From Oscillospiraceae bacterium (GTDB taxonomy: Bacteria; Bacillota; Clostridia; Oscillospirales; Oscillospiraceae): a stretch of DNA of 43,532 bases. The notes under the pieces were generated by a model. The model was given only the letters and a program-made list of their open reading frames with translations. It ran no database searches and was not told where the DNA came from. Of the stretch, positions 1 through 43,532 are shown piece after piece. The DNA lies in NCBI GenBank assembly GCA_017440925.1, contig JAFSAP010000039.1:1-43532 (forward strand), in the 5' to 3' direction. Made by a program: the position numbers and the translations under genes. The first letter of the stretch is position 1; each line of letters opens with the position of its first letter.

Positions 1-70
1 AGCGAAAGGGGCAGAGAGGACAAGCCCTTAACTCCCGTCCTCTACTCCACGCGGGAAGGAGGTGAACTCT

Positions 71-508
71 ATGGAGCTATCTTCTTCCGACAAGGAAAGA
101 ATACAACATCAGTACGACGCATTAGCAAAGAAAACTTTGGTTGGCGAAGCGAAAAGCCACCGCCGCACTCTTGCGAAACGCGCAGCACGCGAAGTACCTT
201 TTTCGGATTTGAGCGAAAGCGAACTCGCGCAGCTTTTCACAACGGACGAATACGAAAGCGATTATTTCCGTTTTCAAGTGTCCGGCTTTGATGTACTCGT
301 CAAAAATGAACTGCTTGCCGAAGCCCTTACCGCTTTGCCTGAAAGAAAACGCGATATTGTTCTCTTGTCCTACTTCTTGGATATGAGCGACACGGAAATT
401 GGCGAACTGCTGAATGTTGTACGCACGACGGTTTTCCGGCATAGGAAATCCGCGCTTGCGAAGATCAAACAATATTTGGAGGGAAAAGCAGATGATGAAC
501 ACCGTTAG
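71..508 (+). CDS. sigma-70-like RNA polymerase sigma factor of an ICE
   Basis: The protein of about 145 residues resembles the small sigma-like factors of Tn916/Tn1549-type elements. Its C-terminal half (about 85-135) is a sigma region 4-like helix-turn-helix: LPERKRDIVLLSYFLDMSDTEI, then a GELLNVVRTTVFRHRK recognition segment. No region 2 is visible. ATG at 71 is preferred over an in-frame GTG at 62, because AGGAGG at 57-62 lies 8 nt before the ATG while the GTG overlaps it. The gene overlaps the next one by 17 nt, so the two are probably translationally coupled. In this family it is thought to direct or modulate transcription of element genes; this is inferred from family and context. Confidence 0.85.
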   Translation: MELSSSDKERIQHQYDALAKKTLVGEAKSHRRTLAKRAAREVPFSDLSESELAQLFTTDEYESDYFRFQVSGFDVLVKNELLAEALTALPERKRDIVLLSYFLDMSDTEIGELLNVVRTTVFRHRKSALAKIKQYLEGKADDEHR

Positions 509-734
509 GAAATCTGAAAATCTGTTGCCGTTCCCTGTCATTTCCGCAGCGGCAAACGGCGACACAAACGCCATGTGCGCGATCTTGAAGCATTATGAGG
601 GTTACATAGCGAAACTTTGTACCCGAACGTTGAAAGACGACGCGGGCAATACTTACTCCTATGTGGACGAAGAAATGCGTAACAGGCTGCAAGTGCGCCT
701 TATTACCCGCACTCTTGCGTTTCATGTAGGCTAA
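492..734 (+). CDS. small helix-turn-helix protein of Tn916/Tn1549-type elements
   Basis: The 80-residue protein matches the conserved small HTH family that follows the sigma-like gene in these ICEs: FPVISAAANGDTNAM near the N-terminus, HYEGYIAKLCTRTL in the middle, and VDEEMRNRLQVRLITRTLAF near the end. ATG at 492 follows GGAGGG at 479-484 and lies inside the end of the sigma gene. It is probably a regulator or excision accessory protein that works with the sigma factor; the precise role is not known from the sequence. It ends just before a long non-coding stretch. Confidence 0.75.
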   Translation: MMNTVRKSENLLPFPVISAAANGDTNAMCAILKHYEGYIAKLCTRTLKDDAGNTYSYVDEEMRNRLQVRLITRTLAFHVG

Positions 735-917
735 CTCTTTAAGCCCATGCGGGGAGCGTATACCCCTTTCCACGCTTCCCGTTATGGGCTGTTTGTCGTT
801 CCGTAAAAGCATATCGGAAACGGTATGTTTTTACAGGCTGACAAAGCCTTATTGTTCCTTGACAAAGAAAGCCTTCGGGCAGAATAAGGCAGACGGATAC
901 AATTTGTCTGTGTGGAG

Positions 918-1150
918 CCGGTCGGCCGGTGCGCCATGACCCTGTTGCAAGTCCGCAGGACGGGACCCCTACCAAACAGGTGAGCGACAAAACCAGGCCG
1001 CAAAACAGGTGTGGCAGCCTGTGGGCGAGGATACGCAGACAGGATAATGAGACTCCCGCGTTGAACGCCCTCAAAGCATTGCGCGGCGCACCCATCAGCA
1101 TGGGCCGGGGTGAGATTCCCGTGGAGCTGCGGCCAGCAGCCGTCCGTTTT
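918..1150 (+). ncRNA. candidate structured RNA between ICE HTH and tnpW genes
   Basis: The gap 735-1197 has no convincing gene but is rich in complementary segments. GGTGCGCC at 928-935 is the exact reverse complement of GGCGCACC at 1085-1092 and could close a multibranched domain. Inside are GTCC-GCA-GGAC (951-960) and a hairpin CCTGT...ACAGG (1018-1043) with an inner GCG/CGC helix and the loop AGGATA. Just after the closing stem come hairpins CCCAT/ATGGG (1091-1104) and GCTG/CAGC near 1127-1141. This suggests a folded RNA or a structured leader for tnpW and the recombinase. Family and function are unknown. No group II intron domain V or reverse transcriptase is present. Confidence 0.4.
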
Positions 1151-1197
1151 CTGCCTCTTTTATGGTTTTAATGAAATGGCATGAAAGGGGCCTTATT

Positions 1198-1371
1198 ATG
1201 CAGAAAATTCAATCTGAAAATAAATATGCCCCGCCTATGCGGAGCAAAAAGAAGATCGGCAACACGACCTTTATCGTCAATTCTTTTTTCCCTCAAACGG
1301 GAAATCAGACGATAGCCTCCAAACTGGAGAACCTGATAAAAGCCGATGTTCAGAAACAAACTGTGACTTGA
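1198..1371 (+). CDS. tnpW: transposon-encoded TnpW-family protein
   Basis: The 57-residue protein has the family pattern IQSENKYAPPMRSKKKIG, then TTFIVNSFFPQTGNQTIASKLENLI. It is found next to TnpX-type recombinases in Tn4451- and Tn1549-related elements. ATG at 1198 is preceded by AAAGGGG at 1184-1190. An upstream in-frame ATG near 1171 has no good ribosome binding site. The function of TnpW is not established. Position and conservation point to a role in excision or recombination control. Confidence 0.8.
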   Translation: MQKIQSENKYAPPMRSKKKIGNTTFIVNSFFPQTGNQTIASKLENLIKADVQKQTVT

Positions 1372-1409
1372 AAACCTCTTAACAGGCAGACAGGGAAAAG
1401 AAAGCGCGG

Positions 1410-1425
1410 TATAATGAAGTTGGAC
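1410..1425 (+). promoter_or_regulatory. -10 element and short hairpin before the recombinase
   Basis: A perfect TATAAT at 1410-1415 is followed by the small inverted repeat GAAGT-TGG-ACTTC. No convincing -35 is seen 17 bp upstream. This may be a recombinase promoter that depends on an activator or is weak. Confidence 0.35.
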
Positions 1426-1453
1426 TTCAATATCGTGTTTGACTGCCAGATAG

Positions 1454-3143
<1,690 letters not shown>

Positions 3144-3145
<2 letters not shown>

Positions 3146-3180
3146 GAAAAACGGCATAGCCGAAGCTATACCGTTTCTCT
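3144..3180 (+). terminator. hairpin at the recombinase stop
   Basis: A long imperfect stem (GAGAAA..CGGCATAGC, loop CGAA, GCTATACCG..TTTCTC) starts inside the recombinase stop codon. The T-tract is weak, so termination may be shared with the next hairpin. Confidence 0.55.
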
Positions 3181-3208
3181 CTTGCCCCACGATGTTTTCT
3201 TATCGGGA

Positions 3209-3235
3209 GGCACCTTAAGGGTGCCCTTGTTTTTT
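3209..3235 (+). terminator. rho-independent terminator on the + strand
   Basis: GGCACC, loop TTAAG, GGTGCC, then CTTGTTTTTT. It closes the + strand ICE transcription unit and abuts the tRNA fragment at 3235. Confidence 0.6.
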
Positions 3236-3278
3236 GGAGCAGGGTACGGGAATCGAACCCGCCTCCGAGGCTTGGGAA
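3235..3278 (-). pseudogene. 3' half of a tRNA-Gly(CCC) gene
   Basis: Read on the minus strand, the segment holds an anticodon loop (TTCCCAA), the 3' strand of an anticodon stem, a variable loop, a complete T arm, the acceptor 3' strand and CCA. No D arm or acceptor 5' strand precedes it. Positions 3235-3264 are identical over 30 bases to 6031-6060 of the intact tRNA-Gly(CCC). The fragment's anticodon-loop segment GGCTTGGGAA (3269-3278) recurs at 6210-6219 at the edge of a tRNA 5' half. It is best read as an attachment-site remnant. Confidence 0.75.
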
Positions 3279-3632
3279 ACTATGGGATATATATGCTATA
3301 TATGATGCGGTTTCAAAGAGCATATAGCTGGATTAATATTATACTTTTCCAACTATAAAAATTTGAGAATTATCAGAACGATGGTATTTTATATACATAT
3401 TGCATGACAATACCATGTCCGCACTGACGATTTTCTGAAGCGGTGGGACAATCAGGTGAAACAGGAGCAAAAGAACATACTGAAGAATTTGGTTTCATAA
3501 CCTGAAGATTGCCCCGGTGCCCGATTATAGTTCGGACATCGGGGCCTTTTGCGTTTTGTAAAAGAAATCTCCCAAATCCGTGAGGATCTGGGAGATTTTT
3601 GGAGTGGGATGCGGGTGCATCAATATGCAAGG
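3279..3632. other. non-coding gap with gene remnant and two terminators
   Basis: Frame 3408-3500 on the + strand reads as a short charged peptide ending KQEQKNILKNLVS with stop TAA and no start codon, probably the tail of a lost gene. A GC-rich hairpin at 3511-3545 is followed by CCTTTT. A second hairpin at 3565-3600 (AAATCTCCCA / TGGGAGATTT) is bidirectional and would terminate the GH79 gene on the minus strand. The start of the gap is AT-rich, with an ATATAT palindrome near 3287-3305. Nothing else is recognised. Confidence 0.4.
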
Positions 3633-5123
3633 TTATAGCACGATGAACGTACAACCGCCCGGTGCAACCTCCATTGTACCGGCGCAGACAGGTCTTCCGC
3701 TGAGCTCCGGCAGTTCGTCACTCTCTCCCAGAACCAGTTCGTTTCCGTTCAGCAGCATGGTGCGGGAACGGAGCTTGCCGTTGCCGGTGAGCGCGTAGAC
3801 CTCTGCGGCCTTGGGCAGTTCTACGGTGGTGACTTCCTCGGAGTTGTTGATGATAAGATAGACGCAGCCGTCCTTGCCATCCCTGCGGGAGTGGCAGAAC
3901 ACATGGGCTCCCTCCCGGATCTCTTCGCCGCAGTCATAGACGGTGGTGCCCATCAGCTGGTTCCACAGCTTGACGGCAAAGTAGTTGGGTCTGGGAACAA
4001 ATGTGCCGTGCTTCAGCCAGCCGTAGTCAGAGGATGCCAGCGTGTTGTGGAAGATCACACCGTCGGTGGCATAGGAGAAGCAGCCCAGCTCATTCAGAGT
4101 ACGGGGAACATCGGCATAGGTGGAAGCCCAGGTGTTGCCGCCGCAGCCTGCATCGCCAGCCTCGGTGACCCAGATCTGAGCACCGGGTGCATGCTTATCC
4201 CGCAGGGGACAGTAATACTCGGTGTGCTTGCTGACCTTGGCAAGATACTTTTCGGTGAGAATCTGGCTGAAATCCCAGTGGTTGTTGCCCATGGCGGCAC
4301 CGCGCTCGGAAACACCGTTGTAGTAGTGATAGCAGAATACATCGATGGGCTCGGTGGTATGCTCCATCATATCATCGGAGGAGACCATTTTGTACATTCC
4401 GCCGCCGGTGGCTTCGTCGGTGGGACCAATGGTGACTTCGCCTACGCAGCAGGGGCCCACGATCAGCACACCGGGATAGTTCTCCCGGATGAACTTGGTC
4501 ATGATATCGTGGTCACGGCCGAAATGCTCGGTGGTGTAGCCTGCGGGCAGGCCGGTGTAGGTCAGAATGTTAGGCTCGTTGGTGAATTCCACAGCCTCAA
4601 CGGGAACACCGTAGTCACGGCTGTAGTCCATGATCAGCTTTGCCTGAGCGGTGTCCCAAGGTTCGTGGGCATGGTGGTTGCCTTCACAGTTGGCAAAGGA
4701 GATCTGCAGCTTGCCGCCTACAGCCTTGACGAAGTCCAGCAGATTGTTCCACTGATGCTTTTTCAGTACGTTCTGGTAGCCCTCCGGAGCAGTACCGGCA
4801 GGATACTTGTCCTCAAAGTCATAGTAGGTCTTGTTGGCCCAGGTGCCGGATACACGGATCCATGCGGGACCGATGGCCTTGGCCAACTTCAGCAGGCGGG
4901 GATTTGTGGTGTCGATGGGATCATACCACTGATGCAGGTTGCCCATGTCCCGGGGATCCGGGGGGAGAAATTCCTCAATGCCGTCCACCTGGGCCTCGGT
5001 GTAGGCTTTCCAGAAGGTGCCGCCGGTAACCTCGGTCATCTCCACATTGTAGGATACCATCCGTTCATCAACGGTTCTGAGAACCTTGAGCTGTTCGGGG
5101 CTTAGTTTCACGATCTGTGCCAT
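3633..5123 (-). CDS. GH79-like (heparanase/beta-glucuronidase type) glycoside hydrolase, intracellular
   Basis: The 496-residue protein has the clan GH-A layout of heparanase-like enzymes: a WIRVSGTWANKTYYD strand near 89-101, acid/base FTNEPN (Glu183) and a nucleophile segment VTEAGDAGCGGN (Glu321). A beta-sandwich tail with INNSEEVTTVELP follows. There is no signal peptide, so it probably acts in the cytoplasm on imported oligosaccharides, cleaving glucuronides or related sugars. The substrate is not readable from sequence, and a GH39/GH30-like assignment is possible. ATG at 5123 follows AAAGGAG with 8-nt spacing; a 30-codon upstream extension lacks a ribosome site. It lies downstream of a tetR gene on the same strand and has its own promoter with a palindromic operator. 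Confidence 0.7.
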   Translation of the reverse strand: MAQIVKLSPEQLKVLRTVDERMVSYNVEMTEVTGGTFWKAYTEAQVDGIEEFLPPDPRDMGNLHQWYDPIDTTNPRLLKLAKAIGPAWIRVSGTWANKTYYDFEDKYPAGTAPEGYQNVLKKHQWNNLLDFVKAVGGKLQISFANCEGNHHAHEPWDTAQAKLIMDYSRDYGVPVEAVEFTNEPNILTYTGLPAGYTTEHFGRDHDIMTKFIRENYPGVLIVGPCCVGEVTIGPTDEATGGGMYKMVSSDDMMEHTTEPIDVFCYHYYNGVSERGAAMGNNHWDFSQILTEKYLAKVSKHTEYYCPLRDKHAPGAQIWVTEAGDAGCGGNTWASTYADVPRTLNELGCFSYATDGVIFHNTLASSDYGWLKHGTFVPRPNYFAVKLWNQLMGTTVYDCGEEIREGAHVFCHSRRDGKDGCVYLIINNSEEVTTVELPKAAEVYALTGNGKLRSRTMLLNGNELVLGESDELPELSGRPVCAGTMEVAPGGCTFIVL

Positions 5124-5236
5124 ATACTGCACTCCTTTATTTAGATTCTTTGAATTAGGGCGGCAGCTTCTGACTTCTGCCGCTCCATTAAAAGGAGACA
5201 GGTGATACAGCATACTCTGTACACCTTATCATATCC

Positions 5237-5290
5237 ATTATAAAATGAAAGACACCAGATAACAATGTACACATTTGCACACATGTGCAA
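5237..5290 (-). promoter_or_regulatory. promoter and palindromic operator of the GH79 gene
   Basis: On the minus strand, TTGTTA (5265-5260) and TATAAT (5242-5237) are separated by 17 bp. A near-perfect palindrome TTGCACA-CA-TGTGCAA at 5275-5290 lies just upstream of the -35. It is a good candidate site for the adjacent TetR-family protein. Confidence 0.65.
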
Positions 5291-5344
5291 GTTTATAAAA
5301 AAAGATTATTCCCGGTTTGGTGCGAATTTACCAAACCAGGACGA

Positions 5345-5914
5345 TTATTGGGACTTATGGATCGGCTTTGTCAGAAGCTGGGTCACACACTTTGCCATCT
5401 GCTCCGGAGTCTGGACAAAATCATGCTCGCACCAGTAAAACAGCGCGTAAAATACACAGGTAACACCCAGAACTGACCGGATCATCTGCGCTTCCTGCGT
5501 GGAATCGCCGAGGGATTTCTTCCAAAATTCCTCCGAATTTGCCCATCTAAGACCGCAGCTCATCAGCTCTTGCGCAAGACCGTTTTTAACCAGAACGCAC
5601 AGTTCCCTCTTTCTGCGCTCATGCCAGTATTGAAAATAACGGATGAAGCCCCGTTCCAAGGCAGCCGGATCATCTTCCGAATCAAACATGGCCTCCAGAT
5701 TGCACTCAAGCAGAAGCCTGTTGAGCAAGGAGGACAAAACATCTTCTTTGTTTTCAAAATAATAGTAGAAGGTACGTCTGGGAATCGATGCATTGGAGCA
5801 AATTTTCCGGACGGATAAACTTGCATAGGATTCCGTTTCCAACAACTGCAGCAGACTACCTTCAATGCGATGCTGCTGCAGTATTGCACGTTCCGATTTA
5901 TTGTGTCTGTCCAT
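5345..5914 (-). CDS. TetR/AcrR-family transcriptional regulator
   Basis: The 189-residue protein has a typical N-terminal TetR DNA-binding domain at about 10-60: ILQQHRIEGSLLQLLE, SYASLSVRKICSNASIPRRTFYYYF, then NKEDVL. A helical ligand-binding domain of normal length follows, with FYALFYWCEHDF in the dimerisation region. ATG at 5914 follows AAGGAG. The gene is immediately upstream of the GH79-like gene on the same strand, so the inducer is plausibly a sugar or glycoside imported for that enzyme. This is inference from context. Confidence 0.85.
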   Translation of the reverse strand: MDRHNKSERAILQQHRIEGSLLQLLETESYASLSVRKICSNASIPRRTFYYYFENKEDVLSSLLNRLLLECNLEAMFDSEDDPAALERGFIRYFQYWHERRKRELCVLVKNGLAQELMSCGLRWANSEEFWKKSLGDSTQEAQMIRSVLGVTCVFYALFYWCEHDFVQTPEQMAKCVTQLLTKPIHKSQ

Positions 5915-5939
5915 AGAATCTGCACTCCTTTTAATCTAT

Positions 5940-5967
5940 ATTATACCACCGGTAAGCCGGAACGCAA
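5940..5967 (-). promoter_or_regulatory. tetR promoter with internal palindrome
   Basis: On the minus strand, TTGCGT (5967-5962) and TATAAT (5945-5940) are spaced by 16 bp. The spacer contains CCGG-CTTA-CCGG, a possible operator. Confidence 0.5.
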
Positions 5968-5984
5968 CAACGAATCCTTTAGAT

Positions 5985-6030
5985 AAAAAGAAACCGTTAT
6001 CACGGTCATTTCAGACCTGATAACGGTTTT
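5985..6030 (-). terminator. terminator downstream of tRNA-Gly
   Basis: On the minus strand, AACCGTTATC and GATAACGGTT form a stem directly after the tRNA CCA end, followed by TTTCTTTTTATC. It ends the tRNA transcript. Confidence 0.7.
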
Positions 6031-6104
6031 TGGAGCAGGGTACGGGAATCGAACCCGCCTTATCCGGTTGGGAACCGGAGGTTTTACCGATAAACTAACC
6101 CTGC
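6031..6104 (-). tRNA. tRNA-Gly (anticodon CCC)
   Basis: Folding on the minus strand gives acceptor GCAGGGT/ACCCTGC, D arm GTTT...AAAC, anticodon stem TCCGG/CCGGA with loop TTCCCAA (anticodon CCC), T arm GCGGG-TTCGATT-CCCGT, and encoded CCA. All arms pair, so the gene looks functional and would read GGG codons. Its last 30 bases are duplicated at 3235-3264, and a further tRNA-Gly 5' half lies 106 bp upstream of it at 6210-6250. Confidence 0.95.
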
Positions 6105-6209
6105 GTAATATTTATTTAGCCTTACAAATAGCGTGACATTTTCTAAAAATCGATTCTTAAAATCCGAAATTGCATTGCAAACAGCGGGTTTTTGGATCGT
6201 TGGAATGTT

Positions 6210-6250
6210 GGCTTGGGAAGCCACTATAATAGCCGATATACTAACCCTGC
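6210..6250 (-). pseudogene. 5' half of a tRNA-Gly(CCC) gene
   Basis: On the minus strand from 6250 the sequence reads GCAGGGTTAGTATATCGG and continues through a D arm to an anticodon loop TTCCCAA with a 4-bp stem (TGGC/GCCA). It then leaves tRNA homology. The missing part corresponds to the half found at 3235-3278. The two halves share the 10-base core GGCTTGGGAA. If joined, the anticodon stem would carry one mismatch, so they may come from two related tRNA genes. Confidence 0.65.
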
Positions 6251-6324
6251 ACTTGCAGAGGTATTATAGCAGACTGAAACAGGAAATTCAACCACTTTTT
6301 GTCGGAAAGATGTACGCAGAGTTC

Positions 6325-6353
6325 TTGCATTTTTCCCCTGGCCGTGGTAGGCT
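6325..6353 (+). promoter_or_regulatory. promoter of the VOC gene
   Basis: TTGCAT at 6325-6330 and TAGGCT at 6348-6353 with 17-bp spacing, upstream of the ribosome site AGGAGGAG. Confidence 0.45.
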
Positions 6354-6383
6354 GAATACAGAAAAAGCAAGGAGGAGATTCCC

Positions 6384-6764
6384 ATGAATCTGAACCGGCT
6401 CCATCATGTGGCCATTATCTGTTCTGACTACGAACAGGCAAAGGAATTCTACGTCAACAAGCTGCAGCTGCCCCTGGTGCGGGAAGTATACCGGCCGGAA
6501 CGCCGGGACTACATTCTGACACTGCTGGCAGGCGAAGTGGAAATTGAACTTTTCATCATGGAAGATCCCCCTCTGCGCCTCACCAATCCGGAGGCCCGGG
6601 GCCTGCGGCATCTGGCATTCCATGTGGAGGATATCGATCCGGTGATCCACTGGCTGAACGGTATGGGCATTGAGACAGAGCCCGTCCGCATCGATCCCTT
6701 CACCGGCGGACGGATGACCTTCTTCCGGGATCCCGACGGGCTTCCCCTGGAGCTCCATGAATAA
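6384..6764 (+). CDS. VOC-superfamily (glyoxalase-like, YaeR/GloA2 type) protein
   Basis: The 126-residue protein is a single vicinal-oxygen-chelate domain. HHVAIICSDYEQAKEFY opens the first beta-alpha-beta unit and RHLAFHVEDIDPVIHWL the second. FRDPDGLPLELHE carries the final metal-binding Glu. Conserved His and Glu positions suggest a divalent metal site. It matches the YaeR/SMU1112c-like subgroup of unknown substrate, and a true glyoxalase I role is not assured. The start is chosen by AGGAGGAG just upstream. It stands alone, followed by the marR operator region. Confidence 0.85.
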   Translation: MNLNRLHHVAIICSDYEQAKEFYVNKLQLPLVREVYRPERRDYILTLLAGEVEIELFIMEDPPLRLTNPEARGLRHLAFHVEDIDPVIHWLNGMGIETEPVRIDPFTGGRMTFFRDPDGLPLELHE

Positions 6765-6766
6765 TA

Positions 6767-6838
6767 GTTCAAAAAAGAACTTTTTACCCTTGACAGACAC
6801 CTTTCTAGATGTTATACTTTAATTGTTCAAAAACGAAC
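6767..6838 (+). promoter_or_regulatory. marR-MATE promoter flanked by two GTTC-N6-GAAC operators
   Basis: A near-consensus promoter (TTGACA 6790-6795, 17 bp, TATACT 6813-6818) lies between two matching palindromes: GTTCAAAAAAGAAC at 6767-6780 and GTTCAAAAACGAAC at 6825-6838. The second covers the transcription start region. Start-to-start spacing is 58 bp. This is strong evidence for autorepression by the MarR protein encoded next. Confidence 0.8.
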
Positions 6839-6854
6839 TTTCGGAGGATCGCTC

Positions 6855-7310
6855 ATGTCTGACGCAGGCCTGCGGGATGCCATGTCCCTGAGTTATCTGG
6901 ACAATATCCAGAAAAGCAAAAAGAAATACGCCTCCCTCATGGAGCCCCTGTGCCGCCGGTATGATCTGACCCGCAACGAGCTGGATGTCCTGCTGTTTCT
7001 GGCCAACAACCCCGGCTTTGACCGGGCCGCGGATATCGTCTCTATGCGGCAGATCGCCAAGTCCCATGTTTCCCTGTCTGTGGGCAACCTGGAAAAACGG
7101 GCGCTGCTTGCGAGGCAGTTCGAAGCTTCTGACCGGCGGACGGCCCATCTGCGGCTGACGGAGGCCGCCGCCCCCATTGTACAGGAGGGACAGGTTCTGC
7201 AGCAGCAGTTTTTCCGCCAGCTTTTCGCCGGGCTGAGCCACGAGGAACTGATGCAGTTCGGAACGATCCTCATGAAAATCTGCAATAACATTGAAACCAT
7301 CAACGACTGA
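6855..7310 (+). CDS. MarR-family transcriptional regulator
   Basis: The 151-residue protein has the MarR winged-helix fold. Helix YDLTRNELDVLLFLANN is followed by AADIVSMRQIAKSHVSLSVGNLEKRALLAR (recognition helix and start of the wing) and then the wing SDRRTAHLRLTE. GGAGGA precedes the ATG. It is the first gene of a two-gene operon with a MATE exporter, and two matching palindromes flank its promoter. It is probably a drug- or metabolite-responsive repressor of the exporter. Confidence 0.9.
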   Translation: MSDAGLRDAMSLSYLDNIQKSKKKYASLMEPLCRRYDLTRNELDVLLFLANNPGFDRAADIVSMRQIAKSHVSLSVGNLEKRALLARQFEASDRRTAHLRLTEAAAPIVQEGQVLQQQFFRQLFAGLSHEELMQFGTILMKICNNIETIND

Positions 7311-7332
7311 AACAGAAAGGGGTACTCAACCT

Positions 7333-8703
7333 ATGGCAGCAAAACAGGACATGGGAACCGGCAGCATCAAAAAACTCATGGTGCAGATGGCGGTTCCCGC
7401 ACTGGTAGGACAGGTCATCAACCTGCTCTACAACATCGTTGACCGCATTTACATTGGCCACATTCCCGAGATCGGCGGCGCCGCCCTCACCGGCGTCGGC
7501 CTCTTCACCCCCATCCTTATGCTGATCACCGCCTCAGCCATGCTGGCAGGCGCCGGCGGTGCACCCCGGGCAGCCATTGCCATGGGCCAGGGTGACAAGG
7601 ACCGGGCAGAAAAGATCCTGGGCAACTGCTTTACCGTGCTGATGATCCTGGCAGTTCTGCTGACCTCCGTGTTCTACTTTGCCGCACCCACCCTGCTGCG
7701 GTGGTTCGGCGCCTCCGATGCCACATTGCCCTATGCCGTCACCTATGGCCGGATCTACATTCTGGGCAGCGTGTTCGTGCTGACCGTTATGGGCATGAAC
7801 ACCTTCATCACCACCCAGGGCTTTGCCAAGATCAGCATGCTGACCACCATCATCGGCGCTGTCATCAACATCATTCTGGACCCCATCTTCATCTTTGTGT
7901 TTGATATGGGCGTTGCCGGTGCCGCCACTGCTACAGTGCTGAGCCAGGCCGTCAGCGCTATCTGGATCCTCCGGTTCCTTACCGGTAAGCAGACCATCCT
8001 GCGGCTGCAGGTGAAGAACATGAAGCTGATCCCCTCCGTGATCCTGCCCTGCCTGGGTCTGGGCATCTCCAGCTTTATCATGGTATCCACCGAAAGCATC
8101 CTGTCCATCAGCTTCACCTCCTCCCTGTCCCGGTTCGGCGGCGACGTGGCTGTGGGCGCCATGACGGTTCTGACCTCCATCAACCAGCTGATCACCATGC
8201 CCCTGTCCGGTGTCTGCCAGGGTGGTCAGCCCCTTATCAGCTACAACTTCGGCGCCAAGAAATTTGACCGGGTAAAAGAAGCCTTCTTCTGCCAGTTCGG
8301 TGTCTGCGTGGCCTATACCACCACTTTCTGGCTGCTGCTGATGATTTTCCCCCAGGTCTTTGCCGGCATCTTCACCAGCGACACCTCCATCGTCAGCTAC
8401 ACAGCCTGGGCCATTCGGGTGTTCCTGGCCTGCGGCTTCTCCGTGGGCTTCCAGCTTAGCTGCCAGCAGGCCTTCATGGCTCTGGGCCAGGCCAAGATCA
8501 GCCTGGTGATGGCCCTGCTGAGAAAGGTCATCCTGCTGATCCCGCTGATCTTCATTCTGCCCCTGTTCTTCACCGACAAGGCTTTCGCCGTATTCCTGGC
8601 AGAGCCCATTGCCGATATCACTGCCGCTGCCATCACCACCTTCATGTTCTTCCGCTTCTTCCTGCGGATGCTGAAGGAGGGAAAGGCTTCCCAGCAGGCA
8701 TAA
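7333..8703 (+). CDS. MATE-family multidrug efflux transporter
   Basis: The 456-residue integral membrane protein has twelve likely transmembrane helices and the MATE (NorM/DinF-like) pattern. LMVQMAVPALVGQVINLLYNIVD is helix 1, and QGGQPLISYNFGAKKFDRV follows helix 7. It exports cationic compounds with Na+ or H+ exchange in this family. ATG at 7333 is preferred because GAAAGGGG at 7314-7321 precedes it; reading from farther upstream would overlap marR. Co-transcribed with marR. A strong hairpin follows the stop. Confidence 0.92.
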   Translation: MAAKQDMGTGSIKKLMVQMAVPALVGQVINLLYNIVDRIYIGHIPEIGGAALTGVGLFTPILMLITASAMLAGAGGAPRAAIAMGQGDKDRAEKILGNCFTVLMILAVLLTSVFYFAAPTLLRWFGASDATLPYAVTYGRIYILGSVFVLTVMGMNTFITTQGFAKISMLTTIIGAVINIILDPIFIFVFDMGVAGAATATVLSQAVSAIWILRFLTGKQTILRLQVKNMKLIPSVILPCLGLGISSFIMVSTESILSISFTSSLSRFGGDVAVGAMTVLTSINQLITMPLSGVCQGGQPLISYNFGAKKFDRVKEAFFCQFGVCVAYTTTFWLLLMIFPQVFAGIFTSDTSIVSYTAWAIRVFLACGFSVGFQLSCQQAFMALGQAKISLVMALLRKVILLIPLIFILPLFFTDKAFAVFLAEPIADITAAAITTFMFFRFFLRMLKEGKASQQA

Positions 8704-8714
8704 TCCATTCCATC

Positions 8715-8753
8715 ATGGGTCTGTTGCAAAATGCTGCAACAGACCCATGTTCT
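8715..8753 (+). terminator. terminator of the marR-MATE operon
   Basis: Perfect 14-bp stem ATGGGTCTGTTGCA / TGCAACAGACCCAT with loop AAATGC, followed by a moderate T-rich tract. Confidence 0.8.
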
Positions 8754-8765
8754 CTTTCGGAAAGA

Positions 8766-8821
8766 TTTTACGGGGATTTTACAATTCTTCCCTTGTAAAC
8801 CCACTGGGATTATCGTACCAT
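8766..8821 (+). promoter_or_regulatory. two-component operon promoter with PHO-box-like direct repeat
   Basis: TTTTAC at 8766 and TTTTACA at 8777 repeat with 11-bp periodicity, as in PhoP/PhoB sites of TTnACA type. They lie about 10 bp upstream of TTGTAA (8793-8798) and TACCAT (8816-8821), which are 17 bp apart. This suggests positive autoregulation. Confidence 0.5.
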
Positions 8822-8857
8822 AAATACAATAAAACCAATGCATAGGAGCCATTTGCT

Positions 8858-9529
8858 ATGATCTATTGTGTGGAAGACGATTCGGCCATCCGGGAACTGA
8901 TGCTCTATACCCTCCGGGCCTCCGGCTTTGATGCGGAAGGCTTTGGAGATGGGGACTGTTTTTTCTCCGCCATGGAAAAAGAACACCCCCAGCTGGTTCT
9001 GCTGGATATCATGCTGCCCGGCATGGACGGCATTGCCATTCTGAAGAAGCTCCGCGCCGATCCCAACGCGGCCAGGATCCCCGTCATTCTGGCCAGCGCC
9101 AAAGGCACGGAGTACGACAAGGTTTTGGGTCTGGATCTGGGTGCCGATGACTACCTTGCCAAGCCCTTCGGCATGATGGAAATGGTCTCCCGGATCCGGG
9201 CGGTGCTGCGCCGCAGTGCCCCGGCAGAAAAAGCCCAGCTCTCCATGGGAACGCTGCAGCTGGATACTGCATCCCATACCGTAACCGCCGGAGGAAGCCG
9301 GGTCACGCTGACCCTGAAGGAATTTGAACTGCTGCGGCTTTTCCTGTCCGCGCCGGGCCGGGTGTTTACCCGGGAACAGCTGCTGGAAAAGGTCTGGGGC
9401 ACAGATTACATCGGAGAAAGCCGGACAGTAGATGTGCACATCGGCACCCTGCGCACCAAACTGGGTGCCTGTGGAGACTACATCCGCACTGTCCGGGGTG
9501 TGGGCTACCGGATGGAGGAGCGGGTATGA
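8858..9529 (+). CDS. phoP: OmpR/PhoB-family response regulator (PhoP-like)
   Basis: The 223-residue protein has an N-terminal receiver domain: acidic pair EDD at 6-8, phosphoacceptor Asp50 in LVLLDIMLPG, and Lys in DDYLAKPFG near 100. A C-terminal winged helix at about 125-220 includes LTLKEFELLRLFLSAPGRV, VWGTDY, TVDVHIGTLRTKLG and VRGVGYRM. It overlaps the sensor kinase gene by 4 nt (ATGA). PHO-box-like repeats in its promoter and the PhoR-like partner suggest phosphate sensing. The symbol is a best guess, since this subfamily includes regulators of other stimuli. Confidence 0.85.
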   Translation: MIYCVEDDSAIRELMLYTLRASGFDAEGFGDGDCFFSAMEKEHPQLVLLDIMLPGMDGIAILKKLRADPNAARIPVILASAKGTEYDKVLGLDLGADDYLAKPFGMMEMVSRIRAVLRRSAPAEKAQLSMGTLQLDTASHTVTAGGSRVTLTLKEFELLRLFLSAPGRVFTREQLLEKVWGTDYIGESRTVDVHIGTLRTKLGACGDYIRTVRGVGYRMEERV

Positions 9530-11202
9530 CCAAGCGGATCTTTCGTTCCATCACCTTTGCTGCCCTGGCGGTTCTGCTGGCAGCAGTGACGCTGATTCTG
9601 GGTGTCGTCTATTCCTATTTTACCAATGTGCAGTTCGACCAGCTCCGGGTGGAGACTGCCCTGGCTGCCCACGCCGTTGCCAATGAGGGACTTTCCTATT
9701 TTGATACGCTGGATGACACCATGGACTGCCGTATCACCTGGATCGCCGCTGACGGAACAGTGCTCTACGACAACCGCTCCGATACGGTGGCCATGGAAAA
9801 CCACCTGGCCCGGGAAGAAGTCATCGAAGCCCTGTCCTCCGGCTACGGCCACAGTGCCCGGTATTCCGACACCCTGCTGGAACAATATATTTATGCCGCT
9901 GAAAAGCTGCCCGACGGCACCATTCTCCGGCTGTCCAATTCCCAGCCCTCTGCCGTCCATCTGCTGATGGATAACCTGTGGCCGGTGCTGCTGATCGTGG
10001 GCTGCGCCATCGTCCTGTCGCTGTGGCTGGCAAACCGTCTGTCCCGGCAGATCGTCCGGCCGCTGAACGAACTGCATCTGGACGCCCCTCTGGAAAACCA
10101 CAGCTATCCCGAGATCCGGCCCCTGCTGCAGCGGCTGGATTCCCAGCAGGAGCAGCTGCGGCACCAGGGCCGGGAACTGACCCGGCGGCAGACAGAATTT
10201 TCCACTGCCACCCGGGCACTGCCGGAAGGACTGGTGCTTCTCAACACCAGCGGCACCATTCTGAGCATCAATCCCGCCGCCGCCCGACTGCTGGAAGTGA
10301 CACCCAACTGCACCGGTGCAGACTTTTCCGTTGCCAACCGGAACACCGCCATCTCCGCCCTGGTGGACACCGCATATACCGGCAAAAAGGCAGAGCAGAT
10401 GGTATCCCTGTGCGGCAGCACCTATATGGCCGCCGCCCGGCCCATTCAGGCCGAAGGCAATCTTTCCGGTGTGGTTCTGCTGCTTCTGGATCTGACCCAA
10501 AAGCAAAAGGCGGAAGCGCTCCGCCGGGAATTCACCGCCAATGTATCCCACGAACTGAAAACGCCCCTGCATGCCATTTCCGGCTATGCGGAGCTGCTGA
10601 AAAGCGGTCTGGTGCCGCCGGAGGATACCAAAGCCTTCAGCGAAAAGATCTACTGGGAAGCCCAGCGGCTTGTGGCGCTGGTGGAGGATATCCTCCGGCT
10701 GTCCCGGCTGGATGAAGGAGCAGCGGATATGCAGTGGAAATCTGTTGATCTGGCCGCTGTTGTGCAGCAGACAGCTGCTTCCCTGTCCGGCGCCGCAGAA
10801 CTGGCAGAGGTAACGCTGCAGCTTTCCGGAGAAGAAGCTGTGCTGCAAAGCGTCCCCCAGCTGCTGTCCGCCATTGTATTCAACCTGATGGACAACGCCA
10901 TCAAGTATAACCGCCGGAGGGGCACTGTCATGGTTTCCACCGAAACGGACAGCAGTACTGTACATCTGACGGTGACAGATACCGGCATCGGCATTCCGGA
11001 AGAAGCCCAGAGCCGGATCTTCGAACGGTTCTACCGGGTGGACAAGAGCCGCTCCAAAGAGGTAGGCGGCACCGGGCTGGGACTTTCCATCGTCAAGCAT
11101 GCCTGCCAGATCCTGCAGGCAGAACTGGCTGTTGACAGCACCCCGGAACAGGGAACCTCCGTTACCGTTATATTCCCCAAAAACAGCAAGGCAGCCCAAT
11201 AG
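9526..11202 (+). CDS. phoR: PhoR-like sensor histidine kinase
   Basis: The 558-residue protein has two transmembrane helices (about 8-30 and 150-172) enclosing an extracytoplasmic sensor domain. HAMP and PAS-like segments follow (ALPEGLVLLNTSGTILSINPAA near 230-250). The H-box is FTANVSHELKTPL with His near 342. The HATPase domain contains NLMDNAIKYN, DTGIGIP, FERFYRVDKSRS and GTGLGLSIVKH. It autophosphorylates and passes phosphate to the regulator encoded immediately upstream. A terminator hairpin overlaps the stop codon TAG. Confidence 0.92.
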   Translation: MTKRIFRSITFAALAVLLAAVTLILGVVYSYFTNVQFDQLRVETALAAHAVANEGLSYFDTLDDTMDCRITWIAADGTVLYDNRSDTVAMENHLAREEVIEALSSGYGHSARYSDTLLEQYIYAAEKLPDGTILRLSNSQPSAVHLLMDNLWPVLLIVGCAIVLSLWLANRLSRQIVRPLNELHLDAPLENHSYPEIRPLLQRLDSQQEQLRHQGRELTRRQTEFSTATRALPEGLVLLNTSGTILSINPAAARLLEVTPNCTGADFSVANRNTAISALVDTAYTGKKAEQMVSLCGSTYMAAARPIQAEGNLSGVVLLLLDLTQKQKAEALRREFTANVSHELKTPLHAISGYAELLKSGLVPPEDTKAFSEKIYWEAQRLVALVEDILRLSRLDEGAADMQWKSVDLAAVVQQTAASLSGAAELAEVTLQLSGEEAVLQSVPQLLSAIVFNLMDNAIKYNRRRGTVMVSTETDSSTVHLTVTDTGIGIPEEAQSRIFERFYRVDKSRSKEVGGTGLGLSIVKHACQILQAELAVDSTPEQGTSVTVIFPKNSKAAQ

Positions 11203-11214
11203 GGCTGCCTTTTA
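11189..11214 (+). terminator. terminator overlapping the kinase stop codon
   Basis: AAGGCAGCCC-AAT-AGGGCTGCCTT followed by TTATCTTG. The stem includes the last kinase codons. The 18 bases 11195-11212 recur exactly at 11523-11540. Confidence 0.7.
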
Positions 11215-11540
11215 TCTTGTCGAAAAACCCCTTCGGGCTTTTCCGACAGTTTTTTGCAGTCTGCTGCGCGCATATCGTCGAAATGCCACACACATTGTTC
11301 CATTTCCTGCCTGCAGGAAATTCCACCTGTGTCTGACTTTCTCCTCTCCCCATAAAGCACATTCTTGCTTTATGGGGGCCCCGTAGTTTTGGAGAACAAA
11401 TTCCACACTTGCAGCCTGAGAAGTATTTTTGTCCACGTACGTGCCGCGGCCAAAAATGATTCCAATTTATTTTCTGCTTTCGCAGAAAACTCTGTGAGAC
11501 TTTTTCAACGGTCTGAAGGTAACCCAATAGGGCTGCCTTT
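11195..11540. repeat. ~330-bp non-coding insert bounded by an 18-bp direct repeat
   Basis: CCCAATAGGGCTGCCTTT occurs at 11195-11212 and 11523-11540. The interval contains several small hairpins (CCATAAAGC/GCTTTATGG near 11351-11379, TTCTGC/GCAGAA near 11474-11489, CCGCGG near 11443) and no plausible gene. The right copy lies inside the 3' end of cysK and changes its C-terminus. It could be a MITE-like or duplicated terminator element. Copy number in the genome would decide. Confidence 0.45.
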
Positions 11541-12479
11541 GGGCATATATTCTGCGTACATGGCGGTGGAGAGGTAACGCTCGCCGGAGTCCGGCAGCAG
11601 CACCACGATGGTCTTGCCTGCATTTTCCGGCCGTTTCGCCAGTTCCAGAGCCGCCCACAGGGCAGCGCCGGAGGAAATGCCCACAAGCACGCCTTCCTCA
11701 CGGCCCATCCGCCGTCCAGCCTCATAAGCATCGGGAAGTTCACAGGTCAGAATTTCATCAATAATGCCGGTATCCAGAATTTCCGGCACGAAATTGGCCC
11801 CGATGCCCTGGATGCCATGGGGCCCCGCCACGCCTTTGGTCAGCAGGGGGGAATCCGCAGGCTCCATGCCCACGATCTTTACATTGGGATTTTTCTCCTT
11901 CAGATACCGGCCCGTGCCGGTGATGGTGCCGCCGGTACCGATGCCCGCCACGAAAATATCCACCTTGCCGTCGGTATCAGCCCAGATTTCCGGGCCGGTG
12001 GTGCGGTAATGGGCATCGGGGTTGGCAGGGTTTACGAACTGTCCGGCAATGATGGCACCGGGAATCTCCTTTTCCAGCGCCTCTGCCTTTGCAATGGCAC
12101 CGGACATGCCCTGCGCACCGGGAGTCAGCACCAGCTTGGCGCCGAAAGCCGTCATCAGCTTCTGCCGCTCCACGCTCATGGAATCCGGCATGACAATGAT
12201 GCAGTTATAGCCCCGGGCTGCCGCCACACAGCAAAGACCGATGCCGGTATTGCCGGAGGTAGGCTCAATGATGGTGCCGCCGGGCTGCAGCCTGCCGCTT
12301 CTTTCCGCATCCTCGATCATGGCAAGACCCACCCGGTCCTTGGCAGAACCGGCTGGATTGAAGCCTTCCAGCTTGGCAAGGAGGCGGGCTGTCAGGCCGT
12401 CTTTTTTTTCGATATTTGTCAGTTCCAGCAGAGGCGTATGGCCGATGAGCTGGGAAACAGATGTGTGGATATTGGACAT
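11505..12479 (-). CDS. cysK: cysteine synthase A (O-acetylserine thiol-lyase)
   Basis: The 324-residue PLP-dependent enzyme makes cysteine from O-acetylserine and sulfide. It shows the PLP-binding lysine in NPAGSAKDRV (Lys47), the substrate loop EPTSGNTGIG and the phosphate loop GIGTGGTITG, and ends the conserved core with LPDSGERYLSTAMYAE. CysK proteins usually stop near that point. Here about 14 extra residues (YMPKGSPIGLPSDR) are encoded by the repeat at 11523-11540 and flanking bases. The extension might matter because the CysK surface docks the CysE C-terminus. Divergent from cysE. Confidence 0.95.
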   Translation of the reverse strand: MSNIHTSVSQLIGHTPLLELTNIEKKDGLTARLLAKLEGFNPAGSAKDRVGLAMIEDAERSGRLQPGGTIIEPTSGNTGIGLCCVAAARGYNCIIVMPDSMSVERQKLMTAFGAKLVLTPGAQGMSGAIAKAEALEKEIPGAIIAGQFVNPANPDAHYRTTGPEIWADTDGKVDIFVAGIGTGGTITGTGRYLKEKNPNVKIVGMEPADSPLLTKGVAGPHGIQGIGANFVPEILDTGIIDEILTCELPDAYEAGRRMGREEGVLVGISSGAALWAALELAKRPENAGKTIVVLLPDSGERYLSTAMYAEYMPKGSPIGLPSDR

Positions 12480-12527
12480 AAAGATACCTCCCGGTGGATA
12501 TAAAATAATCGTTCATCTGGCAAAAAG
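12480..12527 (-). promoter_or_regulatory. cysK leader region
   Basis: On the minus strand a GGGAGGT ribosome site lies 9 nt before the cysK ATG, preceded by the AT-rich stretch ATTATTTTATATC that could hold a -10 element. No clear -35 or T-box is seen. Confidence 0.35.
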
Positions 12528-12694
12528 CCTTCCCCACCGGGGAAGGTGGCAGCCCGAAGGGCTGACGGATGAGGGCATATCAAGCAGGTGAATGCCAGCA
12601 AGCCTGAAACAATGGCAATCTATTCAGATAACCGCCCGCATTCCTCATCAGTCAAAAACCAAAGATTTTTGACAGCTTCCCCCCGGGGGAAGCC
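12528..12694. repeat. inverted-repeat (MITE/REP-like) element in the cysK-cysE gap
   Basis: The left arm contains the hairpin CCTTCCCC-ACC-GGGGAAGG, then CAGCCCGAAGGGCTG and ACGGATGAGG. The right arm, reversed, shows GCTTCCCCC/GGGGGAAGC, a TCAAAAA..TTTTTGA hairpin and GACTGATGAGG. Such palindromic intergenic units are common in Oscillospiraceae genomes. The rest of the gap (12695-12761) shows nothing coding. Confidence 0.6.
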
Positions 12695-12761
12695 TTGGGC
12701 GCTGCCGCGCCGCTGCAACAAAGATATTCTGAATTATACACCCCTCTTCGACGGGTGTCAA

Positions 12762-12790
12762 TTGACATTCTTTTCCGCATATGGTAAACT
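12762..12790 (+). promoter_or_regulatory. cysE promoter
   Basis: Consensus TTGACA at 12762-12767, 17-bp spacer, TAAACT at 12785-12790. The ribosome site AAGGAGGG follows before ATG 12819. Confidence 0.75.
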
Positions 12791-12818
12791 AATGTCCATC
12801 TGATAAGGAGGGATTCCC

Positions 12819-13763
12819 ATGAACCCCATTGAGCAGCAAATTGAAGGCATCGTTGACAGCATTCTGGAGGATTACCGCCATGGACGGGACATCGACAAGA
12901 TGGACCTGTTTCAGCACCCCGACAAGGCTGTCATCATCGATATGATCGGCAAGCTCATGCGCATTGTCTACCCCGGCTCTGCCCGGGACAAGACCTACCG
13001 CATTTACAACGCCCGGCACAACCTGTCCATGCTCATCGAGGATGTGATGTACAATCTGAACAAGCAGATCGCCATTGTTCTGCGTACCCAGATGGACGAA
13101 GAAGCCGCCACCGCAAAAGCCCAGGAGATCAGTCTGGCCTTCTTCCGTGCCATCCCCAATGTCCGGGCCGTGGCCCAGACCGACGTGGAGGCTTTCTACG
13201 CAGGCGACCCGGCTGCTTTCAGCGTGGATGAGATCATTTTCTGCTATCCCGGCCTCTTTGCCATCACGGTTTACCGGCTGGCCCACATCCTGTATGACCT
13301 GGGGGTTCCCATGCTGCCCCGGATCATGTCAGAGCATGCCCACTCCATCACCGGCATCGACATCCACCCCGGCGCCACCATCGGCAAGTATTTCTTCATC
13401 GACCATGGCACCGGTATCGTCGTGGGTGAAACCACCATCATCGGTGACCATGTGAAGATTTATCAGGGTGTCACCCTAGGCGCACTCACCACCCGGGGCG
13501 GCCAAAGCCTCAAGGGCAAGAAGCGCCATCCCACCATCGAAGACCATGTGACCATCTACGCCGGCGCTTCCATTCTGGGCGGCGGCACAGTGATCGGACG
13601 GGAATGCACCATCGGTTCCAATGTGTTTATCACCCACTCCATTCCCTGCTGCACAACGGTAAGCGTCAAGAGCCAGGAACTGCAGATGAAATCCCGCAAC
13701 TGCAGCGGCAACTGCGAAAAATGTGAAAACAAACCGGAACCTTTCTGGGAGGATCAGAAATAA
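12819..13763 (+). CDS. cysE: serine O-acetyltransferase (long SatA/EpsC-like form)
   Basis: The 314-residue enzyme acetylates L-serine with acetyl-CoA, giving the substrate of CysK. An alpha-helical N-terminal region of about 170 residues precedes the left-handed beta-helix. Hexapeptide repeats run from GIDIHPGATIGKYFFIDHG through GETTIIGDHVKIYQGVTLG to the final coils, with catalytic His in FFIDHGTG. The C-terminal tail is Cys-rich (CSGNCEKCENK), which is unusual and may bind metal or sense redox state. Divergent from cysK, so the two steps of cysteine synthesis face each other across 340 bp. Confidence 0.93.
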   Translation: MNPIEQQIEGIVDSILEDYRHGRDIDKMDLFQHPDKAVIIDMIGKLMRIVYPGSARDKTYRIYNARHNLSMLIEDVMYNLNKQIAIVLRTQMDEEAATAKAQEISLAFFRAIPNVRAVAQTDVEAFYAGDPAAFSVDEIIFCYPGLFAITVYRLAHILYDLGVPMLPRIMSEHAHSITGIDIHPGATIGKYFFIDHGTGIVVGETTIIGDHVKIYQGVTLGALTTRGGQSLKGKKRHPTIEDHVTIYAGASILGGGTVIGRECTIGSNVFITHSIPCCTTVSVKSQELQMKSRNCSGNCEKCENKPEPFWEDQK

Positions 13764-13769
13764 CAAAAT

Positions 13770-13800
13770 GGGCGTACCCCACCGGGTACGCCCTGTTTTT
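13770..13800 (+). terminator. terminator of cysE
   Basis: GGGCGTACCC-CAC-CGGGTACGCCC followed by TGTTTTT. It runs up to the tcdA stop codon on the other strand. Confidence 0.8.
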
Positions 13801-14515
13801 AGCGTCTTGCAAGATCCTTTATGACTTCCCCCGCCAGGATCAGCCCGGCGGCACCGGGAACGAAGGACACGCTTCCAGGGATCTGCCGCTTGCCCAGGGC
13901 TGCTGCCTCTTCCTCCCATCCGGTGGGGGTCAGCGCCTCCTCCTGAGAATAGACCACTTTCAGATGTTTGATCCCCCGCTTGCCCAGTTCCTTGCGCATG
14001 ATCCGGGCCAGGGGGCACATGGTGGTTTTGGAGATATCCGCCACCTGGAAAGCGGAGGCATCCAACTTGTTTCCGGTACCCATGCAGCAGATGATGGGCG
14101 TTCCCGCTGCCTTTGCCCGTTCCACCAGCGCCAGCTTGCCGGTAACGGTGTCAATGGCATCCACAATATAATCGTACTGTGAAAAATCAAAGCTGTCCGC
14201 TGTGTCCGGGGTATAGAATACCCCATGGGTGCGGACATTGCAGTCCGGATTGATGTCCAGAATGCGGCTTTTCGCTGCTTCCACTTTCAGCATCCCTACC
14301 GTGGAATGGGTGGCCAGCAGCTGCCGGTTGATGTTGGAACGGCTGATGGTATCGCTGTCGATCACATCGATATTGCCGATGCCTGCCCTTGCCAGGGCTT
14401 CCACCGTATAACCGCCCACGCCGCCGATGCCGAACACCGCCACCCGGGAATTGCGGAGCGTTTCCACTGCTTCTTCTCCCAGCAGCATGGCAGTGCGCAG
14501 AAACTGTTCATCCAT
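13799..14515 (-). CDS. tcdA: tRNA threonylcarbamoyladenosine dehydratase (TcdA/CsdL)
   Basis: The 238-residue E1/ThiF-like protein cyclises t6A37 in tRNA to ct6A using ATP. It shows the nucleotide-binding FGIGGVGGYTVEALARAG, DSDTISRSNINRQL, VDAIDTVTGKLALVE, and the TcdA-typical MGTGNKLDASAFQVADI with TTMCPLARIMRKELGKRGI. ATG at 14515 is preceded by GGAGGAAG. It lies downstream of a DUF1292 gene on the same strand, with a bidirectional hairpin between, so it is probably a separate unit. Confidence 0.9.
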   Translation of the reverse strand: MDEQFLRTAMLLGEEAVETLRNSRVAVFGIGGVGGYTVEALARAGIGNIDVIDSDTISRSNINRQLLATHSTVGMLKVEAAKSRILDINPDCNVRTHGVFYTPDTADSFDFSQYDYIVDAIDTVTGKLALVERAKAAGTPIICCMGTGNKLDASAFQVADISKTTMCPLARIMRKELGKRGIKHLKVVYSQEEALTPTGWEEEAAALGKRQIPGSVSFVPGAAGLILAGEVIKDLARR

Positions 14516-14530
14516 AGTTCTTCCTCCAAA

Positions 14531-14558
14531 AAAGGCTCTCCTGCCGGAGAGCCTTTCA
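14531..14558. terminator. bidirectional terminator between DUF1292 gene and tcdA
   Basis: AAGGCTCTC-CTGCC-GGAGAGCCTT with A-rich and T-rich flanks. On the minus strand it ends the DUF1292 transcript just upstream of the tcdA ribosome site. Confidence 0.7.
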
Positions 14559-14562
14559 TTTT

Positions 14563-14853
14563 TTAATCTGCGAAGTCCAGAACGTCCTGGAATTTCTCCT
14601 TGAAGATGGCGTAAACTCCATCCAGAACCGCCTCGTCGGTAACGGCCAGGTAGTTCTCGTTTTCCTCGTCCACAGGCTCCACTTCCAGGATCACGACCTC
14701 GGCGGCATCCTCTTCCATGGGCAGCAGAACCAGATATTCCTTGCCTTCATACTCGATGCAGTCCAGGTATTCAAATTCCACATCCGCGCCGTTTTCATCG
14801 GTAAGGGTGAGAATGCTGACCTCTTCCTCGGGGATCAGGTTTTCATTTTCCAT
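14563..14853 (-). CDS. DUF1292-family protein
   Basis: The 96-residue, very acidic protein has the DUF1292 pattern: SILTLTDENGADVEFEYLDCIEYEGKEYLVLLPM, then VVILEVEPVDEENENYLAV and a final helix with FKEKFQDVLDF. The family is widespread and conserved in Firmicutes, often near ruvX or other housekeeping genes, with no known function. GGAGG precedes the ATG. Confidence 0.85.
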   Translation of the reverse strand: MENENLIPEEEVSILTLTDENGADVEFEYLDCIEYEGKEYLVLLPMEEDAAEVVILEVEPVDEENENYLAVTDEAVLDGVYAIFKEKFQDVLDFAD

Positions 14854-14954
14854 GATAAGTTTCCTCCTTCAGTTTGGTTTCTTTCTGCTGTGATTATACC
14901 TTATCGGCACAGGAAAAGCAAGGGAAACCTTTGCCGGCCAGGTATTTGCCAGGG

Positions 14955-15018
14955 TTGCTTTTCGAGCCCTTTCGTGCTATTATATAGATTGGAAAATAAT
15001 AACACCGGAACCGGTGTT
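14955..15018 (+). promoter_or_regulatory. surface-protein operon promoter with palindrome at the start site
   Basis: TTGCTT (14955-14960), 17 bp, TATTAT (14978-14983). A perfect palindrome AACACCGG-AA-CCGGTGTT lies at 15001-15018, about 10-30 nt into the transcript, a candidate operator or leader hairpin. Confidence 0.55.
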
Positions 15019-15048
15019 TTGAGAAGCAAAGCAAAAGGAGGATACGTG

Positions 15049-17208
15049 ATGACCAAACGTCTGATAACACTGCTGCTGGCAGCGGTGCTGATTTTCTCAT
15101 TATTCCCTGCCCACGTTCTGGCTACGGAAAAGGATGCCGGATATCAGACCGGGGACACCCTGGAAGTGGAGGGCACTTCTGCCCCCACTGTGAAGATTCC
15201 CGACCATACCGAATGGCAGCAGCAGGGGGATGCTGTGCAGAAGCGTTCCAAAGAACCCAGCTGCGGCAAAACGCTCCACTCCCATGACGATGCTGCCACC
15301 TGCAATCTGCAGTGTACCCTGGAAGCGCATACCCATACCACCAACTGCCCGGCTGACTGCAGCCTGCATGTCCACAGCCAGGAGTGCTGCAAAACCGAGC
15401 ACGAACACAACAGCCAGTGCGTCCCTGGCTGCGGGCAGGATGGCCATATCCACATCACCAACGGCTGCGGCGGGGAAGGCACCTGTACCATCCCCGAACA
15501 TAGTCATGGCGACGGCAGCGCCTGCCAGATGGCATGCACCCTGGAAGAGCATGCCCACACCGACAGCTGCTATGAGATGATCACGTATACCACCTGGAAA
15601 GTGGTTGAAGACGCTGTTGTGCGAAGCAGCAACAGCCCGAACCACCAACAGTATACCATTCAATTCAACGGCAAAACCATCACCTTGGGCCTGGGTGAGA
15701 TCAAAAACGATGCCCTGCACCTGTTCGAACCTGGTATTGTCGGCGACTATTATTCCCAGGGGGCATCCTGGCCCTTCCAGCGGCAGATCGTACTGGGCGC
15801 ACTGGAATCCCAGAACAACGGAAATGGCGCTGTCACCCTGGCCCCGGCCGAATTCTACAACTGTATTTCCAATGTAAAATTCGAAATAACTTCCTGCAAA
15901 AATCAGTATGACGATGGAAACGACAACTGCTTCCTGGCGGACGATCCTTCCGTCGCCTTTACCCCGGCCACTTCCCTGGAACCTGATGCTGCACAGATTC
16001 TGGGTGTCAATATGTACCAGACCCATGTGATGGCAGATCCCGGCAACTGCTTTGAGGCAGATCTGAAGATCACCTTTGATCTGACACTCCCAGGCCTGGA
16101 AAAAGAAACCTATACCATCAACTCCCGTGCCGGTTACTGGGGTGCGCCCACCATTGAGATCAATGCTCCCGAAAATGCCGATGACCTCAACAGCATGCTG
16201 GCAAGTTATGACGCCATGGTGTCCTGGCTCCAGGGAAACGACCCGGAGCAATACGAAGCATTCCAGAACGGTATAGAGGAAGGCGGTCCCATGGCACCGC
16301 TGGTATACATCAAGCTTCCTGCTGTGACCTATGAGAAGCCCATTATCTGCGGTATCCGGATCCCCAACGGAAATGATGTCAGTAACATCGAGCTTCACGG
16401 AGCCGTTGGTACCCGGAGAACCGTCATGCCAGGTCTGAAAATCACAGGATATCTGTCCCATGTGATCGATATCGACTTTGTCTCTGACGATTCCATGGAT
16501 AGTGGTATCCATATGGATCTGCACACCACAGGCAATGGCTTGGTCAATGTGGAAACAGTTTCAAACTGCAGTTTCACAGGGTTTGACTACGGTATCCGCA
16601 ATGAGGGCAGCAGTTTTGTCCGCAGTGTCCGTTATTGCACCTTTACCGGCTGTGAAAACGGAATTTACATGAACAGCTCCGACACCTCCACTTCCGGTAA
16701 CATCAACAACGGCGACAACCACCACAACACTTTCCGGAACTGCCGCTATGCAGTAAAGATTCGGAATCTGCCTGCACAGATGACCGCCTACGAGTACCGC
16801 ATGAGCGACTGCATCTTTGAGAACAACTTCAAGGATTTCCATGTTACCACCAGCGGAAACAAGCATTACTATTACTTCCACCGCAATTTCTATGACGGAA
16901 CTTACTCTGAAACAGCCTCTCTGGCGACGTTAAGCAGCACTGCTTCTTTCCGGGCAGCCGCTATTGAAACAGATGCTTCCACCACCGCTGTTGTAGTCAC
17001 AAATCCCTGCCGTGTGTCCTCTGCGCCGGACAGCGACCTTTGGGTTTTTGGCGGTCAGGGCCAGGAAACCAGGATCTTTGCCGAAGAAGCAGCTGCCATG
17101 CCTGTGGCCGGAAACGCCTTTGCCGCAGGGGAACATAAGGAAATTACTATCATAAGTGACAATGAAACAGAAGTTGCCACCTGGATCTTTGGAGGTGAAA
17201 GCGAATGA
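15049..17208 (+). CDS. secreted protein with His/Cys-rich repeats and beta-helix-like region
   Basis: The 719-residue protein has a clear signal peptide (KR, then LITLLLAAVLIFSLFPAHVLA). Residues about 65-170 hold roughly six irregular units of the type C-x-H-x-H-x(n)-C (for example LEAHTHTTNC, LHVHSQECC and LEEHAHTDSCY), which could bind metal. The middle (about 190-400) is unassigned. The part from about 480 to 640 looks like a parallel beta-helix, with short repeats such as NCSFTGFDYGIRN and YCTFTGCENGIYM. There is no anchor. ATG at 15049 is chosen because AAAGGAGG at 15035-15042 and the signal peptide fit it. It overlaps the anchored protein gene downstream by ATGA. Function unknown; a secreted adhesin or glycan-binding role is possible. 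Confidence 0.75.
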   Translation: MTKRLITLLLAAVLIFSLFPAHVLATEKDAGYQTGDTLEVEGTSAPTVKIPDHTEWQQQGDAVQKRSKEPSCGKTLHSHDDAATCNLQCTLEAHTHTTNCPADCSLHVHSQECCKTEHEHNSQCVPGCGQDGHIHITNGCGGEGTCTIPEHSHGDGSACQMACTLEEHAHTDSCYEMITYTTWKVVEDAVVRSSNSPNHQQYTIQFNGKTITLGLGEIKNDALHLFEPGIVGDYYSQGASWPFQRQIVLGALESQNNGNGAVTLAPAEFYNCISNVKFEITSCKNQYDDGNDNCFLADDPSVAFTPATSLEPDAAQILGVNMYQTHVMADPGNCFEADLKITFDLTLPGLEKETYTINSRAGYWGAPTIEINAPENADDLNSMLASYDAMVSWLQGNDPEQYEAFQNGIEEGGPMAPLVYIKLPAVTYEKPIICGIRIPNGNDVSNIELHGAVGTRRTVMPGLKITGYLSHVIDIDFVSDDSMDSGIHMDLHTTGNGLVNVETVSNCSFTGFDYGIRNEGSSFVRSVRYCTFTGCENGIYMNSSDTSTSGNINNGDNHHNTFRNCRYAVKIRNLPAQMTAYEYRMSDCIFENNFKDFHVTTSGNKHYYYFHRNFYDGTYSETASLATLSSTASFRAAAIETDASTTAVVVTNPCRVSSAPDSDLWVFGGQGQETRIFAEEAAAMPVAGNAFAAGEHKEITIISDNETEVATWIFGGESE

Positions 17209-18824
17209 AAAAGACTTTGATTCGTATTCTGACCTTTGCATTGGTTCTGATCCTGGCAGCTTCCCTGGTACTTCCGGCCTTTGCCGCTGAGATCAACCTG
17301 GGCGTTACCGTTACACCCGGCACGGATTCCATCACCGTCACTGTTGACAACAGCGCGGACACCAACGCTGTTCTGGCCGCAACCCCAGCCATGCTGGAAG
17401 TTGCCTGCGAATTTGACACTGCTTATGTGTCCTATGATGGCGCGCTGCTCAGCGGTTCCACGCTGGATACCACAAGTGAAAAAATCACCTTTCCGGTAGC
17501 AAAGGGCGGCACCTATACCATCCACAGCGGCACACCGATCCAAGTCACGTTTCACACCAATGGCGGCACTGCCGTTACCAACCAGACCCTTCCCGCAGGC
17601 GGCAAGGTCACACAGCCCACTGCCCCCACCAAGGAAGGCTTCCTGTTTGACGGCTGGTACAGCGATGCTGCACTGACAACCCGGTGGAATTTCGAAACGG
17701 ACACTGTCACCACCGCCACCACCCTGTACGCCAAGTGGGCAGAGGCTATTCTGATCTCCTTCAACAGCAATGGCGGCAGTACCGTGGCTGCCCAGCCGGT
17801 CATCCCCGGCGGTTCTGTGACCGCCCCCACCGCTCCTACCAAGGCAGGCTACGCCTTCGCCGGCTGGTATAAGGAAGCAGCGCTGACCACAGCCTGGAAT
17901 TTCGAAACCGATACCGCCACTACTGCCACTACTCTATATGCCAAATGGACAGATATCAAGACCGGCATTCCCGATATTTCCGGCGCCGGAAGCTGGAATC
18001 CCTCTGTGGACAGAAACTCTCTGAATGCCGCTGCCGATCGTCAGGGAGGAGATTACGATTCCGTGGAACTCCGGCTGACCATTCAGGATCTAGTCAGCGT
18101 ACCCCAGATTGATCTGGCCGCCATTGAGGCCATTGCCCTCGGCAGAGAACTGGACTGCCTGGATATAAAGCTGGAATGCAGCATCAACGGCGGAAACTAC
18201 ACTGACATTGGTAAAAGCAACGCTGTTCTGCAGAAGATCACCCTGAATTTTGATTCCACCAATAAGAAAAACATCTGCGTATTCCGCTATCACAACGGAA
18301 AAGCTGAAGTACTGTCCTCTACTGCCACTTACGGAGAGCGGTTCCAGCTGGATACGACCAACAAGAAGCTGACCATTTACGCCAATAAGTTCTCCACCTA
18401 TGCCATTGGTTATACCGCCGGCAATGATACCCTGGAGGATTATACCTTCACCAAGGGACATGACAGCAAGTGGGCCAAGGACAGCACCCGGAATCTGGTT
18501 TTTGTCTGTGACGGTCCCTATGCTCTGCTGAACAAAATGGTTATCAACGGCCAGGAGGTCAGCCTTACCTCTGCGGAAAGCCATACAGACGGAACTCAGA
18601 TCACTCTGAAACCCGCCTTCCTGAAAACACTGGCAAAAGGCAAATACTATCTGGAACTCCATTATAAAAACGGTGGCTATGCCATTGCTGCTTTCCATGT
18701 GACCGATGCCACAGGAAATGCCGCCACCGGCGACCAGTTTAATATGACGCTGTGGCTGTCTCTGCTGGGCATCAGCGCTGCGGCTGTGGCTGTGCTGGTC
18801 ATTGTCAAAAAACGCAAACTGTAA
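17205..18824 (+). CDS. membrane-anchored surface protein with two InlB-type B repeats
   Basis: The 539-residue protein has a signal peptide ending VLPAFA near residue 27, then two Listeria-Bacteroides (Flg_new/InlB B) repeats at about 112-180 and 182-247. Both repeats carry the NGG, APTKxGxxFxGWY and TTLYAKW signatures. An unassigned beta-rich domain follows. The C-terminal segment WLSLLGISAAAVAVLVIVKK is preceded by AATGDQ and ends in KKRKL. That layout resembles a sortase signal, but the LPxTG motif is degenerate, so it may simply be membrane-anchored. It is coupled by a 4-nt overlap to the secreted protein, which suggests the two form a surface complex. Confidence 0.8.
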   Translation: MKKTLIRILTFALVLILAASLVLPAFAAEINLGVTVTPGTDSITVTVDNSADTNAVLAATPAMLEVACEFDTAYVSYDGALLSGSTLDTTSEKITFPVAKGGTYTIHSGTPIQVTFHTNGGTAVTNQTLPAGGKVTQPTAPTKEGFLFDGWYSDAALTTRWNFETDTVTTATTLYAKWAEAILISFNSNGGSTVAAQPVIPGGSVTAPTAPTKAGYAFAGWYKEAALTTAWNFETDTATTATTLYAKWTDIKTGIPDISGAGSWNPSVDRNSLNAAADRQGGDYDSVELRLTIQDLVSVPQIDLAAIEAIALGRELDCLDIKLECSINGGNYTDIGKSNAVLQKITLNFDSTNKKNICVFRYHNGKAEVLSSTATYGERFQLDTTNKKLTIYANKFSTYAIGYTAGNDTLEDYTFTKGHDSKWAKDSTRNLVFVCDGPYALLNKMVINGQEVSLTSAESHTDGTQITLKPAFLKTLAKGKYYLELHYKNGGYAIAAFHVTDATGNAATGDQFNMTLWLSLLGISAAAVAVLVIVKKRKL

Positions 18825-18833
18825 ATCTCCATT

Positions 18834-18862
18834 CATCCCGGTGCAACGCACCGGGATGTTTC
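18834..18862 (+). terminator. terminator of the surface-protein operon
   Basis: CATCCCGGTGC-AAC-GCACCGGGATG followed by TTTCTCT. Confidence 0.75.
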
Positions 18863-18867
18863 TCTAC

Positions 18868-18896
18868 TTGAAAAAAAGTCGGATACATGATAAAGT
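18868..18896 (+). promoter_or_regulatory. promoter of the PpiC-C39 lipoprotein gene
   Basis: TTGAAA (18868-18873), 17 bp, TAAAGT (18891-18896). Confidence 0.6.
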
Positions 18897-18930
18897 ATAG
18901 AAAAAATTTCTCACCAAAGGATGAAAACCC

Positions 18931-20976
18931 ATGAAACAGAAACCTTTTACCATCCGGCTTCTGTGCGCCGTGCTGGCTGTTTTGCTGCTGGCCGGCTGCG
19001 GCGCTCCCGCTGATCCCCCCACGGAAACCACCGAAGCTACAGAACCAGTCCCCACCACACCCCCCAATGGAAATCCGGAGGATGTGACCTGTCTGGGCAG
19101 CTACAGCGTCTCCGATACAGAAATTGCCAATGCCGCCGATACGGTTGTCGCCACCGCTGGCGATGCAAAACTGACCAACGGACAACTGCAGGTCTACTAC
19201 TGGCTGGAGGTCGCCGCCTACCGCCAGTCCAATGCTGCCATTGAACCGGACTACACCCAAAGCCTGGACACCCAGAGCTGCCCCATAGATGACAGCGTGG
19301 CCTCCTGGCAGCAGTATTTTCTGAAGCGGGCGCTGAACACCTGGCATATGCAGCAGGCGCTGGTGCTTCGTGCCGAGCTGGAAGGCGTTCCTACAGAAGC
19401 AGAATATAAGCCCGACCTGGAAAAACATGAGGCTTACATGACCGACAAGCCTGCCACAAAGTATCTGTATGGTCACAGCAAGAGCTACCAGCCCAACCGG
19501 CTCCACCAGGCCTGGCTGGATACCCTCCCCGAAACGCTGGATGCCCTGGCTGCAGACAACGGCTTTTCCAATGGGGCTGCCCAGGCGGAAGCCATTGCCG
19601 GTGCCGGCGCAGGCCCGGATGACCTGCTGCAGTATGCAAAGCTCAGCAATCTGGCATATATGTACTTTACAGAAATGGGCTATCACTTTGAACCCACCGC
19701 CGAAGAGGTGGAAGCTTTCTATACCGCAAACAAGGACAGCCTTCCAGCACAGGACGGCGAAAAGATTGTGAATATCCGTCACATTCTGCTGCTGCCCAAG
19801 GATGCCGAAATTGCTGAGGACGGGACCGTTACCTGCAGCGAGGAGGCCTGGAATGCCTGCCACACCAAAGCCCAGTCCGTTGTCAACAACTGGACACAAG
19901 CTGTGAAAAGGACCCGATTTGCCGAGCATGCCCTCTCCGATCCTGCAGAAGCCCGGTTCTCTGAGGCTGCTAAAAACAATTCTTCAGATGAAGGCTCCCG
20001 TGCCAACGGCGGCCTGTATGCCAATATCCACCAGGGTCAGCTGATCGCGCCTCTGGACAGCTGGTGCTTTGATCCTGCCCGCCAGCACGGCGATACGGAG
20101 ATCATCCGCAGCGACTGCGGCTACCACATCGTTTTCTTCTGTGATGCAGTTGAAAACTGGTACGCTGCTGCAGAAGCCGGACGGAAGCAACAGATGGGAC
20201 AGGAACTGGCAGAAGCCGCTATGAAGGCCTATCCTGCCAAGATCGATTACAGCGCGATCAAGTTGGGCCAGGCTGCCGATAACGGCTCCTTTGTCACATC
20301 CTCCGATCTGCTGTACCCCGATGTGGCCCACGAGCGTTTCCCGGATATGCCCCTGTACCTGCAGCAGGATTATCCCGATGCCCCTTATGGCAACTATAAG
20401 GTCAGCACCCACGGCTGCGGTATTACCACCCTGGCCATGGTAGCCAGCTATATGACTGATGACGAGCTGACACCCGCAGAACTGGGTGCCCGGTATGGTT
20501 ATTACTGCGGTGTTCGCGGCACGGAAATCTGCATTTTTGATGACACCCCTGCAGAAATGGGCTTCCATCTGCAGAACCGTTCCTACAGCTGGCGCGAAAT
20601 GGATGCAGCCCTGGATAACGGACAGGTAGTGATCTCCCTCCAGTGGGCTGGTTATTGGACCAGCGGCGGACACTATCTGGCTATGATCCGGCGCACAGAT
20701 GAGGGCAAATATGTTGTCCGGGATTCCAATCTGCTGAACTATAAGCGGATCAAAGCCCATGTGGAAGATGCCCATACCCGGGGCAGCATCAACGCCGCCG
20801 GACAGTATTACTGGATCTATGAACCCAAGGTCGTCCGCATTCCCGCCTGTGTCCGCTGCAGCGAGAATCTGACAGCCGGCGCGCCCGGTATCCTCTTCCA
20901 GGAGGATTACCACTGCGTCAAGTGTCTGGACGCCATGGCCCGCCGGGATACCTATCTGAATATGCTTGACCAGTAA
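18931..20976 (+). CDS. lipoprotein fusing a PpiC-type peptidyl-prolyl isomerase to a C39-like cysteine peptidase
   Basis: The 681-residue protein begins with a lipoprotein signal (LLAGCG, lipid Cys near 24). A SurA/PrsA-like helical region follows. A parvulin domain spans about 277-415 (VNIRHILLLPKD, ARFSEAAKNNSSDEGSRANGG, then IIRSDCGYHIVFF). A peptidase_C39_2-like domain spans about 465-635: Cys496 in THGCGITTLAM, His581 in SGGHYLAMI and Asp598 in VVRDSN form a plausible triad. A CxxC pair (VRC.. CVKC) near the C-terminus suggests a zinc ribbon. It would sit on the outer face of the membrane, folding and cleaving exported peptides or proteins. It may serve the surface proteins encoded upstream; that is inference. 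Confidence 0.82.
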   Translation: MKQKPFTIRLLCAVLAVLLLAGCGAPADPPTETTEATEPVPTTPPNGNPEDVTCLGSYSVSDTEIANAADTVVATAGDAKLTNGQLQVYYWLEVAAYRQSNAAIEPDYTQSLDTQSCPIDDSVASWQQYFLKRALNTWHMQQALVLRAELEGVPTEAEYKPDLEKHEAYMTDKPATKYLYGHSKSYQPNRLHQAWLDTLPETLDALAADNGFSNGAAQAEAIAGAGAGPDDLLQYAKLSNLAYMYFTEMGYHFEPTAEEVEAFYTANKDSLPAQDGEKIVNIRHILLLPKDAEIAEDGTVTCSEEAWNACHTKAQSVVNNWTQAVKRTRFAEHALSDPAEARFSEAAKNNSSDEGSRANGGLYANIHQGQLIAPLDSWCFDPARQHGDTEIIRSDCGYHIVFFCDAVENWYAAAEAGRKQQMGQELAEAAMKAYPAKIDYSAIKLGQAADNGSFVTSSDLLYPDVAHERFPDMPLYLQQDYPDAPYGNYKVSTHGCGITTLAMVASYMTDDELTPAELGARYGYYCGVRGTEICIFDDTPAEMGFHLQNRSYSWREMDAALDNGQVVISLQWAGYWTSGGHYLAMIRRTDEGKYVVRDSNLLNYKRIKAHVEDAHTRGSINAAGQYYWIYEPKVVRIPACVRCSENLTAGAPGILFQEDYHCVKCLDAMARRDTYLNMLDQ

Positions 20977-20986
20977 CGTAAACTGT

Positions 20987-21018
20987 AAAAACGCCTGACA
21001 GAACTGTCAGGCGTTTTT
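20987..21018. terminator. bidirectional terminator
   Basis: AAAAACGCCTGACAG-AA-CTGTCAGGCGTTTTT. It separates the + strand lipoprotein gene from the minus-strand TIR gene. Confidence 0.85.
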
Positions 21019-21059
21019 CTTATCACAGAAGCGGAAAAATACGAAGTTGCCATGTAGAA

Positions 21060-24000
21060 TCAGGAGAACAGGGCCGTCCAGGGTTCTCCGTTAATACGCA
21101 CATTGGGATCCATAAAATTCTCATATTTCGTAACATTAGAAGTATCAAAACCAGATACATCCAACGCGCCCACATTTTCACAGGCATAGAACATATAGCT
21201 TAGGTTCGTAGCTTTGCTAGTATTGAATCCAGACACGTCCAGATCTGTCAGTGCTTTGCATTTATCAAACATGGACTGCATATTGGTAACACTGGAAGTA
21301 TCAAATCCGGATACATTCAGTGTTTTCAATTTTCCACAGCCATGGAACATGTAACCCATATTCGTAACATTGGGGGTATTGAAACCAGACACATCCAGCT
21401 CAGTCAGTGCAGCACAATCATAAAACATGCAGTACATATCGGTAACATTGGAAGTATCAAATCCGGATACATTCAGTGTTTTCAACTTTCCACAGCTCAT
21501 GAACATATATTTCATTGAGGTCACATTCTTTGTGACGAAATTGCTGACATCCAGTTTTTTCAGGCTATAGCAATTTTTGAACATTTGGGACATATCCGTA
21601 ACACAGGAAGTATCGAAGCTGCTGACATCCAAATCAACCAGTTCATAGCAGGACAGGAACATATCTGCCATATCCTTAACTTTACCAGTATTCCAGTTTG
21701 TGAGCTGCAGGGACTGGATCTTTGTGTTTTCTGCAAACATGTGTTTCATGTTGGTAACCTCCCGGGTATCAAAACCTGAGAGATCCAGAGCCAGCAGACT
21801 GTTGCACTCGCAGAACATATGCTCCATATCCATTACTTTGACCGTATCGAAACTGGAAACGTCCAACTGGGAAAGACTGCTGCAATGCTGGAACATGCAC
21901 TTCATGGTGGTTACATTATGGGTATCAAAGCCGGAAATATTCAACTCCTTCAAGTTGGTACAGTCATTAAACATAAAAGACATGTCCTTTACATTACAGG
22001 TGTTGAAATCGCTCAGATCCAGGGATGTCAGACTGCTACAATTACTAAACATGCCGCTCATATCTTCACAGTTGGCTGTGTTGAAATGCGACACATCCAG
22101 TTCCTTGAGACTGTAGCATTTTGAGAACATGTTCTCCATATTGGTTGCTTTTGCTGTATTGAACCCGGAAATATCCAGAGCAACCAATCCTTCACACCTC
22201 TGGAACATGGCAGCGAAGTCCGTTACCCTCCCGGTAACAAATGCAGACAGATCCAGGGAACTCAGAGACTTGCACTCATTAAACATGAGCCTCATGACGG
22301 TAACATTGGCAGTATTGAATCCGGATACATCCAGCGCAGTCAGCTTCTCACAGCCAGTGAACATTTCCTCCATTGTCGTAACATTATGTGTTTGGAAGTC
22401 GGAGACATCCAAAGCCGTCAACGCTGTACAGTTTTTGAACATAAAAGACATATCCGTAACCTTTGCGGTATCAAAGTTGGATATATCCAGCACCGTCAGC
22501 GCTTTGCAACCAGAAAACATAGATTTCATATCGGTGACATTGGCGGTATCAAAACCGGATATATCCAGCTCAGTCAGCTTCTCACAGCCGTAGAACATAT
22601 GGTTCATCTCAACAACTTTTCGGGTATCGAAGTTGGACACATCCAGAGCCGTCAGTGCTTTACATTTGTCAAACATCGACTGAATATCAATGACATTCGC
22701 AGTATTGAACCCAGAAACATCCAGGGCATCCAATTTCTCACAGTTGAAGAACAGATAGCTCATATCTGTAACCTTCGCAGTATCAAAGTTGGATACATCC
22801 AGAGCAGTCAGCGATTTGCAACCAGAAAACATGGAGCGCATACTGGTGGCATTCGCCGTATCAAAACCGGATACATCCAGAGCTGCCACCTTTTCACAGC
22901 CGTAGAACAGATAATTCATATCCGTAACCTTTTGGGTGTTGAAGCCGGAAACATCCAGAGCCGTCAGCGATTTGCAGTTATAAAACATGGAACGCATACT
23001 GGTGATATTATCTGTGCAGAAAGACGTTCCAAAATCAATGGCCGTCAGATTGGGAAGGTATGCGAATAGATGTCCGGAATTTGCCGGAGCACAGACACCG
23101 CCTTCAGCCGCAACATACACATGATACAGGTCTACAGATTCAACGGTGGTAGGCTCTGTGGCATCATCGGACGGATCTCCAACGACAATATTAGCCGTTT
23201 CCGCAAATTCTGCCCAGGCTTTTACCTTTCCGTTTCCCAGAGCAGAGGCATCCACTGCCGTATCCGGTGCCTGACTCAGCGTATCCAGGAAGGTAATGGT
23301 CTTGACCCGCCGGCGGGTGATATTGGTATTGAAAATGACATCTTCCACTTCCAGCGCTTCGCTGATATTGCCTTCTGTATCTCTGCTGGGCTGATTTTCC
23401 ATCAGTGTATTTTCCGTAATATCCACTTCCACAGCAGGGGCAGAACCGACCTCATCCAGGGAGCTTTCAGTTTGTTCCGACACCGTGTCCTTCTGGATTT
23501 TCTCTTCACCCGTCTGACCCTTGCCAAAACCCACCGCGATCAATATGATTATCAATGCCGCCACAATGCCTGCAAGGATCGGGATCAGCCGTTTTTCCTT
23601 TAAAACAGACAGATTCCCGGCAGTCTTATCTGTGGATTTGTCATCTGTTTTGAGTTCATCGTCTGTTTTGGGTTCTTCATCGGTTTTGACCTTGTCATCT
23701 GTTTTGGGTTCTTCATCGATTTTGACTTTGTCATCTGGCTCGATAACATCCTTATCTATAATTCCGCAAACCGTTCTGTGCAGGACTTGGATATTATGCT
23801 CAATCGGCGGTGTGATGGCATCCAGCCAATGGACTCCGTTCAGATAGTATGCCAGCGCCGGCTCCATTTCCACATCCTCAACCCGGAGCGGGAGAATGGG
23901 GATTTCCGCCTTGAAAGCAGCCGTAATTTCGTTCATAACATCTCTGGAATGATTGGACGCATTGGTATAGATCAAGATAAGGCATTTTGTCTGCCCGATG

Positions 24001-24149
24001 GCTGACATGATCTCCGTCCGGTAATCTTTGCCGGGACGCACATCTCTCGGCGCATACCAGCAGCGCAGGTTCCTTGCCTCAAAATAATGGCAAATTGCAT
24101 CTGCAATCTGCTTATTTGCAGAAGAGTAGCTGATAAAAATATCGTGCAT
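21060..24149 (-). CDS. TIR domain - transmembrane - DUF285 (BspA-like) repeat protein
   Basis: The 1029-residue protein opens with a TIR domain (1-132: DIFISYSSANK, WYAPRDVRPGKDY, LILIYT, and NEITAAF with putative catalytic Glu74). An acidic linker with repeated DDKVKTDEEPK units follows, then LKEKR and one membrane helix (about 188-209). The outer part has a spacer to about 385 and then roughly 24 tandem 26-residue DUF285 repeats of pattern MxxMFxxCxxLxxLDVSxFDTxxVTD, ending near 1008. Basic residues before the helix place TIR inside and repeats outside. There is no signal peptide. ATG at 24149 is better spaced from AAGAGG than ATG 24155. BspA-like repeats often mediate adhesion or sensing. 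TIR domains may act as NAD-degrading or signalling enzymes. The combined role is inferred. Confidence 0.9.
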   Translation of the reverse strand: MHDIFISYSSANKQIADAICHYFEARNLRCWYAPRDVRPGKDYRTEIMSAIGQTKCLILIYTNASNHSRDVMNEITAAFKAEIPILPLRVEDVEMEPALAYYLNGVHWLDAITPPIEHNIQVLHRTVCGIIDKDVIEPDDKVKIDEEPKTDDKVKTDEEPKTDDELKTDDKSTDKTAGNLSVLKEKRLIPILAGIVAALIIILIAVGFGKGQTGEEKIQKDTVSEQTESSLDEVGSAPAVEVDITENTLMENQPSRDTEGNISEALEVEDVIFNTNITRRRVKTITFLDTLSQAPDTAVDASALGNGKVKAWAEFAETANIVVGDPSDDATEPTTVESVDLYHVYVAAEGGVCAPANSGHLFAYLPNLTAIDFGTSFCTDNITSMRSMFYNCKSLTALDVSGFNTQKVTDMNYLFYGCEKVAALDVSGFDTANATSMRSMFSGCKSLTALDVSNFDTAKVTDMSYLFFNCEKLDALDVSGFNTANVIDIQSMFDKCKALTALDVSNFDTRKVVEMNHMFYGCEKLTELDISGFDTANVTDMKSMFSGCKALTVLDISNFDTAKVTDMSFMFKNCTALTALDVSDFQTHNVTTMEEMFTGCEKLTALDVSGFNTANVTVMRLMFNECKSLSSLDLSAFVTGRVTDFAAMFQRCEGLVALDISGFNTAKATNMENMFSKCYSLKELDVSHFNTANCEDMSGMFSNCSSLTSLDLSDFNTCNVKDMSFMFNDCTNLKELNISGFDTHNVTTMKCMFQHCSSLSQLDVSSFDTVKVMDMEHMFCECNSLLALDLSGFDTREVTNMKHMFAENTKIQSLQLTNWNTGKVKDMADMFLSCYELVDLDVSSFDTSCVTDMSQMFKNCYSLKKLDVSNFVTKNVTSMKYMFMSCGKLKTLNVSGFDTSNVTDMYCMFYDCAALTELDVSGFNTPNVTNMGYMFHGCGKLKTLNVSGFDTSSVTNMQSMFDKCKALTDLDVSGFNTSKATNLSYMFYACENVGALDVSGFDTSNVTKYENFMDPNVRINGEPWTALFS

Positions 24150-24161
24150 ACGCATTACCTC

Positions 24162-24221
24162 TTTCTATCTGTTTGCTGCTATAGATAGAAATATTATATA
24201 ACTATTTACATTCCATTTCAA
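24162..24221 (-). promoter_or_regulatory. promoter and leader inverted repeat of the TIR gene
   Basis: On the minus strand, TTGAAA (24221-24216), 17 bp, TATAAT (24198-24193). A perfect 9-bp inverted repeat TTTCTATCT/AGATAGAAA at 24162-24191 follows the -10 and partly overlaps the Shine-Dalgarno. It may be an operator or a translation-limiting hairpin. Confidence 0.65.
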
Positions 24222-24242
24222 GTCGGCAGATATGTTTTTTGC

Positions 24243-24295
24243 AAAAATACACCTGCAAATGGCAGAAATCCAGCCAATTTGCAGGTGCATTTTTA
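24243..24295 (-). terminator. original terminator of spo0A
   Basis: CACCTGCAAAT (24250-24260) pairs with ATTTGCAGGTG (24277-24287), flanked by A- and T-rich tracts. It lies downstream of the stranded spo0A 3' end and upstream of the TIR gene. Confidence 0.7.
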
Positions 24296-24331
24296 TTCAA
24301 ATTTGTATTTTTTGTGTTATGGGACAAATAA

Positions 24332-24583
24332 TCAAAAATTCGCCACTTCGCCAGCCTTGCATCGACGCTGCAATTTGTCAACGATCAGGGCGATAAACTC
24401 CGAATTCGTGGGTTTTCCCTTGGTATTGCTGACCGTGTAGCCGAAAAATCTCTGCAGCGTATCCAGGTCACCTCTGTCCCATGCAACCTCGATGGCGTGG
24501 CGGATGGCACGCTCCACTCTGGAAGGGGTGGTCTGGAATGTTTTCGCCACCTGGGGGTACAATACTTTTGTGATGGCATTCAC
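24332..24583 (-). pseudogene. stranded 3' end of spo0A (DNA-binding domain fragment)
   Basis: This 84-codon fragment matches residues about 178-259 of the intact Spo0A at 35222, from [15 protein letters not shown] to the shared terminal VANF and stop. The two protein segments differ in only a few residues near the C-terminus, while the DNA differs at many third positions. Homology stops abruptly at GATGGCATT (24572-24580). It is the host's original gene end, cut off by insertion of the element to its right. A GTG at 24583 could start translation but has no ribosome site. Confidence 0.88.
24525..24565. repeat. left attachment-site core (41-bp direct repeat)
   Basis: Begins GGGGTGGTCTGGAATG and ends GGGGGTACAATAC. 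It is identical to 35415-35455, 10,890 bp away, and lies within the spo0A coding sequence on both sides. Confidence 0.85.
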
Positions 24584-25208
24584 GGGCTTGTCAGCCCGTT
24601 GGAGGGGCTTCCAGAAGTAGGAAATTTGAAAGGGTTTTTGTGAAGGATTGATAGCTTTGTTCGTTGCCCGGTGTTTCCTCTCTTCATCGGGCTTGTAGCT
24701 ATATTATAGTAGATTTCAATTTTTGAGTCAAGTTTCACCCCAATGAACACCTGAAAAAATTTTTTCGAGACTTTTTTGAACTAAATTTTACTGTAATTGA
24801 CCAAACTGCACAGAATAAGGACTTACTACCAACATTCGGAAGCCTTTTGCAAAATCGAAAACGTCATCTAATCCATAAGATACAGAAAATTATCATCTTT
24901 TTTACATCTTTTATTCCAAAAGCAAACATTATTTCAAGAGGTTTCCAACAAGTTAATAACATCTTTTTTACAACTGCGGAAAGACCTTGCTATGTGGCAC
25001 ATCAAAGTGCTGCCCTGAAGAAAGTTGAACAGCCGCCACCCTGTCGGCAAAGCAAGGCGATTATTCCTCAAATTCTTCTGTATTTCAAGAAAACAAGTCA
25101 TGTAAAAACGACCGATTATAGGAAACCGTTGATATAATAGGCTCATAACAAAGGGGAGCGCAAAGACCCCAAAATAAATCAGAAACAATAAAAATGGAGG
25201 AATAAAAA
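24584..25208. other. left end of the spo0A element, non-coding
   Basis: Moving inward there is a hairpin ACGGGCT-TGTC-AGCCCGT (24582-24599). Next is an outward minus-strand promoter (TTGACT 24731-24726, 17 bp, TATAAT 24708-24703) pointing at the stranded spo0A end. A CCCCAATGAACA site at 24738-24749 matches, inverted, the site beside the integrase gene. The rest is AT-rich. TATAAT near 25133-25138 may be the -10 for the 25209 gene, with no good -35. A short open frame at 24847-25137 has no ribosome site and is not called. Confidence 0.5.
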
Positions 25209-25598
25209 ATGTATATCAACGAAAAGAAGATGGCTATTGAGATGACTAAGAAGTTTGCTTCCGCTGCCCGCAAGTTCGGTACTCAGGAGTACAGAAACCT
25301 TCAGGAAGCCCGCCGGGATTATCCCAACTTTAAGGTAGTCACCATCACCCGCAAGGCTCCTGCAAAGGATACCTTCAAGGGTCTGAACTATCCCTTTATG
25401 GAGAGCTACATCGAGAAGCACGATGATGCAAACCAGACCATTATGAAGGAGTATCTGAACCTCCGTGGTCTGTCTGAGGATGCCAAGGACAATCTGGTAG
25501 AGCCTTACGACTACGGCAAGATGAAGAAGTGGTTCCTGAAGAAGTACCCTTCCATCGCCAATTTCCACAAGCAGTGCGACGATCTTGTTGCCGCTTGA
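25209..25598 (+). CDS. element protein of unknown function, paralog of the next gene
   Basis: The 129-residue basic protein starts with ATG after GGAGG (25196-25200). No known domain is recognised. It aligns over most of its length with the protein of the next gene. Both have EM near the N-terminus, KDT(F/Y)KGL(N/T)YP(F/Y)ME in the middle with a following YI and H, and a C-terminal KKWFLxxYPxxAxF. The many Lys and aromatic residues suggest nucleic-acid binding, but this is only inference. It is the first gene of the element's left + strand module. Confidence 0.7.
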   Translation: MYINEKKMAIEMTKKFASAARKFGTQEYRNLQEARRDYPNFKVVTITRKAPAKDTFKGLNYPFMESYIEKHDDANQTIMKEYLNLRGLSEDAKDNLVEPYDYGKMKKWFLKKYPSIANFHKQCDDLVAA

Positions 25599-25642
25599 TC
25601 CGTATTTCATTGACTGGCAACATTGTTTTGGAGGACATAAAG

Positions 25643-26125
25643 ATGATGAACGCTAAGAGTAGAATGAGAGTTTTTTATGCAGAGGGTGTGATTGAAATGA
25701 ACACTACCTTTGCCAAGATGATGCAGAACCCTCTGTCCGACGAATACGCCCTGCTCCAGAAGATCCGCATGGAGAACCCTACATTCTCTGTGCGCCGCCG
25801 TCAGATCAAGAGCAACCCCAAGAAGGACACCTACAAGGGTCTGACCTATCCCTACATGGAGTATTATATCAGCACCCACGAGCCAGAGGATAAGGTGGAT
25901 GCGGTTCTGGCACATTTTGAAGAGCTGAAGCTGATTTCCCAGTGTCATGGCAAGCGGCTGCGTTACCCCACTATCAAGAAGTGGTTTCTGGCTAGATACC
26001 CTGAGGTTGCCAAGTTTGGCATGGAGCTTGTTGCAGACGAAGCCCCCACTGCTGCTCAGGAGCCGATTCCTTTTGCTCCCAATGCTGCCACGCCTGAAGC
26101 TGCTGAACTGAAGGAGAGCGCTTGA
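25643..26125 (+). CDS. element protein of unknown function, paralog of the 25209 gene
   Basis: The 160-residue protein shares KKDTYKGLTYPYMEYYI and IKKWFLARYPEVAKFG with its upstream neighbour, plus about 25 extra C-terminal residues rich in Ala, Pro and Glu. ATG at 25643 is chosen from GGAGG at 25630-25634 with 8-nt spacing; a later Met at 25697 lacks a ribosome site. Its stop overlaps the start of a 32-codon frame. A tandem duplication within a small element implies two divided or heteromeric roles. Confidence 0.7.
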   Translation: MMNAKSRMRVFYAEGVIEMNTTFAKMMQNPLSDEYALLQKIRMENPTFSVRRRQIKSNPKKDTYKGLTYPYMEYYISTHEPEDKVDAVLAHFEELKLISQCHGKRLRYPTIKKWFLARYPEVAKFGMELVADEAPTAAQEPIPFAPNAATPEAAELKESA

Positions 26126-26223
26126 TGTATATGATGGTTAAGTTAATGGTGGATGGGCATGGTATGGCTGCTCAGGTAATCCATGCCCTCCCTGAGAGCT
26201 TTTACGGGAGGGGTTGGCTATGA
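26125..26223 (+). CDS. possible 32-residue coupled small protein
   Basis: The frame begins with ATG overlapping the previous stop (TGATG), follows AAGGAGAG with 7-nt spacing, and ends with TGA overlapping the ATG of the next gene. The peptide begins MYMMVKLMVDGHGM and ends FYGRGWL. Both overlaps and the ribosome site favour translation, at least as a coupling leader. No homology is recognised. Confidence 0.45.
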   Translation: MYMMVKLMVDGHGMAAQVIHALPESFYGRGWL

Positions 26224-26783
26224 CGGAATACGTTGTGTTCTACGATGAATGGCTCCCCCTTCCAAAACCAGAGTTCAATGTGCTAGCTATGGTTGCGGAA
26301 CAGGGTGGTGCGTACGCCGGAAACTTTTCTGATATGTGCCGATACTTAAATGTTACCCCTCAAACTCGCAACAGAGAGCAACTTCGTTCTGCCATTGAAT
26401 CCTTAACTTCAAAAGGTTTTCTCTTTTGTGACACCAGAGGACGCACCCATCATCTGAAGGTGATTCCAAGAGAAACAGAAGTGAAGCTCCCCCGGCTCTG
26501 GGTGCAATCTGTCATCCGCCACGATTATTCCTCTGAAAAGGTAGCCTTTGCACAAGTGCTGAAGGTATTCATGTGGATCACACAGAATCGCATGGATGTG
26601 GTAACAAATGCCATGATTGTGGCAGAATTGGGTATTTCAGAATCCACGGTCTGCGCTGCCAAGAATGTTCTGCAACATGAGTATGAGAACATCACCAAAA
26701 GGAAGGTATCTGAGAAATGGGGCAGCAGCTTCCGCTCTCTGGGACAGGAGCTTGCGGCAAGTGCATTATGGATGGATATATAA
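26220..26783 (+). CDS. winged-helix/HTH protein, possible replication initiator
   Basis: The 187-residue protein carries two likely helix-turn-helix regions: FSDMCRYLNVTPQTRNREQLRSAI near 36-58 with a following strand pair (GFLFCDTRGRTHHLKVI), and a second near 125-145 (NAMIVAELGISESTVCAAKNVL). The duplicated winged-helix layout resembles Rep proteins of plasmids and small elements. A pure transcription regulator is also possible. ATG at 26220 follows GGGAGGGG. Long hairpins and a DnaA-box-like site lie directly downstream, which fits an origin next to a Rep gene. Confidence 0.55.
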   Translation: MTEYVVFYDEWLPLPKPEFNVLAMVAEQGGAYAGNFSDMCRYLNVTPQTRNREQLRSAIESLTSKGFLFCDTRGRTHHLKVIPRETEVKLPRLWVQSVIRHDYSSEKVAFAQVLKVFMWITQNRMDVVTNAMIVAELGISESTVCAAKNVLQHEYENITKRKVSEKWGSSFRSLGQELAASALWMDI

Positions 26784-26965
26784 AAAGAGTTACTTTTTGC
26801 CTGATAATAAATTAAGAGATTATATTATTACCGGGCAAAAAGTAACTCTTTAATTCTTTGTGATTTATCCACCCTCCTTAAAAAGCATGATTCTATGAAG
26901 TAATTTGCAATCGCTATTTTGCTACGAACGCTGCAACAGCAGCGTCGTGCAAAAATAGCGAATGC
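26784..26965. other. two long hairpins with a DnaA-box-like site (terminator and/or origin)
   Basis: AAAGAGTTACTTTTTGCC at 26784-26801 is perfectly complementary to 26834-26851, with an AT-rich loop that itself can pair. TTATCCACC at 26865-26873 is one base from the DnaA box TTATCCACA. A second hairpin of about 25 bp at 26907-26965 has tip CGCTGC-AACA-GCAGCG. The first hairpin may be a terminator. The set could form a replication origin. Confidence 0.45.
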
Positions 26966-26994
26966 TTAGATAGAACCCAAAAGGAGGACAAAAC

Positions 26995-27186
26995 ATGTTT
27001 GAATGGTATGACAAACAGATCCCCGACTACTACCCTACCATGTACATGGATGGTTACACCCCGGAGCAGATTCTTCATGCTGCCCGGCGTGGAATGATGC
27101 AAAGGCACCGGGAGCGCAATGCAGAACAGGCAGTAAAGACTTTGGTTGAAGCAGCTTTACGGGATGTGTTCAAGGACTTCAAATAA
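26995..27186 (+). CDS. small conserved mobile-element protein
   Basis: The 63-residue protein has FEWYDKQIPDYYPTMYMDGYTPEQIL, a pattern I associate with small conserved proteins of clostridial conjugative and integrative elements. A basic helix (AARRGMMQRHRERNAEQ) follows. AGGAGG precedes the ATG. The function is unknown. It is followed by a strong terminator. Confidence 0.7.
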   Translation: MFEWYDKQIPDYYPTMYMDGYTPEQILHAARRGMMQRHRERNAEQAVKTLVEAALRDVFKDFK

Positions 27187-27193
27187 CAAATGC

Positions 27194-27241
27194 GGCAGCC
27201 ACTTTTCCAATCAACAGAGGTTGGAAAGGTGGCTGCCTTAT
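27194..27241 (+). terminator. terminator
   Basis: GGCAGCCACTTTTCCAA pairs with TTGGAAAGGTGGCTGCC, then TTATTTTG. Confidence 0.8.
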
Positions 27242-27242
27242 T

Positions 27243-27298
27243 TTGTTTTTATAAAAATATTTTGGTATAATTATTATAAATTGAAAATTAACTTTCAA
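27243..27298 (+). promoter_or_regulatory. promoter and TTGAAA-N6-TTTCAA operator of the GIY-YIG gene
   Basis: TTGTTT (27243-27248), 17 bp, TATAAT (27266-27271). The palindrome TTGAAAATTAACTTTCAA at 27281-27298 covers the start region. A near-identical palindrome precedes the WYL regulator gene at 32759. Confidence 0.65.
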
Positions 27299-27310
27299 GG
27301 AGGTGAGGTC

Positions 27311-27733
27311 ATGGCAAAAACCTATGCAGAAAATGTATGCGCCATGCTGCGCCGGAAGGGGCTTGCGCCCAAGTATGAGCATCCCGGTATTTACTGTATC
27401 AAAGTGGGCGGTTAGATCGTTTATATAGGCAAGAGCGAAAATATGCTGAAGCGTGTAGCATCCCATTATGTCGGCATTAAAACAAAATCAGAAAAGAAAT
27501 ACCGTCTGCTGTCCGAAATCCAGAGCAATGGATACGGGATAGAATTTGATGTTCTGTACTATGCACAGTCAACAGGAACAGCAGCTATCCGGGAAGAGAT
27601 CGGCAGAAAAGAGGGAGAATACATCCGATAGTACAAACCCGCACTGAATACCCAGATTCCCAAGGCAGAGAATCGGCACAAATGGGAAACCAATACTGTG
27701 GATGCGGCGGAAGTATTGCAGCAGTTCCTTTGA
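27311..27733 (+). pseudogene. GIY-YIG endonuclease gene with two in-frame TAG codons
   Basis: One continuous frame of 140 codons is interrupted only by TAG at 27413-27415 (codon 35) and TAG at 27629-27631 (codon 107). Reading through gives GIYCIKVGG-x-IVYIGKSENMLKRVASHY (GIY and YIG motifs), then EYIR-x-YKPALNTQIP. Relatives normally have Gln at the second position, and Gln fits the first; a single C-to-T change makes TAG from CAG. Promoter, operator and AAGGAGGTGA ribosome site are intact. It is either a recently inactivated nuclease or one made only when TAG is suppressed. The first product alone would be 34 residues. Confidence 0.8.
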
Positions 27734-28060
27734 TCCTCCGTTTCGTCCCTCTTGGATCGTCCTGACGGGATAGATGTAAATTGTCGCACACGGGCGGGAA
27801 AACCGTTTTCTGAAATAAAAATGCAACTTCGTGGGAGTGTGGGTCACACAATTCCATGGTTAGGGAACGAAAATTTTTTATCCCGAATACCATCCCCCAC
27901 CCCCTGACGATATAGGAAAACGACAACGGGAGAGGCAGCAATTGGCTGTCCCTCCCGTTTTATCTGTTCAATTAAACAATTCATTTACTTCGCACTTTTG
28001 GAACAGCCCAAAGCAGCGGAAATCTGTTCAAACAAAGGCTGTTTCTGTTCACGAAAAAAA
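27734..28060. other. non-coding gap with terminator
   Basis: The hairpin AACGGGAG..CTCCCGTT at 27925-27962 with internal GGCAGC/GCTGTC pairing and TTTTA ends the left module. The rest shows no gene or clear repeat. Confidence 0.5.
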
Positions 28061-28285
28061 TCAGACCTTTTCGCTGACAGCGTCCTCTTTTACATACTCC
28101 AAAATGTCACCGGGCTGGCAATTCAGCACTTCACACATCTTTGCAATGGTACGGGTATCAATGTCACCGCCGTCTTTGATTTTTCTATATGTGGCTTGTC
28201 CAATGATGTTATCCCGCTTGCAGACATAGGAAGTAATCCCTTTTTCCTCCATCAGCTTCAGCATCTTATCATAAACAATAGGCAT
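28061..28285 (-). CDS. XRE-family (Cro/CI-like) small regulator
   Basis: The 74-residue protein is a single HTH_XRE domain of the YozG-like type. YDKMLKLMEEKGITSYVCKRDNIIGQATYRKI leads into the recognition helix, followed by IDTRTIAKMCEVLNCQPGDILEY. ATG at 28285 is chosen from GGAGG with 8-nt spacing. It is divergent from the 28577 gene across an operator-rich gap, so it probably represses both promoters and controls the element's SprT-recombinase operon. Confidence 0.85.
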   Translation of the reverse strand: MPIVYDKMLKLMEEKGITSYVCKRDNIIGQATYRKIKDGGDIDTRTIAKMCEVLNCQPGDILEYVKEDAVSEKV

Positions 28286-28361
28286 AGTCACAACCTCCTT
28301 TTCCTGTTACCAGTATAGCAAATAACAATCACTAATTCAAGAGATAGTTTTCGCTAAACCT

Positions 28362-28453
28362 TTGTCACTAATAAAAGTGACAAATTGCACAATGGATATC
28401 ACTAATTATTGTGACAACTCACAATTGATTATCACTATATTTAGTGATATAAT
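28362..28453. promoter_or_regulatory. divergent operator-promoter region with TCACT/AGTGA sites
   Basis: Inverted repeats TTGTCACT-N6-AGTGACAA (28362-28383), an imperfect site near 28397-28416, and TATCACTA/TAGTGATA (28430-28449). The third lies in the 17-bp spacer of a + strand promoter (TTGATT 28425-28430, TATAAT 28448-28453). The layout is typical of a phage-like repressor switch. Confidence 0.75.
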
Positions 28454-28576
28454 GTAGACATGAAGAACAGGACAGCCTAATTTCAACACTGCCTGATGTA
28501 AGTCCTACAACAAACACATAAGAGCAGCGGCAGCCGGAGAGACGGCAACAAAACAAAAATTAAAGGAGAAAACATT

Positions 28577-28852
28577 ATGTCTACTATCGAAATCACAACC
28601 AAGATCGAAGCTCTGAAGGAGCTGGAAGCCCTGATCGACGAAGCCAAGGCGGAAGCCGAAGCCCTGAGAGATGAAATCAAAGCGGAAATGCTGAATCGCA
28701 ACACCGAAGAAATGGAAGTTGGTCAATACATTGTCCGCTGGACTTCGGTTCTCAGCCAGAGGTTCGACAGCACCGCCTTTAAGAAGGTCATGCCCGAAGT
28801 TTACAAGAGCTTCATCAAGCAGACCGCCAGCCGCCGCTTCTCCATCAACTAA
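28577..28852 (+). CDS. small coiled-coil element protein of unknown function
   Basis: The 91-residue protein has a Glu/Lys/Ala-rich N-terminal helix (TKIEALKELEALIDEAKAEAEAL) and a C-terminal part with QYIVRWTSVLSQRFDSTAFKKVMP and SRRFSIN. The pattern recurs in small proteins of firmicute phages and elements. No function is established. AAAGGAG precedes the ATG, and the gene lies directly under the TCACT-operator promoter. Confidence 0.65.
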   Translation: MSTIEITTKIEALKELEALIDEAKAEAEALRDEIKAEMLNRNTEEMEVGQYIVRWTSVLSQRFDSTAFKKVMPEVYKSFIKQTASRRFSIN

Positions 28853-28860
28853 TAAAAAAG

Positions 28861-28890
28861 CCCTTGTCAGAGCGGCAACTCTGACAGGGG
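28861..28890 (+). other. hairpin between two operon genes
   Basis: CCCTTGTCAGAG and CTCTGACAGGGG form a long stem. No T-tract follows, so it is more likely an RNA-stability or attenuation element than a terminator. Confidence 0.4.
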
Positions 28891-28975
28891 CAGCCCAAGA
28901 AAAACCTACCACAGTCAATCAAGGGGTACGCTTATTATAAGCCTCTGCCCCTCCAAAATCAAGGAGGAAATTCCA

Positions 28976-29626
28976 ATGAAGCAACTGACCAGCTACAACC
29001 GTGTCGCAGGCTATCTCAATAAGGTTTTCGACCTTCTGAACGCTGAGTTCTTTGAAAGTGAACTTTCAAGACCCACCATCACCATCCAGTCCACCCCCAA
29101 AGCCTACGGGCATTTCTCTCTGCGGGAAGATACCTGGGTATCGAAGCTGGGCGGCACACACGAAATCAACATTGGAGCCGGAACCCTGTCCCGTCCCATT
29201 GAAGAGGTTGCCGCAACCCTTCTGCATGAGATGGTACACTACCACAATTATCTGCATGGTGTGCAGGATTGCAGCCGGGGCAACACCTACCACAACCGCA
29301 AGTTTAAGGCTGCGGCAGAGGAACGGGGGCTGATCGTCACCCACTCCGACAAATACGGCTGGTCACATACTTCCCCTTCTGACCGCCTGTTGGAGTTCAT
29401 TCTGGACAATGACCTGACCGACATTCTGATAAACCGCAACGAGTTTGGCGGCTTCCGCATCACTGGCACGGGTACTCACAGCGGTGTAACCTACGGCGGT
29501 GAAGCTCCCCGGAAATCCAGCAGCCGCAAGTATGTTTGCCCTTGCTGCGGTATGAGTGTCCGGGCTACGAAGGTTGTAAACATCGCTTGCATGGACTGCG
29601 ACGAACAACTGCTTTTGGTTGGATGA
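28976..29626 (+). CDS. SprT-like zinc metalloprotease
   Basis: The 216-residue protein has a SprT-like/Spartan domain: LNAEFFESELSRPTITIQ, the zinc motif HEMVHYHN (His84, Glu85, His88), and HNRKFKAAAEERGL with a further metal ligand. The C-terminal zinc ribbon is CPCCGMSVRATK then CMDCDEQLL. SprT-like proteases cleave DNA-protein crosslinks in eukaryotes; in bacterial mobile elements the role is unclear but may relate to Rep- or relaxase-DNA adducts. The coding sequence contains a TTGAAA-N6-TTTCAA palindrome at 29052-29069. Confidence 0.88.
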   Translation: MKQLTSYNRVAGYLNKVFDLLNAEFFESELSRPTITIQSTPKAYGHFSLREDTWVSKLGGTHEINIGAGTLSRPIEEVAATLLHEMVHYHNYLHGVQDCSRGNTYHNRKFKAAAEERGLIVTHSDKYGWSHTSPSDRLLEFILDNDLTDILINRNEFGGFRITGTGTHSGVTYGGEAPRKSSSRKYVCPCCGMSVRATKVVNIACMDCDEQLLLVG

Positions 29627-29640
29627 AAAGGGGGAAAATT

Positions 29641-29910
29641 ATGCGGATATTAGAAAAATTCTGGAAGGGAGAAGTGGCACCGGGCGAACGGTGCCATATC
29701 TCCAAAGGGGAGTATTCCAAGAGCTATGCAGCAATGGTAGACAGTGAAGAATATTTGCAGAAGAATTTGACCGGGGAGGACTTGCAGCAGTTTCAGCAAT
29801 TCCGGGACGCTGAACTGAACATGAGCCGCCTGTCAGACTTCGATAACTTTGCAGAGGGCTTCCGGCTGGGTGCGCTGCTGATTCTGGATATATGGGAGGG
29901 GACAGCATGA
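29641..29910 (+). CDS. DUF6809-like small protein
   Basis: The 89-residue acidic protein has ILEKFWKGEVAPGE, EEYLQKNLTGEDLQQFQQF and a C-terminal FAEGFRLGALLILDI, the pattern of a small family common in clostridial elements. AAAGGGGGAAA precedes the ATG. Its stop overlaps the serine recombinase start by ATGA, so the two are coupled. Function unknown. Confidence 0.65.
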   Translation: MRILEKFWKGEVAPGERCHISKGEYSKSYAAMVDSEEYLQKNLTGEDLQQFQQFRDAELNMSRLSDFDNFAEGFRLGALLILDIWEGTA

Positions 29911-30494
29911 ACCGGGGATACAGCCGCTGCTCCACCAATGAGGGCAAACAGGACATAAACCGCCAAGTCCGGGAGCTGAAGGAAGCTGGTGCCGATGTGG
30001 TCTATATGGAGTATGAACACGGGGATGCCAAGGTGAAGAGCCAGCAGCAAGCCATGTTCGCAGAAGCAGAACCGGGAGATACCATCATCGTTCTGGAAGT
30101 CTCCCGGCTTGCCAGAAGCACACAGCAGCTATGTGAGATTATCGAACGAATCCGGGAAAAGCGGCTGCGGCTGGTGATCGTGGGCAGCATTACCCTTGAT
30201 TGCCGGGACGGACAGGCTGATCCCATGAGTGAAGCATTCTTGCAGATGGCGGGTGTGTTCAGCCAATTGGAGCTTGCCATGATCCGTGCAAGGGTAAAAT
30301 CCGGGATGGCAAATGCCGCCGCCAAGGGAGCTAAAATCGGCAGACCGCAAGTAACCGCCGACAATCTCCCGGCAACCTTCCTGCGGCACTACCCGGCGTA
30401 TAAGAAAGGGCAGTTGAATGTGTCGGAACTGGCAAGGGTCTGTGATCTCAGCCGGACTACGGTTTATAAGTACATTGATCTTTTGGAAACATAA
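29907..30494 (+). CDS. small serine recombinase (resolvase/invertase family)
   Basis: The 195-residue protein has the resolvase catalytic domain: YSRCSTNEGKQDINRQ with catalytic Ser near 9, then LEVSRLARS, FLQMAGVFSQLELAMIRARVKSGM and the hinge KIGRP. A C-terminal HTH (VSELARVCDLSRTTVYKYI) follows. Cys replaces the usual Val in the YxRVS motif. In this element it could resolve multimers, invert DNA or control a copy-number step. The tyrosine integrase at 34065 is the likely integration enzyme. Confidence 0.88.
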   Translation: MNRGYSRCSTNEGKQDINRQVRELKEAGADVVYMEYEHGDAKVKSQQQAMFAEAEPGDTIIVLEVSRLARSTQQLCEIIERIREKRLRLVIVGSITLDCRDGQADPMSEAFLQMAGVFSQLELAMIRARVKSGMANAAAKGAKIGRPQVTADNLPATFLRHYPAYKKGQLNVSELARVCDLSRTTVYKYIDLLET

Positions 30495-30563
30495 GGTATA
30501 CGGGTATTGAGCTACAATGAATTGAGCAAGCAATTCATAATCACGCACAACTCTTATGCCATA

Positions 30564-30600
30564 GCAAAACAGGGAACGCAAATGGTTCCCTGTTTTGCTT
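30564..30600. terminator. bidirectional terminator
   Basis: GCAAAACAGGGAAC pairs with GTTCCCTGTTTTGC, between the convergent recombinase and zinc-ribbon genes. Confidence 0.85.
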
Positions 30601-30617
30601 GCGCTTTTTGGTTACGC

Positions 30618-32084
30618 CTATTCATTTTCCTGTACTTCTTCTTTAGATTCTCCGGCATGCCAACGCCAAATAATGAAATAGTCCATTTCTTTAATAAGAT
30701 CGTTGTAGAAAACTGGCGTTTCCTCCTTAGCGCGTTGTACCTTTATTTTCAGAGTAGATATCATCGTTTTGCTATCCGCAATTTCCTTTGCGTGGTTTTC
30801 ATTTTCTTGAAGTAGGGCATAAACTCCTTGCTCTAATTCATCTGCTTCTGCCCGAGCTGCTTTTTTGCCAAAAATCTTTCTTCTAAGAGTTTCAATTTGC
30901 GACCGTTTTGTATCGATAGAGGATTCGTTCATCGAAACCAAGGTGTTAAGTTTCGCTATCCGATTCTCGAGCTTCTTGATTTCAGCATTAAAACCTTGGT
31001 TGGAAGCCTTGAATTCAGTTATCTTTCTATCAAATATGTTTTGCTGCTCTGGGTTAAACCTGAAATAGTCTTTCATCAACTGCTCAAAATCTACTTCTTC
31101 ATCAAGCGTGAACAACCAAGAGCCCAAAACACCATTTTTGACAGCATATGCCGGTAAATAGAATATTCTTTCTTGATCTCCACTGATTTTTGTAAAGATA
31201 GCTTTACAGGCAAGAACTTTAGGTCCATTTTTTCTACTGCGCCCCGATATCCACAAAAAATCATCCAAATCCCACGGGACAATAGAACCGTCCGTTTGAC
31301 CCCAAGAAACAAAGTAATGTGGGAAAAACCAATTTTCAAACCAAAGGATAAAAGGATCTTCCTCTGCGTAGCTTCTTAAATCAGCAAGGCTTAGGGGCTT
31401 TTCGTATTTGTCATATGCTTTGATGACAAAATAAGTGAAGAAATAAGCCAGAAGTCGTCGTGCCTGGTCATTAGGACGAGTTTTATTTTGCCGACCTAGA
31501 TAAAGACCCCGATAGTTTTCGGGAGGTGTCTTAGAAATATATTTCGCAGCGTTTTCGATAAATGTAAATAACGCATCCTGCCAGACATAATACTCCATTA
31601 ATGTCAGGAATTTAGGATAACGTTCCATTTTTTCTTCATACTCTACGAGAACGTCTACAGCGTTATCAAAAGCATCCTGAGAAGCATTTGCGTAAGAAAG
31701 AAGGCTGTTGCGGTGAAGGGACGTTTCTCTTTCCAGCTGCTGATCACCAGAACCGCTTTCAATATTTTTATACAACTGCTTCAGTCTACTCCAACTCAAA
31801 TTTTTGCTATTGATCAGATGGAGTTTATCCCGGATGGAAGCATTGTCCACACCTAAGTCAATGGCTTGTCTTAAATCCTCCGGCATGGCATAAGTTAGGC
31901 ACATTCCGCAATCAGAGCATTTATATACAGTCCGAGGTTCGCTGCCAATACCAGCAACAGCACCTCCGGGACCAAGAATTACGGTACCAATGATACCTTT
32001 TTTGTAATCGTAAGATACATCACCCGCCTGTACGTCTTTCATAACATTTGAGCTACCGCAAGCGGCACAACGATACGATGTCAT
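30618..32084 (-). CDS. zinc-ribbon, glycine-rich, coiled-coil protein of unknown function (cargo)
   Basis: The 488-residue protein starts with a zinc ribbon (CAACGSS ... CSDCGMCLTY) split by a hydrophobic Gly-rich segment (KGIIGTVILGPGGAVAGIG). A helical middle rich in aromatic residues follows (LTLMEYYVWQDALFTFIENAA; WFENWFFPHYFVSWG). A long coiled coil spans about 355-465 (EIKKLENRIAKLNTLVSMNES). Codon use is more AT-rich than the neighbouring chromosome. It is the second gene of a two-gene operon on the opposite strand from the flanking element genes. Its stop is TAG. The position suggests accessory cargo such as defence or host interaction; this is inference only. Confidence 0.7.
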   Translation of the reverse strand: MTSYRCAACGSSNVMKDVQAGDVSYDYKKGIIGTVILGPGGAVAGIGSEPRTVYKCSDCGMCLTYAMPEDLRQAIDLGVDNASIRDKLHLINSKNLSWSRLKQLYKNIESGSGDQQLERETSLHRNSLLSYANASQDAFDNAVDVLVEYEEKMERYPKFLTLMEYYVWQDALFTFIENAAKYISKTPPENYRGLYLGRQNKTRPNDQARRLLAYFFTYFVIKAYDKYEKPLSLADLRSYAEEDPFILWFENWFFPHYFVSWGQTDGSIVPWDLDDFLWISGRSRKNGPKVLACKAIFTKISGDQERIFYLPAYAVKNGVLGSWLFTLDEEVDFEQLMKDYFRFNPEQQNIFDRKITEFKASNQGFNAEIKKLENRIAKLNTLVSMNESSIDTKRSQIETLRRKIFGKKAARAEADELEQGVYALLQENENHAKEIADSKTMISTLKIKVQRAKEETPVFYNDLIKEMDYFIIWRWHAGESKEEVQENE

Positions 32085-32278
32085 TACTGTACTCCTTTCT
32101 CTTTGCTTTCATTTTTAGCACAAATCTTACACAGTCCCACGGCACGCCCATCATAAGCAAGGGCTTCGTCATATGTGTTGAAAAATTTTACATCACAAGG
32201 CAATGTTTTTGAATGTTGACAATAGCCTTTTATGTGTAGTTTGTGTGTTTTTGTATTATAGACATACTTTTTATCCAT
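32084..32278 (-). CDS. small Ada-type metal-binding-like protein
   Basis: The 64-residue protein resembles the Ada N-terminal zinc module: KLHIKGYCQHSKTLP, FFNTYDEALAYDGRAVGLCKICAKN, with Cys and His positions that could bind one zinc. ATG at 32278 follows GGAGGG; a longer open frame starts upstream without a ribosome site. The stop TAA overlaps the ATG of the 488-residue gene by one base (TAATG), so production of the two proteins is coupled. Confidence 0.6.
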   Translation of the reverse strand: MDKKYVYNTKTHKLHIKGYCQHSKTLPCDVKFFNTYDEALAYDGRAVGLCKICAKNESKEKGVQ

Positions 32279-32298
32279 ATGGGACCCTCCTTTCGCAG

Positions 32299-32413
32299 TT
32301 ATAAAAATGTTGAAACAGCATATTTCGACATTAACAAAACTATAATAACATTTTGAAGAGTGCATTTCAAGCGTTATCGCATTTTTATAACGAATGATTT
32401 GCTATAAAAATGC
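32299..32413. promoter_or_regulatory. repeated TATAAAAATG sites between divergent genes
   Basis: GCATTTTTATA (32379-32389) and TATAAAAATGC (32403-32413) form an 11-bp inverted repeat with a 13-bp spacer. A third copy, TTATAAAAATG, is at 32299-32309. The sites lie between the cargo operon and the XRE gene at 32444, a likely target of that regulator. Confidence 0.6.
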
Positions 32414-32443
32414 TCTATTCTATACGGGAAGGGAGTTGACCGT

Positions 32444-32755
32444 ATGGATATTGAATTTGTCCGGGAACGGATTACGCAACTGCGGCTGCAAAAGGACGTA
32501 TCAGAATACAAAATGAGCTACGATTTAGGTCACAGTCGGGGCTATATCAACAACATCTCTTCTGGAAAAACGCTGCCCTCCATGACAGAGTTTTTTGCAA
32601 TCTGTGATTATTTCGAAATCTCTCCCGCCGAGTTCTTCAGTGCCAAAACCGAAAATCCCAAGCTGTCCCGTACAGTTACGGAGCTTTTGGAACAGCTTGA
32701 CCAAGAGGATCTGGAGTTGACCCTAACCAACATCCAGCGACTACTGCGCAGATAA
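32444..32755 (+). CDS. XRE-family regulator
   Basis: The 103-residue protein has an N-terminal HTH_XRE domain (RERITQLRLQKDVSEYKMSYDLGHSRGYINNISSGKTLPSM) and a C-terminal helical tail with LSRTVTELLEQLDQEDLELTL. GAAGGGAG precedes the ATG. It is divergent from the cargo operon and lies upstream of the WYL gene on the same strand. It is probably a repressor of the cargo operon and of itself. Confidence 0.85.
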   Translation: MDIEFVRERITQLRLQKDVSEYKMSYDLGHSRGYINNISSGKTLPSMTEFFAICDYFEISPAEFFSAKTENPKLSRTVTELLEQLDQEDLELTLTNIQRLLRR

Positions 32756-32758
32756 TTT

Positions 32759-32776
32759 TTGAAAATGCACTTTCAA
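32759..32776 (+). promoter_or_regulatory. TTGAAA-N6-TTTCAA operator before the WYL gene
   Basis: TTGAAAATGCACTTTCAA sits between the XRE stop and the WYL ribosome site. It matches 27281-27298 at 16 of 18 bases. Probably the WYL protein's own binding site. Confidence 0.6.
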
Positions 32777-32789
32777 AGGGGTTGCCGCA

Positions 32790-33977
32790 ATGGCTGAAGA
32801 AATCATCTATAAAAAAGTAACCCGTAAAGCAGACAAGGGTTTGGAAGGGAAGATCATTGCTAAGCACGGCAAGCAGAAGGATCAGAAGCTGAAACCCTAC
32901 CTTGTGCTGCAATACCTTCTGAAATACTCTGACGAGAATAACACCCGAACAGCCTATGACATTATCGGCTATTTGGAGGGCTGCGGCATACACGCCGAAC
33001 GCCGTTCCATTTACAAGGATGTTGAGGACATTAACCGTATTTTGCTCATGCTCCAAGAGGATGTAGACCTTGAAGAAGCGGATATGATGATTGCGGAAGC
33101 GGAGGAATCCGGGGATGAAGAGGAAATTGCCGAACTGAAAACGATCCGCTATGACCGCTCCAAGAAAGGCTTTTATGTCCGGCAGCGGAAATTTGATGTA
33201 AACGATATGCGGCTTTTGGCTGAGTGCGTGTATGCTGCCAAATTCATTGCGGAAGGGCAAGCCAAGAGGCTGGTGGATGTGGTCTGTGATTTTGTCAGTG
33301 AGGAACAGGCTCAGAGAATCAGACACAACGCATTTCTGACGGATAGAGTTAAGACCGACAACAGAAGCGTTCTAAATAACATTTCCGCCATTAACGAAGC
33401 CATGAGCCGACACATCGACGGGCAACCCCACACCCCGGAGAAAATCAGCTTCAAGTACCTGAAGCATTCCGTTAGCGATATGAGCAAGCAAGTGGAGCGC
33501 AAGGCTGGCTCCCGATACAAGGTCAGCCCCTATCAGCTGCTTATCAACGATGGTAACTACTATCTTCTGGCTTTTGCGGATTATGCGCAGGACATGAGAA
33601 CCTATCGTGTTGACCGTATGAAGGATATCCGCTTCACCGGGGAGCCGAGAGATGGAGACGAAATATTTAAGACAATTGATATAAAATCCTACACCAAACG
33701 GGTATTCTCTATGTTTGGCGGTGAGCGAAAGCTGGTAGAAATGCACTTTGCAAACGCACTTCTGGATGCAGTTGTTGACCGCTTCGGCACGAAATACGTC
33801 CAGTATGGCAGAGTAGACGAAGATCATTTCAGTGTAACCGCAACGGTGGAGATCAGCGATCAGTTCTATGGCTGGCTGCTGGGTTTCGGTGATAGTGCGA
33901 AGCTGATATACCCGGAGGAGCTTGTGGAGAAATTCAGGGCGTATCTGGATAAGATTAGAGCCTTGTACGGAAGTTGA
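32790..33977 (+). CDS. WYL-domain transcriptional regulator
   Basis: The 395-residue protein has an N-terminal winged helix (KLKPYLVLQYLLKYSDENNTRTAYDIIGYL, then RRSIYKDVEDIN). An acidic insertion follows (about 90-120). The WYL domain is VSPYQLLINDGNYYLLAFADYAQDMRTYRVDRMKDI near 245-280, followed by a C-terminal WCX-like region. WYL proteins bind nucleic acids or nucleotides and often repress defence or mobile-element genes. A matching palindrome directly upstream suggests autoregulation, and the same site precedes the GIY-YIG gene. Confidence 0.9.
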   Translation: MAEEIIYKKVTRKADKGLEGKIIAKHGKQKDQKLKPYLVLQYLLKYSDENNTRTAYDIIGYLEGCGIHAERRSIYKDVEDINRILLMLQEDVDLEEADMMIAEAEESGDEEEIAELKTIRYDRSKKGFYVRQRKFDVNDMRLLAECVYAAKFIAEGQAKRLVDVVCDFVSEEQAQRIRHNAFLTDRVKTDNRSVLNNISAINEAMSRHIDGQPHTPEKISFKYLKHSVSDMSKQVERKAGSRYKVSPYQLLINDGNYYLLAFADYAQDMRTYRVDRMKDIRFTGEPRDGDEIFKTIDIKSYTKRVFSMFGGERKLVEMHFANALLDAVVDRFGTKYVQYGRVDEDHFSVTATVEISDQFYGWLLGFGDSAKLIYPEELVEKFRAYLDKIRALYGS

Positions 33978-33989
33978 ATAAAAGATGTT

Positions 33990-34029
33990 AAAAAGGAGTA
34001 AGAATCTTGCTTGATTCTTACTCCTTTTT
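33990..34029. terminator. bidirectional terminator
   Basis: AAAAAGGAGTAAGAATC pairs perfectly with GATTCTTACTCCTTTTT. It separates the WYL gene from the convergent integrase gene. Confidence 0.9.
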
Positions 34030-34064
34030 GCTTATGGAGTTGTTAAATAGTTGAATGTTAAGAT

Positions 34065-35051
34065 TCAAAAGTTGTTCATTGGGCTGGCTCTGTGGTACTG
34101 CTTGCTGATGTCATCGTCCGTCAGATCCAAATACGCCTGTTCTGTGACCTCTACACTGGAATGTCCGAGGATCTTGCTGAGGGTGAAAATGTCCATGCCG
34201 TTCATAAGGCACCTTTTGGCAAAATTGTTTCTCAGGCAGTGGGGCGTGTATGCTTCGTTCAATCCAGCCCGCAGGATGTATTTCTTGAAATTGCTTTCAA
34301 AGTTACCCACGCCGATGGAGCCGCCGTGTTCTTTGACAGGGAAGAGGTAGTCGCTCTCCACATACCTGTCCTTAAATTGCAGCCACCGCCGAAGCACAAT
34401 TTCTGTCTTAGGGGAGAAGTATACTGTCCGATCCTTTCTGCCTTTAGTTTCTTCGGCTCTGAGGTTGATTCTCTTTCTGCCCAGTTCCAGATCCGTCACA
34501 AGAACCGTGGAGCATTCGCCCAGGCGCATACCACTGTCGAGCATGAGCATGACCATTACATAATCCCGATGCTCTGTGAAATAGGACTTATCGAATTTGG
34601 ACAGCAGCTTCTTCAGATCTTCGTCTGAGAGGAAGACTTTCGCCTGTCGGTTATACTTTAGCTGCCGAATGCGCTTCATGGGATTCTTACGGATAATATA
34701 CTCCCGTTCCATCCAATTGAAGAACACACGGATATTGCGAATGTAATTGTTGATGGTGGTAACGCTGACAGGCTTGCGGTAGTCCCTTCTTCGGTCTGGA
34801 CAGTTCTTGCTTTTGGAAAGATCGTTGACATAAAAGGTGTACTTTCCACGCACCATAAGATCGTCAATGTACTTGCGGATGACGTTCTCTGTAATTTTAT
34901 CCACAGTGTAAATTTTCAGTTCATCCGACAGCCAACGACCGAAAAGATGGAGGGTTTGTTCGTAGCTACTCATGGTTTTTTCTCTCAATTGGGTGCTACG
35001 GCAATAAAGCATAAATTCATCGGTAAGCCACTCAAAATCCAAATTTTTCAT
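34065..35051 (-). CDS. int: tyrosine recombinase (integrase of the spo0A element)
   Basis: The 328-residue protein has a core-binding domain (FEWLTDEFMLYCRSTQLREKTMSSY) and a catalytic domain with MLDSGMRLGE (Arg), PHCLRNNFAKRCL (His-x-x-Arg), LGHSSVEVTEQAYLDL (His, and nucleophile Tyr307). ATG at 35051 follows AGGAG with 10-nt spacing; ATG 35072 is an alternative start. It is adjacent to the right attachment core in spo0A, as integrases usually are, and repeated TTCATTGG sites surround it. It probably cuts within the shared spo0A core. Confidence 0.92.
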   Translation of the reverse strand: MKNLDFEWLTDEFMLYCRSTQLREKTMSSYEQTLHLFGRWLSDELKIYTVDKITENVIRKYIDDLMVRGKYTFYVNDLSKSKNCPDRRRDYRKPVSVTTINNYIRNIRVFFNWMEREYIIRKNPMKRIRQLKYNRQAKVFLSDEDLKKLLSKFDKSYFTEHRDYVMVMLMLDSGMRLGECSTVLVTDLELGRKRINLRAEETKGRKDRTVYFSPKTEIVLRRWLQFKDRYVESDYLFPVKEHGGSIGVGNFESNFKKYILRAGLNEAYTPHCLRNNFAKRCLMNGMDIFTLSKILGHSSVEVTEQAYLDLTDDDISKQYHRASPMNNF

Positions 35052-35065
35052 GCAAAAAATACTCC

Positions 35066-35135
35066 TGTTCATTGGGGTAAAATCCACCCAATAAATCAGG
35101 AGTATTCATTGGTACAACGAAAAAAGTTCATCGGT
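35066..35135. repeat. cluster of TTCATTGG sites (integrase arm-site candidates)
   Basis: TGTTCATTGGGG (35066-35077), ATTCATTGGT (about 35105-35114) and GTTCATCGGT (about 35126-35135), with another GTTCATTGGG inside the integrase end near 34074. The first is repeated, inverted, at the left element end (24738-24749). Confidence 0.5.
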
Positions 35136-35221
35136 GTGAAAACCCGATTTTAGACCTATCAATCACATCTTTATTGCATTGGCACGCCAAATAAAAAAGC
35201 CGAAAAACCGTTGCAGCGCAA

Positions 35222-36001
35222 TCAGAAATTGGCAACCTCGGAAGACTTCAGCTGAAGCTGCAATTTGTCAGCAATAAGCGCAATAAACTCCGAATTGGTG
35301 GGTTTTCCCTTGGTATTGCTGACGGTGTAGCCGAAGAATCGCTGTAAGGTATCCAGATCTCCTCTGTCCCAGGCAACCTCAATGGCGTGCCGGATGGCCC
35401 GTTCCACTCTGCTGGGGGTGGTCTGGAATGTTTTCGCCACCTGGGGGTACAATACCTTGGTGATGGCATTGATGACATCCATATCATTCACCGCGATGAT
35501 GATTGCCTCCCGCAGATACTGATAGCCCTTGATGTGAGCAGGGACGCCGATCTCATGGATGATCCCCGTCACCATGGATTCAATACTGGTCTTGTCCAGG
35601 CGGCGCACGGCATTCGTCCGGAGGCTCTCCCCTCCCCGGATCTCTTCCAGGCGCTCCACCAGGGCAGACATATCGCAGGGCTTCAGCATCATGTACCGAA
35701 CGCCCAGGTTGGCCGCCGCATTGGACACATACTGCGATACAAAGCAGGAGGTTGCCAGGGTCACAGGCTTACTTTCCATTCCTGCCAAATTTTTCAAAAC
35801 ACTGATACCATCCAGCTTGCTGAGCATCAGATCCAGCACCAGCACATCCGGCTTCAGCTGTGCGATCATACGAACAGCCTGTTCCCCATCAGCTGCTGTT
35901 CCCACTACCTGAAAACCTCCCGCCCGCTGCAACGCTGCGGTCAGGCCGGCACAAAAATCTTCCGCGCTGTCGGCAATAAATACCGTTGTTGCGTGTTCCA
36001 T
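35222..36001 (-). CDS. spo0A: stage 0 sporulation protein A homolog (Spo0A)
   Basis: The 259-residue response regulator has a receiver domain (phosphoacceptor Asp57 in VLVLDLML, Lys107 in MLKPCD) and a Spo0A C-terminal DNA-binding domain ([34 protein letters not shown]). The usual second acidic residue of the Mg2+ pocket is Ser12, so the pair reads DS. ATG at 36001 follows GGAGAGGA; upstream frame is excluded by promoter position. The last ~64 codons lie on the element side of the attachment core, so the gene is a host-element hybrid. Two perfect 0A boxes upstream suggest autoregulation. A paralog rather than the main Spo0A is possible. Confidence 0.9.
35415..35455. repeat. right attachment-site core (41-bp direct repeat)
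   Basis: Identical to 24525-24565. It encodes Spo0A residues about 183-196, just before the recognition helix. Confidence 0.85.
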
Positions 36002-36043
36002 TACATTCCTCTCCAGTCCATGTAGAATACTCCCCTGATGCGG

Positions 36044-36098
36044 CTGAAACAGCCGCGTGCGACAAATAAATGATAGCATAATCTGCCGCAGTTTGCAA
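36044..36098 (-). promoter_or_regulatory. spo0A promoter and leader hairpin
   Basis: On the minus strand, TTGCAA (36098-36093), 17 bp, TATCAT (36075-36070). The leader has a GCGGCTG-TTT-CAGCCGC hairpin at 36044-36060. Confidence 0.6.
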
Positions 36099-36137
36099 GC
36101 GGCCTGCAAAACAATCGTTCGTCACTTCCTGCCATAA

Positions 36138-36173
36138 TTCGACAAATCAGTTACATTTCTTAACTTTTCGACA
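36138..36173 (-). promoter_or_regulatory. two perfect 0A boxes upstream of spo0A
   Basis: TGTCGAA on the minus strand at 36144-36138 and 36173-36167, 29 bp apart, in the gap between spo0A and pepF. They match the known Spo0A-binding core and could control both genes. Confidence 0.7.
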
Positions 36174-36209
36174 CAATTTGTTGTTAACAGAATATGAACG
36201 TTCCCGCTG

Positions 36210-36238
36210 TTGACGCAGCCGCCCCGCTATTGTAAAAT
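36210..36238 (+). promoter_or_regulatory. pepF promoter
   Basis: TTGACG (36210-36215), 17 bp, TAAAAT (36233-36238). Confidence 0.65.
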
Positions 36239-36267
36239 AAAACCATATCATCCCAGGAGGAATTGCT

Positions 36268-38022
36268 ATGAATGAGGTATGGAATCTGAATTCCATTTAT
36301 ACCGGCTTTGACGATCCCCAGTTTGAAGCGGATCTGAAAGCAGGAGAGGCCAAAATCGCAGCATACACACAGCTTGCTTCGGTTCTGGCAGAAATGGAGC
36401 CGTTGGAAGCCCTGCGCCAGGGCATTGCGCTGGAGGAAGAGATCAGCAGCCTGGCCGGAAAGCTTGGGCTTTACTGCTCCCTGCGTCAGTCCGCCAACAC
36501 CCGGGATGCTGAGGCCGTTTCCCAGTTGGGACGGCTCATGGGCATCTTCAGCACCCTGGCAGCGCCGGAGGCTGCTTTCCACCAGTGGGCCGCAGCTGTG
36601 CCCGATCTGATGGAGCTGATCGAACAGGACGATGTACTGCGGCAGTACCGCTTCCTCTTCTCCAAAATGCAGGAATCCAGCCGGTATCTGCTGGGCAGCC
36701 GGGGAGAGGAGATCATGGCCCGGATGCAGCTTTCCGGCGGCAATGCCTGGAGCGACCTGCAGTCCTACCTGACCAGCACCGTGCCTGTGTCCTACCGGGG
36801 ACAGACCATCAACCTGTCCTCTGTGCGGAATCTGGCCTATGACCCGGATCCCCAGGTGAGAAAAGATGCTTTTGATGCCGAGATCGCCTGCTATGACCGG
36901 ATCAAAGATGCCGTGGCCTTTGCGCTGAATGCCATTAAGCTGGAAACCATTTCCGACTGTATGCTCCGGGGTTACGGATCCCCTCTGGAACGGACACTGA
37001 AGCATTCCGACATGGGCCGGGAAACCCTGGATGCCATGCTGGCAGCCATGGATGAGTACCTTCCAAAATTCTGGCAGTATCTGAAGGCCAAGGCAAAGGC
37101 TCTGGGCCACAAAAATGGCCTGCCCTGGTACGATCTCTTTGCCCCCATGGGTGCCTCCAGCACCCGGTTTACCGCGGAGGCTGTCCGGAATTATCTGGTG
37201 GAACAGTTCTCCGGCTTTGACAAGGAGCTCTCGGATATGGTTGCCCGGGCTTTTGACGAAGAGTGGATCGACTTCTATCCCAGGGACGGCAAAACCGGCG
37301 GTGCTTTCTGCGCAGAAGTCCATTGCCTGGAGGAAAGCCGGATCCTCACCAATTTTGACGGAATGTTTACGGACGTTGTGACCCTGGCCCACGAGCTGGG
37401 CCACGCCTTCCACAACCAGTGTATCTTCCCCCACCGGCCGCTGAACCGGGATTACTCCATGCCCGTTGCGGAAACCGCCTCCACCTTTAACGAGTGTGTG
37501 GTCATGGCCTCCGCCATCGAAAAAGCCGCGGATAAGGCAGAAAAACTGGCTCTGATGGAATCCCAGCTCCAGGATGTGACCCAGATCATCTGCGATATCT
37601 ATTCCCGCTTCAAGTTCGAAGCCATGGTATTCCAGCACCGGGAGGCGGAATTCATGAATGCGGATACCCTCTGCAGCTTTATGAGGGAAGCCCAGAAGCA
37701 GGCCTACGGCGATGGCCTGGATGAATCCTGCCTGCATCCTTATATGTGGATCTGTAAGAGCCATTACTATGGCCCCACTTTCTATAACTTCCCCTATGCC
37801 TTCGGCGGCCTCTTTGCCAGGGGCCTGTATGCCCAGTACCAGGAGGAAGGGGAAAGCTTCGTTCCCAAGTACAAGAAACTGCTTTACACCACCCCCATTG
37901 CCACCGCAGAGGATGCTGCCAAAGTGGCTGGGATCGACCTGACCGATAAGAATTTCTGGCGCGCCGCACTGCAGACTGTGGCCGATCAGATCGACATGTT
38001 CTGCGCAACTTTGGAGGAATGA
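36268..38022 (+). CDS. pepF: oligoendopeptidase F-like M3 metallopeptidase
   Basis: The 584-residue cytoplasmic zinc peptidase cleaves oligopeptides. It has the N-terminal helical region of the M3B family, the zinc motif HELGHAFH (His375, Glu376, His379) and the third-ligand segment VAETASTFNE. The typical GPTFYNFPYAFGGLFARGLYAQY lies near the C-terminus. CAGGAGG precedes ATG 36268. The next gene, an M18 aminopeptidase, has a ribosome site inside this gene's end, so the two form a peptide-degradation operon. Confidence 0.93.
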   Translation: MNEVWNLNSIYTGFDDPQFEADLKAGEAKIAAYTQLASVLAEMEPLEALRQGIALEEEISSLAGKLGLYCSLRQSANTRDAEAVSQLGRLMGIFSTLAAPEAAFHQWAAAVPDLMELIEQDDVLRQYRFLFSKMQESSRYLLGSRGEEIMARMQLSGGNAWSDLQSYLTSTVPVSYRGQTINLSSVRNLAYDPDPQVRKDAFDAEIACYDRIKDAVAFALNAIKLETISDCMLRGYGSPLERTLKHSDMGRETLDAMLAAMDEYLPKFWQYLKAKAKALGHKNGLPWYDLFAPMGASSTRFTAEAVRNYLVEQFSGFDKELSDMVARAFDEEWIDFYPRDGKTGGAFCAEVHCLEESRILTNFDGMFTDVVTLAHELGHAFHNQCIFPHRPLNRDYSMPVAETASTFNECVVMASAIEKAADKAEKLALMESQLQDVTQIICDIYSRFKFEAMVFQHREAEFMNADTLCSFMREAQKQAYGDGLDESCLHPYMWICKSHYYGPTFYNFPYAFGGLFARGLYAQYQEEGESFVPKYKKLLYTTPIATAEDAAKVAGIDLTDKNFWRAALQTVADQIDMFCATLEE

Positions 38023-38024
38023 TT

Positions 38025-39305
38025 ATGAAACAGAGAACCGATGCGCTTTGCCGCTTTCTGAACGCATCCCACAGCGGTTACCATGCCGTTGCCTATCTGG
38101 AAAGCCAACTGAAGGCAGCCGGCTATAACCGGCTGTATGACCGGGATACCTGGGATATCCAGCCCGGCGGCAAATACTATCTGACCCGGGGCGGCACTGC
38201 CATTTTCGCTTTCCGGATCCCCACAGGCACCCCCAAGGGCTTCCTGCTCAGCGCCAGCCACTCTGACCGTCCCAACTTCAAGGTCAAGGAAAATGCCGAA
38301 CTGACCGGCGCCTACACCCGCCTGGCCGTGGAGCGCTACGGCGGACAGCTGCTGTTCACCTGGCTGGACCGGCCCCTGTCCATCGCCGGACGGGTGATGG
38401 TGGAAACGGAGGCAGGCATTGAAAGCCGTCTTGTGGATATCGACCGGGATCTGCTGCTGATCCCCAATGTGGCCATCCACATGAACCGCCAGGTCAACGA
38501 TGGCTACAAGTGGAATCCCGCTGTGGACATGCTTCCCCTGCTTGGCGGCAAGGATGCCCAGGGCAAGCTGCATACGCTGCTGGAGGAAGCCGCCGGAGGC
38601 AAAATTCTGGGCCACGACCTGTACCTGTATGTCCGGGACAACGCCCGGGTCTGGGGTGTGGATAACGAGTATCTGTCCTCCCCTGCCCTGGACGATCTGG
38701 AATGCGCCTGGGCCTGCACCCAGGGCTTCCTGAGAGCGGAGGAAAGCCAGTCCATTCCCGTGCTTTGCGTCTTTGACAGCGAGGAAGTGGGCTCCGGCTC
38801 CATCCAGGGCGCTGCCTCCACTATGTTGCCAGATACACTGGAGCGGATCTGCGCCGCCCTGGGTCTGGACAAAAAGCGGATGCTTGCCCAGTCCTTCCTG
38901 GTATCTGCCGACAACGGCCATGCCCTGCATCCCAACCATCCCGAGCTGTCGGATCCCACCAACGCCCCCATTCTGGGCGGCGGTGTGGTGATCAAGTTCA
39001 ACGCCACGCTGAAATACTGCACCGATGGCCTGTCTGCCGCCCTGTTCCGCAAGGTATGCGAGAAGGCCGGGGTCAAGCATCAGACCTACTGCAACCGAGC
39101 GGATATTCCCGGCGGCTCTACCCTGGGTAACATTTCCCAGAGCCAGGTCAGCATCCCCACCGTGGATATCGGCCTTGCCCAGCTGGCCATGCACTCCTGC
39201 TATGAGACCGGCGCCGCAAAGGATGCCATCGCGCTGGAAGATGCTTTGACTGCCTACTATAGCTCCACTCTGGAAGTCAAAGGCGATACCTACATTCTGA
39301 AGTAA
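38025..39305 (+). CDS. apeB: M18-family aminopeptidase
   Basis: The 426-residue enzyme removes N-terminal residues from peptides using two metal ions. It shows SASHSDRPNFKVKEN (metal His), SSPALDDLECAW (bridging Asp), VFDSEEVGSGSIQGA (catalytic and metal Glu), NGHALHPNHPE and STLGNISQSQVSIPTVDIGLAQLAMHS. ATG 38025 is preferred over ATG 38019 because GGAGG at 38013-38017 is 7 nt away from it. A terminator follows. Confidence 0.92.
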   Translation: MKQRTDALCRFLNASHSGYHAVAYLESQLKAAGYNRLYDRDTWDIQPGGKYYLTRGGTAIFAFRIPTGTPKGFLLSASHSDRPNFKVKENAELTGAYTRLAVERYGGQLLFTWLDRPLSIAGRVMVETEAGIESRLVDIDRDLLLIPNVAIHMNRQVNDGYKWNPAVDMLPLLGGKDAQGKLHTLLEEAAGGKILGHDLYLYVRDNARVWGVDNEYLSSPALDDLECAWACTQGFLRAEESQSIPVLCVFDSEEVGSGSIQGAASTMLPDTLERICAALGLDKKRMLAQSFLVSADNGHALHPNHPELSDPTNAPILGGGVVIKFNATLKYCTDGLSAALFRKVCEKAGVKHQTYCNRADIPGGSTLGNISQSQVSIPTVDIGLAQLAMHSCYETGAAKDAIALEDALTAYYSSTLEVKGDTYILK

Positions 39306-39319
39306 TTTTCAAAAATACA

Positions 39320-39346
39320 CCGCCCCCGGTCTCGGGGGCGGTTATT
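39320..39346 (+). terminator. terminator of the pepF-M18 operon
   Basis: CCGCCCCCG-GTCT-CGGGGGCGG followed by TTATTTTAT. Confidence 0.85.
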
Positions 39347-39348
39347 TT

Positions 39349-39515
39349 ATACGAGTTTTTGATAAAACGGCCTAAGCCGTTTTATCGGGTTGTGAAAGCA
39401 ATCTGCGGTGAAACCGCAAAAAAGGAAGTCAATACGATTTCTTGCCGCTGCAAGCGGCGTGACATCCGAATGGCGCGATAAAATGACAGTAGGCCATTTT
39501 ATCAAGAATTCGTAT
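39349..39515. repeat. 167-bp MITE-like element with 22-bp terminal inverted repeats
   Basis: ATACGAGTTTTTGATAAAAC at the left pairs with the reverse of GATAAAA..TTGAATTCGTAT-type sequence at the right; 19 of 22 terminal bases match. Internal hairpins: GATAAAACGGC/GCCGTTTTATC, GCGG/CCGC and GCCGCT/AGCGGC. Flanking TA is a possible target duplication. The right tip coincides with the stop codon of the Spo0A-like gene. Confidence 0.65.
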
Positions 39516-39994
39516 TATGCTGCCTGGCGCATGCGAAGTTTGACCACATTGGCCATCCGGGCAATAAATTCGCCGTTGGTGGGCTTGCCCCGGGCGGCTG
39601 AGATGGTATTGCCGAAATACTTCTCCAGCACATCCATATCTCCCCGGCTCCAGGTCACTTCGATGAGGTGCCGGATGGCCCGCTCCACCCGGGCAGGGGT
39701 GGTATCAAATTCCACCGCCAGCTGGGGATAGAGGCCGAAGGTGATATGGTTGATGTACAGCTGATCCCCGATGACCAAAAGGATCCCGCGGATCACATAA
39801 GGGTGTCCCACCAGGTGATCCGGCGCACCCAGTTCCAGCAGGATCTTTCGGATCTCCTGCTCCGGATCCAGCCTGCCATTCTGCCTCCGCTCCAGCATCC
39901 GTTTGATCTCCTCCCGGATCAGTCCCCGGTCTGCATCCTCTTCCGCTGCGCAAAGACGCATCAGCGCGTCCACTCGTTTTTCCAGATTGCTCAT
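39515..39994 (-). CDS. receiver-less Spo0A-type DNA-binding protein
   Basis: The 159-residue protein lacks a receiver domain. An N-terminal charged helix (EKRVDALMRLCAAEEDADRGLIREEIKRMLERR) leads into a full Spo0A C-terminal-type domain, about 50-155: [75 protein letters not shown]. Recognition-helix residues match those of the Spo0A encoded at 35222, so it should bind 0A boxes without phosphorylation. ATG follows AGGAGG with 8-nt spacing, and that site overlaps the end of the small membrane-protein gene. It could be an antagonist or a constitutive mimic of Spo0A. Confidence 0.85.
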   Translation of the reverse strand: MSNLEKRVDALMRLCAAEEDADRGLIREEIKRMLERRQNGRLDPEQEIRKILLELGAPDHLVGHPYVIRGILLVIGDQLYINHITFGLYPQLAVEFDTTPARVERAIRHLIEVTWSRGDMDVLEKYFGNTISAARGKPTNGEFIARMANVVKLRMRQAA

Positions 39995-40006
39995 AGTATC
40001 TTCCTC

Positions 40007-40252
40007 CTATTTCATTTTGTATCCTGTGTAAACCGACAGAACGGCGATGAAAACAGCGCCATAGATCCTGTCGATCAGGCAGTGCACGATCATATACAAC
40101 AGCAGCCCGTCCCAGGCCAGCAGCACCGTTACCGTCAGATACCGCCTACGGCGCAGCCTTCTGCTGTTTTGCTGCTGCCGACCGATTTGTTCCCGGTCTT
40201 CCGGGCGCAGATAGATCCCCGGCTGCAGCTGCGCTTTTTTCTTTCCAGTCAT
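40007..40252 (-). CDS. small two-helix membrane protein
   Basis: The 81-residue protein has a very basic N-terminal part (GKKKAQLQPG; QQQNSRRLRRRRY) and two hydrophobic segments (LTVTVLLAWDGLLLYMIVHCL and IYGAVFIAVLSVYTGY). ATG at 40252 follows AAGGAG; upstream codons lack a site. It is the first gene of an operon with the receiver-less Spo0A-type gene 12 bp downstream. It might tether or modulate that protein. No family is recognised. Confidence 0.7.
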   Translation of the reverse strand: MTGKKKAQLQPGIYLRPEDREQIGRQQQNSRRLRRRRYLTVTVLLAWDGLLLYMIVHCLIDRIYGAVFIAVLSVYTGYKMK

Positions 40253-40349
40253 AGGTCGCTCCTTCCTGTCCGCTTTATTGGACATCATTTCTGATAAGAT
40301 CTCCATGGATCCAATCACATTCTACTTTTCTTGGATTTGTTTCTCTTTA

Positions 40350-40477
40350 ATTTCAAGTTTCTTGGAATGTGTCCTTATGATAATCCATTCTTCTTGAATT
40401 GTCAATGCGTATTTTGTCGAATTATTTCAAGTTTCTTGAAATTTTCTCTTTACTTTTCCAACCCTTTGTGATATGGT
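40350..40477. promoter_or_regulatory. divergent control region: TCAAG/CTTGA operators and a 0A box
   Basis: ATTTCAAGTTTCTTGAAAT at 40424-40442 is a palindrome with a TTT centre. A near copy at 40350-40368 differs by one base (GGAAT). Half sites lie near 40391 and 40329. A minus promoter for the membrane-protein operon has TTGACA (40405-40400), 17 bp, TATCAT (40382-40377). A plus promoter has TTTACT (40449-40454), 17 bp, TATGGT (40472-40477). A perfect 0A box TTGTCGAA is at 40414-40421, just upstream of the minus -35. Confidence 0.75.
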
Positions 40478-40501
40478 AGAGAAAACAAGGGAGGTGCCGA
40501 T

Positions 40502-40858
40502 ATGGGCGTATTTTTTGGTGACAGGATCCGCAATGCAAGAAAGGCTGCCGGTCTTACCCAGCGTCAGCTGGCGGACAGCCTCGGTGTGTCCAACACATCC
40601 ATCAGCAACTGGGAGAAGGGCCTCAGCCGCCCCGATGCGGATATGATCCAAAAACTATGCCATCTGCTCGGCCAGGAGCCCAACTATTTTTACGGAAACG
40701 AAAACGCGCCTGGGGCAACTCCCAAGCGCGCTGTCAATGACGAGGATATTAAGTTTGCCCTCTTCGGCGGCGACGGTGAGATCACCGATGCCATGTACGA
40801 TGAGGTGAAGCGGTTTGCCGCCTTTCTGAAAGCAAGGGAGGCCGGGAAAAAGGAGTAG
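40502..40858 (+). CDS. XRE-family repressor (ImmR-like)
   Basis: The 118-residue protein has an N-terminal HTH_XRE domain (DRIRNARKAAGLTQRQLADSLGVSNTSISNWEKGLSRP) and a linker and C-terminal helix with MYDEVKRFAAFLKAREAG. GGGAGGTG precedes the ATG. It is paired with an ImmA-like protease gene 2 bp downstream, the ICEBs1-type arrangement in which the protease cleaves the repressor. Palindromes on both sides of the divergent promoter are likely its sites. Confidence 0.88.
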   Translation: MGVFFGDRIRNARKAAGLTQRQLADSLGVSNTSISNWEKGLSRPDADMIQKLCHLLGQEPNYFYGNENAPGATPKRAVNDEDIKFALFGGDGEITDAMYDEVKRFAAFLKAREAGKKE

Positions 40859-40860
40859 CC

Positions 40861-41289
40861 ATGGAAATTGCCGCCCTCTATGATTTTGCAGAGCAACAGA
40901 ATATAGAGGTGATCCCCTTCCCCATGGAAGCAAACGGTTCCATGTCCATTATGACGGAGGAGGGGTCCTGCTTTATCGGAATGGATGCCTCCGTCCGGGA
41001 TGGCCATGTACAGGAGCGGGTGCATCTGGGCCACGAGCTGGGCCACTGTGCCACCGGAAGCTTTTACAACATTTATGCCGCCATCGACTGCCGTCAGCGC
41101 CATGAGAATAAGGCTAACAAGTGGGCCATTCAAAAGCTGATCCCTGTGGATGACCTGGACGATGCTGTGGCAGAAGGCTGCCACGAAATCTGGGAGCTGG
41201 CAGACCGGTTCGGTGTTACGGAGGACTTTGTCCGCAAAGCTGTCTGCTATTATGTCCATGGCAATCTGGCCACGGAGCTTTACTTTTAA
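40861..41289 (+). CDS. ImmA/IrrE-family metallopeptidase
   Basis: The 142-residue protein carries the HEXXH zinc motif HELGH (His58, Glu59, His62) and the downstream HENKANKWAI segment that supplies the third ligand, Glu82. In ICEBs1 and related systems such proteases cleave the paired XRE repressor after a signal. The ribosome site AAGGAG overlaps the repressor stop codon (TAG), so the two are co-translated. Length and motifs are complete. Confidence 0.9.
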   Translation: MEIAALYDFAEQQNIEVIPFPMEANGSMSIMTEEGSCFIGMDASVRDGHVQERVHLGHELGHCATGSFYNIYAAIDCRQRHENKANKWAIQKLIPVDDLDDAVAEGCHEIWELADRFGVTEDFVRKAVCYYVHGNLATELYF

Positions 41290-41295
41290 AAAAGA

Positions 41296-41320
41296 AACTG
41301 CCGCCATGAGGCGGCAGTTT
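41296..41320. terminator. bidirectional terminator
   Basis: AAACTGCCGCC-ATGA-GGCGGCAGTTT between the convergent ImmA-like and PHP genes. Confidence 0.85.
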
Positions 41321-42087
41321 TAAATTTTTCTGAGGGATACAGTTTCCAGCAGGCGGAGGCCATAGCGGTTAACGATTTCCATGGCCTTATCCTCTGCATC
41401 CATTCGCTTCAGATGCTCCGGCGCATGGGCGTCACAGCCAATGACCACGCTGCAGCCCTCTTCCGCTGCCAGCTCCCAGAATCTTTCCTGCGGATAATGG
41501 CGACCGGACCAGATGCCCAGCATATTGATCTCCAGCGGCAGGCCGCAGGACTTTGCCTCCTGGCAAAGTCGGCGCATATGGCGGCGGTACACCCTATCCT
41601 CCCCAACATAGCGGATCAGATCCGGGTGGGCAAAATAGGTAAACAAGCCTGTCTGCATGGCATCCATAGACTGGCGGCAGTAGCCATCCAAAATGGAAAC
41701 ATCCTCTGTTGCCCGGCCTGCATAGGGCTGCCCTGCCTCATTTCCCAGGAAGTGCTGGCCCAGAATTGCGTACTCGATACCATGATCCTTTAAGATGGGC
41801 AGCAGCTTGGGCAAGGAACCAGGGTAATATTCCAACTCCAGACCCAAGGGAATATCAATATTTCCTGCATATTTCTTCCGCAGGGCCAGGATGGTGTCGC
41901 AATAATCCCGAAGCTGCTCCAGCTCCATGCGGATCGTGGAATGGTAGTTATCTGGAAAGCACTGAGGCGCATGGTCAGAAAAGCCCAGGATGGAAAATCC
42001 GCTTTCAAGGGCCGCCTTTACGTAGCTTTCCTCATCACCTGTGGCATGATTGCAGCGCCAGGTATGGGTGTGGTAATTGGCGATCAT
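41320..42087 (-). CDS. PHP-domain phosphatase (histidinol-phosphatase-like)
   Basis: The 255-residue protein has the PHP trinuclear metal motifs: YHTHTWRCNHATG at the N-terminus, GFSDHAPQCFP, GLELEYY, ILGQHF, YFAHPDLIRY and GCDAHAPEHL. This is the HisJ/HisK type that dephosphorylates histidinol phosphate. No other his gene is nearby, so another phosphoester substrate is possible. GAGGTGAG precedes the ATG. Confidence 0.88.
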   Translation of the reverse strand: MIANYHTHTWRCNHATGDEESYVKAALESGFSILGFSDHAPQCFPDNYHSTIRMELEQLRDYCDTILALRKKYAGNIDIPLGLELEYYPGSLPKLLPILKDHGIEYAILGQHFLGNEAGQPYAGRATEDVSILDGYCRQSMDAMQTGLFTYFAHPDLIRYVGEDRVYRRHMRRLCQEAKSCGLPLEINMLGIWSGRHYPQERFWELAAEEGCSVVIGCDAHAPEHLKRMDAEDKAMEIVNRYGLRLLETVSLRKI

Positions 42088-42182
42088 GGTGTCTCACCTC
42101 GGTTTTACAATATAGTATATGATAACAGAAGGGAGAAGGTTCGTCAATGAATGGTTCTTCCGTAACTTGCTCCGAATATGAC

Positions 42183-42215
42183 AAAAACCGGAGACTATCC
42201 GTCTCCGGTTTTCTT
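42183..42215 (-). terminator. terminator of the 42229 gene
   Basis: AAAACCGGAGAC-TATCC-GTCTCCGGTTTT, with a T-rich tail on the minus strand. Confidence 0.75.
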
Positions 42216-42228
42216 TTTCTATGGTGAA

Positions 42229-43179
42229 TCAGTTCTGCAGATACCAGTCTTCAATCCACATATAGAAGTTATAATTTCCGCTATATCGGTAGGGGCCCGC
42301 AACAGCCAGCTGCTTAAAGGTAATGGGCTTGTCAAATTTAAATGTTTTTACAACCTCAGAATTGTTTTTCACATTATAAGTGCCAATTTTTTCCCATTTA
42401 CTGTTAATCTTGGCATAAACGGTAAATTTTCCATATGGATTGCCGGATTTAACATCAGATATCTGAAAGTGTAATGTGAATTTGGTGCAATTCTTTACCG
42501 TTTTATCAAATACCAAAGGTGTGGTATTTGTTCCACCAACACTGACCCGCTTGGTACTCCAATCACAAGGCAGACTTGCATAGTAACCTTTCACATTACC
42601 AGATGTCTTGCCGCATAATGTGCATTTCTTGGGTGATTCATAGGTTGCATCAATCCATTTGTGGGCCAGGGCTTTTCCTGTAGTATCGCCGCAACGGCTG
42701 CATTTGGAGGGACTTGAACATGTTGCTGCAGAATAGAGATGCCCTAACGAATCTCCTTCCGTTTTATGACATAGGGTACATGTTTTGGGATCCGTGCAGG
42801 TAGCAGGTTCATATGTATGATTAAGCGAATTGCCCACTGTTTTTCCACAGTTGCTGCACATTTCAGGATGCTCACAAGTTGCCGGTTGAAAATCATGGCC
42901 TAAAATGCACCTGAGAGAGCCCCCTGCTCCAATCAATAACACAAGAAATACCAAAGCAACGAGAAGCAAAGGCACCTGCTTATTATTGTGAAGCATGTCA
43001 CCAAAACCGCGTTTTATCGTTCTGACATACCCGCACGTAACACATCTGCCTGTCTGGTTGATGGTCTGACACTTGGGACAGACCCAAGCAGCAAATTTCA
43101 TATCCTCCTGGTTGTTTTCATTCCCTTGATCATAGGAATTCTGTGTGTGTTGATTATACTTCTCTTGATCTGGATTCAT
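42229..43179 (-). CDS. membrane protein with zinc ribbon and Cys/His repeats
   Basis: The 316-residue protein has an N-terminal zinc ribbon (WVCPKCQTINQTGRCVTCGYV) and a single membrane helix (VPLLLVALVFLVLLIGAGG). Four repeats of about 24 residues follow, of the type GHxxxxATCxxPxxCxxCGxTxGxxL. The C-terminal beta-rich domain resembles carbohydrate-binding or discoidin-like modules (FTLHFQISDVKSGNPYGKF; YRYSGNYNFYMWIEDW). The start is uncertain: the longest frame begins at 43242, upstream of a TATAAT (43224-43219), so ATG 43179 or 43191 is more likely. The ribbon would be cytoplasmic and the repeats outside. Function unknown. Confidence 0.75.
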   Translation of the reverse strand: MNPDQEKYNQHTQNSYDQGNENNQEDMKFAAWVCPKCQTINQTGRCVTCGYVRTIKRGFGDMLHNNKQVPLLLVALVFLVLLIGAGGSLRCILGHDFQPATCEHPEMCSNCGKTVGNSLNHTYEPATCTDPKTCTLCHKTEGDSLGHLYSAATCSSPSKCSRCGDTTGKALAHKWIDATYESPKKCTLCGKTSGNVKGYYASLPCDWSTKRVSVGGTNTTPLVFDKTVKNCTKFTLHFQISDVKSGNPYGKFTVYAKINSKWEKIGTYNVKNNSEVVKTFKFDKPITFKQLAVAGPYRYSGNYNFYMWIEDWYLQN

Positions 43180-43532
43180 AGAATGCACCATCCATTCGGT
43201 TGGAATTTGTAAGGTATAATTATATCGTAAATTGTAGTTCAAGATACCTTGATGTTGATGATTATACTATATCACAATAAGAAATACAAGTAATACTAGA
43301 GATAATAATATCCCCTATACGTGTTATACCCATGCACTTCATCAGAAATCTTACCCACAACCAAAGCATGCGTAGGTCGTCATCAAAATCCTCATATAAA
43401 TGTTGCATTTTTATCCCTAACTAATATGCTTCGCATGGCTCGCCAGAGGCTCGTTTCAGTACTGTGGTACACCAGCTTTTGAGCTGGTGTACCGCGACAT
43501 GCCACTGGCATGTCGCATTTAATCATTCGAGC
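43180..43532. other. non-coding end of window with hairpins
   Basis: A minus-strand TATAAT at 43224-43219 probably serves the 42229 gene. The next ~200 bp is AT-rich with nothing recognised. Near the edge are two hairpins, GTACACCAGC-TTTTGA-GCTGGTGTAC (about 43467-43492) and CGACATGCCA-C-TGGCATGTCG (about 43495-43515), resembling an intergenic repeat or terminator for a gene beyond the window. Confidence 0.45.

Follow-up and report, generated by a model that had tools for sequence, protein, structure and literature searches.

Can a single bacterial gene lay out the parts of a Toll-like receptor, with a cytoplasmic TIR domain, one membrane helix and an outer repeat array, and does such a protein signal through NAD? 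The question is raised by a gene in the window (the whole stretch of DNA analysed, 43,532 nt of contig JAFSAP010000039.1 from an Oscillospiraceae bacterium, assembly GCA_017440925.1); bacterial TIR immunity, to our knowledge, acts from inside the cell. We regard its product as a genuine candidate for a TIR membrane receptor, built on a modular plan that recurs, with indirect evidence for NAD chemistry. The reading we prefer, at a probability of about 0.5, is a single-pass receptor in which DUF285 repeats would act as the outer sensor and the clustered inner TIR would make an NAD-derived messenger. It builds on what can be read from the sequences: the domains, the helix, the recurrence of both, the varied outer domains carried by like TIRs, and the presence or absence of the locus.

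The features of the gene are collected in Table 1. Its likelier translation start is the second ATG (M3), which lies 8 nt downstream of a GAGG and is better spaced from it than the first ATG; the sequence-only reading had ended the gene at this same position, leaving its minus strand unstated.

Table 1. Features of the TIR-helix-DUF285 gene and its surroundings, in window positions.
Feature	Position	Strand	Basis or remark
Whole gene, 1031 aa	21060..24155	-	likely translation start 24149 (M3)
TIR domain (TIR_2), predicted cytoplasmic	23814..24140	-	Pfam
Codon of putative catalytic Glu (E76 of the long ORF, E74 from M3)	23928..23930	-	Glu in 80/80 of the best relatives
Acidic repetitive linker	23616..23741	-	protein and DNA repeats
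Single transmembrane helix, residues 190-208	23532..23588	-	hydropathy
DUF285 N-cap, residues about 284-384	23004..23306	-	read from sequences
24 DUF285/PARCEL repeats of 26 residues (385-1008), predicted outside	21132..23003	-	Pfam, NCBIfam, motif script
Promoter-like site TTGAAA-17-TATAAT preceding the gene	24193..24221	-	11/12 consensus
Terminator-like hairpin between the upstream Spo0A_C-like ORF and the TIR gene	24252..24266	-	hairpin search
Stretch missing at the matching site of sister genome G086 (L180), extent approximate	21020..24330	.	locus comparison

Pfam places TIR_2 at the N-terminus (residues 6-114, E=3.4e-20) and DUF285 (PF03382) over the repeats (E=9e-266, 865 bits), family E-values which put the pairing far beyond chance. 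The NCBIfam PARCEL repeat model TIGR02167 marks 24 stretches, and a motif script found 24 repeat starts, spanning residues 400 to 998 at a constant, indel-free step of 26, so that an array first described as having about 24 repeats of this length has exactly 24. A Cys had been assigned to every repeat, which holds for 23 of the 24 (position 10 in the register 385-1008). Positions 7, 16 and 23 of the repeat are invariant and positions 4, 5, 8, 9, 11 and 12 rank with the most variable ones, a pattern consistent with a solenoid of fixed core and variable face, the face being assigned by reading. At the DNA level the repeats share a mean of 59% identity (best pair 83%), with a higher period of two repeats (156 bp), and the array is therefore not freshly amplified. 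The N-terminal TIR, the acidic repeat linker (whose DNA consists of 18/36-bp units at 23641-23737) and the one membrane helix of the sequence-only reading were all recovered, the helix as the sole hydrophobic segment over threshold (mean hydropathy 3.17 over 19 residues). The same hydropathy scan found no N-terminal hydrophobic segment of the signal peptide or lipoprotein type, and reading of the protein revealed no sorting or lipoprotein signal. PARCEL/DUF285 proteins are usually exported by a signal peptide or as lipoproteins, and the second DUF285 protein of this genome opens, by reading, with a signal-like segment, which suggests that the DUF285 repeat is exported in this organism. The window protein resembles such PARCEL/DUF285 and BspA-like surface proteins in its TIGR02167 repeats and its N-cap (alike by eye in the second DUF285 protein and in relatives L089 and L104), but it differs from the second protein in carrying a TIR domain and an internal helix.

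To place the protein among its relatives, 84,980 species genomes were scanned with a five-row alignment of the TIR domain only, yielding at least 593 stretches, of which at least 544 encoded a relative; the best 80 were kept. A helix follows within 150 aa of the TIR in 70 of these best 80 of at least 544, a set biased by its five seed TIRs, all taken from helix-bearing proteins; the architecture is thus conserved, and the general statement that bacterial TIRs are mostly soluble, made from the window alone, misfits this subfamily. The window protein shares its three traits: a TIR of the subfamily, a helix within 150 aa and an exchangeable outer domain. Two further TIR-helix-DUF285 proteins occur among the best 80 of at least 544, both in Lachnospiraceae (L089, L104), so the same layout, proposed as something to look for, does exist in other Clostridia. 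A class sample of 391 genomes was searched at E<=1e-10; among the 23 proteins listed, 12 combine a helix with an outer domain, and the others resemble, by reading, STAND, macro or other fusions. The host genome itself (completeness 68%) has seven TIR_2 genes; besides the window protein, L001 (= L034) is helix-bearing by script and L004 and L005 by reading, and L053 is a TIR relative with LRR_4.

The predicted topology, with the TIR inside and the repeats outside as first proposed, draws on two observations. Of 73 proteins (the window protein included), 49 have more Lys and Arg on the TIR side of the helix than on the other, 17 have equal numbers and 7 have fewer. The helix precedes a C-terminal TIR in two of the best 80 of at least 544, both archaeal (L132, L161); these open with hydrophobic signal-like segments (residues 14-32 and 9-27) followed by ectodomain, helix and TIR, and the TIR would therefore lie inside in either order. 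Eight of the best 80 of at least 544 show no helix at threshold (L115, L130, L135, L140, L146, L153, L155, L160), a group in which L153 is truncated at a contig end, the ORF of L130 has 164 aa, and hydrophobic segments lie further downstream in L115, L135 and L155. The helix-bearing L142 is adjoined by a helix-less twin, so that not every relative needs the membrane. Such a twin, and a topology derived from hydropathy and charge alone, would also suit an arrangement in which the hydrophobic segment fails to cross the membrane and TIR and repeats share one side; we consider this very improbable given the hydropathy of the segment, the similar segment that follows the TIR in 70 of the best 80 of at least 544 and the signal-like start where the order is reversed. 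We consider single-pass topology and modularity, as predicted from sequence comparison, well supported.

The outer domains of these relatives are varied. Pfam assigns DUF285 (L089, L104), C-type lectin (L090), BspA-type LRR_5 (L144), WD40 (L107), TPR (L161), PPC (L110), FGE-sulfatase (L155), Sel1/TPR (L082, L097), LRR_4 (L064/L197, L056, L053), DUF6273 (L139, L142), DUF5050 (L142) and a ConA-like GH43_C2 (L117), and finds no outer-domain family in L132, L095 and L052; by BLAST, 46 outer parts fall in one cluster, of which two checked members are Sel1/TPR. L104 (DUF285) and L123 have TIRs of 83% identity, and the outer part of L123 belongs to the Sel1/TPR-like BLAST cluster; the outer part has therefore been exchanged. 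In the TIR tree 35 of 76 inner branches are open, and the test of a single clade of the three DUF285 bearers (p-AU 0.41) neither establishes nor rejects one origin for them. This constancy of the TIR under changing outer domains bears on another reading, in which the protein would be an adhesin: its repeats would attach to host or microbial surfaces, and its TIR would either be carried along as a passenger or target the TLR signalling of the host. Repeats of the PARCEL/DUF285 and BspA types do occur as surface modules (PMC2996958, accessible part), but the TIR core residues are invariant in 80/80 of the best of at least 544 relatives under many outer domains, the protein shows no sorting or lipoprotein signal by reading, and a TIR held inside must be released before reaching a host, so that we think an adhesin very improbable too, if slightly less so than a one-sided topology.

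Whether the TIR is an enzyme is less clear-cut. Nine residues (E76, N68, S70, W33, R37, G42, H109, W110 and D112) are identical in all of the best 80 of at least 544 relatives; the Glu74 proposed as catalytic is the first of these. The best profile matches to solved TIRs were metazoan TIR-STING, Toll-receptor-related 2, Cat1 and TLR6, and the Glu aligns with the Glu of TIR-STING, Cat1 and TLR6, all three of which have Trp four residues before it (Glu-4). A Trp at this place has a functional role in NADase-type TIRs. Among the best 80 of at least 544 the Glu-4 residue is Gln in 68, His in 5, Ala in 3, Asp in 2, Tyr in 1, Pro in 1 and Trp in none, and in the window protein it is Asp; of the traits of an NADase-type TIR, the protein thus has the catalytic Glu position (E76) and lacks the Trp. 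The accessible part of one survey states that the Glu alone is no proof of activity and that it is frequent in one TLR subgroup (PMC7075850). We consider an NAD-cleaving activity plausible.

The same observations lend themselves to a receptor of identical topology that is not an enzyme, in which the clustered TIR would only recruit other proteins, in the manner of animal TLRs, and the invariant Glu and HWLDA motif would be structural. The absence of Trp at Glu-4 from all of the best 80 of at least 544, the presence of the Glu in TLR6 and in the TLR subgroup mentioned above, and the 73 of the best 80 of at least 544 loci without an abutting RyR gene all argue for it; we nevertheless hold it to be unlikely, if the most serious of the competing readings, since the RyR neighbours and co-occurrence described below point to a soluble nucleotide, and since no adaptor-like partner was recognised in the 14 largest neighbour clusters from 544 ORFs, few of which were family-searched. 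A GGDEF/EAL-type cluster lies near the TIR genes in 12 loci, on the same strand and at 34 bp to 2 kb (family search covering the L102 member only).

Phage proteins with an RyR domain cleave or sequester 2'/3'cADPR (PMC13232231, accessible part), which gives meaning to RyR neighbours of TIR genes. An RyR-domain gene abuts the TIR ORF in 7 of the best 80 of at least 544 loci, on the same strand and 7 to 108 bp away, with ORFs taken from stop to stop, in L142, L110, L115, L117, L128 and L136 and convergently in L147; in L124 the RyR gene lies 1.9 kb from the TIR ORF. By Pfam these neighbours are RyR+AAA (L142, L110), RyR+AAA_16 (L115), TrkA_N+RyR (L117, L136, L147), RelA_SpoT+TPR+LSDAT+RyR (L128) and Ion_trans_2+RyR (L124) proteins. 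Like the phage RyDEP (PMC13232231, accessible part) they carry an RyR domain, here beside some TIR-helix genes, but RyDEP is a counter-defence protein, whereas these are TrkA_N, Ion_trans_2, AAA or RelA/SLOG fusions in cellular genomes. Adjoining in just 7 of the 80, an RyR partner does not define the TIR-helix-ectodomain class.

The RyR profile behind the neighbour counts was built from three of the RyR genes adjoining TIR loci and run on ORFs of at least 70 aa. At E<=0.001 RyR is present in 20 of 26 genomes (18 over the cut-off), hand-picked from TIR loci with the adjacent cases included, versus 0 of 14 controls. In each of the genomes of L089, L104, L090 and L144, an Ion_trans_2 protein combines a TVGYGD filter with an RyR match at its C-terminus; this match is below the Pfam cut-off in three of the four (22 and 27.5 bits in the DUF285 genomes, cut-off 27.4). 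Two further genomes (G266, contig C59; G331, contig C27) have a same-strand run in which genes for an RyR membrane protein and an RyR-only protein precede that of a TIR-helix-LRR protein (LRR by Pfam in G266 and by reading in G331); the membrane protein is multi-helix, and its C-terminus matches RyR weakly (26.9 bits in G266, 25.5 in G331). At E<=0.001 the host genome has a single RyR match, a 111-aa RyR-only protein that shares 40% identity with its counterpart in G266 and 37% with the one in G331; its contig (C28) carries no TIR gene. Across the class sample of 391 genomes (two draws taken as the same genomes because their handles agree), TIR matches occur in 20, RyR in 27 and both in 10, against 1.4 expected (Fisher 5e-8), counted over genomes that are not all independent (G193, G221 and G500 are of the same genus) and that include, among the ten with both, four with other TIR types (G180, G260, G284, G379); for helix-bearing proteins with an outer domain, as classed by us, RyR occurs in 6 of 12 against 0.8 expected (4e-5).

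The sequence-only reading is upheld in part. Its proposal of an NAD-derived signal is backed indirectly, by the Glu in 80/80 of the best relatives and the RyR neighbours of some of them, while the lack of Trp at Glu-4 in all 80 and the failure to recognise an RyR gene, a known defence partner or any effector beside the window gene count against it. In the receptor as we prefer to read it, the DUF285 repeats would form an outer solenoid and bind a surface or environmental ligand, binding would cluster the receptor, and the clustered inner TIRs would convert NAD+ to a messenger of ADP-ribose or cyclic ADP-ribose type. Candidate readers of this messenger in relatives are the RyR-domain proteins, some of them channel-like. 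More tentatively, and with odds of perhaps one in three, bacteria and archaea may share a modular class of Toll-like receptors with swappable sensors, whose cADPR-like messenger would be read by RyR proteins, the TVGYGD channels included, and of which the window gene would be a DUF285 member.

The gene is accessory. In the sister genome G086 about 100 bp separate a C39/PPIase-like gene (about 65% identity) from the Spo0A_C-like ORF (93%), the TIR gene being missing from the interval, in G070 the same interval is filled by 3.7 kb of other content, and the G+C of the gene is 0.45 against 0.51 in the window. An operon with the upstream Spo0A_C-like ORF is unlikely because promoter- and terminator-like sites intervene (neither in excess over shuffles: 10 promoter-like sites in the region versus 9.4, and 4 hairpins versus 3.3) and because that ORF stands in the sister locus (L180) without the TIR gene. 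A TIR-domain search of 149 genomes (the host included) gave matches at E<=0.001 in 13, and no other genome among the 149 has a TIR of more than 49% identity. The 27 other TIR matches in the 149 genomes have no repeated DUF285 motifs nearby (about 1.5 kb each side), and among loci L021-L048 and L059-L081, re-scanned over the same distance, only L021, which is the gene itself, has more than one motif.

Such patchiness, together with the lower G+C and weak PADLOC matches to SAVED-TIR and ThsB, is in keeping with an anti-phage sensor, a one-gene defence in which the solenoid or envelope disturbance at infection would trigger abortive NAD loss. Scanning of the nine other window proteins, however, gave LmuB-, DruC-, WYL- and Cas3-like matches that we did not interpret as a system, and no ThsA match or known defence gene. 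Relatives are rare on mobile DNA, with none in plasmids, two phage records (36% and 30%) and six relatives in viral contigs (one strong); carriage by a mobile element is judged less likely, though recombinase genes elsewhere in the window leave some room for it. The lectin, ConA-like and LRR outer domains, moreover, fit surface or sugar sensing equally well. We therefore judge a defence role doubtful, more so than a non-enzymatic receptor.

Compared with known systems, the protein is by prediction like animal Toll-like receptors in its one helix, cytoplasmic TIR and outer repeat solenoid, and the LRR_4 relatives (L064/L197, L056, L053) come nearer still. Animal TLRs have an N-terminal LRR ectodomain with a signal peptide and a C-terminal TIR, and form ligand-induced dimers that recruit adaptors. 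Here, in contrast, the TIR (of family TIR_2) comes first, there is no signal peptide, DUF285 takes the place of LRR and no adaptors are known; among the best 80 of at least 544 the TLR domain order occurs only in the two archaeal proteins, with other outer domains. ThsB and other bacterial TIR signalling proteins such as Cat1 are soluble parts of multi-gene systems. The window protein shares with them a TIR domain with its Glu and gives weak ThsB and ThcB4 profile matches (ThsB_TIR 19 bits, below the cut-off of 21.2), but differs in the missing Trp at Glu-4 and in having no recognised ThsA-like partner; a STALD search matched neither the host genome nor any of 14 controls and so carries no information on this point.

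A 2015 paper by Burroughs et al. on nucleotide-centred systems reportedly covers TIR, SLOG and RyR domains and may thus anticipate part of the RyR link. Among the open PMC papers listed, titles and abstract beginnings contained no bacterial TIR-helix-DUF285 or TIR-helix-LRR receptor. In their accessible parts, published surveys exemplify TIR fusions to LRR, Ig, ankyrin and STING by animals and oomycetes and place TIR plus helix among short proteins (PMC9153377), describe diverse architectures of bacterial TIR groups (PMC7075850), an amoeba TIR bearing an added N-terminal helix (PMC13142454) and variable, sometimes extracellular ends of other bacterial conflict proteins (PMC8195603); the layout reported here is not described in these parts, nor in that of PMC13232231.

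If the preferred reading is true, a surface receptor with an inner TIR would turn an outside cue into an NAD-based signal and would come close to being the prokaryotic counterpart of Toll-like receptors. Should the RyR proteins be its readers, TIR chemistry, cyclic ADP-ribose and RyR domains would be joined in a single-celled pathway.

In two genomes, genes encoding RyR-domain proteins, candidate readers of a TIR-made messenger, adjoin TIR-helix genes, the order being a multi-helix RyR protein, an RyR-only protein and a TIR-helix-LRR receptor in both. A RelA_SpoT-TPR-LSDAT(SLOG)-RyR fusion occupies the neighbouring position at a further locus (L128), where the TIR-helix protein has an outer part which, by reading, is propeller-like. 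Elsewhere, genomes with TIR-helix genes encode four K+-channel-like proteins (L191, L192, L193 and L194) with two helices, TVGYGD and an RyR match at the C-terminal end, below the Pfam cut-off in three of the four. In the window's own genome an RyR-only gene precedes ORFs that, by reading only, are similar to RNA ligases and HD-type hydrolases.

Coordinates of RyR-associated loci and of other genes in the window and at sister locus L180
Feature	Location	Strand	Remark
Three-gene run	L197 (G266) 653-5879		all genes on same strand
Three-gene run	L198 (G331) 1-4658		all genes on same strand
RelA_SpoT-TPR-LSDAT(SLOG)-RyR fusion	L128 2492-4981		immediately upstream of TIR-helix gene
RyR-only gene and following ORFs	L176 7043-12439		own genome, contig C28
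Two resolvase-type recombinases, one phage-type integrase	window 1463-3145, 29892-30494, 34065-35087
Spo0A_C-like ORF, 83 aa	window 24332-24583	minus	solely C-terminal DNA-binding part of Spo0A
Gene with sister counterparts	window 18931-20976
Related short ORFs	window 25209-26125; L180 6359-8304

Layouts varied among the TIR relatives. Two archaeal proteins (L132 and L161) follow the TLR order, from a signal-like start through outer part (TPR in L161) and helix to a C-terminal TIR, and adjoining twin genes (L049/L142) encode a TIR-helix-DUF6273-DUF5050 protein (L142; Pfam) and a helix-less protein whose C-terminal repeats are, by eye, similar. TIR-helix proteins were rare on viral-labelled contigs, with examples on a phage record (L163, MT836910.1) and an IMG/VR contig (L185); the outer parts of these, by reading, resemble DUF6273 and a propeller.

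The short ORFs in the window and at sister locus L180 are mutually related, with more copies in the sister genome, and had no Pfam family. At L180, L181 and L183, all sister loci, the Spo0A_C-like ORF has counterparts (89 to 93% identity) and the next gene is the counterpart of window gene 18931-20976 (47 to 66%). The Spo0A_C-like ORF is possibly a stand-alone regulator.
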